Below, in pieces: positions 1 through 64,000 of a stretch of DNA of 64,000 nt (position 1 is the first letter of the stretch; each line of letters opens with the position of its first letter). The stretch is from Aminobacter carboxidus (GTDB lineage Bacteria; Pseudomonadota; Alphaproteobacteria; Rhizobiales; Rhizobiaceae). The translations under genes were made by a program, and so were the position numbers. The stretch spans positions 310,001-374,000 of the forward strand of contig NZ_JACZEP010000002.1 in assembly GCF_014863355.1 (NCBI RefSeq), read 5' to 3'. The notes below the pieces were generated by a model. It was given only the letters and a program-made list of their open reading frames with translations, had not been told where the DNA came from and searched no databases.

Positions 1-285
1 TCCGACCTCACGCTGGACGTCGGGGATCTCGTCCGGCTTGCCGACGACTTCCATGCGGCCGAAGGCGTCGTCGACGAAGGTGTCGACAGGCATCACCGAC
101 AGCACCGCCTTCATGACGCTGACGATGTCGCCGTCGATGCGCAGCGGCCGGCCGAACACGGTCTGCCTCGCCATCGCATCGGCCGGAAAATTGGCGTCGG
201 CGATGATCAGGTCGTCGCCATGGCCCATGGCGCGGAGCACGTAGAGCACGTCGGGGCCAAGCAGCGGATCGATGCCAAGGAGCAT
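1..285 (-). CDS. fucU: RbsD/FucU family sugar mutarotase (partial)
   Basis: The gene starts at 285 on the minus strand and runs off the left edge, leaving the first 95 codons of a family that is usually about 140 residues long. The N-terminus reads MLLGIDPLLGPDVLYVL, followed by MGHGDDLIIADANFPA. The GHGD and D-A-N-F-P elements are typical of FucU/RbsD mutarotases, which interconvert the anomers of fucose or ribose in the cytoplasm. E. coli FucU has the same arrangement. It is separated by 165 bases from the end of the peptide transporter operon, so it is probably a separate unit; its own operon partners lie outside the window. The substrate sugar is not decided by what is visible. Confidence 0.8.
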   Translation of the reverse strand, partial: MLLGIDPLLGPDVLYVLRAMGHGDDLIIADANFPADAMARQTVFGRPLRIDGDIVSVMKAVLSVMPVDTFVDDAFGRMEVVGKPDEIPDVQREVG

Positions 286-450
286 TTTTGTCACCTGAGA
301 TGCGGGTTGCGGATGAGGGGCGGCCGCCCCTGACTGCCATAATTTCCGCTCCAGAATTGCAGGCAAGTGTTTCCGCGCGCAAGCTGTCCATTTGGCATTT
401 TCGCCTTTCGCGGAAGCGCGGGAAACGGGCTTCCGCATTTCCGTAACGCC

Positions 451-1200
451 TTAGGCGTCGCGGACGAAACCTTCGCTCGCAACCAGAAGGTTGCGGGTGT
501 AGGTCTGCGCCACGTTGCGCGTGGCGAGGTCGACGGCGTCCAGCCGTTCGACCTCCTGTCCGCCCTGCATCACCATCAGCCGCTCGCACATATGAGTGAT
601 GACGCCGAGGTCGTGGCTGACCATGACAAAGGTCAGCTTGCGGTCGCGGCGCACCTGTTCGAGCAGGTTCAGCACTTCGGCCTGCACCGAGGCGTCGAGC
701 GCCGAGGTTGGCTCGTCGAGCAGCAGCACCGACGGTTCGAGGATCAGCGCGCGGGCAATGGCGACACGCTGGCGCTGGCCGCCGGACAGCTGGTGCGAAT
801 AGCGGAAGCGGAAGCCGGAGCCGAGGCCGACCTCGTCGAGCGCGCGCTGGATGCGCTTTTCGGTGTCGGCGAAACCGTGGATGTCGAGCGGTTCGAGCAG
901 CAGCCGGTCGACGGTCTGGCGCGGGTGCAGCGACCCATAAGGGTCTTGGAACACCATCTGCACCTGGCGGTAGAATGCCTTGTCGCGGGTCTTGCCCAGG
1001 CGCTTGCCGGCGACGTCGATGGTGCCCGAAGCCACCGGCGCAAGACCGGCGACGGCGCGCAGCAGCGTCGATTTTCCCGAGCCGGATTCGCCAACGAGGC
1101 CAAAGGATTCGCCCTGGGAAACGGTGAGGCTGACGTCCTTGAGCGCGATGAAGTCGTCATAGACGACGCGCAGCTTGTCGATCGAGAGTGCAGGGGTCAC
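451..1200 (-). CDS. Peptide ABC transporter ATP-binding protein (DppF/OppF type)
   Basis: This is the second ATPase of a peptide/nickel-type importer, about 249 residues. Walker A is GESGSGKST near residue 38, the signature is LSGGQRQR, and Walker B is LLLDEPTSALD. I chose GTG at 1200, which overlaps the stop of the upstream ATPase gene as GTGA and has GGAG eight bases before it; a GTG at 1209 is also open but lies directly on that GGAG. It is the last gene of the operon dipeptidase - binding protein - permease - permease - ATPase - ATPase. The usual C-terminal oligopeptide-transporter extension is short. Peptide specificity cannot be told from the sequence. Confidence 0.9.
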   Translation of the reverse strand: MTPALSIDKLRVVYDDFIALKDVSLTVSQGESFGLVGESGSGKSTLLRAVAGLAPVASGTIDVAGKRLGKTRDKAFYRQVQMVFQDPYGSLHPRQTVDRLLLEPLDIHGFADTEKRIQRALDEVGLGSGFRFRYSHQLSGGQRQRVAIARALILEPSVLLLDEPTSALDASVQAEVLNLLEQVRRDRKLTFVMVSHDLGVITHMCERLMVMQGGQEVERLDAVDLATRNVAQTYTRNLLVASEGFVRDA

Positions 1201-2030
1201 AGCAACCACTCCGGCTGGCGGTCGAGCACGGGCAGCGGGTGCCGGTCGGAGCCGATCTTGGGCATGCAGTTGAGCAGGCCTTGCGTGTAGGGGTGCTTCG
1301 CCTGCGAAAGTTCCGAGGCCTTCAGTTCCTCGACGATCTTGCCGGCATACATGACAATGACCCGGTCGCAGAAGGTCGAGACCAGCCGCAGATCATGCGA
1401 GATGAAGATCAGCCCCATGCCGCGGTCGATGACGAGGCGGTCGAGAATGCGCAATATGTCGAGCTGGACGGTGACGTCGAGCGCCGAAGTCGGTTCGTCG
1501 GCGATCAAAAGTTCCGGACCGGCAATCAGCATCATGGCGATCATGGCGCGCTGGCCCATGCCGCCCGAGACTTCGTGCGGGTAGAGGTCGTAGACGCGCT
1601 TGGGGTCGCGGATCTGCACGGCAGCCAGCATGTCGAGCGCGCGCTCGCGGGCTGCCGACTTGCCGATCTTCTCATGCGTGCGCAGCGTCTCAACGATCTG
1701 GCGGCCGATGGTCATGACCGGATCGAGCGAGTATTTCGGGTCCTGCAGGATCATGGCGATGCGGTTGCCACGCAGCGCCCGGCGCTCGGCAGTGGATGCC
1801 TTCAGCAGGTCGATGCCGCTGAATTCGAGCCGGCTGGCCCTGATCTCGGCTTGCTGCGGCGTCAGTCCCATGATGGCGCGGCCGGTCTGCGACTTGCCGG
1901 AGCCGGACTCGCCGACGATGCCGAGCCGCTCCTGGCCAAGCGAAAAGGACACGCCGCGCACTGCTTCGACCACGCCGGTGCGGGTGGGAAAGGAAACGCG
2001 AAGGTCGTCGACATGCAGCAACGTGCTCAT
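1197..2030 (-). CDS. Peptide ABC transporter ATP-binding protein (DppD/OppD type)
   Basis: First ATPase of the importer, about 277 residues, beginning MSTLLHVDDLRVSF. It carries Walker A GESGSGKS, the signature VSGGMGQR and Walker B LLIADEPTSALD. The C-terminus (KHPYTQGLLNCMPKIG) is the oligopeptide-transporter tail found in DppD/OppD proteins. Its ATG at 2030 overlaps the permease stop as ATGA, so translation is probably coupled. In this family the two different ATPases pair at the membrane with the two permeases and power uptake of peptides captured in the periplasm. Confidence 0.92.
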   Translation of the reverse strand: MSTLLHVDDLRVSFPTRTGVVEAVRGVSFSLGQERLGIVGESGSGKSQTGRAIMGLTPQQAEIRASRLEFSGIDLLKASTAERRALRGNRIAMILQDPKYSLDPVMTIGRQIVETLRTHEKIGKSAARERALDMLAAVQIRDPKRVYDLYPHEVSGGMGQRAMIAMMLIAGPELLIADEPTSALDVTVQLDILRILDRLVIDRGMGLIFISHDLRLVSTFCDRVIVMYAGKIVEELKASELSQAKHPYTQGLLNCMPKIGSDRHPLPVLDRQPEWLL

Positions 2031-2944
2031 TGGCCACCGCTGCGTGTATCGAGCGCGTCGCGCAGGCCATCGCCAAGCAGGTTGAAGCCGAGGCTGACGA
2101 TGAGGATCGCGGCACCGGGGGCGGCTGCGACCCACCACTGGTCGAGGATGAAGCGGCGGCCCGAGGCGATCATCGCGCCCCATTCGGGCAGAGGCGGTTG
2201 GGCTCCGAGACCGAGGAAGCCGAGACCGGCGGCGGTCAGGATGATACCGGCCATGTCGAGCGTGACGCGGACGATCAGCGAGGAGATGCACAGCGGCATG
2301 ATGTGGCGCAGCACGATGCGCATCGGCGAGGCGCCCATCAACTTGACCGCCGCGATGTAGTCGGAGTTGCGCACGGTCAGCGTTTCGGCGCGGGCGATAC
2401 GGGCATAAGGCGGCCACGAGGTCAAAGCGATGGCGATGATAGCGTTTTCGATGCCGGGCCCAAGGGCTGCGACAAAGGCCAGTGCCAGCACCAGCTTGGG
2501 GAAGGCGAGGAAGATGTCGGTGATGCGCATCAGCACCGCATCGACCCAGCCACCGGCGTAACCGGCGGCAGTGCCGACCAGCAGGCCGATCGGGGCTGCG
2601 ATGATCGCCACCAGCACGATGACCTGCAAGGTCAGCCTCGAGCCGTAGATCAGGCGCGAGAGGATGTCGCGGCCCTGGTCGTCGGTACCGAGCCAGTTGG
2701 TGGCGCTGGGCGACAACAGACGGGCGTTCTTGAGGTCGCCGATATAGGGCGAATGGGGCGCGAGCAGCGGCGCGAAAGCGGCGACGAACAACAGCAGCAG
2801 GATGATGCCGAGGCCGATGACCGCCAGCTTGTTGGCGGCAAAGCGGCTCCAGGTCAGATAGGCGCGGCCGAGCCGAGCCTGCAGGCGTGACTGCGGACGG
2901 TCGGTGAGCAGCCATTCGCGGCGGGTCATTGTTGTGTCGCTCAT
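2027..2944 (-). CDS. Peptide ABC transporter permease (DppC type)
   Basis: About 305 residues. The N-terminus is cytoplasmic, then a membrane helix near residues 35-55 (VIGLGIILLLLFVAAFAPLL), the DppC-type loop with LGTDDQGRDILSRLIYGSR, and a five-helix permease domain with the EAA-like cytoplasmic loop around LMGASPMRIVLRHIMP. This is the normal length for DppC/OppC. The start ATG at 2944 overlaps the stop of the preceding permease gene (ATGA), and the end overlaps the next ATPase in the same way. Confidence 0.92.
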   Translation of the reverse strand: MSDTTMTRREWLLTDRPQSRLQARLGRAYLTWSRFAANKLAVIGLGIILLLLFVAAFAPLLAPHSPYIGDLKNARLLSPSATNWLGTDDQGRDILSRLIYGSRLTLQVIVLVAIIAAPIGLLVGTAAGYAGGWVDAVLMRITDIFLAFPKLVLALAFVAALGPGIENAIIAIALTSWPPYARIARAETLTVRNSDYIAAVKLMGASPMRIVLRHIMPLCISSLIVRVTLDMAGIILTAAGLGFLGLGAQPPLPEWGAMIASGRRFILDQWWVAAAPGAAILIVSLGFNLLGDGLRDALDTRSGGQ

Positions 2945-3999
2945 CGGATCCGCGTCCTTGGGTCGAGCAGGCGATAGAGCAAGTCGGAGAGCAGGTTGAG
3001 CGCGATGAACACCGAACCGATGACGATCGTGCCGCCCAGCACCGCGTTCATGTCGGCGTTCTGCAGCGAGTTGGTGATGTAGAGCCCAAGGCCTGGCCAG
3101 GCAAAGACCGTTTCGGTCAGCACCGAGCCTTCGAGCAGGCCGGCATAAGACAGGGCGATGACCGTCACCAGCGGCACCGCGGCATTGCGCAGCGCGTGAC
3201 CCCAGATGATGCGGGTTTCCGACAGGCCCTTGGCGCGCGCCGCCACGATGTATTCCTGGCTGAGTTCGTTGAGCATGAACGAGCGCGTCATGCGGCTGAT
3301 GTAAGCGAGCGAGAAATAGCCGAGCAGCGACGCCGGCAGGATGATGTGGGCGAAGATGTCCTTGAACGCCGCCCAGTCGCGGTTGAGCACCGCGTCGAGC
3401 AGATAGAAGCCGGTGATCGGCGTGAAGGTGTATTCGAACACCACGTCGATGCGGCCGGGGCCGGCGGTCCAGCCGAGCCGGGCGTAGAATACCAGCAGCG
3501 CCAGAAGGCCGAGCCAGAAGATCGGCACCGAATAGCCGATCAGGCCGATGATGCGCACGACCTGGTCGGCAAGGCTGCCGCGCTTGACGGCGGCGAGCAC
3601 GCCAAGTGGAATGCCGAGTGCCGCACCGATGATGGTGCCGACGGTGGCGAGTTCCATCGTCGCCGGAAAGACGCGGCGGATGTCGGCCATGACAGGGTTG
3701 GTGGTCAGCACCGAGGTGCCGAAGTCGCCTGACAACACGCCTTTCACATAGAGATAGAACTGATGGTAGTAGGGCAGGTTGAAGCCCATCTCTTCACGCG
3801 TGCGCTCGACGACATGAGCAGGCGCCCGGTCGCCGACGATGGCCAGCACCGGATCGATCGGCACGACACGGCCGATGAAGAAGGTCACCGCCAACAGTCC
3901 GAGATAGGTCGTTGCCACGATCACCACAAAACTGGCGACCGCCTTGAGAATGGCGGAGGCGCGCTTGTTGGCGCGCCTCGCCGAGGTCTGGTTTTCCAT
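2941..3999 (-). CDS. Peptide ABC transporter permease (DppB type)
   Basis: About 352 residues from the chosen ATG at 3999 (MENQTSARRANKRAS). An upstream ATG at 4029 lies inside a palindromic repeat and is less likely. The protein has an N-terminal membrane helix (FVVIVATTYLGLLAVTFF), the DppB loop with GDFGTSVLTTNPV, and a permease core ending in a second EAA-like loop (AKGLSETRIIWGHALRNA). The basic N-terminus before the first helix is somewhat long for the family. It forms the heterodimeric channel with the DppC-type protein. Confidence 0.9.
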   Translation of the reverse strand: MENQTSARRANKRASAILKAVASFVVIVATTYLGLLAVTFFIGRVVPIDPVLAIVGDRAPAHVVERTREEMGFNLPYYHQFYLYVKGVLSGDFGTSVLTTNPVMADIRRVFPATMELATVGTIIGAALGIPLGVLAAVKRGSLADQVVRIIGLIGYSVPIFWLGLLALLVFYARLGWTAGPGRIDVVFEYTFTPITGFYLLDAVLNRDWAAFKDIFAHIILPASLLGYFSLAYISRMTRSFMLNELSQEYIVAARAKGLSETRIIWGHALRNAAVPLVTVIALSYAGLLEGSVLTETVFAWPGLGLYITNSLQNADMNAVLGGTIVIGSVFIALNLLSDLLYRLLDPRTRIR

Positions 4000-4023
4000 C
4001 GTGCTCAAAGGACTGATCCTATT

Positions 4024-4110
4024 GTGCATGACCCCCGTTTTTCAGAAGGGATCATGCACGGACTCATTTGTTACAGCGTCCTTTGCGCGTCCAAGGACGC
4101 GCGGCGCTGC
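4024..4110. repeat. Palindromic intergenic element (copy A), inside the peptide operon
   Basis: Two inverted repeats lie side by side. GTGCATGA (4024-4031) pairs with TCATGCAC (4052-4059), and a GC-rich hairpin built on GCGCGTCC / GGACGCGC follows within 4071-4110. The same two-part unit recurs at 34540-34643 and, with the parts in the opposite order, at 37918-38016; half units lie elsewhere. It fills the space between the binding-protein gene and the first permease gene. That is a classic place for a hairpin that stabilises the binding-protein part of the transcript (inference). Confidence 0.8.
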
Positions 4111-4114
4111 AGAA

Positions 4115-5755
4115 TCAATCCTTGGTCACGGGTGCGACGAAGTTCGAATCGAAGTTCGGCCCCAGCTTGTAGTTCTTGACGTTGCCGCGCAGGCCCGCAA
4201 CCTCGGTCTGCTGGAAGATCAGCAGGAACGGGCTGGTGTCGAGAGCTGCCTGCTGCAACTCCTTGTACATGGTGGCGCGCTTGTCGTTGTCGCGCTCCAG
4301 AAGGGCCGCCTTGGTCTTCTCTGTCAGTTCGGGCACGTCCCAGGCATTGCGCCAGGCCAGCGTCTTCACCGTGCCGTCGTCGGCGTTGTTGGGATTGGAG
4401 GTGAAGGTCTCGGCGTTGGAGTTCGGATCCCAGTAATCCATGCCCCACTGGCCGATATACATGTCGTGGTTGCGGGCACGGTACTTGGTCAGGGTCTGCT
4501 TGCCGTCGCCGGGGATGATTTCGAGCTTCACGCCGGCCTGGCCGACGGTCTGCTGGAAGGATTCGGCGATGCCGGTGACCGGCTGGGTGTTGCGCACGTC
4601 CATGGTGACGGTGAAGCCGTCCTTCAGCCCTGCCTTCTCCAGCAGCTCCTTGGCCTTGGCGACGTCGAAGGTGAACGGGTTGGAGTCGAGCGCGCCGAGC
4701 ACGCCCTTGGCCTGGTAGGTCTGGCGGATTTCGCCGATGCCCTTGATCAGGGTCGAGCCGATGGCGTCGTAGTCGACCAGATATTTGAGCGCCTGGCGCA
4801 CTTCGGGCTTGGCCAGGTTCGGGTTCTTCTGGTTGAGGCTGATGTAGTAGACCGTGCCCTTGGGTGCGCTGGTGGTGGTCAGCTCGGCGTTCTTGGAGAT
4901 CGCCTCCAGGTCGCCAGGTTCGAGGTTGCGGGCAACGTCGATGTCGCCGGCTTCGAGCATCAGGCGCTGGGTCGCGCTCTCCTTGACGTGGCGATAGATG
5001 ACGCGGGCAAGCGCCGGCTTGTCGTTGTAGTAGTTGTCGTTGCGCTCGAGCACGAGGATTTCGTTGGCGCGCCAGTCGCGGATCTTGAACGGACCCGAGC
5101 CGGCATAACCGGTCTTGAGCCAGCCATTGCCGAAGTCGTTGTCGAACTTGTAGTCGTCGGTCGGCGTGACCGGGGCGACATGCTCGAGCACCAGCTTGCT
5201 GTCCATCACGGCACCGACGGTGGCGGTCAGGCAGTTGAGCACGAAGGACGGCGCATAGGACTTGTCGACGGTGAAGACGAAGGTGCTGTCGTCGACGGCC
5301 TTGGCCTTTTCGGTGACGTTGTCCTTGGTCAGGCCGAACTGGGTGAGGATGAAGGCCGGGCTCTTGTCGAGCTTGACGACGCGCTCGAACGACCAGGCGA
5401 CGTCCTTGGCGGTGATCGCATTGCCGGAGGCGAACTTCAGGCCAGCCTTGAGCTTGAAGGTATAGACCAGGCCGTCGTCGGAGACGGTCCAGCTTTCGGC
5501 GACGCCGGGGCGCACCTTGGTGGTGTCGTTGATGTCGAGGCGCACCAGCATGTCATAGGCGTTGCCGAGGAATTCAGCCGGGCTGAGCTCGAAGGACTCG
5601 GCCGGGTCGAGCGTGATGGTGTCGTCGATGGCCCAGGCCTGGACCAGCGTGTCGGCCGGCGTCGCTGCCAGCGCGGGTACGGAAAGCGCCATGACCGACA
5701 GGGCGGCGCCAGCAAGCATCAGACGGAAATGTCCGTTCATTTTACCAAGCATCAT
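4115..5755 (-). CDS. Peptide ABC transporter substrate-binding protein (family 5)
   Basis: About 546 residues. The start at 5755 (MMLGKMNGHF) follows GGGGAAC at a good distance; the first in-frame ATG further upstream lies within the dipeptidase end and lacks a ribosome site. The signal peptide ends near ALSVPALA-A. The mature protein has the SBP_bac_5 layout: ESFELSPAEFLGNAYDML near the start, then RPGVAESWTVSDDGLVYTF, and a late segment with LTKYRARNHDMYIGQWGMDY. It captures peptides in the periplasm for the permease/ATPase genes downstream. An M19 dipeptidase gene directly upstream suggests dipeptide use. Confidence 0.93.
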   Translation of the reverse strand: MMLGKMNGHFRLMLAGAALSVMALSVPALAATPADTLVQAWAIDDTITLDPAESFELSPAEFLGNAYDMLVRLDINDTTKVRPGVAESWTVSDDGLVYTFKLKAGLKFASGNAITAKDVAWSFERVVKLDKSPAFILTQFGLTKDNVTEKAKAVDDSTFVFTVDKSYAPSFVLNCLTATVGAVMDSKLVLEHVAPVTPTDDYKFDNDFGNGWLKTGYAGSGPFKIRDWRANEILVLERNDNYYNDKPALARVIYRHVKESATQRLMLEAGDIDVARNLEPGDLEAISKNAELTTTSAPKGTVYYISLNQKNPNLAKPEVRQALKYLVDYDAIGSTLIKGIGEIRQTYQAKGVLGALDSNPFTFDVAKAKELLEKAGLKDGFTVTMDVRNTQPVTGIAESFQQTVGQAGVKLEIIPGDGKQTLTKYRARNHDMYIGQWGMDYWDPNSNAETFTSNPNNADDGTVKTLAWRNAWDVPELTEKTKAALLERDNDKRATMYKELQQAALDTSPFLLIFQQTEVAGLRGNVKNYKLGPNFDSNFVAPVTKD

Positions 5756-5790
5756 TTTTTCAGTTCCCCAGGTTGACGAATTATTTGTTG

Positions 5791-6849
5791 TTAGGCCGCC
5801 GCTTCGTGCCAAGCCGAGCGCAAGACCCTCAGCCAGTTGTCACGGCAGATTTTCGCCAGATCGTCGTCACCGTAGCCCGCAGCGCTTAGGGCGGCAACGA
5901 GCTTCTGCAGGCCAGCGGCATCGCCGATCTCGGCCGGCACGGTGGCGCCGTCGAAGTCCGAACCGAGTGCCACGCCATCGATGCCGACATGCTCGACGAG
6001 ATAGTCGATATGGCGAATCATGTCCGAGAGCGGCGTGTCGACGCTCTTCAGCCCGTCCTCGCGCAGCATGGTGACGGCGAAGTTCAGGCCGACAAGGCCG
6101 TTGCTCTCACGCACCGCTGCAAGCTGCTTGTCGGTCAGGTTGCGGCTGATCGGCGTGATCGCATGAACGTTGGAGTGGCTGACGATCAGCGGCTGGTCGC
6201 TGAGCTTGGCCACGTCCCAGAAGCCCTTTTCGGTGATGTGGGCCAGGTCGATGGCGATGCCGATGCGATTGCATTCCTTGACCAGCCTCTTGCCGGCTTC
6301 GGTCAGACCGGGGCCGGTGTCGGGGCTCGACGGGAAGGCAAATGGCACGCCATGGCCGAAGACGGTGTTGCGGCTCCAGACAGGGCCGAGCGAGCGCAGG
6401 CCGGCGGCATAAAACACGTCGAGTGCGGCGAGATCGGCGTCGATCGCCTCGCAGCCTTCCATGTGCAGCACGGCTGCAAACTTGCCTTCGGTACGCGCAG
6501 CGTCGATGTCGGTGCCTGTGCGGCAGATCTTCCAGCCGCCGGCGCGCTCGATCCTGAAGGCGATCGAGGCCATGTCGAGCGCAATGTCGAGCGATGGCGC
6601 GCGTTCGAGCGGCTTGCACAGCGGAATGGCATAGTGGCCGTTCTCGTCTCGCTGCTCGTCGGGCATGTTGGCCGAGGTGATGTAGATGGCGCAGAGTCCG
6701 CCGATGAGGCCGCCCTTCTGGGCACGCGGCATGTCGATGTGGCCCTGCCTGGTGCCTTCGATGAACTCCGCAACCGGGTCTGCGCCCTTGGCGGCGTTGT
6801 TCCACAACCGGTAAAGTACGTCGTTGTGGCCGTCGAAAACTGCCTGCAT
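5791..6849 (-). CDS. Membrane dipeptidase (M19, renal dipeptidase family)
   Basis: About 352 residues; ATG at 6849 has AGGAG nine bases upstream (a GTG one codon earlier is also open). Zinc-site motifs of the M19 family are visible: FDGHNDVLYRLW (H-x-D) at the N-terminus, the metal-bridging Glu in VLHMEGCEAI, and the His residues in LVSHSNVHAITPISRNLTD. The late GSDFDGATVP motif binds substrate. The family hydrolyses dipeptides, including some with D-residues. No signal peptide is evident, so it is likely cytoplasmic and acts on imported dipeptides. It is the first gene of the peptide transporter operon, 36 bases before the binding protein. Confidence 0.92.
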   Translation of the reverse strand: MQAVFDGHNDVLYRLWNNAAKGADPVAEFIEGTRQGHIDMPRAQKGGLIGGLCAIYITSANMPDEQRDENGHYAIPLCKPLERAPSLDIALDMASIAFRIERAGGWKICRTGTDIDAARTEGKFAAVLHMEGCEAIDADLAALDVFYAAGLRSLGPVWSRNTVFGHGVPFAFPSSPDTGPGLTEAGKRLVKECNRIGIAIDLAHITEKGFWDVAKLSDQPLIVSHSNVHAITPISRNLTDKQLAAVRESNGLVGLNFAVTMLREDGLKSVDTPLSDMIRHIDYLVEHVGIDGVALGSDFDGATVPAEIGDAAGLQKLVAALSAAGYGDDDLAKICRDNWLRVLRSAWHEAAA

Positions 6850-7188
6850 CACCTACTCCTGTCTGCGGCGGCAGTTGGATGATGCGCGACAGGGCAAGTC
6901 AACCTGTCCGCTGCGGCGTGCTTCATGCCGATGCCGCAAATCCGCTTCGCGCGGCCAGGCAGGACCAAAAGGAATCTTGGCCTGGACCATTCGGCTTCGA
7001 CGGCCGCATTTGGCGGCGGAAATGTAAGCAATCGGCTGTGCTATCGGGCCAAAGGCTGTTCTGCACCTGACCTCGCGGAAGAGCTGCGACCTTCTTCGGT
7101 CTTGAACTGTGGTGAATATTTATGCAGGCGAGTGAATGCCCGCGGCGTAGCTGCCGGCTCATTGCCAATCACCACAGGAAATCCAGAT
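6850..7188. other. Gene-free divergent promoter region
   Basis: 339 bases separate the divergent dipeptidase and dehydrogenase genes. No convincing coding frame is present. The most AT-rich patch is 7111-7124, preceded by CTTGAAC at 7101, but the spacing does not fit a standard promoter, so I do not call one. Both operons probably start from this stretch. Confidence 0.5.
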
Positions 7189-8454
7189 ATGTCAGAAGTC
7201 AGTCTTCTTGATCATGCACTCGTGCGCCTCGACGAGGCGGCGAAACATCTCAACGTCGATGCCGACGTGATCGAGAAACTGAAATTCGCCCGCGAGACCA
7301 CCAAAGCCCGCCTGATGATCCGCATGGACGATGGCTCGCGCAAATCCTTCATCGCCTGGCGCTGCCGCTACGACGACACCCGCGGACCGACCAAGGGCGG
7401 CATCCGCTTCCATCCGGATTCGAGCGCCGACGAGGTCGAGATGCTGGCGTTCTGGATGACCTTCAAATGCGCTGTCATGAACCTGCCCTATGGCGGCGGC
7501 AAGGGTGCCGTGCAGGTCGATCCGCGCCAGCTGTCGAAGGCGGAACTGGAGCGGCTGTCCCGCGCCTACATCCAGGCCTTCGCCCGCATCATCGGCCCGG
7601 ACCGCGACATCCCGGCGCCCGACGTCTACACCAACTCGATGATCATGGGCTGGATGGCCGATGAATACGCGCAGATCGTCGGCCAGGCTTCGCCCGCCGT
7701 CATCACCGGCAAGCCGCTGGCGCTGGGCGGTTCGCTCGGCCGTGGCGACGCCACCGCGCGCGGCGGCTTCTATCTCGTGCGCCATCTTGCCGAGGAGCTC
7801 GGCCTCAAGGGCAGCCTGCGCATCGCCGTGCAGGGTTTCGGCAATGCCGGCCAGCATATCGCTCGCCTGCTTGCTTCGGATGGCCACAAGATCGTTGCCG
7901 TGTCCGATTCCGAAGGTGCGGTACAGGCCGCCGGCGGGCTCGACCTCGACCGGCTGTTCGTTGCCAAGGACAGCGGCCGTTCGGTCGTCACCACCGCCGG
8001 CCACGCCGGCCATGAACTGCTCGACGGTGCCGCGCTTGTCGGCGTCGACTGCGATATCCTGGTGCCGTCGGCGCTGGAAAACATGATCCGCATCGACAAT
8101 GCCGACAGCGTCCAGGCGCGGATCGTGCTCGAGCTGGCAAACGGCCCGGTCACTGCGGAAGCCGACGCGATCCTAGAAAACAAGGGCGTCGTCGTCCTGC
8201 CTGACATCCTGGCCAATGCCGGCGGCGTCACCGTCTCCTATTTCGAATGGGTGCAGAACCGCCAGGGCTACTACTGGCCGGTCGAGGAGATCCACGACCG
8301 CCTGCGCACCATCATGGAGCGCGAGGGCCGCGCGATCTGGGACGTGGCCAAGGTCAAGGACGTCTCGGTTCGCACCGCAGCTTACGTCCATGCACTCGCC
8401 CGTCTCGGCGAAGCGATCGAGGCGCACGGCACGCAGAACTACTTCGCCAGCTGA
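7189..8454 (+). CDS. Glu/Leu/Phe/Val dehydrogenase
   Basis: 421 residues from the ATG at 7189, which has ACAGGA upstream and begins MSEVSLLDHALVRLDE; an open frame extends further upstream but is not protein-like. The dimerisation domain holds GPTKGGIRFHP and CAVMNLPYGGGKGAV, the substrate and catalytic-lysine region of glutamate dehydrogenases. The NAD(P) domain begins with VQGFGNAGQHIARLL. The size fits the hexameric class of about 420 residues. It likely interconverts glutamate and 2-oxoglutarate with ammonium, although a leucine/valine preference cannot be excluded. It is monocistronic, with a hairpin 14 bases after the stop. Confidence 0.93.
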   Translation: MSEVSLLDHALVRLDEAAKHLNVDADVIEKLKFARETTKARLMIRMDDGSRKSFIAWRCRYDDTRGPTKGGIRFHPDSSADEVEMLAFWMTFKCAVMNLPYGGGKGAVQVDPRQLSKAELERLSRAYIQAFARIIGPDRDIPAPDVYTNSMIMGWMADEYAQIVGQASPAVITGKPLALGGSLGRGDATARGGFYLVRHLAEELGLKGSLRIAVQGFGNAGQHIARLLASDGHKIVAVSDSEGAVQAAGGLDLDRLFVAKDSGRSVVTTAGHAGHELLDGAALVGVDCDILVPSALENMIRIDNADSVQARIVLELANGPVTAEADAILENKGVVVLPDILANAGGVTVSYFEWVQNRQGYYWPVEEIHDRLRTIMEREGRAIWDVAKVKDVSVRTAAYVHALARLGEAIEAHGTQNYFAS

Positions 8455-8467
8455 TCCAAATGAGCCA

Positions 8468-8496
8468 TGCCGCCGGATCGAAATGGTCCGGCGGCA
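8468..8496 (+). terminator. Hairpin after the dehydrogenase gene
   Basis: TGCCGCCGGA pairs perfectly with TCCGGCGGCA across a nine-base loop, 14 bases past the stop. There is no T-tract, so it may be a transcript-end stabiliser or a weak terminator. Confidence 0.5.
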
Positions 8497-8510
8497 GATT
8501 CAATGGTCCG

Positions 8511-8549
8511 GAGCGTCCTGGGTGCGTCCAACCGGCCACACGGCGCTCT
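8511..8549. repeat. Degenerate copy of the GC-rich half of the palindromic element (copy F)
   Basis: The stretch starts GAGCGTCCTGGGTGCGTCC and ends CACACGGCGCTCT. It resembles the second half of the units at 4071-4110 and 34601-34643, with several changes that weaken the hairpin. Confidence 0.5.
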
Positions 8550-8649
8550 GGCCTGCATTTTCCGGTTGAAGCGCGGAATTGGTACGATTAGGGCTGTTAC
8601 CTGAAATCCCCCACAACCTTGCCCTTGAGGCAGAACCGGCGGCCCGACA

Positions 8650-9291
8650 ATGTCTTTCATTCCCGATTGGTCGACCATCATCCAGTTCGCGATCGCAACC
8701 TTCATCATCGCGATCACGCCAGGGCCTGACATGACCCTGTTCGTCGGCCGGGCGTTGTCGGAAGGCCGCAAGGCGGGCTTTGCCTGCATGGCTGGTGCGA
8801 TGACCGGCATCGTCTTCCACACCACGCTGGTGGCGCTCGGGCTGTCGGCGCTGATCGTCGCTTCGCCGCAGGCCTTCATGGCGCTCAAGATCGTCGGCGC
8901 CGGCTATCTCGTCTGGCTCGCCTTCCAGGCGATCGCCAAGGGCTCGGCGTTTTCGCCCGACACCACCAAGCGGGCGCCGCGCTCGGTGTTCCAGAACTGG
9001 GCGACCGGGCTCGGCATCAATCTGCTCAACCCCAAGATCATCCTGTTCTTCATGACCTTCCTGCCGCAGTTCGTGTCGGCTCACGACACCAATGCGCCGG
9101 GCAAGCTGTTTTTCCTCGGCGCGATGTTCATCATCCTGTCGCTGCCGGTGACGGCGCCGATGGTGATCGCGGCAGACAGGTTCGCCGGCCTGCTCAGGAA
9201 GAGCCCCAAGGTAACGCGCATCGTCGATTATCTGTTCGCCGGTGTGTTCTCGGCCTTCGCGCTGAAAATCCTTACGGCGCAGGCGAAGTAG
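8650..9291 (+). CDS. LysE/RhtB family amino-acid exporter
   Basis: 213 residues and about six membrane helices. The N-terminal ITPGPDMTLFVGRALSEGRKAG is the LysE-family signature (P-G-P-D in helix 1), and NWATGLGINLLNPKIILFF is the second conserved region. The family exports amino acids or their derivatives by proton exchange at the inner membrane. Substrate is unknown. The end overlaps by 20 bases the end of the convergent membrane-protein gene on the other strand. Confidence 0.9.
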   Translation: MSFIPDWSTIIQFAIATFIIAITPGPDMTLFVGRALSEGRKAGFACMAGAMTGIVFHTTLVALGLSALIVASPQAFMALKIVGAGYLVWLAFQAIAKGSAFSPDTTKRAPRSVFQNWATGLGINLLNPKIILFFMTFLPQFVSAHDTNAPGKLFFLGAMFIILSLPVTAPMVIAADRFAGLLRKSPKVTRIVDYLFAGVFSAFALKILTAQAK

Positions 9292-9733
9292 GCCGCAGCG
9301 CACCGGCAAAGCGGCCGGTGATGAACCAGTAGGCGATGCCGCCGATCAGGCCGCTGCCGATGATCGAAACCGGCCAGAGCGGATCACGATAGGCGAAGCC
9401 GCCTTCGCCGCTCTGGTAAGCGAAGCCGATGAACACCAATGCGACGAAGCCGCCGGCAAGTGCGTAAAACAGCCAGTCGCGCTTGCCGAGCAACTCGGCG
9501 AGCAGCATGACGACGATTGCCGGCACGAAGGCGAAGTAGGCGACGAAAAGCGCGACAAAGGGGATAGTGAAGACCATCGAGCCGCTCGCCACCTCAGGTG
9601 GTATCTCGGCAGAGATGAGGCCTGCGACGCCCAGGAAGACCACGTTGAGGAAGGCGCTGGCAGCCAGCGACGCCGCGAGATAGCCCAGCACCATGTGGGC
9701 GAACTTGCCGAGATAGAGCAGGACGCGGCTCAC
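9272..9733 (-). CDS. Small four-helix membrane protein
   Basis: 153 residues, strongly hydrophobic, with predicted helices around 10-40, 52-80, 90-107 and 122-140. I recognise no named family. The start ATG at 9733 overlaps the stop of rlmN (ATGA), so the two are co-translated. That pairing is the only clue to its role. Its 3' end overlaps that of the exporter gene on the other strand. Confidence 0.8.
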
Positions 9734-10965
9734 GCCTCGCCGTGTCCTGCAATCATCATCGCTTCGAGCGCCAGGCGCTCGGTCTTTTTCATGCGCTCGG
9801 ATTCAGACTTGAGCTGGCCGCAGGCGGCGAGGATGTCGCGGCCGCGCGGGGTGCGGATCGGCGAGGCGTAGCCGGCATTGTTGATGTAGTCGGCGAACTT
9901 CTCGATCGTCTCCCAGTCCGAGCACTGGTAGTTGGTACCCGGCCAGGGATTGAACGGGATCAGATTGATCTTGGCCGGCACACCCCGGAGCAGCTTGACC
10001 AGCGCCTTGGCGTCCTCAAGGCTGTCGTTGACGTCCTTCAGCATCACATATTCGAAGGTGATGCGGCGGGCGTTGGACAGGCCGGGATATGAGCGGCAGG
10101 CCTCGATCAGATCCTTGAGCGGGTACTTCTTGTTGATCGGCACGAGCAGGTCGCGCAGATCGTCGTTGGTGGCATGCAGCGAGATTGCCAGCATGACGCC
10201 GATCTCCTCGCCGGTGCGGAAGATTTCCGGCACCACGCCCGAGGTCGACAACGTGATGCGCCGCTTCGACAGTGCCAGGCCGTCGCCGTCGGACGCGATC
10301 AGTAGCGCCTTCTTCACCGCCTCGAAATTGTAGAGCGGCTCGCCCATGCCCATCATGACGATGTTGGAGATTTTCCGCCCCTCGGCCGGTACGATGGCGC
10401 CGGCGGGGGTGTCGCGGTGCGGGAAGTCGCCCAGCCGGTCACGCGCCGTCATCAGCTGCGTCAGGATTTCTTCCGCCGTCAGGTTGCGCACCAGCTTCTG
10501 CGTGCCGGTGTGGCAGAACGAGCAGGTCAGCGTGCAGCCAACCTGGGACGAGATGCACAGCGTGCCGCGGCCTTCCTCGGGAATGTAGACGGTCTCGATC
10601 TCGACTGGACGGCCAGCACCGCGCGGCGGAAAGCGGAACAGCCACTTGCGCGTGCCATCGGAGGAAATCTGCTCCTCGACGATCTCGGGCCGCGCAATGG
10701 TGAAGTGCTTGGCGAGTTCGGCGCGCAGGTCCTTGGAGATGTTGAACATGTCGGCGAAGTCGGAGACGCCGCGGACATAAAGCCAGTGCCAGAGCTGCTG
10801 GACGCGCATCTTGGCCTGGCGTTCGGGAACGACGCCGGAGCTTACCAGCGCTTCGGCAAGCTCCTCGCGGGTGAGGCCGATCAGCTCGCCCTTGACGGGC
10901 GCAGCCGCACGGGCGCGCAACGCGTCGCGGGTAGCATCGGTGGTGAGGTCGAGCGAAAGGGTCAT
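9730..10965 (-). CDS. rlmN: Dual-specificity 23S rRNA/tRNA adenine-C2 methyltransferase RlmN
   Basis: 411 residues. The radical-SAM cluster motif C-x3-C-x2-C is in [15 protein letters not shown] near residue 138. [12 protein letters not shown] and the C-terminal [18 protein letters not shown], with the catalytic Cys near the end, are characteristic of RlmN. It methylates C2 of A2503 in 23S rRNA and A37 in some tRNAs using two SAM molecules. Absence of the Cfr-type features and the housekeeping context favour RlmN over Cfr. It is the first gene of a two-gene unit with a small membrane protein. Confidence 0.97.
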
Positions 10966-11109
10966 TCGTGCTCAGCTAGGTTGATATCGCGGCAAATGTA
11001 GGATTTTGGGGCGACATATCATAGCTCTGTCGCCGCGTCACGTTTTGGCGGCCATGCATTTGTGCCGTAGCTTTGCGTTCTGTTAGGCATTGGCCGGGAT
11101 GCTGGGTGG

Positions 11110-11442
11110 ATGAGCAACATCCTCAACGTCGTCCTGGTGGTGCTCGCCGTCAATCTTGCGGCGTTCGCTGCCTTCTGGCGCGACAAGCACCTGGCTCGCG
11201 CCGGCTCCCGGCGCATTCCCGAAAAAACCCTGCTGTGGCTCGCCTTCGCCGGCGGCAGCCTGGGTGCGCTGTCGGCGCAGCACCTGTTCCGCCACAAGAC
11301 CCGCAAGGAGCCGTTTCGCAGCAGGCTTTATGCGATCGTCGTGCTGCATGCCGTCGCCATCGCCGCGCTGGCGGTCTGGCTGATTGCGCCGCAATGGGCT
11401 TCGGGGCTGTTCGATGCGCTGAGCCGCCCGGCAGTATCCTAG
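11110..11442 (+). CDS. DUF1294 family membrane protein
   Basis: 110 residues. An N-terminal helix (VVLVVLAVNLAAFAAFW) is followed by DKHLARAGSRRIPEKTLLWLAFAGGSLGAL and HKTRKEPFRSRLYAIV, the conserved core of DUF1294. A last helix lies near the C-terminus. The function of this domain is unknown. It is a lone gene converging on an acetyltransferase gene, with six bases between them. Confidence 0.88.
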   Translation: MSNILNVVLVVLAVNLAAFAAFWRDKHLARAGSRRIPEKTLLWLAFAGGSLGALSAQHLFRHKTRKEPFRSRLYAIVVLHAVAIAALAVWLIAPQWASGLFDALSRPAVS

Positions 11443-11448
11443 GGAGCT

Positions 11449-11940
11449 TCAGCCCGTTGGATCCAGCGCCAGCCGGTAGCGTTGCTCCAGGCGGCGGCTG
11501 CGTTGGTGCGGCACTGGTTCGCCCAGGCGACGCCAGCCCAGGCGCTCATAGAGCCTGATGGCGCGATCGTTGTCTGCATAGACCGCAAGCTCGGCGGCCG
11601 CGAAACCGCGCTCGCGAAGCAGTGCCGCGATACCGCTCAGCAGTTCGGCTGCCGCGCCCTTGCCCCAATGGTCGGGTTCGACGCCGAAATAGTGGAGTTC
11701 TGCCACGCTGTCCGCGCCCGGCATCGGTGCAATGGCGCCAAAGGCAACAGTGGTCCCGTCAGCGGTTTCGGCTATGGCAAGCAAGGCGTGCGGCGAACAC
11801 GTCAGCACCCGTGCGATGACCGGGCGGGCCTCGTCCAGCGAAGCGATGTCGAGATCATAGTCGCGGAAAGCCGTCGCCCGCGCCCAGATCATCGCCGCCC
11901 GGTCGACATGGGTTGTGGTGCCGTCGATGATCCTGTGCAT
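11449..11940 (-). CDS. GNAT family N-acetyltransferase
   Basis: 163 residues. The acetyl-CoA site is seen in the region YFGVEPDHWGKGAAAELL (Q/R-x-x-G-x-G/A type loop) and the closing segment YADNDRAIRLYERLGWRRLG is a typical GNAT motif B. Substrate unknown. It follows ialB on the same strand, but a terminator separates the two. Confidence 0.88.
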   Translation of the reverse strand: MHRIIDGTTTHVDRAAMIWARATAFRDYDLDIASLDEARPVIARVLTCSPHALLAIAETADGTTVAFGAIAPMPGADSVAELHYFGVEPDHWGKGAAAELLSGIAALLRERGFAAAELAVYADNDRAIRLYERLGWRRLGEPVPHQRSRRLEQRYRLALDPTG

Positions 11941-11963
11941 CTTCAGACCCCGGCTCTGCGCGC

Positions 11964-11995
11964 AAAAAAGCCGGGCGATCGGAGCGCCCGGCTTT
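11964..11995 (-). terminator. Rho-independent terminator of the ialB-like gene
   Basis: Read on the minus strand, AAAGCCGGGCG pairs with CGCCCGGCTTT over a six-base loop and is followed by a run of T, 24 bases past the stop of the ialB-like gene. Confidence 0.9.
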
Positions 11996-12018
11996 CGAAA
12001 CCTGTCTCGCGCCTGCGC

Positions 12019-12522
12019 TTACTTGCAGGTGGTGATCGACGTCAGCGCCGCCGAGATGCCCTTGAGCGAGAAGACGTAATTGGTCGGGTTGCCGCGGCCT
12101 GACTTGGCCGAGACCTTCATGTCCGTGCCGCCCTTCATGGCGGCGATCAGCGCCGGCTCCTCGGCGGCATTCTCGACCCAGGCCGACTTGCCCTTGGTGA
12201 ACATCGAGAAGCTCTTGTCGCCGATGGTGACGGAGACCTTTGAATTTTCCTGGAAATTGTAGCCGGCAATGAACTGCGGTTCGAAGGAAACCTTCTGGCC
12301 GGGGCGCTGGCTGACGAAGAAGAACATGTCGCCATGGTCAAGCGTCGGCGGCTGCTTGTCGGTCGGTACCGTCAGCACGTAGCAGACCTTGCCGTTTTGC
12401 GCCTGGTAGCTGTAGGTGCCCCAGGCGTTGTGCTGGCCGATCTTGGTCGCCGACTGGGCGAGCGCCGGCATTGCCGACACTGCAAGCACCAGACCCGAAA
12501 TTGTAGCTATCAAACCGCGCAT
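12019..12522 (-). CDS. Invasion-associated locus B (IalB) family protein
   Basis: 167 residues with a clear signal peptide (MRGLIATISGLVLAVSAMPALA-Q). The mature part has the IalB-domain pattern: W-x-x-Y followed by VCYVLTVP, then FFFVSQRPGQKVSFEP, and a C-terminal YVFSLKGISAALTSITTCK with a late Cys pairing with the one in KVCYV. IalB proteins are periplasmic or secreted small beta-rich proteins. The Bartonella member affects erythrocyte invasion, but the family is widespread in non-pathogenic rhizobia and its role there is unknown. It is a single gene with its own terminator. Confidence 0.9.
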   Translation of the reverse strand: MRGLIATISGLVLAVSAMPALAQSATKIGQHNAWGTYSYQAQNGKVCYVLTVPTDKQPPTLDHGDMFFFVSQRPGQKVSFEPQFIAGYNFQENSKVSVTIGDKSFSMFTKGKSAWVENAAEEPALIAAMKGGTDMKVSAKSGRGNPTNYVFSLKGISAALTSITTCK

Positions 12523-12610
12523 CGCTTTTCCTGTACCTCAAATGGAGCGGGGCAGGCCGACTGCGCGCCCGCCCGTTCGCTTCATTTTGATTTAATCTGG
12601 GTTACCAAAG

Positions 12611-12640
12611 GGTGAACGTCTTTCAGAAAGGACATTCACC
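12611..12640. promoter_or_regulatory. Long hairpin/inverted repeat upstream of the ialB-like gene
   Basis: GGTGAACGTC pairs with GACATTCACC (one G-T pair), and the centre TTTCAGAAAG continues the pairing, giving an almost uninterrupted stem. It lies 88 bases before the ialB-like start. It could be an operator or part of the leader RNA. Confidence 0.45.
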
Positions 12641-12762
12641 GCGTGGAACCCCGCCGAACTGCCTGTGGTGGACAGGCCCTTGTCCCTGACGTGGTTGAAA
12701 ACCACGAAAACGGCAAGAGTTTGACTTTTCGTTTCAAGATGAAACAAGCGGGGGCAGCGCGG

Positions 12763-13128
12763 TCACTGGTCCTGCGACAGCGCTTCCTTCGCGGCAAGGC
12801 GGTGGGCCGGGGTCATGTGCGCTCGAACTGCCGTGATCGCCGCGGTCAGCACGGCGATATCGTCGGTGAAGCCGAGGCCCAGGATGACGTCGGGGATGGT
12901 GTCGACCGGCAGGATGAAATAGCCGAGCGCGGCCAGAAGGATACCCTTGGCCCGCAGCGGCGTGTCCTTGTCCAGCGCGCAATAATAGGCCGCCACCACC
13001 TCTTCCATGAAAGGCACGTGGCGAGCAGCACGCTTGGCGGTGCGCCAGAATTTCTCGCGCACCTCGGCTTCGCCTGCCGGAGCATCGTTTGTGCCGCGAA
13101 AGCTGTCAAAGCCGGGGAACTTCACCAT
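12763..13128 (-). CDS. YkvA (DUF1232) family membrane protein
   Basis: 121 residues from ATG 13128 (MVKFPGFDSF), chosen because AAAGGAG stands nine bases before it; a longer open frame to 13194 lacks this. The DUF1232 core is KGILLAALGYFILPVDTIPD followed by VILGLGFTDDIAVL, one or two membrane segments with the conserved P-x-D-x-x-P-D motif. Function unknown. Confidence 0.88.
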   Translation of the reverse strand: MVKFPGFDSFRGTNDAPAGEAEVREKFWRTAKRAARHVPFMEEVVAAYYCALDKDTPLRAKGILLAALGYFILPVDTIPDVILGLGFTDDIAVLTAAITAVRAHMTPAHRLAAKEALSQDQ

Positions 13129-13250
13129 CCAGACAATCTCCTTTGCCCGAACTCTATCTTTTGACGCTTGCCGGTAGCCGTCTTCGGTCACCACGCCAAT
13201 GCACAGCCAAAGATGTGGGAAGGTTCGTCCTCCGCTGCAAGATGCCGGGC

Positions 13251-13547
13251 TCAGGAACCGAAATAGCTGTTCATCCGCTTTGCCAGCTTGATATCCAGTT
13301 CGGTCAGACCGCCGGCATCATGGGTATTCAGCGTGACGTCGACTGTCTTGTAGACGTTTGACCAGTCGGGATGGTGGTCGAGTTGTTCCGCCGCCATGGC
13401 GACGCGGGTCATGAAGGCGAAGGCCTCGCTGAAATTCTTGAACACGAAGCTGCGCGACATCGACAGCCCGTCGGCGGCAAGTGTCCAGCCACCGAGCGCA
13501 TCGAGCGCTACCTTCAGCTCCTGTTGTCCAAGTTTCTCTCTGGCCAT
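13251..13547 (-). CDS. phhB: Pterin-4a-carbinolamine dehydratase
   Basis: 98 residues, the normal length. It has the active-site pattern [16 protein letters not shown] and the later [13 protein letters not shown], giving the three conserved His. It dehydrates 4a-hydroxytetrahydrobiopterin, which recycles the cofactor of phenylalanine hydroxylase. No hydroxylase gene is in the window. It is divergent from a phosphatase gene with 49 bases between starts. Confidence 0.95.
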
Positions 13548-13596
13548 TTCATGCTCCCGTGATATGCGAAGTGTTCACCAGCATAGCGCGGGATCG

Positions 13597-14115
13597 ATGA
13601 GCGAGAAGCCGGTAAAATCAATTCTGTTCGTTTGCCTCGGCAATATTTGCCGTTCGCCGCTGGCCGAGGGCGTGTTTCGAGCCGTGCTTGCCGAACGCGG
13701 GCTCGATGGCGAGTACACCATCGACTCGGCGGGTACCGGCGGCTGGCATGCCGGATCGGCGCCGGATCCGCGTTCGATCGCGGTCGCGGCCGAACATGGC
13801 ATCGACATTACGGCGCAGCAGGCACGCAAGGTGGTGGCGCGCGATTTCGAGCGTTTCGACCTGATACTCGGCATGGACCGTTCCAATGTCGATGATCTCA
13901 GGTCGCTGGCTCCGGCTGGCTCAGCCGAACGTGTCGAGCTTTTTCTCGGCCAGGCCGTGGGCGGGCCACGCGACGTGCCCGATCCCTATTATGGCGGGGA
14001 AGACGGGTTTTCGGCGGTCTACCGCATGATCCGCGATGCTTCCGAAGCACTTGCCGACCGGCTTGCGGCGCGGGCGTCGACGCCGTTCAGCGGCCAGGCT
14101 TCCTCGACGATGTAG
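13597..14115 (+). CDS. Low-molecular-weight protein-tyrosine phosphatase
   Basis: 172 residues from ATG 13597 (MSEKPVKSILFVCLGNICRS). The P-loop C-x5-R-S is CLGNICRS, and the general-acid Asp is in VPDPYYGGEDGF. These are the two catalytic elements of LMW-PTP. It dephosphorylates phosphotyrosine or small phosphoesters in the cytoplasm. The last 97 bases overlap the end of the convergent thpR gene on the other strand, an unusually long tail-to-tail overlap. Confidence 0.95.
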   Translation: MSEKPVKSILFVCLGNICRSPLAEGVFRAVLAERGLDGEYTIDSAGTGGWHAGSAPDPRSIAVAAEHGIDITAQQARKVVARDFERFDLILGMDRSNVDDLRSLAPAGSAERVELFLGQAVGGPRDVPDPYYGGEDGFSAVYRMIRDASEALADRLAARASTPFSGQASSTM

Positions 14116-14615
14116 GGTCCGCCGCCGACCGAGTCGCGCGACGACATCAGCACGAAGCGGCCGACGCGGAAGGGCACGGTGGCGAAATTGCCGCGTGCCG
14201 AAAGATAGTGCGCGACATCGAGTGGGCTGGTGTTGCGCAGCCGCGCCAGCGTGACATGCGGCGTGAACTTGCGCGGGTCGGATGGCAGCCCGAGGCGTTT
14301 GCTGATGCGTTCGATCTCGGCCTGCAGTGCGTTCATCTCCGGCGAGGGAATGACCCCGGCCCAGATGGAATGCGGCTTCTTCTGCCCGAAGGCGCCGACA
14401 CCCGAAAGCGTGAGCTGGAAGCTGGGGCGGTCGACACGGTCGAGTGCTTCGACGATCTCGTCGGCGACATGGCCTTCGATGTCGCCGAAGAAACGCAAGG
14501 TGAGGTGGTAGTTTTCGACGTCGATCCAGCGGGCGCCTGACAGGCCGCCCCTGAGCAGCGACAGCGATAAGGCGGCATCACGCGGAATTTCGAGGGCGGT
14601 GAAAAGACGCGGCAT
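14019..14615 (-). CDS. thpR: RNA 2',3'-cyclic phosphodiesterase (2H family)
   Basis: 198 residues from ATG 14615 (MPRLFTALEIP), preceded by GGGAG. The two H-x-T/S motifs of the 2H phosphoesterase fold are HLTLRF near residue 42 and HVTLAR near residue 126. It hydrolyses 2',3'-cyclic phosphates and can act as 2'-5' RNA ligase in vitro. The Ala/Ser/Arg-rich C-terminal tail (about 25 residues) is encoded in the stretch overlapping the phosphatase gene. Confidence 0.93.
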   Translation of the reverse strand: MPRLFTALEIPRDAALSLSLLRGGLSGARWIDVENYHLTLRFFGDIEGHVADEIVEALDRVDRPSFQLTLSGVGAFGQKKPHSIWAGVIPSPEMNALQAEIERISKRLGLPSDPRKFTPHVTLARLRNTSPLDVAHYLSARGNFATVPFRVGRFVLMSSRDSVGGGPYIVEEAWPLNGVDARAASRSASASEASRIMR

Positions 14616-14754
14616 GGCCAGGCTCCCTTCCTCGAATCGCAATTCGTAAGCTCAGCGAATCATCGATCGCCGTGCTCGGCAAGTGCTTTGTTCAGCTCTT
14701 GCTGTTTCGACAACGCAACGAAACCTTATGTGTTGCACAGCTGCATTGCGGCGT

Positions 14755-15387
14755 TCATTTGCCGGCAATGACCTTCTCGACCGTCGGCAGTGCCTTTTCG
14801 ACCATGCGGTCGATACCCTGAGCGGTCGGGTGCATGCCGTCTTCCAGCAACAGCTTCGGATCGCCGGCGACACCGTCGAGGAAGAACGGGTAGAGCGTGG
14901 CGCCGTACTTCTCGGCCAGCTTCGGATAGATCGTGCCGAACTGTTCGGCGTAGGCGTGGCCGAGATTGGGTGCGGCCACCATACCCGCCAGCAGCACCTC
15001 GATCTTGCGCTCCTTGAGCCGGGCAAGCATCTTGTCGAGGTTCTGCTCGACAAGTGCCGGGTCGATGCCGCGCAGCATATCGTTGGCGCCGAGCTCCAGG
15101 ATCACCAGCTGTGTCCCGTCGGGGATCGACCAGTCGAGGCGCGACAGGCCGCCGCTCGTGGTGTCTCCCGAAACGCCGGCATTGGTAATCACGACATCGT
15201 GACCATTGTTGCGTAGCGCCTTTTCAAGCTTTTCGGGAAAGCTTTCGCCAGGATTGAGGCCATATCCGGCCATCAGGCTGTCGCCAAAGCCGACGATCTT
15301 GAGTGGTTCGGCCCTGACAGGGGCAATGGTCGTGAAAAAGGCAAGAGAGGCGGCAAAGATTGCGAAGATCAGATGTTTCAATGCCAT
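14755..15387 (-). CDS. tesA: Arylesterase / acyl-CoA thioesterase I-like SGNH hydrolase
   Basis: 210 residues with a signal peptide ending near APVRA-E. The four SGNH blocks are visible: FGDSLMAGYGL (nucleophile Ser), GVSGDTTSGG, LELGANDMLRGI, and DGMHPTAQG with the catalytic Asp-x-x-His. It is a periplasmic esterase or lysophospholipase. It is divergent from an ABC ATPase/permease pair, the same arrangement as tesA with ybbA-ybbP in E. coli, which supports the assignment. Confidence 0.93.
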   Translation of the reverse strand: MALKHLIFAIFAASLAFFTTIAPVRAEPLKIVGFGDSLMAGYGLNPGESFPEKLEKALRNNGHDVVITNAGVSGDTTSGGLSRLDWSIPDGTQLVILELGANDMLRGIDPALVEQNLDKMLARLKERKIEVLLAGMVAAPNLGHAYAEQFGTIYPKLAEKYGATLYPFFLDGVAGDPKLLLEDGMHPTAQGIDRMVEKALPTVEKVIAGK

Positions 15388-15451
15388 GTCTCAAAACCCA
15401 TATGACGGAGAAATTCGCGCCTCTTTCATTTTCATATAGGACAGATTTGCC

Positions 15452-16159
15452 GTGACAGAAGCAGTCATCGAACTGAGAGACGTGTCGTTGACGCTGGGGA
15501 CGGGGGCTTCGTCAGTGCATGTGCTGAAGGGCGTGAGCCTCGATGTCGCAGCCGGCGAGGCGACGGGTATCGTTGGTCCCTCGGGGTCGGGCAAGTCGAC
15601 GCTGCTGATGGTTCTGGCTGGGCTGGAACGGGTCGATGGCGGTACGGTGAAGATCGCCGGCGAGCTGCTCAACGGCCGCAGCGAGGACCAGATCGCCGCG
15701 TTTCGTGGCCGCAACATCGGCATCGTATTCCAGTCGTTCCACCTGATCCCTAACATGACGGCGCTGGAAAACGTCGCCGTGCCGCTCGAACTGGCCGGTA
15801 AGCGCGATGCCTTTGACATTGCCGCGCGGGAGCTTGCGGCCGTGGGCCTTGCCGATCGGGTGACGCATTATCCGGGTGAACTGTCGGGCGGCGAACAGCA
15901 GCGCGTGGCGATCGCACGCGCTTTGGCGCCCGAGCCGCGTATCCTTATCGCCGATGAGCCGACAGGAAATCTCGATCAGGCGACGGGGCGGCAGATCGCC
16001 GACCTGCTGTTCGCAAAGGCTGCCGAACGCGCCATGACATTGGTGCTGGTCACCCACGATCCCGCGCTTGCCGCCCGTTGCGACCGCCAGGTGGCGATGC
16101 GTTCGGGGCGGATCGAGACGGCTACGGTCGCGCCGCTGGCCGAAAAAGTGCGGGCATAA
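15452..16159 (+). CDS. ABC transporter ATP-binding protein (YbbA/LolD-like)
   Basis: 235 residues starting at GTG 15452 ([16 protein letters not shown]). Walker [10 protein letters not shown] near residue 43, signature LSGGEQQR, and Walker [13 protein letters not shown] place it in the MacB/LolD group. A large FtsX-type permease starts five bases after the stop, so they form one transporter. In E. coli this pair (YbbAP) sits divergent from tesA as here. Its substrate is not established from the sequence; it may extract lipophilic molecules from the inner membrane. Confidence 0.92.
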
Positions 16160-16164
16160 CGCCC

Positions 16165-18708
16165 ATGCTGAAGGACCTGCCTCTGGCTTTCCGCTTTGCC
16201 TCGCGCGAAATGCGCGGCGGCTTGCGCGGCTTCCTGATCTTCCTTACCTGCATCGCGCTTGGCGTCGCGGCGATTGGCGGGGTCAACTCGGTAGCCCGCG
16301 CCATCACCGCCGGCGTGGCCAGCGAAGGCCAGGCGCTATTGGGCGGCGATATCCGCTTCCAGCTGATCCAGCGCGAAGCGACCGACAAGGAAAAGACCTT
16401 CCTCGAAAGCCTCGGCACCGTTTCGCACAATGCCGGAATGCGCTCGATGGCGCGGCTGGAGGACGGCTCCGACCAGTCGCTGGTCGAGGCCAAGGCGGTG
16501 GATGGCGCTTACCCGCTCTACGGCGCGCTGGTCACCGAGCCGGCGTTGCCGCGCGACGAACTGTTCGCCGAGCGTTCGGGCGTTTTTGGCGCGGCGGCAC
16601 CGGACCATTTGTTCGAACGCCTCGGCCTGAAGCTCGGCGACCGCATCAAGCTCGGCAGCACGACCTTCGAGCTCAGGACAAAGCTCGTCAATGAACCCGA
16701 CGCGGTCTCCGACGGCTTCGGCTTCGCGCCACGCCTGCTGGTGTCGATGGAAGGCCTCAGCGCCTCCGGTCTGATCCAGCCGGGCAGCCTTGTCGAGCAT
16801 GCCTACAAGGTCCGCATGCCGGTCGGCGCGAGCGAGGCCGAGGTGACCGCCGTGCGCGAGCGGGCGAATGGAGAATTCCCCGAGGCCGGCTGGAGCGTGC
16901 GCACCCGCAGCAATGCAGCACCGGCACTGTCGGCCAACATCGAGCGTTTCACCCAGTTCCTGACATTGGTCGGGCTGACGTCGCTGGTAGTCGGCGGCGT
17001 CGGCGTGGCCAATGCCGTGCGTGCCTATCTCGACGGCAAACGTGGCGTCATCGCCACCTTCAAGAGCCTCGGTGCGTCGGGTGGTTTCGTGCTGTCGGTA
17101 TACCTGATCCAGATCCTGCTGATAGCGGCAGTCGGCATCGCCGTCGGCCTTGTGCTCGGCGCGCTGATGCCGTTTGCCGCAAGTGCGGCGCTCCAGTCGG
17201 TCATCCCGGTGCCGGCGGAGGCCGGCGTCTATCCGACGGCGCTAGCCATGGCGGCGCTGTTCGGCATTCTGGTGACGCTCGCCTTTGCCATCCTGCCACT
17301 CGGCCGCGCCCGTGACGTGCCGGCGACCGCGCTGTTCCGCGAGATGGGTTTCGAAGGCCGTGGCCTGCCGCGGCTGGTCTACATCGCGACGGCCCTGGGC
17401 ATCGCTGCGGTGCTGGCGCTGCTTGCCATCTGGTTCGCCGGCGACCGCCGCATCGCCACCATCTTCGTGGGCGCGACGATCTTTTCGTTCCTGGTGCTGC
17501 GTGCCGTGGCAAGTGCTGTGCAGTGGCTGGCGCGCCGGAGCCCGCGCGTGCGTTCAACGGCACTTCGGCTGGCCATAGGCAACATCCACCGGCCCGGTGC
17601 GCTGACGCCGTCGGTGGTGCTGTCGCTCGGCCTTGGACTGACACTGCTGGTGACGCTGGCGCTGATCGACGGCAATCTGCGCCGCCAGATCGCCGGTAGT
17701 CTGCCGGAACGGGCGCCGAACTTCTTCTTCGTCGACATCCAGCCCGATCAGGTCGATGATTTCGCAAGGCTGGTCGAGGCCGAGGCGCCAGGCGGCAAGC
17801 TGGTCCGCGTGCCGATGCTGCGCGGCCGCGTCATGGCACTGAATGGCACCGACGTGCAGAAACTCAACGTGCCGCCGGAGGGCGCGTGGGTGCTACGCGG
17901 CGATCGCGGCCTGACCTATGCCAAAAATCTTCCCGAAAATTCGACGCTGTCGCAAGGCACGTGGTGGCCGGCGGACTATGCCGGCGAGCCGCTGGTTTCC
18001 TTCTCGGCGCAGGAGGCGGGTGAGCTCGGGCTCAAGCTCGGCGACATGGTGACGGTCAACGTTCTCGGCCGCAACGTGACGGCGAAGATCGCAAATTTCC
18101 GCGAAGTGCAGTGGGAATCGATGGGCATCAACTTCGTCATGGTGTTTTCGCCCAACACATTCGCCGGTGCGCCGCATAGCTGGCTGGCGACGCTGACCGA
18201 AGACAAGGCGTCCCCCGTGCAGGAATCGGCGATCCTCAATTCGGTGACGCGCAACTATCCGGCCATCACCACGGTGCGTGTGAAGGACGCGCTCGACGTC
18301 GTCAACCGGCTCGTCGCCCAGCTCGGCACGGCGATCCGCGCCGCCGCCGGCGTGGCTTTGATCGCCTCGGTGTTGGTGCTGGCCGGCGCGCTTGCCGCCG
18401 GCAACCGTGCCAGGGTCCATGACGCGGTCATCCTGAAGACACTGGGGGCGACACGGCGGACGCTGATATCGGCGTTTTCGCTCGAATACATGCTGATCGG
18501 CCTCGCCACTGCGGTGTTCGCGCTCGCCGCCGGCGGCGTCGCCGCCTGGTTTGTCGTTGCCCGAATCATGACGCTGCCGTCGTCCTTCCTGCCCGAGGTC
18601 GCGGTGGCGACGATCGTCTTCGCCCTGGTGCTGACCGTCGGCTTCGGCCTCGTCGGCACCTGGCGCGTGCTTGGCCACAAGGCAGCACCAGTGCTGCGCA
18701 GCGAGTAA
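16165..18708 (+). CDS. FtsX-family ABC transporter permease (YbbP-like)
   Basis: 847 residues from ATG 16165 (MLKDLPLAFRFASREM). There is one helix near 20-45, a large periplasmic domain, an FtsX block of helices around 260-420, helix pairs near 430-540, a second periplasmic domain (about 550-700), and a last FtsX block of three helices at the end. This duplicated architecture is that of YbbP. It works with the ATPase encoded just upstream. Confidence 0.92.
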   Translation: MLKDLPLAFRFASREMRGGLRGFLIFLTCIALGVAAIGGVNSVARAITAGVASEGQALLGGDIRFQLIQREATDKEKTFLESLGTVSHNAGMRSMARLEDGSDQSLVEAKAVDGAYPLYGALVTEPALPRDELFAERSGVFGAAAPDHLFERLGLKLGDRIKLGSTTFELRTKLVNEPDAVSDGFGFAPRLLVSMEGLSASGLIQPGSLVEHAYKVRMPVGASEAEVTAVRERANGEFPEAGWSVRTRSNAAPALSANIERFTQFLTLVGLTSLVVGGVGVANAVRAYLDGKRGVIATFKSLGASGGFVLSVYLIQILLIAAVGIAVGLVLGALMPFAASAALQSVIPVPAEAGVYPTALAMAALFGILVTLAFAILPLGRARDVPATALFREMGFEGRGLPRLVYIATALGIAAVLALLAIWFAGDRRIATIFVGATIFSFLVLRAVASAVQWLARRSPRVRSTALRLAIGNIHRPGALTPSVVLSLGLGLTLLVTLALIDGNLRRQIAGSLPERAPNFFFVDIQPDQVDDFARLVEAEAPGGKLVRVPMLRGRVMALNGTDVQKLNVPPEGAWVLRGDRGLTYAKNLPENSTLSQGTWWPADYAGEPLVSFSAQEAGELGLKLGDMVTVNVLGRNVTAKIANFREVQWESMGINFVMVFSPNTFAGAPHSWLATLTEDKASPVQESAILNSVTRNYPAITTVRVKDALDVVNRLVAQLGTAIRAAAGVALIASVLVLAGALAAGNRARVHDAVILKTLGATRRTLISAFSLEYMLIGLATAVFALAAGGVAAWFVVARIMTLPSSFLPEVAVATIVFALVLTVGFGLVGTWRVLGHKAAPVLRSE

Positions 18709-18888
18709 TGGGCTGGACTTCAACGACATTTGTATGAGAATGTGCGCTCACAGCCGGTTTCAACGCGTAACGGGCCTTGTTTAGGCCTGAAAGAAACATC
18801 ATATTTCGGCGGAGGCATGCTGGAGTCCCGCCAGCGGCGCCTGGGTCTCGGCCTGACACCCGACGGGGCAGAAGCAACAGAGGAAACC

Positions 18889-19668
18889 ATGTCCGACTTT
18901 AGAAACTACCAGACGCGCATGGCGACGGCAGGCAGCCGCACCGACGCGTCGATCGACGAAGGCCTGCGCGCCTACATGCTCAAGGTTTACAACCTTATGG
19001 CGCTTGGCCTGGTCATCACCGGTCTCGCAGCGCTCGGCACCATGATGCTGGCGACCACCAACGATCCGGCCACCGCTGTCGCCACGATGGGCAACGGCAA
19101 GATGCTGACCAGCCTCGGTGTCGCGCTCTATGGTTCGCCGCTGAAGTGGGTCGTCATGTTGGCACCGCTCGGCATGGTGTTCTTCCTGAGCGCCCGCATC
19201 CAGTCGATGAGCGTCTCGGGCGCGCAGACCGCGTTCTGGGTTTTCGCCGGCCTGATGGGCCTGTCGCTGTCGTCGATCTTCCTGGTCTACACCAGCGCCA
19301 GCATCGTCCAGACCTTCTTCATCACGGCAACCGCCTTCGGCGCGCTGTCGCTGGTCGGTTACACGACCAAGCGCGACCTGACTGCCATGGGCACGTTCCT
19401 GACCATGGGCGTGATCGGCCTGCTGATCGCGATGGTGGTCAACATCTTCCTGCAGTCACCTGCCCTGCAGTTCGCCATCTCGGCGATCGGCGTGCTGGTG
19501 TTCGCGGGCTTGACCGCCTACGATACGCAGAAGATCAAGGAGATGTATTTCGACGGCGACGACGTGCTCGTCTCCGGCCGCAAGGCGATCATGGGCGCGC
19601 TCACGCTCTATCTCGACTTCATCAACCTGTTCTCGTTCATGCTGTCGTTCCTGGGCAACCGCGAATAA
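18889..19668 (+). CDS. Bax inhibitor-1/YccA family membrane protein
   Basis: 259 residues from ATG 18889 with AGGAAA before it (MSDFRNYQTRMATAG). Seven membrane helices follow a soluble N-terminus that includes DEGLRAYMLKVYNLMALGLV. The family mark is the late segment GLTAYDTQKIKEMY, with the conserved Asp residues of the pH-sensing site. Bacterial members are calcium-leak or FtsH-modulator proteins; the role here is not established. A terminator follows. Confidence 0.92.
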   Translation: MSDFRNYQTRMATAGSRTDASIDEGLRAYMLKVYNLMALGLVITGLAALGTMMLATTNDPATAVATMGNGKMLTSLGVALYGSPLKWVVMLAPLGMVFFLSARIQSMSVSGAQTAFWVFAGLMGLSLSSIFLVYTSASIVQTFFITATAFGALSLVGYTTKRDLTAMGTFLTMGVIGLLIAMVVNIFLQSPALQFAISAIGVLVFAGLTAYDTQKIKEMYFDGDDVLVSGRKAIMGALTLYLDFINLFSFMLSFLGNRE

Positions 19669-19680
19669 GCGGATTCAAGT

Positions 19681-19722
19681 GTAGAGCATCCTTTGCGTGT
19701 CCAGGTGACACGCGGCGCTCTA
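19681..19722. repeat. GC-rich half of the palindromic element (copy C)
   Basis: It reads GTAGAGCATCCTTTGCGTGTC, then CAGGTGACACGCGGCGCTCTA. GCGTGTC pairs with GACACGC, with an outer TAGAGC / GCTCTA pair. It matches the second half of copies A and B, without the GCATGA palindrome. Confidence 0.7.
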
Positions 19723-19744
19723 AGCCTGGACCATCAGACTTTCG

Positions 19745-19769
19745 AAGGGCGGCCAATGGCCGCCCTTTT
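19745..19769 (+). terminator. Terminator after the Bax-inhibitor-like gene
   Basis: AAGGGCGGCC pairs with GGCCGCCCTT over the short loop AATG-type centre, followed by TTTTC. Confidence 0.85.
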
Positions 19770-19822
19770 CATTTGTGCCGGGCTTTGCTCTAATGGAGGC
19801 AGAAAAATGGACTGCCTAAAAA

Positions 19823-20398
19823 ATGAGCATGACAATACGGCACGCGCTGCCAACCGACCTTGACCGGATCACCGAGATCTATGCCGACGCGGTGCATAAC
19901 GGCACCGCGAGCTACGAGCTGGAGCCGCCGACGCGCACCGAGATGGGCACCCGCTTCGAAGCGCTGATGGAGGGCGGTTACCCATATCTCGTCGCCGAGC
20001 GTGACGGCGTTATCTTGGGCTATGCCTATGCCGGCCCGTTCCGGGCGCGTCCTGCCTATCGCTTCATCGTCGAGGATTCGATCTATGTCGCGCCGGAAGC
20101 CAAGGGCGCGGGCATCGGCAAGGCACTCATGCAGGCATTGATCGACGAATCGACGGCGCTCGGCTTCCGCCAGATCATCGCCGTGATCGGCGACGGCCAT
20201 GCGGAAAGTCCCTCGGTGCGGCTGCATGAAAAGCTCGGCTTTCACCACACCGGACGGATGGAAGGCTCGGGCTACAAGCATGGCCGCTGGCTCGACACCG
20301 TGTTCATGCAGTTGGCGCTGAATGGCGGTGCGACGCTGCCACCAGATCCGGGTTCGATGCCCGAGCGGCGTTTCGTGGCCAGAGGCGGCAAGGGTTGA
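19823..20398 (+). CDS. GNAT N-acetyltransferase, phosphinothricin-acetyltransferase-like
   Basis: 191 residues. The sequence follows the PAT/YncA pattern: IRHALPTDLDRITEIYADAV, then GTASYELEPPT, the linker GYAYAGPFRARPAYRF, and the acetyl-CoA loop APEAKGAGIGKALM. YncA-type enzymes acetylate methionine derivatives or L-amino-acid analogues. It converges on pcm with four bases between the stops. Confidence 0.88.
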   Translation: MSMTIRHALPTDLDRITEIYADAVHNGTASYELEPPTRTEMGTRFEALMEGGYPYLVAERDGVILGYAYAGPFRARPAYRFIVEDSIYVAPEAKGAGIGKALMQALIDESTALGFRQIIAVIGDGHAESPSVRLHEKLGFHHTGRMEGSGYKHGRWLDTVFMQLALNGGATLPPDPGSMPERRFVARGGKG

Positions 20399-20402
20399 GC
20401 AG

Positions 20403-21041
20403 TCAGAGTGTTCCGCCGACAAGTGGCACGAAACGCACCGCAACCAACGTCTTCTGCGCGTAGTCGTTGTTGGTTTTCCTCACGATCTTGACCAGTTGCT
20501 GATCGCCGAACGGACCGAGTGGCATGATCAGCCGGCCGCCGACCGTCAGTTGTTTTTTCCAGGCTGGCGGCACGGTGCGCGAACCCGCCGCCGACAGGAT
20601 CGCGTCAAACGGTGCCTCGGCCTTGCAGCCTGCCGAGCCGTCGCCTGAGATGACTTCGATGTTGGCGTAGCCGAGCCCGTGCAGCCGCGTCCTGGCGGTC
20701 TGGGCCAGCAAAGCGATGCGTTCGATGGTGACGACGCGCCCGGCAAGCCTGGCCATGACGGCTGCCGCGTAACCTGAACCGGTGCCGATCTCCAGCACCT
20801 TGTGGCCGCCTTTCAGCTCTGCCGCCCAGCTCATCAGCGCCACGATGTAGGGCTGGGAGATCGTCTGGTCGTTGTCGATGGGAAGTGCTGTGTCGTCATA
20901 GGCACGGTCGCGCAGGGCCTCTGGTACGAATTTCTCGCGCGGCACGGCTTTCATGGCTTCCAGCACCGCCAGGTCGGTCATGCCGCGCCGGGCGATCTGG
21001 TAGTCCACCATGCTGAGGCGCGCTGCCTGGTAGTTGATCAT
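20403..21041 (-). CDS. pcm: Protein-L-isoaspartate O-methyltransferase
   Basis: 212 residues. The substrate-binding segment is LPIDNDQTISQPYIVALM near residue 53, followed by SAM motif I VLEIGTGSGYAAAVMA. The later GRLIMPLGPFGDQQL is also typical. It methylates isoaspartyl residues to start their repair. The order and length are normal. The upstream 562 bases hold a small RNA on the other strand. Confidence 0.94.
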   Translation of the reverse strand: MINYQAARLSMVDYQIARRGMTDLAVLEAMKAVPREKFVPEALRDRAYDDTALPIDNDQTISQPYIVALMSWAAELKGGHKVLEIGTGSGYAAAVMARLAGRVVTIERIALLAQTARTRLHGLGYANIEVISGDGSAGCKAEAPFDAILSAAGSRTVPPAWKKQLTVGGRLIMPLGPFGDQQLVKIVRKTNNDYAQKTLVAVRFVPLVGGTL

Positions 21042-21185
21042 GGCTCTGCCTGCCGTTGCGCATTAACCCGGGCAGGGGCGCAAGGTTCCCGGCTCGCGGC
21101 ACCTGCCGTAGCGTCTGCCTGATGCTGCAGCGCGACGGCTCTTGTTGCATTGCACAAAACGCAAAGCTCCTATGCAATATCAACA

Positions 21186-21215
21186 CTTTAAATCACGGCT
21201 CACCGGAGCTAGATA
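21186..21215 (+). promoter_or_regulatory. Candidate promoter of the alpha-r14-like sRNA
   Basis: CTTTAA (21186-21191) and TAGATA (21210-21215) are 18 bases apart, close to the alphaproteobacterial CTTGAC / CTATAT pattern at the -10 side and weaker at the -35. A start near 21222 would give a 125-base RNA ending at the terminator. Confidence 0.5.
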
Positions 21216-21221
21216 TGGGTC

Positions 21222-21346
21222 ATCGAATTTGTCGGGCCTACCTCCTCCCAGGTTTCCGACGAATAGGTCAGCGCCTACCTCCTCCCAGACGCTGGCCACA
21301 AATACGACACCCGCCGGACCTCCTCCCCCGGCGGGTGTTGTTTTTT
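21222..21346 (+). ncRNA. Alpha-r14 family (NfeR1/cuckoo-type) small RNA
   Basis: Three consecutive hairpins each display the same 10-base loop ACCTCCTCCC. Hairpin 1 is 21231-21260 (GTCGG/CCGAC with inner CCT/AGG), with the loop at 21240-21249. Hairpin 2 is about 21266-21297 (GGTCAGCG/CGCTGGCC), with the loop at 21277-21286. Hairpin 3 is the terminator, with the loop at 21318-21327. CCUCCUCC is complementary to Shine-Dalgarno sequences. This three-loop anti-SD design is the hallmark of the rhizobial alpha-r14 RNAs, such as NfeR1 of Sinorhizobium, which repress many transporter mRNAs (family knowledge). The 5' end is estimated. It lies upstream of an aldehyde dehydrogenase gene but ends 258 bases before it. 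Confidence 0.85.
21307..21346 (+). terminator. Rho-independent terminator of the sRNA
   Basis: ACACCCGCCGG (21307-21317) pairs perfectly over 11 bases with CCGGCGGGTGT (21328-21338). The tail is TGTTTTTT. Its loop is the third anti-Shine-Dalgarno motif, so termination and target recognition share one hairpin. Confidence 0.95.
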
Positions 21347-21603
21347 CTGCCCTCCCCCACACATCGATATCTGCCCGGCCGCACGCACCGCGCGCCGATA
21401 GACCACGTCAGGCGAAACAGCCGGACAGGATGCCTGCCGCGATCGCCGTTGTGGCGCTCGGGTGGCCGATCGGGCTATAGCCATTGCCAAGCGTTTCCCG
21501 GCCAGGTCCGTGGAGAAACCAAACAATGCCCCGGCTCGGCGGCGCATGAACATCCATGCACCAACCGTCGAGGGCGGGTGAGGAACGAGGAAAGGAATTC
21601 AGC

Positions 21604-23118
21604 ATGAACGTGACCAGCGAATCCGCTGCCCTTCTCGAACGGCTCGGCGTTGCCACAACTGCTTTCAGCGGCGGCGACCTTATCGTTCGCAGCCCGGTGA
21701 CGGGCGATGAGATCGGTGCGCTGAAGTCGATCGCGCCTGCCGAGGCGGGTGCGGCGATCGAACGGGCCGATGTCGCCTTCAAGGCCTGGCGCAACGTGCC
21801 GGCACCCAAGCGCGGCGAGCTCGTGCGCCTGCTCGGCGAGGAACTGCGCGCCTCAAAGGCCGATCTCGGCCGTCTGGTGTCGATCGAGGTCGGCAAGATC
21901 CCGTCCGAAGGTCTCGGCGAAGTCCAGGAAATGATCGACATCTGCGATTTCGCCGTCGGCCTGTCGCGCCAGCTCTATGGCCTGACGATCGCCACCGAGC
22001 GTCCCGGCCATCGCATGATGGAGACCTGGCACCCGCTCGGCGTCGTTGGCGTCATCTCGGCCTTCAACTTCCCGGTCGCCGTATGGTCGTGGAATGCAGC
22101 ACTTGCCTTTGTCTGCGGCAACTCGGTGGTCTGGAAGCCGTCGGAAAAGACGCCGCTGACCGCCCTTGCCTGCCAGGCGATCTTCGAGCGTGCAGCCAAA
22201 CGCTTCGGCACTGACGCACCGGCAAACCTGTCGCAGCTGCTCATCGGCGACCGCGCCGTCGGCGAGGTGCTTGTCGATCATCCCAAAGTGCCGCTGGTCT
22301 CAGCCACCGGCTCGACCCGCATGGGCCGCGACGTCGGCCCGCGCCTGGCCAAGCGTTTCGCCCGTGCCATCCTCGAGCTCGGCGGCAACAATGCCGGCAT
22401 CGTTTGCCCTTCGGCCAATCTCGACATGGCGTTGCGCGCCATTGCCTTCGGCGCCATGGGCACCGCCGGCCAGCGCTGCACCACCATGCGCCGGCTGTTC
22501 GTCCATGACAGCGTCTACGACCAGCTCGTGCCGCGCCTGAAGAAGGCCTATGACAGCGTCTCGGTCGGCAGCCCGCTGGAAAGCTCGGCGCTGGTTGGCC
22601 CGCTGATCGACAAGGCCGCCTTCGACGGCATGCAAAAGGCGCTGAAGCACGCAGCCGAAAGCGGCGGCACTATTACCGGCGGCGCCCGTGTCGACCAGGG
22701 CCATGACGGCGCTTATTACGTCAAGCCGGCGCTGGTCGAGATGCCCGGCCAGGTCGGTCCGGTGCTGGAAGAGACTTTTGCGCCGATCCTCTATGTCATG
22801 AAGTATTCCGACTTCGACCAGGTGCTTGAGCAACACAACGCCGTCGGTGCTGGCCTGTCGTCGTCGATCTTCACGCTTGACCTGCAGGAAGCCGAGCGCT
22901 TCTTGTCGGTCGAGGGTTCCGACTGCGGCATCGCCAACGTCAATATCGGCACCTCTGGCGCCGAGATCGGTGGCGCCTTCGGCGGCGAGAAGGAAACCGG
23001 CGGCGGTCGTGAATCAGGCTCAGACGCCTGGCGCGCCTACATGCGCCGCGCCACCAACACGGTGAACTACTCCAAGGCGCTGCCACTCGCCCAGGGCGTC
23101 AGCTTCGACATCGACTGA
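21604..23118 (+). CDS. Aldehyde dehydrogenase family 7 (aminoadipate-semialdehyde type)
   Basis: 504 residues from ATG 21604, with AAAGGA before it. The family-7 features are SAFNFPVAVWSWNAALAFVC, the NAD motif VSATGSTRMGRDV, ILELGGNNAG with the general base, and the catalytic Cys in GTAGQRCTTMRR. The C-terminal FGGEKETGGGRESGSDAW is also typical of the ALDH7 (antiquitin/AmaB) group. These oxidise L-2-aminoadipate 6-semialdehyde (piperideine-6-carboxylate) in lysine breakdown. No other lysine genes are adjacent, so the substrate is inferred only from the family. A strong terminator follows. Confidence 0.9.
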   Translation: MNVTSESAALLERLGVATTAFSGGDLIVRSPVTGDEIGALKSIAPAEAGAAIERADVAFKAWRNVPAPKRGELVRLLGEELRASKADLGRLVSIEVGKIPSEGLGEVQEMIDICDFAVGLSRQLYGLTIATERPGHRMMETWHPLGVVGVISAFNFPVAVWSWNAALAFVCGNSVVWKPSEKTPLTALACQAIFERAAKRFGTDAPANLSQLLIGDRAVGEVLVDHPKVPLVSATGSTRMGRDVGPRLAKRFARAILELGGNNAGIVCPSANLDMALRAIAFGAMGTAGQRCTTMRRLFVHDSVYDQLVPRLKKAYDSVSVGSPLESSALVGPLIDKAAFDGMQKALKHAAESGGTITGGARVDQGHDGAYYVKPALVEMPGQVGPVLEETFAPILYVMKYSDFDQVLEQHNAVGAGLSSSIFTLDLQEAERFLSVEGSDCGIANVNIGTSGAEIGGAFGGEKETGGGRESGSDAWRAYMRRATNTVNYSKALPLAQGVSFDID

Positions 23119-23170
23119 GCACGACGCCGACTGCGGCGAGGCATCGGCCACGCCGCAGCCGCCTGACTTC

Positions 23171-23202
23171 AAACGCCGTCCGCATAAGCGGGCGGCGTTT
23201 TT
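23171..23202 (+). terminator. Terminator after the aldehyde dehydrogenase gene
   Basis: AACGCCGTCCGC pairs with GCGGGCGGCGTT over the four-base loop ATAA (one G-T pair) and is followed by TTTTTG. It lies between convergent genes. Confidence 0.92.
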
Positions 23203-23211
23203 GTTCATGGT

Positions 23212-24156
23212 TCAGAGCGCGAGGTTGGGAACGATCCAGCCTGCCAACTCGGCCTGCGCTGCGGGCGCGATCGGGATGAGCTTGCGTGTCTCCAGGTCGA
23301 AGCAGATGGCCACCACCTCCATCGAACCGAAGGCGCGGCAGGAGACCGGGTCGAGCATCCAGTTGACGATGTTCATCGTGCGGCTGTCGGTGCGGGCGAG
23401 GCCGGAGCGCACCTCCCAACAATCGCCATTGGCTGGCATGTCGTCGAGCCGGATCAGGAATTCGAGTGCTGCAGCGCCGAAATGTGGTCCGCCTCGGTCG
23501 CTGTGATTGGCACAAAGCTCGCGCAGTGGCGTGATGATGTTGCGGACGCTGTCGGCCATGGCTGCGACGAAGACATGCGGCTGCATGCGTCCGAACGGGT
23601 CGCAGGACGGCTGCAGCACCGCGCCCTGACCGAGAACTGGCAGGCCGAATTCTTGCGCCCGCTGGCCCGATGCGGTCGTGAGGGATGCGAGCTCGCCAAC
23701 GCTGCGTGGCAGCGCCAGCTTCGGCGTTTCCAGGAGGTCGGCCATAATGCGCATGGCGAAGGCTTCGGGCCATCGGCGTGAAGCGCGGTCCGCAATGGCG
23801 ACATGGCCGAGCCCCAAGCGGAAGGTCGCGGCGCAGTCGCCCGAAGCGCTGTCGAACATCATGGCGACGATTTCGGCCGTGTCGCCGCCGATGGCGGTGA
23901 AGCCGGCCGAGATATGCATCGACGTGCCGGCCCTCGCCTCACGCAGGAAGCGGATATGCATGGTGCTGACGGAAAGCGTCGTCTCCGACGTTGGCGCGAA
24001 CAGGCGCGGCAGGCCGGCAAGGCCGAACAGCATGGCGACGGCCTCCAAGCAGCGCGCCACATAAAAGCGCGTGTTCATGTGGCCCATCTCGTCGCATTCC
24101 CAGGTGGCGACGCCGCCGCGCCAGACATCGCGCAGACCCGACATGCCTGCCGTCAT
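23212..24156 (-). CDS. Thioesterase-like (hot-dog fold) protein
   Basis: 314 residues, about twice one hot-dog domain. The first half holds GGVATWECDEMGHMNTRFYVARC, the D-E-M-G-H-M-N type active-site strand of 4-hydroxybenzoyl-CoA thioesterase relatives (broken here at the 20-residue limit: WECDEMGHMN). The second half has a comparable segment DPFGRMQPHVFVAAMADSVR. It probably hydrolyses acyl-CoA or acyl-carnitine-type thioesters. The substrate is unknown. It is a single gene divergent from the copper operon. Confidence 0.82.
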   Translation of the reverse strand: MTAGMSGLRDVWRGGVATWECDEMGHMNTRFYVARCLEAVAMLFGLAGLPRLFAPTSETTLSVSTMHIRFLREARAGTSMHISAGFTAIGGDTAEIVAMMFDSASGDCAATFRLGLGHVAIADRASRRWPEAFAMRIMADLLETPKLALPRSVGELASLTTASGQRAQEFGLPVLGQGAVLQPSCDPFGRMQPHVFVAAMADSVRNIITPLRELCANHSDRGGPHFGAAALEFLIRLDDMPANGDCWEVRSGLARTDSRTMNIVNWMLDPVSCRAFGSMEVVAICFDLETRKLIPIAPAAQAELAGWIVPNLAL

Positions 24157-24241
24157 GCCCTTCTCCTCATGTTTTTCCGGTCAGGCCTAGCGGCTGCAGC
24201 GCGCCTGCTCATCGTCGCATCGGACGAGGCAAGGCGGGGAC

Positions 24242-24733
24242 GTGGCTTTCGGCAGCATGGCGGTGCCAGATCAAAGAATTTGTCGCAGCGTGGTCTATTT
24301 TCGCTTTCGTGCCATCGATGCTATCAGTGGCCGCTCGAAGAAAAGGTCGCGACGCTTGGTCGGATTTCGCCGCAAGGGAATTGGGTTCGGGGTCGCGCTT
24401 GTCGCGGCGCTGATGCTCGTCCTTCAGACGGTGGCCGGTGCGCTGGCGCTTGGCCAGGGTACGCCGCCGCTCGACATCTTCGGCAATCCGCTCTGCATCA
24501 CCAGCAGCAGCGGTCACACCGCACCCGCCAACAGCGACCACGCAGGTATGACCGAATGCTGCACGCTCGGCTGCAACATGTTTTCGACGGCGCTGGCGTC
24601 GCCGCCCGAAGGTGCTGCCCTTGCCGTCGACCTGCAAAGCCACGCGGCGGTTCAGCTGCCTGTATCAAGGCGTGATCTCTCCGCTCCGCCGAAGCACGAC
24701 CCCGGCAATCCGCGCGCTCCGCCGCTGGCCTGA
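24242..24733 (+). CDS. DUF2946-like protein, first gene of a copper operon
   Basis: Up to 163 residues; the start is uncertain because the first 45 residues look unlike a leader, and a TTG near the membrane segment is also possible. A single hydrophobic segment (IGFGVALVAALMLVLQTV) is followed by a short exported part with LCITSSSGHT and ECCTLGCNMF, a Cys/His/Met-rich arrangement seen in DUF2946 proteins. These often sit beside PCu(A)C chaperones, as here, which suggests copper binding in the periplasm. Function is not proved. Confidence 0.7.
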   Translation: MAFGSMAVPDQRICRSVVYFRFRAIDAISGRSKKRSRRLVGFRRKGIGFGVALVAALMLVLQTVAGALALGQGTPPLDIFGNPLCITSSSGHTAPANSDHAGMTECCTLGCNMFSTALASPPEGAALAVDLQSHAAVQLPVSRRDLSAPPKHDPGNPRAPPLA

Positions 24734-24877
24734 CGGCCAAGGCTTCCGACGCAATTCCAGACGAAAAGCCGCGTCGCTTTTCCTGCAATTGCTCCGCCGG
24801 CAGCCGGATGACATCTCTCCATTCAGCTTACTTTGTGCCGCATGCGTCGGCGCTGCTTCAAGACACAGGAGTCTTCC

Positions 24878-25408
24878 ATGACCCATTCCGTTCGCGCTTC
24901 TTCGCGCCCGCTTTTCCGCAGCTTCGAGGAGCGCCTCAGCGTTGCCGTCTTTGCGCTGCTGCTGCTGCTTGCTTCGACCCCTCAGCTGCTCGCCCATGGC
25001 TTCAAGGCAGGTGATCTCGAGATCGGCCATCCCTGGTCGCGGGCCACGCCGGCCGGCGCCAAGGTCGCTGCCGGCTACCTCAGCGTCAAGAACAACGGCA
25101 GCCAGCCGGACCGTCTGGTTTCGGTCCAGTCGGATGTTTCCGAGAAGGCCGAGATCCACGAGATGGCGGTCGACGCCAAGGGTGTGATGACCATGCGCCA
25201 GGTGACCGGCGGTGTCGAAATCCCGGCCGGCGGTGAAGTCGCGCTCAAGCCGGGCGCCTATCACATCATGTTCATCGGTCTGAAGGCGCAGGTGAAGGAG
25301 GGCGACAAATTCTCGGGTACGCTGACCTTCGAAAAGGCCGGCACCGTGACTGTCGAGTTCCAGGCCGACAAGATGGGCGGCCAGAGCCAGGACCATTCGG
25401 GCCACTGA
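24878..25408 (+). CDS. PCu(A)C family periplasmic copper chaperone
   Basis: 176 residues from ATG 24878 (MTHSVRASSRPLF) with an Ala/Leu-rich signal ending near LLAHG. The copper site H(M)X10MX21HXM is recognisable: HEMAVDAKGVMTM in the middle and YHIMFIGL later. The C-terminus also carries a His-containing tail (QSQDHSGH). The family delivers Cu(I) to the CuA centre or CuB site of cytochrome oxidases. It sits four bases before the CopC-CopD fusion gene, so the two are co-transcribed. Confidence 0.93.
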   Translation: MTHSVRASSRPLFRSFEERLSVAVFALLLLLASTPQLLAHGFKAGDLEIGHPWSRATPAGAKVAAGYLSVKNNGSQPDRLVSVQSDVSEKAEIHEMAVDAKGVMTMRQVTGGVEIPAGGEVALKPGAYHIMFIGLKAQVKEGDKFSGTLTFEKAGTVTVEFQADKMGGQSQDHSGH

Positions 25409-25412
25409 CATC

Positions 25413-27044
25413 ATGGGCGCGCGTTCTTTTTCCCAGTCTAGCGACGGCGCGCGCCTGCTTGTCCGTCTGTGTGCGTTCGTGTTCGCCAGCATCGCCTTCT
25501 TCGGGGCGACGGCGACAGCGAACGCCCACGCCTCGCTGCTGCGTTCGACGCCGGTCGAGGGCAGCGTCGTCCAGGCCGCGCCGACAGAGGCGCGGCTGGG
25601 CTTCAGCGAGGTGGTGACGCCGCTTGTTGTCGACCTGCTCGCGCCTGACGGCAGCTCGACGCGCCTGGCGGCAAGGGCCGTCGGTGCAGAGCTGGCCATT
25701 GCCTGGCCCGCGTCGACGACCGAAGGCACCTACCTTGTTTCGTGGCGAGTCGTGTCTTCCGACGGCCACCCCGTCTCCGGCATTCTGACATTTTCCATCG
25801 GCAGCCCCAGTGCCACGCCACCTGCGGCGCCCGAGCTGAACGACGGCGCGCTGCGCTTCGCCATGTGGAGCGCCAGGCTTGTGCTCTATCTCGGCCTGTT
25901 CTTTGGCGTCGGCGGTACGTTCGCGCTTGCCTGGCTGGCTGGCGGCAAACACTATGGCATCGGCGCCATTGGCGGGCTGCTTGCGGCGGGTCTGGTCGCG
26001 GCTCCGGTCTCGTTTGGGCTGCAAGGGCTCGATGCGCTCGGCGCGCCGCTCAACATGTTCGGCAGCGCCATGGCTTGGCAGGCTGCATCAGCGACCAGCT
26101 ACGGCTTCACCGCGGCAATCGCCTTCATGGCCTTGTCGCTCGCATTGCTGGCACTTGCAGCCGATGCCAACCTGTCGCGCTGGCTGTCGCTTGCCGGCAT
26201 TGTCGGCGTCGGCGCGGCACTCGCCGCCAGCGGCCATGCCAGCGCCGCCGCGCCGCAATGGCTGACGCGGCCGATGGTCTTCGTGCATGGAGCAGGCATC
26301 GCTTTCTGGGCCGGGGCGCTTCTGCCGCTGGCGTTTGCCTGGCGCCAAGGCGGCGAAAGCGCCGAGGCGGCGTTGCGCCGGTTCTCGACGGCGATCCCTT
26401 GCATCGTTGCGGCGCTCATGGCCGCCGGGCTGGTACTGGCGATCGTCCAGGTCGAGACGCCGCTGGCGCTCTGGTACACCAGCTACGGCCAACTGCTCAG
26501 CCTGAAGCTCGGGTTGTCCGCACTGCTGTTGGCGCTGGCCGGCTTCAACCGCTGGCGGCTGACCAAGCCAGCGCTGGCCGAACAAGTAGATGCGCAACGC
26601 TGGCTGGTGCGCAACATCGTGGTCGAGACGCTGCTGATGGTGGCGATCCTAGGTCTCGTCGCCGGCTTCCGCTTCACGCCGCCGCCACGCGTGCTGGCCG
26701 TTGAAGCGGCGGAGCCCGCCGCGATCCACATTCACACGTCGGAAGCGATGGCCGATGTCGCCATAAGTCCTGGCCATGCCGGCACAGTCAGCGCCTCGAT
26801 CATGGTGATGACGGGCGACTTCGGCCCGCTCGACGCGCGCGGGGTGACGCTGAGGTTGAGCCAGCCCGGTTTCGCCGAGATCAGCGCCGTCGCGCACAAG
26901 CCCGGCGATGGCACCTGGCGCATCGACAGCCTCGAGCTGCCAGAAGCAGGTACCTGGACCGTCGCCATCGACGTCGACATATCGGCGGGTCGAGCGGCAA
27001 CGCTGAACGGCGAAGTTGCGATCCGTCCTGCCACCGGCTGGTAG
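25413..27044 (+). CDS. CopC-CopD fusion copper resistance/uptake protein
   Basis: 543 residues. After a signal peptide the CopC domain starts ANAHASLLRSTPVEGS, whose first His forms the copper brace; SSDGHPVSGILTF supplies the Asp and second His. The CopD part (about 145-430) has eight hydrophobic segments, including FVHGAGIAFWAGALLPLAF, a typical CopD stretch. A C-terminal periplasmic domain of about 110 residues follows, resembling the YtkA/FixH-like fold found in YcnJ-type proteins. It likely imports copper across the inner membrane, in partnership with the chaperone. Confidence 0.92.
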   Translation: MGARSFSQSSDGARLLVRLCAFVFASIAFFGATATANAHASLLRSTPVEGSVVQAAPTEARLGFSEVVTPLVVDLLAPDGSSTRLAARAVGAELAIAWPASTTEGTYLVSWRVVSSDGHPVSGILTFSIGSPSATPPAAPELNDGALRFAMWSARLVLYLGLFFGVGGTFALAWLAGGKHYGIGAIGGLLAAGLVAAPVSFGLQGLDALGAPLNMFGSAMAWQAASATSYGFTAAIAFMALSLALLALAADANLSRWLSLAGIVGVGAALAASGHASAAAPQWLTRPMVFVHGAGIAFWAGALLPLAFAWRQGGESAEAALRRFSTAIPCIVAALMAAGLVLAIVQVETPLALWYTSYGQLLSLKLGLSALLLALAGFNRWRLTKPALAEQVDAQRWLVRNIVVETLLMVAILGLVAGFRFTPPPRVLAVEAAEPAAIHIHTSEAMADVAISPGHAGTVSASIMVMTGDFGPLDARGVTLRLSQPGFAEISAVAHKPGDGTWRIDSLELPEAGTWTVAIDVDISAGRAATLNGEVAIRPATGW

Positions 27045-27084
27045 TCGATACGGACGATGCCACACCGCTAACGCCGCCTATCGT

Positions 27085-27113
27085 CCGGGCACTATTTGCG
27101 AAATGCCCGGGAG
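27085..27113 (+). promoter_or_regulatory. Hairpin overlapping the ribosome site of the epimerase gene
   Basis: CCGGGCA (27085-27091) pairs with TGCCCGG (27104-27110). The GGGAG Shine-Dalgarno (27109-27113) for the ATG at 27121 begins inside the 3' arm, so the hairpin could limit translation or end the copper transcript weakly. Confidence 0.4.
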
Positions 27114-27120
27114 TGCGCGC

Positions 27121-28026
27121 ATGAAAATCCTCATCATTGGCGGAACGGGCATGATCGGCGGCCACACTGCCGGTTATCTCAAGGCGCAGGGCAACGAGGT
27201 GGTGCTGGCGGCACGCAAGCCGGCGCCCAAATCGACTGCGATGGCCACCTATCCGACCATCTATGGCGACTACACCAAGGGCGATTTTTCGGCCGCGGAC
27301 CTCGCGCCCTTCGACGGCATACTGTTTGCCGCCGGCAACGACATCCGCCATTTGCCCAAGGGCGTCGACGAGAACGAGTTCTGGACCAAGATGCAGATCG
27401 AAGGCGTGCCGACCTTCGTCGAGCTGGCGCGCAAGGCCGGCGTGCGCCGCGTTGTTCATATCGGCAGCTACTACCACCAGGTCATGCCCGATCTCGTCGA
27501 CACCAACGCCTATGTGCGCGGCCGCAGCCTGGCCGACGAGGGCGTGCGTGCGCTCGCGACCGACGACTTCAACGTCTCGACGCTCAACCCGCCGTCGATC
27601 GTAGGTTATGTCGAGGGCCTTCCGACCAAACGCTACGAGACGCTGATGGCCTATGCCCGCGGCGAGACGCAGCTGCCAATCTTCGCCCCGCCGGGCGGCA
27701 CCAACTACATGTCTGTACAGTCGCTGGCCGAAGCGATCTGGGGCGCGTTCCAGCGCGCCGAGAGCGGCAAGGCATATCTTGTCGGCGACGAAAACCTGAC
27801 CTTCCAGCAGTATTTCCAGTCGCTGTTTGATGCCGTCGGCAATCCGCAGCGGGTCGAGGAGCGCAATGAGGAGCATCCGCTGCTGCCCGACATGTTCATT
27901 GTGCCGGGCCGGGGCAACATCCTCGCCTACGAACCGGATGCAGAGGAGACCAAGCTGTTGGGCTATCGCCGCAACGACGTGCAGCGGGCGGTGCGCGAGG
28001 TCTTCGCCCAGGTTTCGGGCCAGTAG
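27121..28026 (+). CDS. NAD-dependent epimerase/dehydratase family protein
   Basis: 301 residues from ATG 27121 (MKILIIGGTGMIGGHTAGYL); an in-frame ATG at 27103 is also possible. GGTGMIGG is the extended-SDR nucleotide loop. The active-site Y-x-x-x-K is replaced or shifted (SYYHQVMPDLVDTN), so it may be an atypical SDR rather than an active epimerase. It shares the strand with an NTF2-like and an SDR gene downstream, perhaps as one degradative operon. Confidence 0.82.
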   Translation: MKILIIGGTGMIGGHTAGYLKAQGNEVVLAARKPAPKSTAMATYPTIYGDYTKGDFSAADLAPFDGILFAAGNDIRHLPKGVDENEFWTKMQIEGVPTFVELARKAGVRRVVHIGSYYHQVMPDLVDTNAYVRGRSLADEGVRALATDDFNVSTLNPPSIVGYVEGLPTKRYETLMAYARGETQLPIFAPPGGTNYMSVQSLAEAIWGAFQRAESGKAYLVGDENLTFQQYFQSLFDAVGNPQRVEERNEEHPLLPDMFIVPGRGNILAYEPDAEETKLLGYRRNDVQRAVREVFAQVSGQ

Positions 28027-28052
28027 CGCAACGCTTCTCGGAGGAGGAAGCC

Positions 28053-28496
28053 ATGGCGGACAATCAGGCGGACCTGCTGATGGAGGTAGCGTTGCGACGG
28101 GTGTCGGAGCGCTACGCCTATGCCGTCGACACCGGCGATGGCGACCTGCTCGCCCAACAGTTCACCGCTGATGGCGCCGTCATCGCGCCGCGCGGAACCT
28201 TCGAAGGCCTGGCGCAGCTTCGCGGCATTCCGGCGATGGTCGCCAGCCGCTATCTCAAGACCTTCCATGCCGTGCTCAACCAGGCGGTCAAGCCAGTCGA
28301 GGGTGGTGCCGAAGGCGAGACATATTGCATCGCCCGCCATTACTTCCGCGATCCGGCCGGCCGTTACCTCTGCTACGAGATGACCATCCGCTATCAGGAT
28401 CGTTTTGTCCGCACCCCGGATGGTTGGCGCCTTGCGCGCCGCGAGCTGGTGGTCGTCGGCACCCACACATACGAGGCGCAGGACGCAGCGAGCTAG
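28053..28496 (+). CDS. SnoaL/NTF2-like family protein
   Basis: 147 residues, with GGAGGAGG before the ATG. It has the SnoaL-like pattern: an N-terminal helix (ADLLMEVALRRVSERYAYAV), DTGDGDLLAQQFTADGAVI, and a curved beta-sheet ending with YLCYEMTIRYQDRFVRTPDGW followed by RLARRELVVV. Members act as small ketosteroid-isomerase-type enzymes or hydratases. It stands 26 bases after the epimerase-like gene. Confidence 0.85.
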   Translation: MADNQADLLMEVALRRVSERYAYAVDTGDGDLLAQQFTADGAVIAPRGTFEGLAQLRGIPAMVASRYLKTFHAVLNQAVKPVEGGAEGETYCIARHYFRDPAGRYLCYEMTIRYQDRFVRTPDGWRLARRELVVVGTHTYEAQDAAS

Positions 28497-28643
28497 CGTG
28501 GCTTCAGGTGAGGCCGGGCTGCGCTTGCGGTGCGCACGGGCCGAATGGGCGCTCCGCTCCGGTTCTCGAATTCCATCAGTTTCGGCTCGGCCTGACCTGA
28601 ATCCGGATCGAGCCAAGCATAGACACAGACTGCGGAGGACAAA

Positions 28644-29507
28644 ATGCCCGACGAAATCTCCATCCTTGGCCTTGCCGGAAAGGTGGCGCTGGTCACCGGC
28701 GGCGGCGCAGGCATTGGCCGCGCCACCGCGGAACTCTATGCCCGTGCCGGCATGAAGGTCGTGGTCGCCGAGATCGATGCCGCCCGCGCGGCTTCGGTGC
28801 GCGATGCGTTGGGCGCCGATCACCTCGTCGTCGAGGCCGACGTGCGCAAGGCCGATGACGTCGCACGCCTGATCGAGGCGGTGCGCGAACGCTGTGGCCG
28901 ACTCGACGTGGTGGTCAACAATGTCGGCGACTATCTCGGCTTCAAGACGCCGTTCGAGCAGTCGACCGAGGACGAATGGAGTGCGCTCTATCACATCAAT
29001 CTGCTGCACATGTTCCACGTCAGCAAGGCGGCAATCCCGCTGATGCGCGCGGGCAGACAAGGCGGCAGCATCATCAACGTCTCGACCATCGAGGCCTTCC
29101 GCGGCATCCCGACGACGGTGGTCTATTCGGCTTTCAAGGCGGCGGTGACCGGCTTCACCCAGAGCCTCGCCGTCGAGCTTGGCCAGCACAGCATTCGGGT
29201 CAATGCCATCGCGCCCGAGACCACCAATTCGGCGCAGATCGTGGCGACGCCGCGCGTGCCGCCCGAAAATCTCGAACACCTCAAGCGCTGGTTTCCGATC
29301 GGCCGCTTCGGCGAAGGGTCGGATTCGGCCGGTGCGGCGCTGTTCCTGGCGTCCGACGTCCTGTCAGGCTGGGTGTCGGGTACCACGATCCACGTCGATG
29401 GCGGCGTGCTTGCCGCCGGTGCCTGGATGCGCATGACCAACGATGTCTGGACGCATCTGCCGGTGATCCTGTCCGATGGCTACACGCCCCGGCCGGAGGC
29501 GCGCTAA
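28644..29507 (+). CDS. Short-chain dehydrogenase/reductase
   Basis: 287 residues with GGAGG upstream. The nucleotide loop is TGGGAGIGRA near residue 19, followed by NNVGDY, the catalytic Ser (INVSTIEAF) and Y-x-x-x-K (YSAFKAA), all intact. FabG-like classical SDR. The substrate is unknown; the upstream NTF2-like and epimerase-like genes suggest a catabolic role (inference). It converges on the cyclic-di-GMP gene with 12 bases between. Confidence 0.9.
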   Translation: MPDEISILGLAGKVALVTGGGAGIGRATAELYARAGMKVVVAEIDAARAASVRDALGADHLVVEADVRKADDVARLIEAVRERCGRLDVVVNNVGDYLGFKTPFEQSTEDEWSALYHINLLHMFHVSKAAIPLMRAGRQGGSIINVSTIEAFRGIPTTVVYSAFKAAVTGFTQSLAVELGQHSIRVNAIAPETTNSAQIVATPRVPPENLEHLKRWFPIGRFGEGSDSAGAALFLASDVLSGWVSGTTIHVDGGVLAAGAWMRMTNDVWTHLPVILSDGYTPRPEAR

Positions 29508-29519
29508 GGCATCTCGGCC

Positions 29520-31586
29520 TCAGGCTGCGCTCGAGCGGGTGAATTCCGAACGCATGTTGCCGGGAACTTCGTTGCGGCCGACGAGGGTTGCGATCTCCGA
29601 CAGCGGCAGCGGCCGGCCAAACAGGAAGCCCTGCATCTCGGTGCAGCCTTCGGCGCGCAGGAATTCGAAATTCTCCCGCTTCTCCACGCCCTCGGCCAGT
29701 ACGGGGATACGCAGGTCGTTGGCAAGCAGGATCGTCGCCCTGACGATAGCTGCGGCTGCGCTGTCATTGGCGACGTCCTCGACGAAGGAGCGGTCGATCT
29801 TGACCCGGTCGAAGGGGAAGATCTGCAGCGTCGACAGCGAGGAATAACCGACGCCGTAGTCGTCCATGGCGATGGTGACGCCGAGCGCCTTGAGCTGGCG
29901 CACCACGTGCAGGGCACGGTCGCGGTCCTCGATGATGCTGGCTTCGGTGATCTCGAGCTCAAGGCGCGAGGCGGAGAGGCCGGTTGAGAGCAGGGTCTCG
30001 TGCACGACCTTGGGCAGGTCGGCCTGGACGAGCTGGGCCGCGGCGATGTTGACGGCAACCTTGTAGGGCTTGCGCCAGCCGGCAACCTCGGCGCAGGCGG
30101 TCTTCAGCACCCATTCCCCGATCGGGATGATCAGCCCGTTCTCCTCGGCGATCGGGATGAATTCCTCCGGCGCCACCAGGCCGCGTTCGCGATGGTGCCA
30201 GCGCAACAGCGCCTCATAGGCGGTGACCTCGCCGGACTTCATGTCGAGCTGCGGCTGGTAATAGAGCTCGAACTCGTCGCGCTCCAGCGCGTGCCGCAGT
30301 TCCATCGCCAGCGCGCTGCGCTCACGCCGGCCTTCGTCCATCGAGCGGTCGTAGTAGCAGACCTTGTCGGTCACGGCGCGCTTGGCGCGGTACATGGCAA
30401 GGTCGGCGGCGCCGATCAGCTCGTCGGCATCGCTTGCATGATGCGGGAACAGGCTGATGCCGATGCTGGCGCCGACGGACAGGGTCTTGGATTTGTTCTG
30501 TATCGGGTCGAGCACGCCTGAAATCAGCCGGATCACGAAGCGGTCGACCTCTTCCTTGCTTGAGATACCCTGCTTGACCGCAATGAACTCGTCGCCGCCG
30601 ACGCGCGCCACCAGTTCGCCGGGACCGGTCAGGATCTTGAGGCGGTTGGCTACCGTCTGCAGCAGCATGTCGCCGGCGTTGTGGCCGTGGACGTCGTTGA
30701 TCTCCTTGAAGCGGTCGAGATCGACGACGATGACAGCGGCTTCCTTGCCGGCGGCCGCACTGCGTTTGAGCATGTCAGGCAGATTGTCGGACAGGAAGGC
30801 GCGGTTGGGCAGGCCGGTCAGCGGGTCGTGCTGGGCGGCGTGGCGGAAGCTGTCGACCAACTCGCGCTGCGACTTGGCATCCATCACATAAAGCGTCAGC
30901 CCGGCGATGATCGCCATTGTAGCGAGCACCAGCACGGCCAGGAATTCGCTCGAAAACACTTTGGTTGGCACCGGCACCGAAGGATCGGGCACGATGGTGG
31001 CAGCGCCCATGGCGGTGAAGTGCATGGCGCAGATGGCGAGCACCAGGGCAACGACCGACAGCGGCTTGGCGTAGCGGATACGCTGCCGCGCTGCCAGATG
31101 CATGGCGAGTGCGCCAAAGGCCACGGCAAACAGGATCGATGCTTCGACCAGGTTGGCATCCCATTCGATACGGCCGGCGATCTCGAAACCGCGCATGCCG
31201 GTGAAATGCATGGCAACCACGCCTGCGCCGATCACCGCGCCACCTGTCTCGACAGGTAGTCCGCGGGGCGGACTCGCCGAAAGATGTAGGCCGGCGGCGG
31301 TGAATGCGATGGCGATGACAAGCGAGGCGATGGTCAAAAGCGGATCGAATGCCGCCTCGAAAGGCAGCTCGAAGCCGAGCATGGCGACGAAATGGGTGGT
31401 CCAGATCGCGGCTCCACAGGCGATGCCGGAAAGCATGATCCAAGAGGAGCGGGCATTGGTTGAGAGACGAGAGGCGCGCTCGAAAAGCCGAATAGTCATG
31501 GCCGCGCCGGCAATACAGACAATCGCGGCGACCACGACGAACGAATAGTCATGCTCGTAAGCAAGACAGGAAATGACCTTGAACAT
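29520..31586 (-). CDS. MHYT-GGDEF-EAL cyclic-di-GMP signalling protein
   Basis: 688 residues from ATG 31586; a GTG two codons earlier is an alternative. The N-terminal 230 residues are the MHYT sensor: seven helices with THFVAMLGF, MHFTGMRGF and MHFTAMGA, thought to bind copper and sense gas or redox. The diguanylate cyclase domain has an intact site ARVGGDEFIAV. The phosphodiesterase domain has YEALLRWHHRERG (EAL) and DDYGVGYSS. All key residues look intact, so it could make or break cyclic-di-GMP. It is divergent from an HdeD gene. Confidence 0.93.
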   Translation of the reverse strand: MFKVISCLAYEHDYSFVVVAAIVCIAGAAMTIRLFERASRLSTNARSSWIMLSGIACGAAIWTTHFVAMLGFELPFEAAFDPLLTIASLVIAIAFTAAGLHLSASPPRGLPVETGGAVIGAGVVAMHFTGMRGFEIAGRIEWDANLVEASILFAVAFGALAMHLAARQRIRYAKPLSVVALVLAICAMHFTAMGAATIVPDPSVPVPTKVFSSEFLAVLVLATMAIIAGLTLYVMDAKSQRELVDSFRHAAQHDPLTGLPNRAFLSDNLPDMLKRSAAAGKEAAVIVVDLDRFKEINDVHGHNAGDMLLQTVANRLKILTGPGELVARVGGDEFIAVKQGISSKEEVDRFVIRLISGVLDPIQNKSKTLSVGASIGISLFPHHASDADELIGAADLAMYRAKRAVTDKVCYYDRSMDEGRRERSALAMELRHALERDEFELYYQPQLDMKSGEVTAYEALLRWHHRERGLVAPEEFIPIAEENGLIIPIGEWVLKTACAEVAGWRKPYKVAVNIAAAQLVQADLPKVVHETLLSTGLSASRLELEITEASIIEDRDRALHVVRQLKALGVTIAMDDYGVGYSSLSTLQIFPFDRVKIDRSFVEDVANDSAAAAIVRATILLANDLRIPVLAEGVEKRENFEFLRAEGCTEMQGFLFGRPLPLSEIATLVGRNEVPGNMRSEFTRSSAA

Positions 31587-31659
31587 TGCCACGCCCCCAT
31601 GCCCGCCGAGACTGTCCGGTCAGGCCCTGGGCAAGTCTCATCCCGAAAGATGAAAGAAA

Positions 31660-31674
31660 TTCCTAATTTAGGAA
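31660..31674. promoter_or_regulatory. Perfect short inverted repeat between divergent genes
   Basis: TTCCTA-ATT-TAGGAA sits 74 bases from the MHYT-GGDEF-EAL start and 147 bases from the HdeD start, in an AT-rich patch. It looks like an operator for a dimeric regulator; the regulator is unknown. Confidence 0.4.
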
Positions 31675-31820
31675 CGCTTTTGTTCACGCGGTGCGCGTAT
31701 CACGCGAAGGCCTGCGCGCCGGCCGCGAGGTGTCCGTGCCGATGGCCGGGTGACTGCAACGTAGTTGCGAACCGCGCGCATTTCTTCGACAAATGGTTGT
31801 CTCAGTCAAAGGAGCAGGGC

Positions 31821-32372
31821 ATGGCCGAGGGCAAGACCAAGCGGTTCGACGCGACGCTGACCGCGTTGCGGGGAGTTCTGATTGCGGCGGCGGCGTTGGT
31901 CGCCTTCTTCTATCCGGCACAGGCGGTGCAGTTGCTGGTGCTTGTCGGCGGCGGGCTTCTGCTCGTCGACGGCGTGCTGGGCCTGGTGACGCTCGACCGC
32001 TCGCCGCCACGCACCACCGGCCAGACGCTCGGGCTGGTCCGCAACCTGCTGTCGATTGCCGCAGGCGTGATCGTCATAGCCAGCGGACTGCTGACCAGCA
32101 TCTTCACCTTGTCGGCGCTGACATGGATCGTCGGCCTTTTGGCCCTGCTTGTCGGCCTGATCGAGATGGCATCGAGCTTCCTCGACAGCGAGCGGCAGAC
32201 GCGGCTGTGGCCGACGCTTGTCGGCGGCGCGGTCTATGCCGCCTTCGGCCTGGCATTGATGTTCGTGCCGCTCAGCAGTGCGGCAACGCTGCTGCGCATC
32301 GCCATGATCCTGATGATCGCCTATGCGCTGGTGCTGTTCTACCGCGCCTGGAGCATTCGCGCGGCGCGCTGA
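31821..32372 (+). CDS. HdeD family (DUF308) membrane protein
   Basis: 183 residues from ATG 31821 with AAAGGAG before it. Six hydrophobic helices in three pairs follow a short basic N-terminus (MAEGKTKRFDATLTALRGVL). The pairs RNLLSIAAGVIVIASGLL and GALLVGLIEMASSF-type repeats are typical of HdeD, which in E. coli is linked to acid resistance. The role here is unknown. Confidence 0.85.
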   Translation: MAEGKTKRFDATLTALRGVLIAAAALVAFFYPAQAVQLLVLVGGGLLLVDGVLGLVTLDRSPPRTTGQTLGLVRNLLSIAAGVIVIASGLLTSIFTLSALTWIVGLLALLVGLIEMASSFLDSERQTRLWPTLVGGAVYAAFGLALMFVPLSSAATLLRIAMILMIAYALVLFYRAWSIRAAR

Positions 32373-32392
32373 TCAGTAAAAGTTGCATGTGC

Positions 32393-32436
32393 GCATCGTG
32401 CTTTCTGAGAATCGTTCCGATTTTCAGGCCGATGCG
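32393..32436. repeat. GCATGA-type palindrome, degenerate (copy E)
   Basis: GCATCGTGC and GGCCGATGC flank a GAATCGTTCCGATTTTC core like that of copies B and D. Its right arm encodes the last codons of the deacetylase gene. Confidence 0.6.
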
Positions 32437-33452
32437 CCGGCAAAGCCGGTGAGGAATGCCGTCAGGTTGTCACCAAGTGCATCGCAGAGATAGCCGCCTT
32501 CCTGCACGATGACGGTCGGCAGGCCGAGCCGGGCGATCGCTTCGGCGATGCGCGCAAAGCCCGGCGTGGTCACCGACAGGCCGCCGAACGGATCGCCTTC
32601 GAAGGCGTCGAGCCCGAGCGCCACGACAAGTGCGTCGGGCGCGAAGGCCAGGATGCGGCTGATAGCGTGGTCGAGCGCTTCCAGGAACTCGGCATCGCCT
32701 GACTTGCGTGGCAAGGGCAGGTTGTAGTTGTAGCCGATGCCCGCTGTCTCGCCGCGTTCGTCGGCATGACCCCAAAAGAATGGGTAGAAGCGGCTCGGGT
32801 CGGCATGCAGCGACACGGTCAACACGTCGGCCCTGTTGTAGAAGATGCCTTGCGTGCCGTTGCCGTGATGCAGGTCGACATCGAGGATGGCGACGCGCGA
32901 GGCGGTGGCCCGCAGCCGCTGCGCTGCGATGGCCGAGTTGTTGAAGAAACAGAAGCCGCCGGCAACGTCGGCAAAGGCATGGTGGCCGGGCGGACGGCAC
33001 AGCGCATAGGCGGCAGGCTCGCCCGACAGCACCGCCTCGGTGGCGGCAACCGCACTCCAGGCGCTCCAGCAGGCACTGTCGAAGGTTTCGGCCGAGATCG
33101 GGCAGGCGGTGTCGGCCATGTGGTAGCCGGCCTGGCCGGCGGCACCCGCCGGGTACGAGCCGTTGCGGGCAAACGGATGGATGTTGGGGATCACTTCGGC
33201 GGATGCGCCTTCCATGCGCTGCCAGCGTTCGAAGATGTGGGTCAGGAACTCGATGTATTCAGGCGTGTGGACCGCGGCGATCGGGCCGAGGCCGTAACTG
33301 GCCGGGCGGTGGATCGTCGAGCCGGCCGCGCGGGCGCCAGCAAGCAGGCGCTCGACACGCTCGGGCCGCTCAGGATTGGACCTTTGCGCGCCCATCGACA
33401 GGAAAGCCTTGGGGTCGTGGCGCTTCTGCTCATCGGCATAGAAGGTCTTCAT
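32424..33452 (-). CDS. Histone deacetylase-family (acetylpolyamine amidohydrolase-like) deacetylase
   Basis: 342 residues. The class-II HDAC/AphA motifs are present: RPPGHHAF near residue 152, the zinc site DVDLHHGNGTQG with the paired Asp and His, LSVSLHAD-type strand (TVSLHADPSRFYPFFWG), the second zinc Asp in GLDAFEGDPFGG, and GGYL. The N-terminus MKTFYADEQKRHDPKAF is like bacterial acetylpolyamine amidohydrolases. It removes acetyl groups from polyamines or lysine. Its ATG overlaps the stop of a GNAT acetyltransferase gene (ATGA), so acetylation and deacetylation functions are made together. Confidence 0.93.
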   Translation of the reverse strand: MKTFYADEQKRHDPKAFLSMGAQRSNPERPERVERLLAGARAAGSTIHRPASYGLGPIAAVHTPEYIEFLTHIFERWQRMEGASAEVIPNIHPFARNGSYPAGAAGQAGYHMADTACPISAETFDSACWSAWSAVAATEAVLSGEPAAYALCRPPGHHAFADVAGGFCFFNNSAIAAQRLRATASRVAILDVDLHHGNGTQGIFYNRADVLTVSLHADPSRFYPFFWGHADERGETAGIGYNYNLPLPRKSGDAEFLEALDHAISRILAFAPDALVVALGLDAFEGDPFGGLSVTTPGFARIAEAIARLGLPTVIVQEGGYLCDALGDNLTAFLTGFAGASA

Positions 33453-33967
33453 TTCGGCTCCCCGGTCGTTTCGCTCAGCGCCGCAAATGTTGGTCCGCTG
33501 GCAATGTAGGATCTCTGGTCATTCGTCCAGGCAAAGCCGAGCCTGGTGTAGAAGGGATGCGCACGCGTGTTGGCGTTGTCGACCGCCAGGCGCATATAGA
33601 CGCCGCCGTTGTCGCGGCAGAGCCCGGCGACATGGCGCAACAGCCGTTCGCCGATGCCGAGGCTGCGGAACTGCTCGTCGACGAACAGGTCCTGCACAAA
33701 GACGCCGGGGCGGCCGTACCAGGTCGAAAAAACAGGGAAAAACAGGCACATGCCGGCGAAGGTGCTGTTCACCTCGGCGATGACAGCCTGAAAGGCCGGG
33801 TTCTCGCCGAAGCCGAAGCGCCTGATGTCGTCTTCGGTGCAGGCGACGCCATTGGCCTCACCGACATGTTCGGCAAGCCCGATGATCGCCTTCATCAGCA
33901 ATGGCGAATCGCCTGAGGTCGCTGGCCGGATGGCGACGCCGGCTGGCTCGGTGCTTGTGGTGCCCAT
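33449..33967 (-). CDS. GNAT N-acetyltransferase coupled to the deacetylase
   Basis: 172 residues from ATG 33967 (MGTTSTEPAGVAIRPATSGD), with GGAA eight bases before it; an ATG at 33976 and a GTG at 33991 are alternatives. GNAT motif A is VQDLFVDEQFRSLGIGERLL with the acetyl-CoA loop RSLGIG; motif B contains YTRLGFAW. The order of domains resembles spermidine/diamine acetyltransferases. It is the first gene of a two-gene unit with an HDAC-family deacetylase. Whether the partner substrate is a polyamine or a protein is not shown. Confidence 0.88.
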   Translation of the reverse strand: MGTTSTEPAGVAIRPATSGDSPLLMKAIIGLAEHVGEANGVACTEDDIRRFGFGENPAFQAVIAEVNSTFAGMCLFFPVFSTWYGRPGVFVQDLFVDEQFRSLGIGERLLRHVAGLCRDNGGVYMRLAVDNANTRAHPFYTRLGFAWTNDQRSYIASGPTFAALSETTGEPK

Positions 33968-34120
33968 CAATGCCATTCCGCATTCAGTCACGGAATTGAT
34001 AGCATCGGGGCAGCAGGTGGGGAGGGAGATTCAGCCTCTGGCGCAAGCATCGTGGCATCATGGCCCGATGCTGGCTCTGGCAGCGGCATTTGGCGCTTCG
34101 CGTCGGTCGATGTGGCCGGC

Positions 34121-34507
34121 TTAGGCTTCCACCACCTTCAGGCGTTTGTCGAAGACGCCGAGCACGCGCGCCAGTTCGTGGCCGCGCTTGAGGATCAGGC
34201 CGCCGGCAGCAATGACCGAGAAGGCGCCCTGCTTGCGGGCGAGCCTGGGATCCTTGACGATCTGGAACAGCGGTGTTTCGCTGGTGCGGCGAAAGACCGA
34301 GAAGACGGCGCGGTCGCTGAGATGGTCGATGGCGTAGTCGCGCCATTCGTTGGCGGCAACCATGCGTCCATAGAGCCTGAGAATCTGGTCGAGCTCCCGT
34401 CTCTCGAATGCCACCGGGAGTTCCTGGCGCTCCCGACGGGCTTCATGGAGCGGGATCAAAACTGCGGATGTCTCGCCATCCTCCGCCCCAGCACCGCGAT
34501 CAGTCAT
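34121..34507 (-). CDS. DUF2794 family protein
   Basis: 128 residues from ATG 34507, preceded by AAGGGA. The conserved part is VAFERRELDQILRLYGRMVA followed by EWRDYAIDHLSDRAVFSVFR and PLFQIVKDPRL, as in DUF2794, a small alphaproteobacterial family. It is soluble, without signal or membrane segment. Its function is unknown. Confidence 0.85.
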   Translation of the reverse strand: MTDRGAGAEDGETSAVLIPLHEARRERQELPVAFERRELDQILRLYGRMVAANEWRDYAIDHLSDRAVFSVFRRTSETPLFQIVKDPRLARKQGAFSVIAAGGLILKRGHELARVLGVFDKRLKVVEA

Positions 34508-34539
34508 CAATCGTTCCCTTGCAGAACATGACCTCGGCT

Positions 34540-34643
34540 CGTGCATGACCCCGAAATCGGAAACGATTTTCGGAAAGGATCATGCACAGACTCAAACTGT
34601 TACAGCGTCCTTTGCGCGTCCAGGTGGGACGCGCGGCGCGGTA
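34540..34643. repeat. Palindromic intergenic element (copy B)
   Basis: GTGCATGA (34540-34547) and TCATGCAC (34579-34586) enclose a second palindrome around GAAATCGGAAACGATTTTC. The GC-rich hairpin GCGCGTCC...GGACGCGC follows within 34601-34643. The order is the same as in copy A. Confidence 0.85.
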
Positions 34644-34835
34644 AGAATCGCGCATTCGCACCCGAATTGCAACCCGGCACAGCGAAGCAGAGCTTGTATG
34701 AAGAGTGTAGGCCAGCTTGCCGTTGCGGTAACGTTTGCGAGACAGACTGTCGGAATTGGTGATGACTCGCCACATTCCTGCCGTTTTTTATCCGCGCTGA
34801 CGCCCCATTGTCCGACGAATTTACCCTCGTTGCCT

Positions 34836-34992
34836 GAGACGGTTCGGTCCGGCACCGGCTCGTAAACCCCAAGCCCCCCGCCCACGGGCTAGAGTCGGAT
34901 CGAACCAACCTCGGTTCCTTTTCAGGGACCAGGTGCGACGATCCCAAAATCTGAAGCCGACGTCTGGTCACAAGCCTGCGTCGGCTTTTTTG
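34836..34992 (+). ncRNA. Unassigned structured small RNA
   Basis: Three stems stand in a row before a strong terminator, with no coding frame to explain them. Stem 1 is GGTTCGGTCCG (34841-34851) with CGGATCGAACC (34896-34906): 11 pairs, one of them G-U, enclosing about 44 bases. Stem 2 is GGTTCC / GGGACC (34913-34930). The terminator is 34954-34991. The 5' end is a guess and no promoter is clear. Alternatives are a leader or remnant, but the next plus-strand gene is nearly 1 kb downstream. I do not recognise a known rhizobial sRNA family. Confidence 0.55.
34954..34991 (+). terminator. Rho-independent terminator, plus strand
   Basis: AAGCCGACG (34954-34962) pairs with CGTCGGCTT (34979-34987) and is followed by TTTTTT. 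Read on the minus strand the tail is poor, so it ends a plus-strand RNA rather than the DUF1223 gene. Confidence 0.88.
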
Positions 34993-34994
34993 CT

Positions 34995-35768
34995 TTACAT
35001 CGCTTTGGCCGGCTTGCGCACCACGGCAGCACCGAGGATCGGGCCGGGCACGCCGTCCTTGCCGACAGCCTGCAACAGCACGGCGCAGCCGCCTTTCTTT
35101 TCCACTTCGCTCTTGGGCAGCTCGAACCGCTGCGTCTGGCCGTGCCACATGCCGGCGGTGTGCAGGTCGGTCACGGCATTCCAATAGGTGACGCTGCGGC
35201 CCTTGTTTTCGCCCTTCTGCAGGTCAACCATCTGCGGTGGCTGGTAATGCACGATCACCACATGGGCGGGGCTGGCCGGGCCCTTGGCGGCACCGACCTC
35301 GATGGTGAAGGTATCGCCATTGTCGGTGACCTTGAGGTCGACATTCATGCCCTGGCCGGTCTTGGCAAGGTTGTCGAGCGCGCCGTTGACATCCTCGCTC
35401 TTGGCACCGTTGACATGGGTGCGGCCGTTGATGACGGCCTGGGGCGTGTAGACCGATCGCGCGCCGAAAGCGCGCATATAGGCATACTGCCGGTCGGTGT
35501 TGTCCTTGCTGCCGAGTTCGTCCTGCCAGCCGAGGTAATCCCAGTAGGTGACGTGATAGGCGAGCGCGACCATGTCGTCCTGGGCGGCGAATTTGGCAAA
35601 CAGCTCGTCGGCCGGCGGGCAGGAATTGCAGCCCTGGCTAGTGAACAGTTCGATGACGCCGAGCGGGCGCACGGGTGCCTTGGCTGTCGAGTCGGCATGC
35701 GTTGCGCCGGTAAACCCGGCAAAGGCCAGCGCCACGGCTGCCAGCCGAAAATATCTGCGAAACTCCAT
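34995..35768 (-). CDS. DUF1223 family exported thioredoxin-like protein
   Basis: 257 residues with a signal peptide (AAVALAFAGFTGATHA-D). The mature protein starts with GVIELFTSQGCNSCPPADEL, the conserved C-x-x-C motif of DUF1223, followed by ALAYHVTYWDYLGWQD and RSVYTPQAVINGR. The fold is predicted to be thioredoxin-like, so a periplasmic thiol role is plausible, but no activity is established. Single gene. Confidence 0.9.
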   Translation of the reverse strand: MEFRRYFRLAAVALAFAGFTGATHADSTAKAPVRPLGVIELFTSQGCNSCPPADELFAKFAAQDDMVALAYHVTYWDYLGWQDELGSKDNTDRQYAYMRAFGARSVYTPQAVINGRTHVNGAKSEDVNGALDNLAKTGQGMNVDLKVTDNGDTFTIEVGAAKGPASPAHVVIVHYQPPQMVDLQKGENKGRSVTYWNAVTDLHTAGMWHGQTQRFELPKSEVEKKGGCAVLLQAVGKDGVPGPILGAAVVRKPAKAM

Positions 35769-35968
35769 GACCGATCCAGATCCTCAGCCGGCGGAACCGG
35801 CTTTTTTGTAATTGCTGAAATATGTGGCAGAAGCGCCATTCAACGGGAAGTCACGTTGCGGTGAAATTTTCAACAAGTGGAGTTTCCGCTGCGTCAGCCT
35901 GACGGGACAAATTACTATTATGAAAAATGCGACGTGGCGGTAGAATTGGGCTCTGGTGAGGCAAGGTG

Positions 35969-36676
35969 ATGCTGGAGCAGTTCAGCCAACATCTCGATCT
36001 TTATTGCGAGCGCACTGACATCGGTCTGTGGGCCGAACCGTTCAATGCGGTAAGCAATCTCGCCTTCTTCGCTGCCGGCCTGTGGGGTGTCTACGAGGCG
36101 CGGCGGCGCAATGCCGGTACTTTCGCCGAGGTGCTGGGCTGGTGGGTGGTGGCGATCGGCATCGGCTCGACGCTATTCCACACCTTTGCCACCGAGGCGA
36201 CCAAATGGGCCGATATCCTGCCCATCGCCGGTTTCACGCTCGCCTACACGTTGTTCAACCTGCGCCGTTTCGCCGGCATGGCGTGGCCGAGGGCGCTTTT
36301 GATCTTCTTCGGCTTCTACATCGTTGTCGGTTTCGTCACCTACATGGTGCCGGACTGGTTGCGCGTCGCCTCCAATGGCACCACCGGCTATCTGCCGCCG
36401 TTCCTGGCGCTTATCTTCTTCGGCTGCGTGGTCATCGCCAATGGCAGCCGCGCCGGCTGGTACAACATCGCTGCCGCGGTGATCTTCCTGGGTTCGGTCA
36501 CCTTCAGGGTCATCGATCCGCTGGTCTGCGATGCCTTGCCGATCGGTTCGCATTTCATGTGGCATTTGCTCAACGGGCTGATGCTCGGCGTGCTTATGGC
36601 CGCAACCACGCGCTATGCCTGGCCGGGGCCGCAGTCTCGCGCGACCACAAGGGCGGCCGTCGGCGCCTTGCACTAA
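35969..36676 (+). CDS. Ceramidase-family membrane protein
   Basis: 235 residues from ATG 35969 with GAGGCAAGG before it; GTG at 35966 is an alternative. It has about seven helices and the alkaline-ceramidase (CREST superfamily) motifs: YCERTDIGLWAEPFNAVSNL at the start, IGSTLFHTFATEATKWAD with the Ser/His/Asp metal site, and SHFMWHLLNGLMLG at the end. In eukaryotes these zinc enzymes cleave ceramide. Bacterial members are poorly known. All visible metal ligands are intact. Confidence 0.88.
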   Translation: MLEQFSQHLDLYCERTDIGLWAEPFNAVSNLAFFAAGLWGVYEARRRNAGTFAEVLGWWVVAIGIGSTLFHTFATEATKWADILPIAGFTLAYTLFNLRRFAGMAWPRALLIFFGFYIVVGFVTYMVPDWLRVASNGTTGYLPPFLALIFFGCVVIANGSRAGWYNIAAAVIFLGSVTFRVIDPLVCDALPIGSHFMWHLLNGLMLGVLMAATTRYAWPGPQSRATTRAAVGALH

Positions 36677-36699
36677 ACCGCGCAGCAAGCCTTGTCCGC

Positions 36700-37881
36700 T
36701 TAGGCAGATACCGCCGGCTCGGGGTGCTTTTCGGCCCAGCCGTCGAGCCATTCGGCTCCCTGCATCTCGATCAGCCGCGACGACGTCCGGTCGAACTCGA
36801 AAGCCTCGTGGCCGCGCTTGGCGACATAGAGCTTGTCGGGTGTGGCCGCAGCACTGATCACCAGCCTGATGTGCTGATCGTAGAGCGTGTCGACCAAAAG
36901 GATGAAGCGCTTGGCCTCGTTGCGGTTGGCTTCTGCCAGGACGGGCACATGGTCGACGAAGATGGTCTTGTAGTGCGCGGTGATCGCGAGATAGTCGCGC
37001 GCGGCAAGCGGCTTTTCGCACAGATCGGCGAAGCTGAAGCGCGCGCAGCCGGCGATAGCGGCCGGCACGGCGACCTTGCGGCCCTTGACCGCGACAGTGG
37101 CCGGTTCAGCGGCGGCGCCGTGGGTCACCTTTGCCCAGGCCTTGTCCATCGCCTTGTCGGCAGCCTCGCCCAGCGGGCTGATGTAAACCGGCACGCGGTC
37201 GAGCTTTTCCAGCCGGTAATCGGTGTCGGCATCGAGATTGAGCACCGCGGTGTTCTGCTCGAGCATGCCGATGAACGGCAAGAACAGCTGGCGGTTGAGG
37301 CCGTCGCGATAGAGATCACGGGGCGCGACGTTGGAGGTGGCGACGAGCACGACGCCGAGCGCAAACAGCGCCGAAAACAGCCGGGACAGGATCATCGCAT
37401 CGGCGATGTCGGTGACCGAGAATTCGTCGAAGCACAGCACCCAGGCTTCTTCGGCCAGTGCCGCCGCCACCGGCGGGATCGGGTCGTCGTCGCGCGAGGT
37501 GCCGTTCTTGCGTGCTGCCCGCTGTTTCTGGATGCGGTCGTGCACATCGGCCATGAAATCGTTGAAGTGGACGCGGCGCTTGTGCTTTACCGGCACCAGC
37601 TCGAAGAACATGTCCATCAGCATGGTCTTGCCACGGCCGACGCCGCCATGAACGTAAAGGCCCTTCACCGGCTCGCGCTGCGGCTTGCGTTTAGCAAACA
37701 GCCAGCCGAGCGCGCTCGACTTGCGCGCCAGCCTCTTGTCGGAAATCTCGTCGATCAGCCTGTCGAGCGCGGCCACGATGACAAGCTGCGCCGGATCGCG
37801 GCGAATGCTGCCCAGCTCGACCAGATGGTCGTAGCGCTGCCTGACGGTCACATGGGTCTGGAGGCCGTCACGCAGGTGCAT
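36700..37881 (-). CDS. zapE: Cell division ATPase ZapE (AFG1-like)
   Basis: 393 residues. Walker A is VHGGVGRGKTMLMDMFF near residue 75, Walker B LCFDEFSVTDIADAMIL, and sensor-like ATSNVAPRDLY follows. This is the AFG1/ZapE pattern. ZapE binds FtsZ and affects division in E. coli. In rhizobial genomes it is often near mdh, but here the TCA cluster is 15 kb away. Confidence 0.95.
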   Translation of the reverse strand: MHLRDGLQTHVTVRQRYDHLVELGSIRRDPAQLVIVAALDRLIDEISDKRLARKSSALGWLFAKRKPQREPVKGLYVHGGVGRGKTMLMDMFFELVPVKHKRRVHFNDFMADVHDRIQKQRAARKNGTSRDDDPIPPVAAALAEEAWVLCFDEFSVTDIADAMILSRLFSALFALGVVLVATSNVAPRDLYRDGLNRQLFLPFIGMLEQNTAVLNLDADTDYRLEKLDRVPVYISPLGEAADKAMDKAWAKVTHGAAAEPATVAVKGRKVAVPAAIAGCARFSFADLCEKPLAARDYLAITAHYKTIFVDHVPVLAEANRNEAKRFILLVDTLYDQHIRLVISAAATPDKLYVAKRGHEAFEFDRTSSRLIEMQGAEWLDGWAEKHPEPAVSA

Positions 37882-37917
37882 GGCTCACTCTGGCACGAAC
37901 AAGAACGTCTGATGTGC

Positions 37918-38016
37918 TTTGCCGCGCGTCCGGTCGGACGCGCGAAGGCCACAACAACAGCTGAACCCTATGCATGATCCTGTTCCGAAAATCGAATCCG
38001 ATCTTCGGCGTCATGC
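37918..38016. repeat. Palindromic intergenic element, reversed order (copy D)
   Basis: The GC-rich hairpin (GCGCGTCC / GGACGCGC, 37921-37949) comes first, then GCATGATCC to GTCATGC (37972-38016) around GAAAATCGAATCCGATCTTC. It ends immediately next to the stop of the omp19-like gene. Confidence 0.85.
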
Positions 38017-38562
38017 CTAGCGGTTGAGCGAGATCGGCAGGCCGTTGGAGGTCTGGCCGTCGAAGCGGCCTTCGCCCGAGGAATAGAGCCTGGCCAGCGG
38101 CGAACCGGCTTCATCGAACAGGGTCAGCTGCTTGCCGGCGACGTTCCACGACTTGACGCCGTCGATCGGAGCCGGGCAACGCAGCGGGCCGGCGCGGAAG
38201 CCCTGGCCGAACTTGGTCTGCGGCGTCGCCACCTTGCAGCTCTGGCCGGAAACCGATGCACTCCACACGCCAGCCACGCTGGTTGCGGTAATGTCGGGTG
38301 CGTTGGCGGCGGCAGCGCCACCGTCGGCGGGCAGGGCCGCGACCTGGGTCTGCTGCGGGGCAGCCGGGAATTGCGAGGCGCCGGCGGCGGCACCTGGCGC
38401 CGAGGGCGGTGGCAACTGGCCGCTGGTCACCGTGCCGGCAGGTGCCGCGGGCAGCGGGGCCGGCTGGGTGTCCATCGACGAAAGGCGCGTGCTGTTACAG
38501 CCGGCAGCCGCCAGAAGCGCCACCAGCGATGCGGCCAGCAGGCCGGTTTTCGAAAAAGCCAT
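38017..38562 (-). CDS. omp19: Outer-membrane lipoprotein with protease-inhibitor (AprI/Inh) domain, Omp19-like
   Basis: 181 residues. The lipobox is LLAAAGC with Cys 22. A Pro/Ala-rich linker follows to about residue 90, then the Inh domain: GVWSASVSGQSCKVATPQTK, FRAGPLRCP (two Cys), and ARLYSSGEGRFDGQT. The match to Brucella Omp19, a lipidated protease inhibitor, runs over the whole length including QSCKxATPQTKxGQG. It is divergent from dapF with 220 bases between. Confidence 0.9.
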   Translation of the reverse strand: MAFSKTGLLAASLVALLAAAGCNSTRLSSMDTQPAPLPAAPAGTVTSGQLPPPSAPGAAAGASQFPAAPQQTQVAALPADGGAAAANAPDITATSVAGVWSASVSGQSCKVATPQTKFGQGFRAGPLRCPAPIDGVKSWNVAGKQLTLFDEAGSPLARLYSSGEGRFDGQTSNGLPISLNR

Positions 38563-38782
38563 TGCATTCCCTCCGTGGGGCAGTTCTGGGGGCGCCCCCG
38601 CGCGATCGACAGTTCGCCTCTAAAGCGGCGAAGTTGGCAGAATTTCAACCTGATATGGTTAAAATAGGGTTTGCATCTGAAATTGTTGCAAAATTGTCTC
38701 AATAAGCCTGCGTGCCGCGAGACTGGTAATTCGACGATGTTTCCGCCATATAGGCCCCAAACAGCCGCGAGACTTACCGACC

Positions 38783-39667
38783 ATGGCCATTGAGGCCCCT
38801 TTCGCCAAGATGAACGGGCTCGGCAACGACATTATCGTTGCCGACATGCGCGGCCGTGCCGACCGCGTCACGCCGGCCGCGGCGCTTGCGCTGGCGGCCG
38901 ATCCGGCGACAAAGTTCGACCAGATCATGGCGATCCATGATCCGCGCACGCCGGGCACGGTCAACTATATCGAGATCATCAATTCCGACGGCACCCACGC
39001 CCAGGCCTGTGGCAATGGCACGCGCTGCGTCGTGCAGGCGCTGGCCGCCGAGACCGGGCAGAAAATATTCACCTTCGAGACTGTCGCCGGCATCCTCAAC
39101 GCCGAAGAGCATGAGGACGGCCTGATCTCAGTCGACATGGGCATGCCGCGCTTCGGCTGGCAGGATATTCCGCTGGCCGAGGAGTTCCGCGACACGCGCG
39201 CCATCGAGCTGCAGATCGGGCCGATCGACGCGCCGGTGCTGCACTCGCCTTCGGTCGCCTCGATGGGCAATCCGCACGCCATCTTCTGGGTCGATGAGGA
39301 CGTCTGGTCCTACGACCTCGACCGTTTCGGCCCGCTGCTGGAAAACCATCCGATCTTTCCCGAGCGCGCCAACATCTCGATCGCCCAGGTGACGTCGCGC
39401 GAGTCGCTGAACCTGCGCACCTGGGAGCGCGGTGCTGGCCTGACGCTGGCCTGCGGCTCGGCGACCTGTGCCGCGGCCGTCTCCGCCGCCCGCACCGGCC
39501 GCACTGGCCGCACCGTCACGGTCACCGTGCCGAGCGGTGGGGTGCTCAAGATCGACTGGCGCGCCGACGACCACGTCGTCATGACCGGCCCGGCCGAATG
39601 GGAATTCTCGGGCAGCTTCGATCCGGCCAGCGGCACGTGGCGCCGCGAGCAGCAGGACGTCGCCTGA
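38783..39667 (+). CDS. dapF: Diaminopimelate epimerase
   Basis: 294 residues. The catalytic Cys pair is in ACGNGTRC near residue 80 and [12 protein letters not shown] near residue 230. [11 protein letters not shown] at the start is typical. It converts L,L- to meso-diaminopimelate for lysine and peptidoglycan. Its TGA overlaps the ATG of mtaB by one base (TGATG), so the two are coupled, as in other Hyphomicrobiales. Confidence 0.97.
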
Positions 39668-40950
39668 TGGCGGTCGATGTCGTCACCTTCGGCTGCCGCC
39701 TCAACACCTACGAATCCGAGGTGATGAAGCGCGAGGCCAAGGCCGCCGGGCTCGACGAGCTCAAGGGCGGCGCCGTGATCTTCAACACCTGCGCGGTAAC
39801 AAGCGAAGCCGTGCGCCAGGCCAAGCAGTCGATCCGCAAGGCGCGGCGCGAGAACCCCGACGCGCGCATCATCGTTACCGGATGTGCCGCGCAGACCGAT
39901 CCGGCCGCCTTCACCGATATGACGGAAGTCGATCTCGTGCTCGGCAACGAGGAAAAGCTCAAGGCGCACAATTACCGGGCGCTGCCCGACTTCGGCGTCA
40001 ACGATTTCGAAAAGGCCCGCGTCAACGACATCTTTTCGGTGCGCGAGACGGCCGGCCATCTGGTCGACGCCATCGAGGGCAGGGCGCGTGCCTTCGTCCA
40101 GGTGCAGAACGGCTGCGACCATCGCTGCACCTTCTGCATCATCCCTTATGGCCGGGGCAATTCGCGTTCGGTGCCGATGGGTGCGGTTGTCGAGCAGATC
40201 AAGCGCCTGGCCGGCAACGGTTATGCCGAGGTCGTGCTGTCGGGCGTCGACATGACCAGCTATGGCGCCGATCTTCCCGGTGCGCCGCGCCTGGGCAAGC
40301 TGGTCAAGACCATCCTGCGCCAGGTGCCGGATGTGCGTCGCCTGCGTCTTTCCTCGATCGATTCGATCGAGGCCGACGAGGACCTGCTCGAAGCGGTCGC
40401 TACCGATACGCGGTTGATGCCGCATCTGCATCTGTCGCTGCAGTCGGGCGACGACATGATCCTGAAGCGCATGAAGCGAAGGCACCTGCGCGACCAGTCG
40501 ATCCAGTTCTGCACTGACGTGCGCAAGCTGCGCCCCGACATCGTCTTCGGCGCCGACATCATCGCCGGCTTCCCGACCGAGACCGACGAGATGTTCGAGA
40601 ACTCGATCCGTATCGTCGAGGAGTGCGGGCTGACCCATCTCCACGTCTTCCCGTTTTCCCCCCGCGAAGGCACGCCCGCTGCGCGCATGCCGCAGGTTCG
40701 CCGCGACATCGTCAAGCAGCGTGCCGCACGCCTGCGCGGCACTGGTGATGCCGCCTACAAGCGCCACCTCGAAAGCCTCAAGGGCTCGCGCCAGCAGGTG
40801 CTTGTCGAGCGCGAGGGGCTCGGGCGGACGGAAGGCTTTACGCTGGTTGCGCTCGATCAGGGTGCTGCGGGCGAAATCATAGAGGTCGACATCGCCGGGC
40901 ATGACGGCGAGCGGCTGACAGCGGCACCGGCCGCCGCGCGCGCGGCCTGA
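39667..40950 (+). CDS. mtaB: tRNA t6A37 methylthiotransferase MtaB
   Basis: 427 residues from ATG 39667 ([20 protein letters not shown]). It has the UPF0004 N-terminal domain with three Cys, the radical-SAM motif GCDHRCTFCIIPYGRG near residue 150, and a C-terminal TRAM domain. These are the marks of an MTTase; FGCRLN and FNTCAVTSEA favour MtaB over MiaB. It converts t6A37 to ms2t6A in tRNAs reading ANN codons. Confidence 0.95.
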   Translation: MAVDVVTFGCRLNTYESEVMKREAKAAGLDELKGGAVIFNTCAVTSEAVRQAKQSIRKARRENPDARIIVTGCAAQTDPAAFTDMTEVDLVLGNEEKLKAHNYRALPDFGVNDFEKARVNDIFSVRETAGHLVDAIEGRARAFVQVQNGCDHRCTFCIIPYGRGNSRSVPMGAVVEQIKRLAGNGYAEVVLSGVDMTSYGADLPGAPRLGKLVKTILRQVPDVRRLRLSSIDSIEADEDLLEAVATDTRLMPHLHLSLQSGDDMILKRMKRRHLRDQSIQFCTDVRKLRPDIVFGADIIAGFPTETDEMFENSIRIVEECGLTHLHVFPFSPREGTPAARMPQVRRDIVKQRAARLRGTGDAAYKRHLESLKGSRQQVLVEREGLGRTEGFTLVALDQGAAGEIIEVDIAGHDGERLTAAPAAARAA

Positions 40951-40963
40951 CGAAAGCGACCGC

Positions 40964-42718
40964 ATGGCATTCGGGTTCATCAAGAAAGTCTTTTCCTTCG
41001 GCAGGAAGGAAGCCGTCGAGCAGCCGGCCGAGGACGAGGTCCTGCCGCCGCTGAACTTTGATGCGCTGGAAGCGCTCAAGCCGGCCGAGGAAATCCCGGT
41101 TGCTGCGGAAGCGCCTGCTGTCGCCGATGCGCCTGCCGCGCCCGTCGAGGAGCCGAAGCCGGAACCTGCACCGGTAATACCGCCCGCGCCACCGGTCGTT
41201 CCCGAGCCCAAGCCAGCCGAGCAACCGGCGCCGGTCGAGCCCACACCGCAGCCCGTACCGCAGGAAGAGCCAAAGCCCGAGCCCGTACCGGACGTTCCGG
41301 TGCCCGAGCCGGAGCAGCCTGCCGAGCGGCCGACGCCTGCGCCAAGCCCTGTTGAGCCCGAACCCGCGCCAGCAGAAGCTCCGGTCCCGGCGACGGAGCC
41401 GTCGACGCCCGAACTGCCCGAGGAAATCCCCGCCCAGCCGGTGCCCGCGGCGCCGGAGCCGGCGATGCGCGCCCCTGAAACGGAGCCGGTTGTCGAAGAA
41501 CCCGTCGTCGAAGCGCTGCAGCCGGCAGAGCCTGTGGCTGAGGCACGTCCTGTCGACCCTGTCATCGAGGAACCTGCGCCAGCCGAAGTGGCTGAGCCTG
41601 TAGCAACAGCGGTCGAGGCAGAGCAGCCGGTTGCCGCGCTGCGCGAAACCGTTTCCGAGCCTGCAGCTGTCGTACCCGCTCCCGTGGAGCCCGTGCAGCC
41701 AGCACCTGCACCGGAGCCAAAGCCGTCCGCCGGCAAGGTCACCGTCCAGAAGAAGGTCGAGCAGAAGGCCGAGGTCGTGGAAGTGGCGGCGCCTGCGCCG
41801 CGGCAAAGCTGGTTCCAGCGCCTGCGCCAGGGCCTGTCGCGCTCGTCCAAGGAGCTGTCGGGCAACATCGCCGGCATCTTCACCAAGCGGAAGCTCGACG
41901 AAGACACGCTGCAGGACCTCGAGGACGTGCTGATCCGTGCCGATCTCGGCGTCGAAACCGCCTTGCGCGTCACCGACGCGCTGGCTGCCAGCCGCTACGG
42001 CAAGGATGTGTCGGACCACGAGGTCCGCTCGATCATGGCGGTCGAAGTCGAGAAGGTGCTGAAGCCGGTGGCGCTGCCGCTCGAGCTCGACCTGTCGCAC
42101 AAGCCGCATGTCATCCTGGTTGTCGGCGTCAACGGCACCGGCAAGACCACGACCATCGGCAAGCTGGCGGCCAAGCTGACCGAAGGCGGGCTGTCGGTCA
42201 TGCTGGCTGCCGGCGACACCTTCCGCGCCGCGGCGATCGAGCAGCTCAAGATCTGGGGCGAACGCACGAATTCTCCCGTCATCGCGACCAAGCTCGGCGC
42301 CGACGCCGCCGGCCTTGCCTATGACGCCTTCGAAAAGGCCAAGGAGGCCGGCTCGGACGTGTTGATCATCGACACGGCCGGGCGCCTGCAGAACAAGACC
42401 GAGCTGATGGCCGAGCTGGAGAAGATCGTGCGCGTGCTCGGCAAGCTCGACCCCGAGGCGCCGCACACCGTGCTGCAGACGGTCGACGCCACCACCGGCC
42501 AGAACGCGCTCAACCAGGTCGAGATCTTCCGCAACATCGCCGGCGTCAACGGCCTGGTGATGACAAAGCTCGATGGCACGGCGCGCGGCGGTATTTTGGT
42601 CGCAATCGCCGCCAAACATAAACTGCCGGTCTATTTCATCGGCGTCGGCGAACAGGTCGACGATCTCGAACCTTTTTCGGCAAGCGATTTCGCCAAGGCG
42701 ATCGCAGGAGTCGCCTGA
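40964..42718 (+). CDS. ftsY: Signal recognition particle receptor FtsY
   Basis: 584 residues. The first 18 residues ([18 protein letters not shown]) are the membrane-binding amphipathic stretch. Residues 20-270 are a Pro/Glu/Ala-rich acidic linker. The NG domain follows from about 280, with [17 protein letters not shown] (G1), [24 protein letters not shown] (G3) and [10 protein letters not shown] (G4). It docks SRP-ribosome complexes at the inner membrane. Starts 13 bases after mtaB. Confidence 0.97.
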
Positions 42719-42721
42719 CCT

Positions 42722-43375
42722 ATGAATGCACCGATCCTCGAACGCGATCCCTCGGACCCGACAACCAAGAAGGAAGACGTCAGCCCGCTGCTCAAGCTGG
42801 TGCTGGAACTCGGGCCGCTGGTCGTGTTCTTCTTCGCCAATGCGCGCGGCGAATGGCTGGCGCAGAAGTTTCCAGCACTGGCCGAACTCGGCGGGCCGAT
42901 TTTCATCGCCACCGGCCTGTTCATGGCGGCAACCGCTGCAGCCCTGATCGCATCGTGGCTGCTGACCCGCTCGCTGCCGATCATGCCGCTGGTCTCGGGC
43001 GTGGTGGTCTTCGTCTTCGGCGCACTGACGCTCTATCTGCAGGACGACGTCTTCATCAAGATGAAGCCGACGATCGTCAACACGCTGTTCGGCGCGATCC
43101 TGCTTGGCGGCCTGTGGTTCGGCAAGTCGCTGCTCGGTTATGTCTTTGCCTCGGCTTTTCGCCTCGATGCCGAAGGCTGGCGCAAGCTGACCTTCCGTTG
43201 GGGCCTGTTCTTCCTGTTTCTTGCCGTGGTCAATGAGGTTGTTTGGCGGTCATTTTCGACCGATACCTGGGTGGCGTTCAAAGTCTGGGGCATCATGCCG
43301 ATAACCTTGCTCTTCACTTTCAGCCAGATGCCGCTCATCATGCGCCATTCGCTGGACGACCATTCGTCGAAATAG
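42722..43375 (+). CDS. ispZ: Inner membrane-spanning protein IspZ/YciB
   Basis: 217 residues with five to six helices. [18 protein letters not shown] near the start, then [12 protein letters not shown] and [20 protein letters not shown], match the septation protein A (IspZ/YciB) family. It affects envelope synthesis and division. It starts three bases after ftsY, as in other rhizobia. Confidence 0.95.
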
Positions 43376-43383
43376 GGGGCATC

Positions 43384-43998
43384 ATGGAGTTCATCACCGA
43401 CCGCGAGGCGCTGCGCCAGCATTACCGGGCGCCGGGCGATGGCGCGGTGAAGAAGGAACTTCGCCGCCTCGACGAACACGCCAAAAGTTTCCTGGCGCGC
43501 AGCCCGTTCGTGCTCGTGGGCTCGTCCGACGACAAGGGCAATGCCGATGTCACGCCCAAGGGCGACAAGCCGGGCTTCGTTGCCGTGCTCGACGACAGCA
43601 CCATCGCCATTCCCGACCGACCCGGCAACAACCGGCTCGACACGCTCGAGAACGTCCTGGTCAACCCGGCTGTCGGTCTGTTGTTCCTCATACCCGGCAT
43701 GAATGAGACCTTGCGCATCAATGGCGAGGCGCGCCTTACCGCCGACCCGGCCTTGCGCGAAAAGCTCGCCGCCGAGGGCAAGCTGCCTGTTACCGTCATG
43801 GTCGTTGCCATCAAGGCGGTCTACATGCACTGCGCCAAGGCGTTCATGCGTTCCGAGCTGTGGGCGCCAGCCACCTGGCCCGATCGCGGCAGCCTGCCGA
43901 CGCTCGGACAGATCCTGCGCGACCATCTGGCGCTGGCCGAAAATGCCGACGCGCTCGACCGTTCGCTCGACGAGGCCTACCGCAAGACCATGTGGTAA
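43384..43998 (+). CDS. Pyridoxamine 5'-phosphate oxidase-like FMN protein
   Basis: 204 residues from ATG 43384. It has the split-barrel pattern: FLARSPFVLVGSSDDKGNAD and DVTPKGDKPGFVAVLDD, then PDRPGNNRLDTLENVL, marks of the MSMEG_1061-type FMN-dependent family. The true pyridoxamine oxidase signature is lacking, so the substrate is unknown. It is the last intact gene of the dapF-mtaB-ftsY-ispZ string; a broken reductase gene follows. Confidence 0.88.
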   Translation: MEFITDREALRQHYRAPGDGAVKKELRRLDEHAKSFLARSPFVLVGSSDDKGNADVTPKGDKPGFVAVLDDSTIAIPDRPGNNRLDTLENVLVNPAVGLLFLIPGMNETLRINGEARLTADPALREKLAAEGKLPVTVMVVAIKAVYMHCAKAFMRSELWAPATWPDRGSLPTLGQILRDHLALAENADALDRSLDEAYRKTMW

Positions 43999-44036
43999 CG
44001 TGCGCCGGACACGATTCGTCCGGTGGTCCCCTTGCT

Positions 44037-44588
44037 TTGATCGACATCCTTGCCATTTCAGGCAGCCTGCGCGCCGTCTCCTCCAACCGGGCGCTTATTG
44101 CTGCCTTGGCGCGCAACACGCCACCGGGTTGCCGTGTCAGCGTCTATGACGGTCTTGGCCGCCTACCGATTTTCAATCCCGATGACGAGTACGGGCCCGA
44201 TGACCAGGGCGGGCGCACGCCACGCGAGGCGACAGCGCTCATCGACGCCATTACGTGAGCCGATGGTGTGATCGTCTCTTGTCCCGAATACGCCCATGGT
44301 GTGCCGGGCGGACTGAAGAATGCGCTGGACTGGCTGGTTTCACGTGATGCCGCCGTCGGCAAACCCGCCATGCAGGTACATGCCTCGCCGCGATCGCAAT
44401 TTGCCCGTGCCGCCCTTGCCGAGATCATGAAGACAATGTCCTTCGACCTTTTCGATGGACCAGACCTGACCATCACGCTGCTGGGCAAAACGCCCCAGGA
44501 GATGGATGATATCCTCGCGGATGCCGTGAACATCGCATCGATGCGGAACACGCTGTCGGCGTTTTCCAGCTTTGTTAGCGCTTGTTAA
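44037..44588 (+). pseudogene. NADPH-dependent FMN reductase, interrupted by a stop
   Basis: The frame holds ILAISGSLRAVSSNRALI, the flavodoxin-like FMN loop, and then CPEYAHGVPGGLKNALDWL, the second family motif, in the same frame. A TGA at 44256-44258 sits between them (ATT ACG TGA GCC GAT). Reading it as CGA (Arg) would restore about 183 residues, the usual length. The start is also weak: TTG at 44037 with no clear ribosome site. Either the gene is decaying or one base is miscalled. Confidence 0.85.
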
Positions 44589-44720
44589 CCCGTTATGCGT
44601 GCCGCGCATTGCTGCGATGCAGCATCTTATTTTGCGGCGCAGCAGTTCCTATGTCATCATCAGATTGATCAGGGAGGTCAGTTTTCGCCGCATCTTGCGG
44701 CGCGATGAAAGGAACCTGCC

Positions 44721-44888
44721 ATGTTTTTTGACAACCTTCTGAGCCGTGCCCGCGAAAGCGCTTCCAAGCGCAAGCACTACAAGCGCCTCGTCGCCGAGAT
44801 CGACGGCTTCTCCGGCCGCGACCTGGCCGATATGCGCGCCGACCGCAGCGAGATGCTGTACCAGGCATACAAGCACGTCTACGGCTAA
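44721..44888 (+). CDS. Small DUF1127-like protein
   Basis: 55 residues with AAAGGAA before the ATG. It starts MFFDNLLSRARESASKRKHY and ends YQAYKHVYG, with a basic first half and a LADMRADRSEM segment recalling the L-x-D-I-G-x-x-R motif of DUF1127. Related small Arg-rich proteins in Agrobacterium bind RNA and affect small-RNA turnover and phosphate metabolism. A hairpin follows. The open frame is short, but the ribosome site and codon use are good. Confidence 0.72.
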   Translation: MFFDNLLSRARESASKRKHYKRLVAEIDGFSGRDLADMRADRSEMLYQAYKHVYG

Positions 44889-44911
44889 GACCTAGCCGCT
44901 ATATATCAGGC

Positions 44912-44932
44912 CGGCCGGTATCTGACCGGCCG
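44912..44932 (+). terminator. Hairpin after the small DUF1127-like gene
   Basis: CGGCCGG pairs with CCGGCCG over a seven-base loop, 23 bases past the stop. The T-run is absent, so its terminator activity is uncertain. Confidence 0.5.
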
Positions 44933-45016
44933 TTGCGACAAGGCGCGAGGGCACCCCAAGGGCATGCCGCAAGCGCCTTTTCTGTTGGCGGCGTCGCTGA
45001 AGCTGTCTGCTTCGGC

Positions 45017-45910
45017 TCAGTGCGCCGGCGTTGTCGCCGCCGCCGCGCGGGCATGCGACCGCTTCAGCCAATAACCGAAGATCGCCGCGGTGATGAAGGC
45101 GATCAGCCCGTAGATCGCTGCCGGAACCGCCATCGTCGCGTTGTTCAGCAACAGCGGGCTGAGTGCGATGGCGATCGCCAGCGTGCCATTGTGGATGCCG
45201 ATCTCCATGCCGATCGCGGTTGCCTGGCGCTTTTCGACGCCAGCGGCGCGCGGGACAAAATAGCCGACGCCGAGGCTGACGAGGTTGAAGGCAAGTGCAG
45301 CGAGGCCGACGATCGGGCCCCAGGCCTTGAGCGTTTCCCACTCCTGGACAAGTGCCACGGCAACCACCGCAAACAAGAACAGCATCGAAAAGATCTTCAC
45401 TGGTCGCGCCATGCGGTCGGCGAAGGCCGGGAAGCGGCTGCGCAGCCACATGCCGATCAGCACAGGCCCGAGCACGATGACGAACACCTGCACCACCTTG
45501 GCGAATTGCAGCGGAATCGCCTGGTCGCCCGACATGAAATGCGCCAGCGACCAGTTGACGATCAGCGGCAGCGTGAGGATCGACAGCGCCGAATTGATCG
45601 CCGTCAGCGTGATGTTCAACGCCACGTCGCCATCGGCCAGATGGCTGTAGAGATTGGCCGAGGTGCCGCCCGGGCTTGCCGCGAGCAGCATCATGCCCAC
45701 CGCCAGCGCCGGCTCGAGGCCGAAGACATAGACGATGCCCAGGCAGGCCAGCGGCAGGATGACGGTCTGGCAGAGCAATGCGACGAGCACCGCCTTGGGT
45801 TTTTGCAGAACGTTGCGGAAATCCTCTGTCGTCAGCGACAGGCCAAGGCCGAGCATGATGACGCCGAGCGCCAGCGGCAGAAATATGATGAGCGCGGAAC
45901 TGTCTTGCAT
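45017..45910 (-). CDS. Bile acid:sodium symporter (BASS) family transporter
   Basis: 297 residues with about nine helices. GLSLTTEDFRNVLQKPKAV near the start and ASPGGTSANLYSHLADGDVA in the middle are the BASS signature. Ile/Leu-rich helices continue to FITAAIFGYWLKRSHA at the end. Bacterial members move small organic acids with sodium; the substrate is unknown. Single gene between the small DUF1127-like gene and the ccm operon. Confidence 0.92.
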   Translation of the reverse strand: MQDSSALIIFLPLALGVIMLGLGLSLTTEDFRNVLQKPKAVLVALLCQTVILPLACLGIVYVFGLEPALAVGMMLLAASPGGTSANLYSHLADGDVALNITLTAINSALSILTLPLIVNWSLAHFMSGDQAIPLQFAKVVQVFVIVLGPVLIGMWLRSRFPAFADRMARPVKIFSMLFLFAVVAVALVQEWETLKAWGPIVGLAALAFNLVSLGVGYFVPRAAGVEKRQATAIGMEIGIHNGTLAIAIALSPLLLNNATMAVPAAIYGLIAFITAAIFGYWLKRSHARAAAATTPAH

Positions 45911-46034
45911 TTACGCCTCCCCGACAGCCGCTTGCCGCGCCGTTGCGGCGTGCCTCTCCCCAGCGGCTGTATGAAAACGTAGTGCAAATCCAGACGATTC
46001 GCACCTGTCGCGAAAGGTCGGTCATATCAGGCGA

Positions 46035-46610
46035 TTATTGTGCGGCGAGCGCCTTTTCGATCGCCGGCATCAGCGTGGCGGTGACCGCCTCCGGCGACAA
46101 TGGCCCGACATGCTTGAAGGCGACCTTGCCGTCCTTGCCGACGAGGAACGTCTCGGGCACGCCATAGACGCCCCAGTCGATCGCGGTGCGGCCATTCTGG
46201 TCGACGCCGACGGCCTTGAACGGATTGCCGAGATCGCCGAGGAAGCGGCGGGCATTCTCCGGCTTGTCCTTGTAGTTCAGCCCAGCGATCGAGAAACGCT
46301 GGTCCTTGGACAGTTCGAGCAGCACCGGGTGCTCTTCGCGGCACGGCGCGCACCACGATGCCCAGACATTGACCAGGGTCACCTTGCCGGTGAACTCGGC
46401 CGAGTTGAGACCGGGCAACGAGAGGCCTTCGAGCGGCGGCAATTCGGTCTTGGGTGCGGTCTGGCCAATCAGCGCCGATGGAACGGCGGTCAGGTCGCGG
46501 CCGGACAGCAACTGCACCAGGAACAGGCCGGCGAGCGCCAGGAAAATCAGCAGCGGCAGCAGGACGAAGATCCTGCGCGGCCGCGCCGGCTTCTGGCTTT
46601 CGAAGCTCAT
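46035..46610 (-). CDS. ccmG: Cytochrome c maturation thiol:disulfide protein CcmG/DsbE
   Basis: 191 residues: one membrane anchor near 15-35, then a periplasmic thioredoxin domain with VNVWASWCAPCREEH (C-x-x-C) and GVYGVPETFLV (cis-Pro). This is the CcmG layout. It reduces apocytochrome c. Its ATG overlaps the ccmD stop (ATGA). It is the last gene of the operon. Confidence 0.96.
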   Translation of the reverse strand: MSFESQKPARPRRIFVLLPLLIFLALAGLFLVQLLSGRDLTAVPSALIGQTAPKTELPPLEGLSLPGLNSAEFTGKVTLVNVWASWCAPCREEHPVLLELSKDQRFSIAGLNYKDKPENARRFLGDLGNPFKAVGVDQNGRTAIDWGVYGVPETFLVGKDGKVAFKHVGPLSPEAVTATLMPAIEKALAAQ

Positions 46611-46771
46611 GCCTTTGCCTTGTCCGAGCGACGGCGGTGACCGGCGGCTTCGAGCTCGGCCATTTCGCGCTTGCGGGCGCGCTGGTCAGCGAGGATCCAG
46701 AGGATCAGCCCGGCGATCGCAAGCGCTGAGATGCCATAGGCGGCGGTGACATAGAGGGCGTGCGCGCTCAT
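46607..46771 (-). CDS. ccmD: Heme exporter accessory protein CcmD
   Basis: 54 residues: MSAHALYVTAAYGISALAIA, then a membrane helix and a basic tail (DQRARKREMAELEAAGHRRR). This is the standard CcmD pattern. CcmD helps release holo-CcmE from the CcmABC complex. Its ATG at 46771 overlaps the stop of a 15-codon frame that remains from ccmC. Confidence 0.9.
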   Translation of the reverse strand: MSAHALYVTAAYGISALAIAGLILWILADQRARKREMAELEAAGHRRRSDKAKA

Positions 46772-46815
46772 CGGGCACCCTGGCAAGACTTGGTCATGTC
46801 GCTGTTTCCGAGCAT
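46768..46815 (-). pseudogene. ccmC: Remnant of ccmC (15 codons)
   Basis: ccmC, normally about 250 codons, lies between ccmB and ccmD in rhizobia. Here this place holds only a frame of 15 codons, MLGNSDMTKSCQGAR, with GAAGAG before its ATG and a stop overlapping the ccmD ATG as ATGA. The beginning resembles a ccmC start and the end keeps the ccmC-ccmD junction, as after an in-frame deletion of the gene's interior. The remainder of the gap to ccmB is 76 bases. Whether this is real or an assembly gap is not decided here. Confidence 0.75.
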
Positions 46816-46891
46816 TCTCTTCACTTAACGGCGGGCCAGCGGCGATGCAATCGGACGCCGCGCCGCACCGTGGCGGTTGAAGTGATCGTGA

Positions 46892-47557
46892 TCAGTCGGT
46901 GCCCGAGCGCAAGGCGACCGCCGCCGCCAGCGGGCCGATGACGGCGAGAAACATGGTCAGCGCGCACAGAATCAGGAACGGCGGGGTGAACGGGTCGGGA
47001 TCGTTGACCGCGCCATAGCTTGCTGTGACGCCGAAGATCAGCACGGGGATGACCAGCGGCAGCACCAGAACCGAGATCAGCAGGCCGCCGCGCGGCAGGG
47101 CGACGGTGACGGCGGCGCCTGCGGCGCCGATGAAGACGATGGCCGGCGTACCGACGAGCAAGGTGAGTGCGGTAGCTGCGATGCCGACAGGCTCCATGTT
47201 CATGAACAGGCCAAGCAACGGGGCGGCGATAACCAGCGGCAGCACGCTCGCGGTCCAGTGCGCCAGGCATTTGATCAGCACCGTCAGCGCCAGCATGTGC
47301 CGGTCGGCATTGAGTAGCAGCAGGTCGAGCGAGCCGTCCTCGCGGTCGGCCTGGAACAGTCGGTCGAGGCCGAGCAGGCTGGCGAGCAGTGCGCCGATCC
47401 ACAGTATCGCCGGACCGATGCGGGCGAGCAGGTTGAGGTCGGGGCCGACACCGAAGGGGATGGTGACGATGACGGCGAGGAAAAACAGTACGCCCGTCAA
47501 GGCGCCACCGCCGGCGCGGACGCCCATTCTGAGATCGCGGAGGTAGAGGGCTAGCAT
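46892..47557 (-). CDS. ccmB: Heme exporter membrane protein CcmB
   Basis: 221 residues with six helices. It starts MLALYLRDLRMGVRAGGGAL, with FQADREDGSLDLLLLNAD and the final FLILCALTMFLAVIGPLAAAVAL. These match CcmB over the full length. CcmB pairs with CcmA and normally with CcmC to deliver heme to CcmE. The start lies 219 bases after the end of ccmA, and a repeat element fills that gap. Confidence 0.95.
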   Translation of the reverse strand: MLALYLRDLRMGVRAGGGALTGVLFFLAVIVTIPFGVGPDLNLLARIGPAILWIGALLASLLGLDRLFQADREDGSLDLLLLNADRHMLALTVLIKCLAHWTASVLPLVIAAPLLGLFMNMEPVGIAATALTLLVGTPAIVFIGAAGAAVTVALPRGGLLISVLVLPLVIPVLIFGVTASYGAVNDPDPFTPPFLILCALTMFLAVIGPLAAAVALRSGTD

Positions 47558-47600
47558 GGATGCCCTCCATAGATGTGCGCGGAGAAATGGTGTTCCTGCC

Positions 47601-47757
47601 CACCCCCCTCTGTCCTGCCGGACATCTCCCCCGCAAGGGGGGAGATTGGCAGCTTCAGCCTCGCCGGAACTCCTGCAGAGTTGTCGATTGGCAACGACCG
47701 GCCCACAGTGTGATCTCCCCCCCTGCGGGGGAGATGTCCGGCAAGACAGAGGGGGGT
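47601..47757. repeat. Inverted-repeat element between ccmA and ccmB
   Basis: CACCCCCCTCTGTCCTGCCG opens the left arm (47601-47646), and the right arm (47711-47757) is its near-perfect inverted copy, including GACATCTCCCCCGCA...GGGG. About 64 bases lie between. Together they make a 157-base unit with long arms, a small non-coding mobile-like (MITE-like) element of the RIME type. It interrupts the spacing of the ccm operon without breaking a frame. Confidence 0.85.
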
Positions 47758-47776
47758 GCGAAAGAGCGCAGTGCTT

Positions 47777-48388
47777 TCAGACATACACCCGCCCCATCTC
47801 CAGCGTCTTCACGCCCTGCAGCCCGAGCGGCAAATGCGTTGCGGCGACGACGATTCCGCCGGCGGCACAATGGTCCTGCATCAACGCTGCGAAACGCGCA
47901 TCCGATGCCTTGTCGAGGCCAGATGTCGGCTCGTCGAGCAACCAGACCGGGCGATGGCTGATGAGCAGCTTGGCGATGGCGGCGCGGCGCTTCTGGCCGG
48001 TCGAGAGATAGCCGAAGGGCAGGTGGCCAAGGCCGCCGAGGCCGACCTCTTCGAGTGCGTCCGAGACGCCGAGCTGGCCGTCGCCAGCGAAGTCGCGCCA
48101 GAACTCGAGGTTCTCCTGCACGGTCAGGGCCGACTTCATCGCGTTCAGGTGGCCGAGATAGTGACAGGCCGAGGCAACCGTCGGAAACGCCTCGCTGTCG
48201 CCCTCGAAAGCGATTCGTCCGTGGCTGTGCGGCAGGAGCCCTGCGATGACGCGCAGCAAGGTCGACTTGCCCGAGCCGTTGGGGCCGGTGACGACAAGTG
48301 CCTCGCCGTCAGCAAGCACGAAGCCGATGCCGTCGAAAACCGCCTCGCCACCACGTTCCCCGCTGAGATTTTCGGCGATAAGCCGCAT
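47777..48388 (-). CDS. ccmA: Heme exporter ATP-binding protein CcmA
   Basis: 203 residues. Walker A is [17 protein letters not shown] near residue 35, signature YLSTGQKRR, Walker B WLLDEPTSGLD. The length and the S-x-G-Q signature are those of CcmA. It is the ATPase of the CcmAB unit that frees holo-CcmE. First gene of the operon; divergent from acnA. Confidence 0.95.
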   Translation of the reverse strand: MRLIAENLSGERGGEAVFDGIGFVLADGEALVVTGPNGSGKSTLLRVIAGLLPHSHGRIAFEGDSEAFPTVASACHYLGHLNAMKSALTVQENLEFWRDFAGDGQLGVSDALEEVGLGGLGHLPFGYLSTGQKRRAAIAKLLISHRPVWLLDEPTSGLDKASDARFAALMQDHCAAGGIVVAATHLPLGLQGVKTLEMGRVYV

Positions 48389-48453
48389 TCTTCCCCCGTC
48401 GCCGAGACCATGTCGCTGCCGCTTTGCTTCGCAGCAAAATAGGCGAATCTCCG

Positions 48454-48470
48454 TCTAGAACTATTCCAAT
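48454..48470. promoter_or_regulatory. Irr-box (ICE) like site upstream of acnA
   Basis: TCTAGAA-CTA-TTCCAAT differs at few positions from the consensus TTTAGAA-N3-TTCTAAA of the iron regulator Irr in rhizobia. A CTATAT (48478-48483) suitable as a -10 lies just downstream, so binding would cover the -35 region. Irr is known to repress iron-rich enzymes including aconitase when iron is low. Confidence 0.5.
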
Positions 48471-48672
48471 AAATTCTCTATATGCCACTCGACCATGCCA
48501 GCGGTCGGCATGGAAACAGAATTTGCGCCGAACCAGCGCACGCGCCGCCTTGAACGGCTCGGGTTGCTTGGGACCGGACAGCGGAAATGGCCGTACCCGC
48601 ACCTTTGCGCGTGATTGCATGCCCATCGGAGTCCGTTCCCTTTCAGGTTGAACAGACAAGGATGGATCGCAC

Positions 48673-51363
<2,691 letters not shown>

Positions 51364-51388
51364 GTTCGACGCACGATTCATGTGAAAC

Positions 51389-51421
51389 AAACCGCCGGGG
51401 CGAAAGCTCCGGCGGTTTTTC
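51389..51421 (+). terminator. Terminator of acnA
   Basis: ACCGCCGG (51391-51398) pairs with CCGGCGGT (51409-51416) over a ten-base loop and is followed by TTTTTC. Confidence 0.93.
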
Positions 51422-51835
51422 TTGTTGGGGCACGCCTGGCCATGCCCCGTTTCCGGTTTGGCCATTGCTCGTGAAAGCTTCGGGAAGCGGGGCGCGGCAC
51501 TCGTCAGGCAAATTTCGCGACGCTTAAAGATAGCCAATCGTGGCAGCGCCGAAAAATGCGAAGACGTGGAAACTCCATCCCCACTCACTTAACCGCTATG
51601 GCAAGGCGATCATTCAGCCGAACCAGCCGAGCGGAAGGCAGCCGCTGCGGAGTCTAGGCTCGGGCGGCCAACGCGGAAGCGGGTGCGGTTGGCAGCCACC
51701 GAACGCCAGTCGATGCCATCAACGGCACGTCGAAATACGCCATCTGCCGTATTGTCCGGACGGCTGTTGCCGGGACATCTGCCGACCTGAAGGACCCCGT
51801 TGTCGCGGGTCGAAATCGACGAAGGAGCAGGTTCG
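51422..51835. other. Gene-free spacer before the outer-membrane protein gene
   Basis: 414 bases with no convincing coding frame. The end holds GAAGGAGCAGG, the ribosome site of the next gene. A few short inverted repeats (for example around GGCCATGCC at 51450) are present but none is long. The promoter of the next gene must lie here; I cannot place it. Confidence 0.5.
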
Positions 51836-52513
51836 ATGAGGTTGATGACGCTTGGGGCAGCTTGGCTGCTTGCCGTGTCCACCGGTGCGGCGGTGGGTGC
51901 GGATGCCACACCGGCGCAGCCGGCCGAGGGTTTCATCTGGACCGGCGGCTATGTCGGCGTCCAAGCCGGCCATCTCTGGGGCAATGGGCGGACTTCGGCT
52001 GAAACCGGCTGGACGAGCAAGCCGGATGTCGCTGGCTGGCTTGGCGGCGTTTATGCGGGCTACTATCATCAGCTGGCAAACCAGGTCGTGATCGGTATCG
52101 AAGCCGACCTTGCCTGGAGCAATGCCGATGGTTTCGGGCAGGCGTATGATGGATCAGGCACGCCCTTGCCACCACCGGTCATTGGCGATGTGTACGAGCT
52201 CAACTGGTCGGGTGCGGCGCGCCTGAAGCTGGGTTACGCGATGGATCGCCTGCTGCCTTACATCGCTGGCGGCGTCGCGTTCGCTGACGTCAATGTCCAC
52301 GCCATCGACGATGGCATCAGGATCAGCCCGATCGTTGGCGACACGATGGTGGGATGGACACTCGGTGCCGGTGTCGAATACGCATTCACCGACAATCTGA
52401 TCGGCCGCGTCGAGTACCGCTACACCGACTTCGGCGATTTCGACCTGTCGTCGTTTGCGACGGCGGAGCTTACGACGCACGACGTTCGTTTGGGCCTCGC
52501 CTACAAGTTCTGA
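51836..52513 (+). CDS. Outer-membrane beta-barrel protein (Omp25/31-type)
   Basis: 225 residues from ATG 51836 with AAGGAG before it. The signal peptide ends near GAAVGA-D. The mature protein begins with WTGGYVGVQAGHLWGNG, and has repeated amphipathic strands with aromatic girdles (RLKLGYAMDRLLPYIAGGVA, GAGVEYAFTDNLIGRVEYRY). It ends with ...RLGLAYKF, a proper C-terminal Phe. These are marks of the eight-stranded porin-like Omp25/Omp31 family. Single gene with terminator. Confidence 0.9.
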   Translation: MRLMTLGAAWLLAVSTGAAVGADATPAQPAEGFIWTGGYVGVQAGHLWGNGRTSAETGWTSKPDVAGWLGGVYAGYYHQLANQVVIGIEADLAWSNADGFGQAYDGSGTPLPPPVIGDVYELNWSGAARLKLGYAMDRLLPYIAGGVAFADVNVHAIDDGIRISPIVGDTMVGWTLGAGVEYAFTDNLIGRVEYRYTDFGDFDLSSFATAELTTHDVRLGLAYKF

Positions 52514-52535
52514 GCATTGGCACCTACGCCAACCC

Positions 52536-52563
52536 AAGCCCCGGCCTTGCGCCGGGCTTTTTG
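52536..52563 (+). terminator. Terminator of the outer-membrane protein gene
   Basis: AAGCCCCGGC pairs with GCCGGGCTT (one bulged C) and is followed by TTTTTG. Confidence 0.88.
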
Positions 52564-52665
52564 TTTGATCAGGGATGCTTGAGGGGCAGGCAGCCTGCGT
52601 GCCGGAAATGCCGTGCTGCGGAAAAGCTCTCCACGTCAGGTCGAGTGATCCGGCGAGGCGCGACC

Positions 52666-53109
52666 TCAAGCGTCGTCGCGCAGGTCGTAGACATACATGA
52701 CGAATGTCTCCGCCGGTTCAACCGGCTCCTTGCGTCGTTCATAGAGGGCTCGGGCGGGGATGTTGTCGAGTTCGGTGCCGAGCCATGCTTCCTCGCAACC
52801 GGCCTCGCGGCCGGCGGCGAACAGCGCGTCCATCAGCCGGTTGGCGATGCCGCGGCGATGCCAGGCCGGCGAGACGCCGAGCTCGTCGACATAAAGCTCG
52901 GTCGGCTTGTCCAAATGGCGGTGGATCATGCCGGCGGCCTGCGCCACAACCTGGCCATCATCGAGGGCGACGAAGAGCAGGTGGCCTGGCGAGGCGAGGC
53001 AGGCCTTCAGGCGGGCGTCATCTACCGGCTCGTCGAAGACGTCGTCGGCGACATTGTCGAGCAGGTGTTCGTCGACCGGCCGGAGCCTACGGATTTCGAT
53101 GGGCGGCAT
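52666..53109 (-). CDS. GNAT family N-acetyltransferase
   Basis: 147 residues from ATG 53109 (MPPIEIRRLRPVDEHLL); a GTG four codons earlier is also open. The acetyl-CoA loop is WHRRGIANRLM, with preceding LYVDELGVSP. The late part AWLGTELDNIPARALYER is GNAT motif B. Substrate unknown. It is divergent from mdh with 229 bases between starts. Confidence 0.88.
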   Translation of the reverse strand: MPPIEIRRLRPVDEHLLDNVADDVFDEPVDDARLKACLASPGHLLFVALDDGQVVAQAAGMIHRHLDKPTELYVDELGVSPAWHRRGIANRLMDALFAAGREAGCEEAWLGTELDNIPARALYERRKEPVEPAETFVMYVYDLRDDA

Positions 53110-53149
53110 CGCGGTCTTCACCTTTTCTTCGTAAAGGCGTCACAAAACT

Positions 53150-54307
<1,158 letters not shown>

Positions 54308-54319
54308 GGGACAACGCGC

Positions 54320-55516
<1,197 letters not shown>

Positions 55517-55520
55517 GCCA

Positions 55521-56417
55521 ATGTCCATTCTCATCGACAAGAACACCAAGATCCTGGTGCAGGGCCTGACCGGCAACACCGGTTCGTTCCACACCGAGCA
55601 GGCGCTGGCCTATCACGGCACCAAGATGGTCGGCGGCATCCACCCCAAGAAGGGTGGCGAGAAGTGGGACGGCTCCGTGCCGTTGCCGATCTTCTCGACG
55701 GTTGCCGAAGGCAAGGAAAAGACCGGCGCCAATGCGTCGGTGGTCTATGTGCCGCCGGCAGGCGCTGCCGCTGCGATCATCGAGGCGATCGACGCCGAGA
55801 TCCCGCTGATCGTGTGCATCACCGAGGGCATCCCGGTCTCCGACATGATCAAGGTCAAGGCGCGTCTCGACCGCTCGACGTCGCGCCTGATCGGCCCGAA
55901 CTGCCCTGGCATCGTCACGCCCGACCAGTGCAAGATCGGCATCATGCCGGGCAACATCTTCCGCAAGGGTTCGGTCGGCGTTGTTTCGCGCTCCGGCACG
56001 CTTACCTATGAGGCGGTGTTCCAGACGACGAATGCCGGTCTCGGCCAGTCGACGGCTGTCGGCATCGGCGGCGACCCGGTCAAGGGCACGGAATTCATCG
56101 ACATGCTCGAGATGTTTCTGGCCGACGACGAGACCAAGTCGATCATCATGATCGGCGAAATCGGCGGCTCGGCCGAAGAGGACGCAGCGCAGTTCCTCAT
56201 CGACGAAGCCAAGCGCGGCCGCAAGAAGCCGATGGCCGGCTTCATCGCCGGGCGCACCGCACCGGAAGGCCGCACCATGGGTCACGCAGGTGCCGTGATC
56301 TCCGGCGGCAAGGGCGGCGCGGAAGACAAGATCGCGGCCATGGAGGCAGCGGGCATCCGCGTGTCGCCGTCGCCGGCACGTCTCGGCACCACGCTGGTCG
56401 AGGCGATCAAGGGCTAA
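55521..56417 (+). CDS. sucD: Succinyl-CoA synthetase alpha subunit
   Basis: 298 residues, beginning [19 protein letters not shown]. CoA-binding residues follow in [20 protein letters not shown], and the phosphorylated His lies in [20 protein letters not shown]. Starts four bases after sucC. A 66-base inverted repeat lies between it and sucA. Confidence 0.97.
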
Positions 56418-56430
56418 GGCCAAGTGAATA

Positions 56431-56496
56431 GGGGAGCAGGGCAGTAAGGTAGCAGGGAATTCAGATCATTGCCCTACTGCTTACTGCCCTACTCCC
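56431..56496. repeat. Imperfect inverted repeat between sucD and sucA
   Basis: The left arm (56431-56457) contains GGGGAGCAGGGCAGTAAG and the right arm (56472-56496) reads CTTACTGCCCTACTCCC. About 25 bases pair, with a few mismatches, over a 14-base loop. There is no T-run. It looks like a small mobile repeat that forms a stable RNA hairpin 40 bases before the sucA start. Confidence 0.8.
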
Positions 56497-56535
56497 TTCA
56501 AAACAGGAGAGGAGCCAGAGGCTCCGCAGGACAAA

Positions 56536-59526
56536 ATGGCACGATCAGATCAGGCCAACGACCAATTTTCCCTCACTTCGTTCCTCTATGGCGGCAATGC
56601 CGACTATATCGAGGCGCTGCACGCCGCCTATCTCGACGACCCTGAAGCGGTCGATCCCGAATGGCGCGACTTCTTCGGCGCGCTGAAGGACGACGCCGGC
56701 GACATCCGCAAGAACGCCAAGGGCGCCTCGTGGTCGACGCCGAGCTGGCCGCTGCAGGCCAATGGCGAACTGGTTTCCGCGCTCGACGGCAACTGGGGCA
56801 TGGTCGAGAAGCTGATCGAAAAGAAGGTCAAGGACAAGGCGGTCGCTGTAACCGGCACTGAACCGTCCAAGGCCGACGTGCTGCAGGCGACGCGCGATTC
56901 GGTGCGTGCCATCATGATGATCCGCGCCTACCGCATGCGCGGCCACCTGCACGCCAATCTCGACCCGCTCGGCATCGCCAAGCCGCTCGAGGACTATAAC
57001 GAGCTGTCGCCCGAGGCCTATGGCTTCACTGACGCCGACTACGACCGTCCGATCTTCATCGACCACGTGCTGGGCCTCGAATACGCGACCATCCGCGAGA
57101 TGCTCGAGATCCTGAAGCGCACCTATTGCTCGACGCTCGGCGTCGAGTTCATGCACATCTCCGATCCAGAGGAGAAGGCGTGGATCCAGGCCCGCATCGA
57201 GGGGCCGGACAAGGCGATCGAATTCACGCCCGAGGGCAAGAAGGCGATCCTGTCCAAGCTGATCGAGGCCGAGGGCTTCGAGCAGTTCATCGACGTCAAG
57301 TACAAGGGTACCAAGCGCTTCGGCCTCGACGGCGGCGAGTCGCTGATCCCGGCGCTCGAGCAGATCGTCAAGCGCGGCGGTTCGCTCGGCCTCAAGGAGG
57401 TCGTGCTCGGCATGGCCCACCGCGGCCGCCTCAACGTCCTGACCAACGTCATGGCCAAGCCGCATCGCGCGGTGTTCCACGAGTTCAAGGGCGGCTCCTA
57501 CGCGCCTGACGACGTCGAAGGTTCGGGCGACGTGAAGTACCACCTCGGCGCTTCGTCGGACCGCGAGTTCGACGGCAACAAGGTCCACCTGTCGCTGACC
57601 GCCAACCCCTCGCACCTCGAGATCGTCGATCCGGTCGTGATGGGCAAGGCGCGCGCCAAGCAGGACCAGCTGTTCGGTCGTGCCCGTGGCGAGATCGTGC
57701 CGCAGGAAGAGCGCGCCAAGGTGATGCCGCTGCTGCTGCACGGCGATGCGGCATTTGCCGGCCAGGGCGTGATCGCCGAAATCCTCGGCCTGTCTGGCCT
57801 GCGCGGCCATCGCGTCGCCGGCACGCTGCACTTCATCATCAACAACCAGATCGGCTTCACGACGAACCCGCGCTTCTCGCGCTCGTCGCCCTATCCGTCC
57901 GACGTTGCCAAGATGATCGAAGCGCCGATCTTCCACGTCAACGGCGACGATCCCGAAGCGGTGGTGTTCGCGGCCAAGGTCGCGACCGAATTCCGGATGA
58001 AGTTCCACAAGCCTGTTGTCGTGGACATGTTCTGCTACCGCCGCTTCGGCCACAACGAAGGCGACGAGCCTGCGTTCACGCAGCCGATCATGTACCGCAA
58101 CATCCGCACCCATAAGACCACGGTGCAGACCTATGCCGACAAGCTGATCGCCGAGGGTCTGATGGCCCAGGCCGAACTCGACAAGATGCGTGCTGACTGG
58201 CGCGACCATCTCGAAGCTGAGTTCGAGGCCGGCCAGGCCTACAAGCCCAACAAGGCCGACTGGCTTGATGGCGCCTGGTCCGGCTTGCGCACCGCCGACA
58301 ACCAGGACGAACAGCGCCGCGGCAAGACCGCGGTACCGGTCAAGACGCTGAAGGAAATCGGCAAGAAGCTGACCGAGGTGCCGGCCGATTTCGAGGCGCA
58401 CAAGACGATTGGCCGTTTCCTCGAAACGCGCCGCAAGATGATCGAATCGGGCGAAGGCATCGACTGGTCGACGGCGGAAGCCCTGGCGTTCGGCTCGATC
58501 CTGCTCGACGGCAATCCGATCCGGCTCTCGGGCCAGGATTCGGAGCGCGGCACGTTCTCGCAGCGCCACTCGGTGCTGTACGACCAGAAGGACGAGACGC
58601 GCTACATTCCGCTCAACAACCTGTCGGCAGCACAGGCCGGCTACGAGGTCATCAACTCGATGCTCTCGGAAGAGGCCGTGCTCGGCTTCGAATACGGCTA
58701 CAGCCTCGCCGAGCCCAAGGCACTGACGCTTTGGGAAGCGCAGTTCGGCGATTTCGCCAATGGCGCGCAGGTGGTGTTCGACCAGTTCATCTCGTCTGGC
58801 GAACGCAAGTGGCTGCGCATGTCGGGCCTCGTGTGCCTGCTGCCGCACGGCTATGAAGGCCAGGGTCCGGAGCATTCGTCGGCACGCCTCGAACGCTTCC
58901 TGCAGCTCTGCGCCGAAGACAACATGCAGGTGGCCAACGTCACGACGCCGGCCAACTACTTCCACATCCTGCGCCGGCAGCTGAAGCGCGACTTCCGCAA
59001 GCCGCTGATCCTGATGACGCCGAAGTCGCTGCTGCGCCACAAGCGCGCCGTGTCTTCGCTGTCGGAGATCTCGGGCGAGAGCTCGTTCCACCGCCTTTTG
59101 TGGGACGACGCCCAGTATCTCGGCAACGAGCCGATCAAGCTGGTCAAGGATTCGAAGATCCGCCGCGTGGTGCTGTGCGCCGGCAAGGTCTATTACGACC
59201 TCTACGAGGAGCGCGAGAAGCGCGGCATCGACGACATCTACCTGTTGCGCGTCGAGCAGCTCTATCCGTTCCCGGCCAAGGCGCTGATCACCGAGCTCAG
59301 CCGCTTCCGCAATGCCGAGATGGTGTGGTGCCAGGAAGAGCCCAAGAACATGGGTGCGTGGTCGTTCATCGACCCGTATCTGGAATGGGTGCTCGCCCAT
59401 ATCGACGCCAAGCACCAGCGCGTGCGTTACACCGGCCGTCCGGCCGCCGCCTCTCCGGCGACGGGCCTGGCTTCCAAGCACAAGGCACAACTCGAGGCGT
59501 TCCTCGACGACGCCCTCGGCGAATAA
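56536..59526 (+). CDS. sucA: 2-oxoglutarate dehydrogenase E1
   Basis: 996 residues. The N-terminus [18 protein letters not shown] is the E1 lipoyl-interaction helix region. ThDP-binding features are seen around [15 protein letters not shown], the [11 protein letters not shown] loop, and [11 protein letters not shown]. The C-terminal half has [20 protein letters not shown]. It decarboxylates 2-oxoglutarate and passes succinyl to SucB. Ribosome site GGACAAA. Confidence 0.97.
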
Positions 59527-59548
59527 CCAAAGAACGGACAGGCAAAAA

Positions 59549-60802
<1,254 letters not shown>

Positions 60803-60816
60803 TCCAACCGAGGAAA

Positions 60817-60838
60817 GGTGCCCGGATTACCGGGCACC
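60817..60838 (+). terminator. Hairpin after sucB
   Basis: GGTGCCCGG pairs perfectly with CCGGGCACC over ATTA. It has no T-run, so it may only slow transcription or protect the mRNA end. Confidence 0.55.
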
Positions 60839-60870
60839 TGCTCTGGTCGGCAAAGGTCTAGAGCCTCAAA

Positions 60871-61296
60871 ATGCGAGGGGCGATGGAAGCCGCGGCAGCG
60901 TCGACGGAAATCTGGGTCCTGGGCTGGAGTGTCGTGCTGCTGATCGTGCACATATTGGTGCAGGCCCTGTCGCTCGACCTGTCCGGCGATTTCAACATCA
61001 AGTACCTGCTGAGCTCGCGTGACGAGGGCCTCGCCTCGAAAAGCGTGATCTCGGGGCGGCTCAAGCGGTCGCTCGACAACATGCTGGAGACCTATCCCGC
61101 CTTCATCGCACTTGCGCTGGCGCTGGCGGTGACAGGCAAGACCGGTGAGCTGGGTGCCGTCGGCGCCGTGACCTGGATTCTCGCGCGCCTGCTCTATGCC
61201 GGACTTTATGTCGGAGGCGTTCCCGTTTTGCGCACCATCGTCTGGTTCGTTTCGATCGGCGGGCTGGTCCTGATGGTCGTGCGCCTGATGACGTAA
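60871..61296 (+). CDS. MAPEG family membrane protein
   Basis: 141 residues (137 if the ATG at 60883 is used). Four helices, with ASKSVISGRLKRSLDNMLET between the first two, the MAPEG mark (arginine-rich loop binding glutathione or eicosanoid-type substrates). In rhizobia this gene is often next to sucB. Substrate unknown. Confidence 0.85.
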   Translation: MRGAMEAAAASTEIWVLGWSVVLLIVHILVQALSLDLSGDFNIKYLLSSRDEGLASKSVISGRLKRSLDNMLETYPAFIALALALAVTGKTGELGAVGAVTWILARLLYAGLYVGGVPVLRTIVWFVSIGGLVLMVVRLMT

Positions 61297-61332
61297 GATC
61301 GCTGCCTGAAGAAACCGAAACGAGACGGTCGC

Positions 61333-61779
61333 ATGGCTTTTGAACCCGACATTCCCGCAATCCAGGTGCATCTCTGCGTCAAGGACGGCAAGGCGGCGAT
61401 CGCCTTCTACGAAAAGGCGTTCGATGCGGTCGAGACCTTCGAGCAGATGGCCGATGATGGGGTACGCGTGCTGCATGCCAACCTGGCGATGTTCGGCGGC
61501 GAAGTGATGCTGCACGACGAGTTCCCCGAGTTCGGCGCCGACGTTTTGTCGCCGCTGACCCGCGGTGGTGCCTCGGTGACCGTCAACATCAACCTGAAGC
61601 TGCCCGGCCAGGTCGACCAGGCCGTCGAGCGTGCCTCCGCCGCCGGCGCAAAGGTGGTGATGCAGCCCGACGACATGTTCTGGGGCGCCCGCTACGCCAA
61701 GATCCAGGACCCGTTCGGTCATGTCTGGGCTTTCAATGCGCCGTTGGGCAACGTGTCGGTGGGGAGTGACAAGGCATGA
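61333..61779 (+). CDS. VOC (glyoxalase/PhnB-like) family protein
   Basis: 148 residues. It begins IPAIQVHLCVKDGKAAIAFY, then the PhnB-like VLHANLAMFGGEVMLHDEF, and ends IQDPFGHVWAFNAPLG, a paired beta-alpha-beta fold. Metal-dependent enzymes or antibiotic-binding proteins share this fold; the function is unknown. Its stop overlaps the start of the exporter gene (ATGA). Confidence 0.88.
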   Translation: MAFEPDIPAIQVHLCVKDGKAAIAFYEKAFDAVETFEQMADDGVRVLHANLAMFGGEVMLHDEFPEFGADVLSPLTRGGASVTVNINLKLPGQVDQAVERASAAGAKVVMQPDDMFWGARYAKIQDPFGHVWAFNAPLGNVSVGSDKA

Positions 61780-62420
61780 CGCAATACGTGTTCGAATTCG
61801 CCGGCCTGATGGCCGTCTTCGCCGTGCTGATGGTGGTGCCGGGCGCCGACTTCGTCATGGTGGTGCGCCAGAGCGTGGTGCATGGCCGCCGTGCCGCCAT
61901 CATCACCAGCTTCGGCATAGGCGTGTCACTGCTGTTTCATGTCAGCTACACCATCCTGGGCATCGGGCTGATCGTGTCGAAGTCGTTGCTGCTGTTTTCG
62001 CTGATCAAGTGGGCCGGTGCGGCCTATCTGCTCTATCTCGGCATCAAGGCGCTTCGCGCCGGGCCGATGGAGATGGCGTCGGTCGAGGTTCAGGAAGGCG
62101 GCGGCGAGGCCAGGGCAATTTCGGCGCTGCGCTGCTTCCTGATGGGGTTCGTCACCAACGCGCTCAACCCCAAGGCCGTGTTGTTCTTCCTGCCCCTGTT
62201 CACGGCGATGGTCAGCCACGAAACACCGGCCGCGGTGAAGGGCGTCTACGGCCTGCTGATGGCGGTGGTGCTGATCGCCTGGTTCGTCCGCGTGTCGATG
62301 TTCTTCACCATGGCCTCGGTGCGCGAGCGCTTCGTTGCCTGGGGCCGCTGGTTCAACAAGGTGACCGGCATGATCTTCATCGGGCTTGGCGTGAAGCTCG
62401 CCACCGTGCAGGCCGGCTGA
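61776..62420 (+). CDS. LysE/RhtB family exporter
   Basis: 214 residues and six helices. It has VVPGADFVMVVRQSVVHGRR, a variant of the family's P-G-P-D motif (here P-G-A-D), and FVTNALNPKAVLFFLPLF. Exports amino acids or small metabolites. Coupled to the VOC gene before it (ATGA) and to the next gene (TGATG). Confidence 0.88.
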   Translation: MTQYVFEFAGLMAVFAVLMVVPGADFVMVVRQSVVHGRRAAIITSFGIGVSLLFHVSYTILGIGLIVSKSLLLFSLIKWAGAAYLLYLGIKALRAGPMEMASVEVQEGGGEARAISALRCFLMGFVTNALNPKAVLFFLPLFTAMVSHETPAAVKGVYGLLMAVVLIAWFVRVSMFFTMASVRERFVAWGRWFNKVTGMIFIGLGVKLATVQAG

Positions 62421-62914
62421 TGCGGTTTCAGGCGCTGATCGCTGTGATTGCGGTGCTGTCGGCGACGACGGCCCAAGCGGCATGCCCGATCGAGCTTGCC
62501 GTCTATGGCGACCGCGACGGCGCCGCCGAGATCGACTTCCGGCCGACGCTGGAATCGGCAACCGTGACCAACAGCTTCAAGATGGTGATGGACAATTCCA
62601 TCGTGCTCGACGGCGTGGTGATGTGGTCGCAGGACGTGGCGCGGCCGAATGGCATGCTGATGCACCAATGCCCCGAGGGCGATGTGACCGGCGAAGAGAT
62701 CGAAGCCTGCACGGTGTGGCAAGGCGTGATCTACAGCGTCGACGAACAGGGCAATGTCGGGCTTCTGCCGCGTGAGCGGATCGCGGCTGCTGCGCCGAAG
62801 AAGCTGATCTTCTCCGACCTGGGCCACGGGCTCAGGACATCCGCTGCCTATGGTCCCCAAGGCTTCTCCAAAGTGCCGTGGGACGTGTTCGAGCTGAAGG
62901 GGTGCCAGGAATGA
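62420..62914 (+). CDS. Exported protein of unknown function
   Basis: 164 residues from ATG 62420, with a signal peptide (FQALIAVIAVLSATTAQA-A). It has four or five Cys in the mature part (ACPIEL, HQCPEGD, EACTVW, LKGCQE), suggesting disulfides in the periplasm. No family recognised. Its stop overlaps the start of an SDR gene (ATGA). Confidence 0.82.
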   Translation: MRFQALIAVIAVLSATTAQAACPIELAVYGDRDGAAEIDFRPTLESATVTNSFKMVMDNSIVLDGVVMWSQDVARPNGMLMHQCPEGDVTGEEIEACTVWQGVIYSVDEQGNVGLLPRERIAAAAPKKLIFSDLGHGLRTSAAYGPQGFSKVPWDVFELKGCQE

Positions 62915-63666
62915 GCGCTCAGGGAAAAGTCCTGTTGGTAACCGGCGGCAGCCGCGGCATCGGTGCCGCCACCTGCCGGCTGGCTGCCAAGGCCGGCTAC
63001 CACGTTGCCATCAACTATGCGTCGAACGAAGCCGCGGCAAACGCGTTGGTGGCCGAGATCAAGGCATCGGGTGGCGAGGCGATCGCGATCAAGGGCGATG
63101 TCGGCAACGAGGCCGACGTGCTTGGAATGTTCGCCGAGGTCGACCGGACTTATGGCCGGCTCGACGCCTTCGTCAACAATGCCGGGGTTGTCGACATGAA
63201 GGCGCGGGTCGACGAGATGAGCGCCTTCAGGCTGGAGCGCATGATGCGCATTAATGTCGTGGGCTCGATCCTGTGTGCCCGCGAGGCGGTCAAGCGGATG
63301 TCGAGCCTGCATGGCGGTGCTGGTGGCGCCATCGTCAACATCTCGTCGGCGGCAGCGACCCTTGGATCGCCCGGCGAATATGTCGACTATGCCGCCTCGA
63401 AAGGCGCGATCGACACCTTCACCATCGGACTTGCCAAGGAGATTGCAACCGAGGGCGTGCGCGTCAACGCGGTACGGCCCGGCATCATCGACACCGAAAT
63501 CCATGCCTCGGGCGGACAGCCGGACCGGATTGCCGCCATTCGCGGCCTGGTGCCGATGAAGCGCGAAGGCAAGGCTGAAGAAGTTGCCCATGCCGTCATC
63601 TGGCTTTTGTCGGATGAGGCATCATATACGACGGGCTCAATTTTGAACGTGAGCGGCGGCCGCTGA
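62911..63666 (+). CDS. SDR family oxidoreductase
   Basis: 251 residues from ATG 62911. The nucleotide loop is VTGGSRGIGAATCRLA, then NNAGVVD, the catalytic Ser (VNISSAAAT) and Y-x-x-x-K (YAASKGA). All complete. FabG-like; substrate unknown. It ends 26 bases before lpdA. Confidence 0.92.
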   Translation: MSAQGKVLLVTGGSRGIGAATCRLAAKAGYHVAINYASNEAAANALVAEIKASGGEAIAIKGDVGNEADVLGMFAEVDRTYGRLDAFVNNAGVVDMKARVDEMSAFRLERMMRINVVGSILCAREAVKRMSSLHGGAGGAIVNISSAAATLGSPGEYVDYAASKGAIDTFTIGLAKEIATEGVRVNAVRPGIIDTEIHASGGQPDRIAAIRGLVPMKREGKAEEVAHAVIWLLSDEASYTTGSILNVSGGR

Positions 63667-63692
63667 GCGCGCCCCAGGAGAAGGACAGGACA

Positions 63693-64000
63693 ATGGCATA
63701 TGACGTCGTCGTAATCGGATCGGGCCCAGGCGGCTATGTGTGCGCCATCAAGGCAGCACAGCTCGGATTGAAGGTCGCCGTGGTCGAGAAGAACGCGACC
63801 TTCGGCGGCACCTGCCTGAACATCGGCTGCATTCCCTCCAAGGCGCTGCTGCATGCCTCCGAGATGCTGGCCGAGGCGCAGCATTCGTTCGACGCGCTCG
63901 GCGTCGAGGTCGGCACGCCGAAGATGAACCTGAAGAAGATGATGGCGCACAAGGATGCGACTGTCGCCGCCAACGTCAACGGCGTGTCGTTCCTGTTTAA
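63693..64000 (+). CDS. lpdA: Dihydrolipoamide dehydrogenase (E3), partial
   Basis: ATG 63693 with AAGGACA before it; the first 102 codons are in the window and the rest lies beyond the right edge. AYDVVVIGSGPGGYVCAIKA is the FAD loop and GGTCLNIGCIPSKALL holds the redox disulfide C-x4-C. It reoxidises lipoamide of SucB, so it completes the 2-oxoglutarate dehydrogenase unit, though separated from sucB by five genes. Confidence 0.97.
   Translation, partial: MAYDVVVIGSGPGGYVCAIKAAQLGLKVAVVEKNATFGGTCLNIGCIPSKALLHASEMLAEAQHSFDALGVEVGTPKMNLKKMMAHKDATVAANVNGVSFLF

Follow-up and report, generated by a model that had tools for sequence, protein, structure and literature searches.

The window, that is, the whole 64,000-nucleotide stretch of Aminobacter carboxidus DNA analyzed here, carries on its minus strand, in this order, ccmA, ccmB, ccmD and ccmG, all four of which score above their curated NCBIfam cut-offs (Table 1). 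The gap between ccmB and ccmD is 120 bases, and a sequence-only reading of this DNA had noted that nothing of the size of ccmC stands there, just a 15-codon frame, MLGNSDMTKSCQGAR. This description held, and tblastn placed no ccmC in the gap. The ATGA overlap described earlier was confirmed as well: the TGA at 46768, which ends the frame starting with the ATG at 46815, overlaps the ATG of ccmD. For the ribosome site that had been ascribed to this micro-ORF, the highest-scoring Shine-Dalgarno match at that place in this species was only TAAG. Between ccmA and ccmB (47594-47765) lies a palindromic intergenic repeat, with 53-base arms that are 91% complementary and 66 bases apart; its 16-base core has 9 copies in the genome, compared with 0 for the reversed control.

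Table 1. Features of the ccm locus in the window
Feature	Position	Strand	Description
ccmA	47777..48388	minus	Ccm heme transporter, ATP-binding subunit; NCBIfam TIGR01189, 230.7 bits, cut-off 131.6
ccmB	46892..47557	minus	NCBIfam TIGR01190, 256.4 bits, cut-off 156.2
ccmC-type upstream element	46816..46851	minus	ATTGC, 18 bases, TTAAGT, 7 bases, ATG; promoter-like by comparison
Micro-ORF, MLGNSDMTKSCQGAR + TGA	46768..46815	minus	15 codons; read as ccmC shell and ccmD leader cistron
ATGA overlap, micro-ORF stop / ccmD start	46768..46771	minus	Read from the sequence
ccmD	46607..46771	minus	NCBIfam TIGR03141, 59.1 bits, cut-off 25.95
ccmG	46035..46610	minus	DsbE-family thiol-disulfide protein; NCBIfam TIGR00385, 186.2 bits, cut-off 123.15

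Location of ccmC and completeness of System I

A genome-wide profile search (6.29 Mb in 31 contigs, completeness 100) revealed only one full ccmC, at G000:C1:782922-783473 (275.6 bits, over the cut-off), on a contig other than that of the window. The gene sits behind ndvA, whose product belongs to the glucan exporter family TIGR01192 (987.7 bits, cut-off 585.4). The stretch ahead of ndvA matched no NCBIfam family and is read as the end of ndvB, and the gene behind ccmC, which has no NCBIfam family above the cut-off, is read as nitronate monooxygenase-like; glpK follows next on the opposite strand (NF000756, 734.2 bits, cut-off 498). The relocated CcmC aligned with the solved E. coli CcmC (7f02 chain C) over 222 residues (E 3.8e-64), and the alignment spans the WWD segment WGTWWVWDARLTS and both histidine segments; in E. 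coli, H60 and H184 are reported as the heme ligands of CcmC and the WWD motif as binding heme (PMC6204919). The WWD motif and the two heme-ligand histidines of a CcmC are thus present.

Matches to ccmE, ccmF and ccmH were found on the same contig as ccmC (C1:443524-446319), so that CcmA to CcmH are all encoded, A, B, D and G in the window and C, E, F and H on C1. The earlier reading had proposed a search for ccmE, ccmF and ccmH and had named another copy of ccmC, another system, or a loss of c-type cytochromes as the alternatives; the first of these proved to be the case, nothing found pointed to a loss of c-type cytochromes, and loss of System I was rejected. Judging by gene content, the System I pathway of cytochrome c maturation is expected to be intact, ccmC being expressed at its other locus.

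Distribution and history of the relocation

The closest named relatives of the CcmB in the window are Aminobacter. Among ten genomes of the same genus, ccmB was found in nine, and the tenth, which is 81% complete, shows neither ccmB nor ccmC; all nine have ccmC behind ndvA, and all nine have the same kind of ccmB-ccmD junction. We then compared 80 named ccmB loci, in 64 of which ccmD follows ccmB with no intervening ccmC, while ccmC precedes ccmD in 11, two of these lying ~4.5 kb from ccmB, and 5 have no ccmD in the retrieved stretch (L080, L098, L111, L142 and L149). ccmC itself was searched for in 50 of the 80 named genomes, one of them an Aminobacter that is also counted among the nine above. 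Every one of the 50 has one ccmC match over the cut-off, to which one genome adds a 174-base piece at a contig end. The gene lies behind ndvA in 37 of these genomes (an automatic rule identified 36, and a longer stretch had to be read for G167; ~1.4-1.5 kb separate ndvA and ccmC in G129 and G167); of the remaining 13, it stands beside ccmD in 12, and one, at a contig end (L167), is unclassed. The relocation is also found in most sampled Mesorhizobium and in some neighbouring genera. In M. camelthorni (L221; G138, contig C63) there is a partial second ccmC-like stretch (65% identity over 96 residues) that runs off the contig end.

Nothing was found in favour of an assembly error or of a recent, strain-specific deletion, and like junctions in 9/9 same-genus genomes and 64/80 named loci make the idea scarcely credible; assembly error was excluded because the relocation is common to the nine same-genus and 37 of the 50 named genomes. 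The deletion that the sequence-only reading had proposed stands insofar as ccmC is gone from the site, but it is not fresh, the relocation being shared by the genus and its relatives. Taken as the report of a missing gene the case is ordinary: an alarming gap, with a heme-handling gene missing, becomes an explained, clade-wide relocation, and when genomes of this clade are annotated, the place behind ndvA should be checked for ccmC.

It is probable that ccmC, with its own upstream element, was copied or moved behind ndvA in an ancestor of the genus and of most sampled Mesorhizobium. In a tree of acnA, ccmA, ccmB and ccmG combined, the moved genomes fall in one starred clade (L142, whose contig ends there, is labelled 'in place' and L080 'moved' in this tree, both without evidence). 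That clade includes Mesorhizobium albiziae (L107), in which ccmC is still in place between ccmB and ccmD. A duplication of ccmC, with both copies persisting for a while and the old one being emptied independently in several lineages, would account for this species. In its favour, acnA alone nests M. albiziae among moved genomes, beside Corticibacterium and Aminobacter (a single clade of the moved rows is disfavoured at AU p 0.047, which is borderline), and a tblastn search of the 1.5 kb following its ndvA gave no ccmC, nor is a ccmC scar visible there by eye in 260 bases. On the other side, in the ccmA+B+G tree the species falls immediately outside the moved genomes (support 86, not starred; L142 is again labelled 'in place' without evidence in this and the acnA tree), the ccmC tree does not decide its placement (AU p 0.433), and regain by recombination is equally likely. 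We regard duplication with differential loss, the old copy being emptied separately, as conceivable but doubtful; one relocation plus a regain may be the case instead.

In several other lineages (L094, L101, L196, L211 and L213) ccmC, ccmD and ccmG lie together, apart from ccmAB. This agrees with ccmC heading a unit of its own, as reported for the Magnetospirillum operons ccmAB and ccmCDEFGHI (PMC9549626). In these split lineages ccmC stays with ccmD, whereas here it is ccmC that leaves, and ccmAB keep ccmD and ccmG beside them. A search of open-licence papers returned nothing relevant on a moved ccmC or on a leader of ccmD.

The upstream element and the origin of the micro-ORF

Most ccmC genes, moved or in place, are preceded by ATTGC, ~17-18 bases, a TATGTA- or TAA-like stretch and ~7 bases before the ATG. 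A profile of this element was built from 88 distinct ccmC upstreams, among them that of the window genome's own moved ccmC (L006, L019 and L023, in which no start was found, were left out), and its training set holds no ccmB-ccmD junction. TTGC occurs within the expected stretch in 75 of the 88 upstreams, and in 69 of these 75 it lies 35 or 36 bases before the ATG; some ccmC upstreams are clearly without the element, the left-one-out score having a median of 13.8 and a 5th percentile of -15. With this profile the start of the micro-ORF ranks 4th of 127,922 window positions, and only 2 of the 2,059 ATGs in the window score at least 8, namely this start and one at 19829 on the plus strand. Across the micro-ORFs, the distance from TTGC to ATG is 34-37 bases in 64 of 66 rows, and 83% of 59 distinct starts score at least 8, a figure inflated by the use of this profile in choosing the starts.

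The -10-like part ahead of the micro-ORF in the window is weak (TAAG.. instead of TATGTA). A plain sigma-70 promoter of the E. coli type was rejected, as the consensus scan of 45900-48700 found none, and the element therefore rests on comparison, not on consensus. We infer that it would act as a promoter, and its spacing suggests that transcription would start near the A of the start codon, giving an mRNA that is almost leaderless. In S. meliloti, 171 leaderless mRNAs have been reported, and ccmC is not named in the main text of that paper (PMC3616915).

The stop of the micro-ORF is likewise of the kind found in ccmC beside ccmD, since ccmC genes next to ccmD finish with ATGA or GTGA in 25 of 37 distinct cases, in contrast to 3 of 48 moved ones. 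Both the start context and the type of stop of the ancestral ccmC are thus found in the micro-ORF. Its own codons are less telling. They matched the head of ccmC at a mean of 8.79 of 15 positions versus 7.37 in shuffles, and the tail with a score of 9.11 versus 8.39, in rows that are related to each other and against shuffles that, here as in the Shine-Dalgarno comparison below, were plain and not dinucleotide-keeping, which is a modest excess; ccmC-like ends are kept in a few lineages (MSKT.. in L104, L144 and L147 and, read by eye, ..AERQA in L076). The case for homology between these codons and the head and tail of ccmC is only suggestive. The in-frame internal deletion that had been proposed agrees with where the frame lies, with its start context and with its ATGA stop, all as in ccmC. 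At the old site the body of ccmC would have been lost, leaving the upstream element, the start codon and the stop overlapping ccmD, which can still be read in the sequence.

Frame keeping and probable coupling to ccmD

Short ccmB-ccmD junctions, a count that omits 5 loci without ccmD, 11 with ccmC before ccmD and 3 with gaps above 300 bases (L074, L076 and L106, read by eye), comprise 70 rows, or 67 distinct junctions after removal of 3 duplicates. A frame whose stop forms part of an ATGA or GTGA at the start of ccmD is present in 66 of these 67, with doubtful starts in L122, L129 and L130; in the other, L150, the chosen start was spurious and the micro-ORF is absent. Overall, 67 of 70 distinct junctions have the micro-ORF, including L076 (Mesorhizobium sp. 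STM 4661), where an intact micro-ORF is followed by an insert of ~1.5 kb at its stop and the ccmD start. It is not indispensable, because L074, L106 and L150 do without it. The gaps of L074 and L106, of 478 and 484 bases, are alike by eye at both ends, and the two loci are not sisters on the tree; the intergenic piece may have been exchanged. A TGA one base into ccmD is in itself trivial, since any second codon beginning with A gives it; chance does not explain a start codon in the matching frame behind a ccmC-type element, recurring across junctions.

Where the start is secure, the micro-ORF is 7-25 codons long, its sequence is unlike between lineages, and at least 19 length changes are required on the tree (58 rows). 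For a test of the frame we used 27 species pairs on disjoint paths, with starts picked without regard to frame and L150 dropped. The length of the micro-ORF differs in 11 of the 27 pairs, by a multiple of 3 in 11/11 (10/10 when the pair with the doubtful L122 start is removed), while the spacer between the end of ccmB and the micro-ORF start differs in 21 pairs, by a multiple of 3 in only 3 (Fisher 2.8e-6, or 6.4e-6 without L122). No codon-position pattern was detected, the variation within the micro-ORF being about equal at all three positions. Because length changes come in threes and variation is even across codon positions, the frame appears to be kept and the peptide apparently is not. 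Together with a stop that overlaps the next start, these are the features of a coupling leader.

A frame held across so many length changes would also be seen if the micro-ORF encoded a small peptide with a function of its own, such as regulatory leader or small CcmD partner, but the range of lengths, the dissimilar sequences and the variation that is not lower at first and second codon positions make this highly improbable. In the Rfam search of 45900-48700, no structured RNA match reached the gathering score.

The micro-ORF looks like more than debris. Our preferred reading, which we consider quite probable, is that ccmC moved behind ndvA clade-wide and that the emptied old site has been retained because it couples translation to ccmD as a leader, a role suggested because the frame is kept without the peptide. 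The micro-ORF would be translated mainly so that ribosomes end at the ATGA and restart on ccmD; ribosomes that formerly crossed ccmC would now cross a few codons before restarting at the overlap. Consistent with this, within the 15 bases scanned ahead of ccmD a 4-base Shine-Dalgarno core occurs in 55 of 66 rows (44% of plain shuffles), and GGAG, GAGG or AGGA in 42 of 66 (28% of plain shuffles); in the window species the best match there is just GGTG. Since CcmD is reported as necessary for holo-CcmE to be released, and not for the attachment of heme (PMC6204919), a steady supply of CcmD is a plausible target of selection.

Alternatively, the micro-ORF may be merely tolerated, with the old ccmC start still firing and selection only stopping an out-of-phase run into ccmD, with no positive coupling. 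The peptide without a conservation pattern and the three junctions lacking a micro-ORF would both be expected under mere tolerance; an in-frame fusion to ccmD, however, should then be as harmless, yet 66 of the 67 short junctions use ATGA or GTGA, which is also the commonest end of ccmC beside ccmD, and the Shine-Dalgarno cores before ccmD exceed the shuffles. We find this explanation weaker than coupling, and unlikely.

Under the coupling reading, it is reasonably likely that here the body of a gene has left its operon while its promoter, start and stop are kept clade-wide by selection purely as a cistron delivering ribosomes to the next gene. An emptied gene may well serve as a natural bicistronic leader and be recognisable as such by a frame that is kept without the peptide. 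A natural, frame-kept leader of this origin is probably modestly new. The ~67 natural micro-cistrons of various lengths at one site offer a ready set for testing coupling rules, and their evolution would be evidence for the importance of translation up to the ATGA to a membrane protein of ~50 residues.

The layout of the micro-ORF and ccmD resembles the leaders of the synthetic bicistronic design (BCD), which is described as combining a single promoter with a first cistron of <20 residues, whose 3' end contains the Shine-Dalgarno of the second gene, and with a 1-bp shift in frame from the first stop to the second start that gives translational coupling (PMC5995908). The relatives with ccmC in place have the same kind of overlap, but the partner upstream of ccmD here no longer encodes CcmC. 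Unlike the BCD leaders, the putative leader of ccmD occurs in nature and apparently stems from the shell of a gene of the operon; both its length and its peptide vary, and translation of its first cistron may begin almost without a leader.
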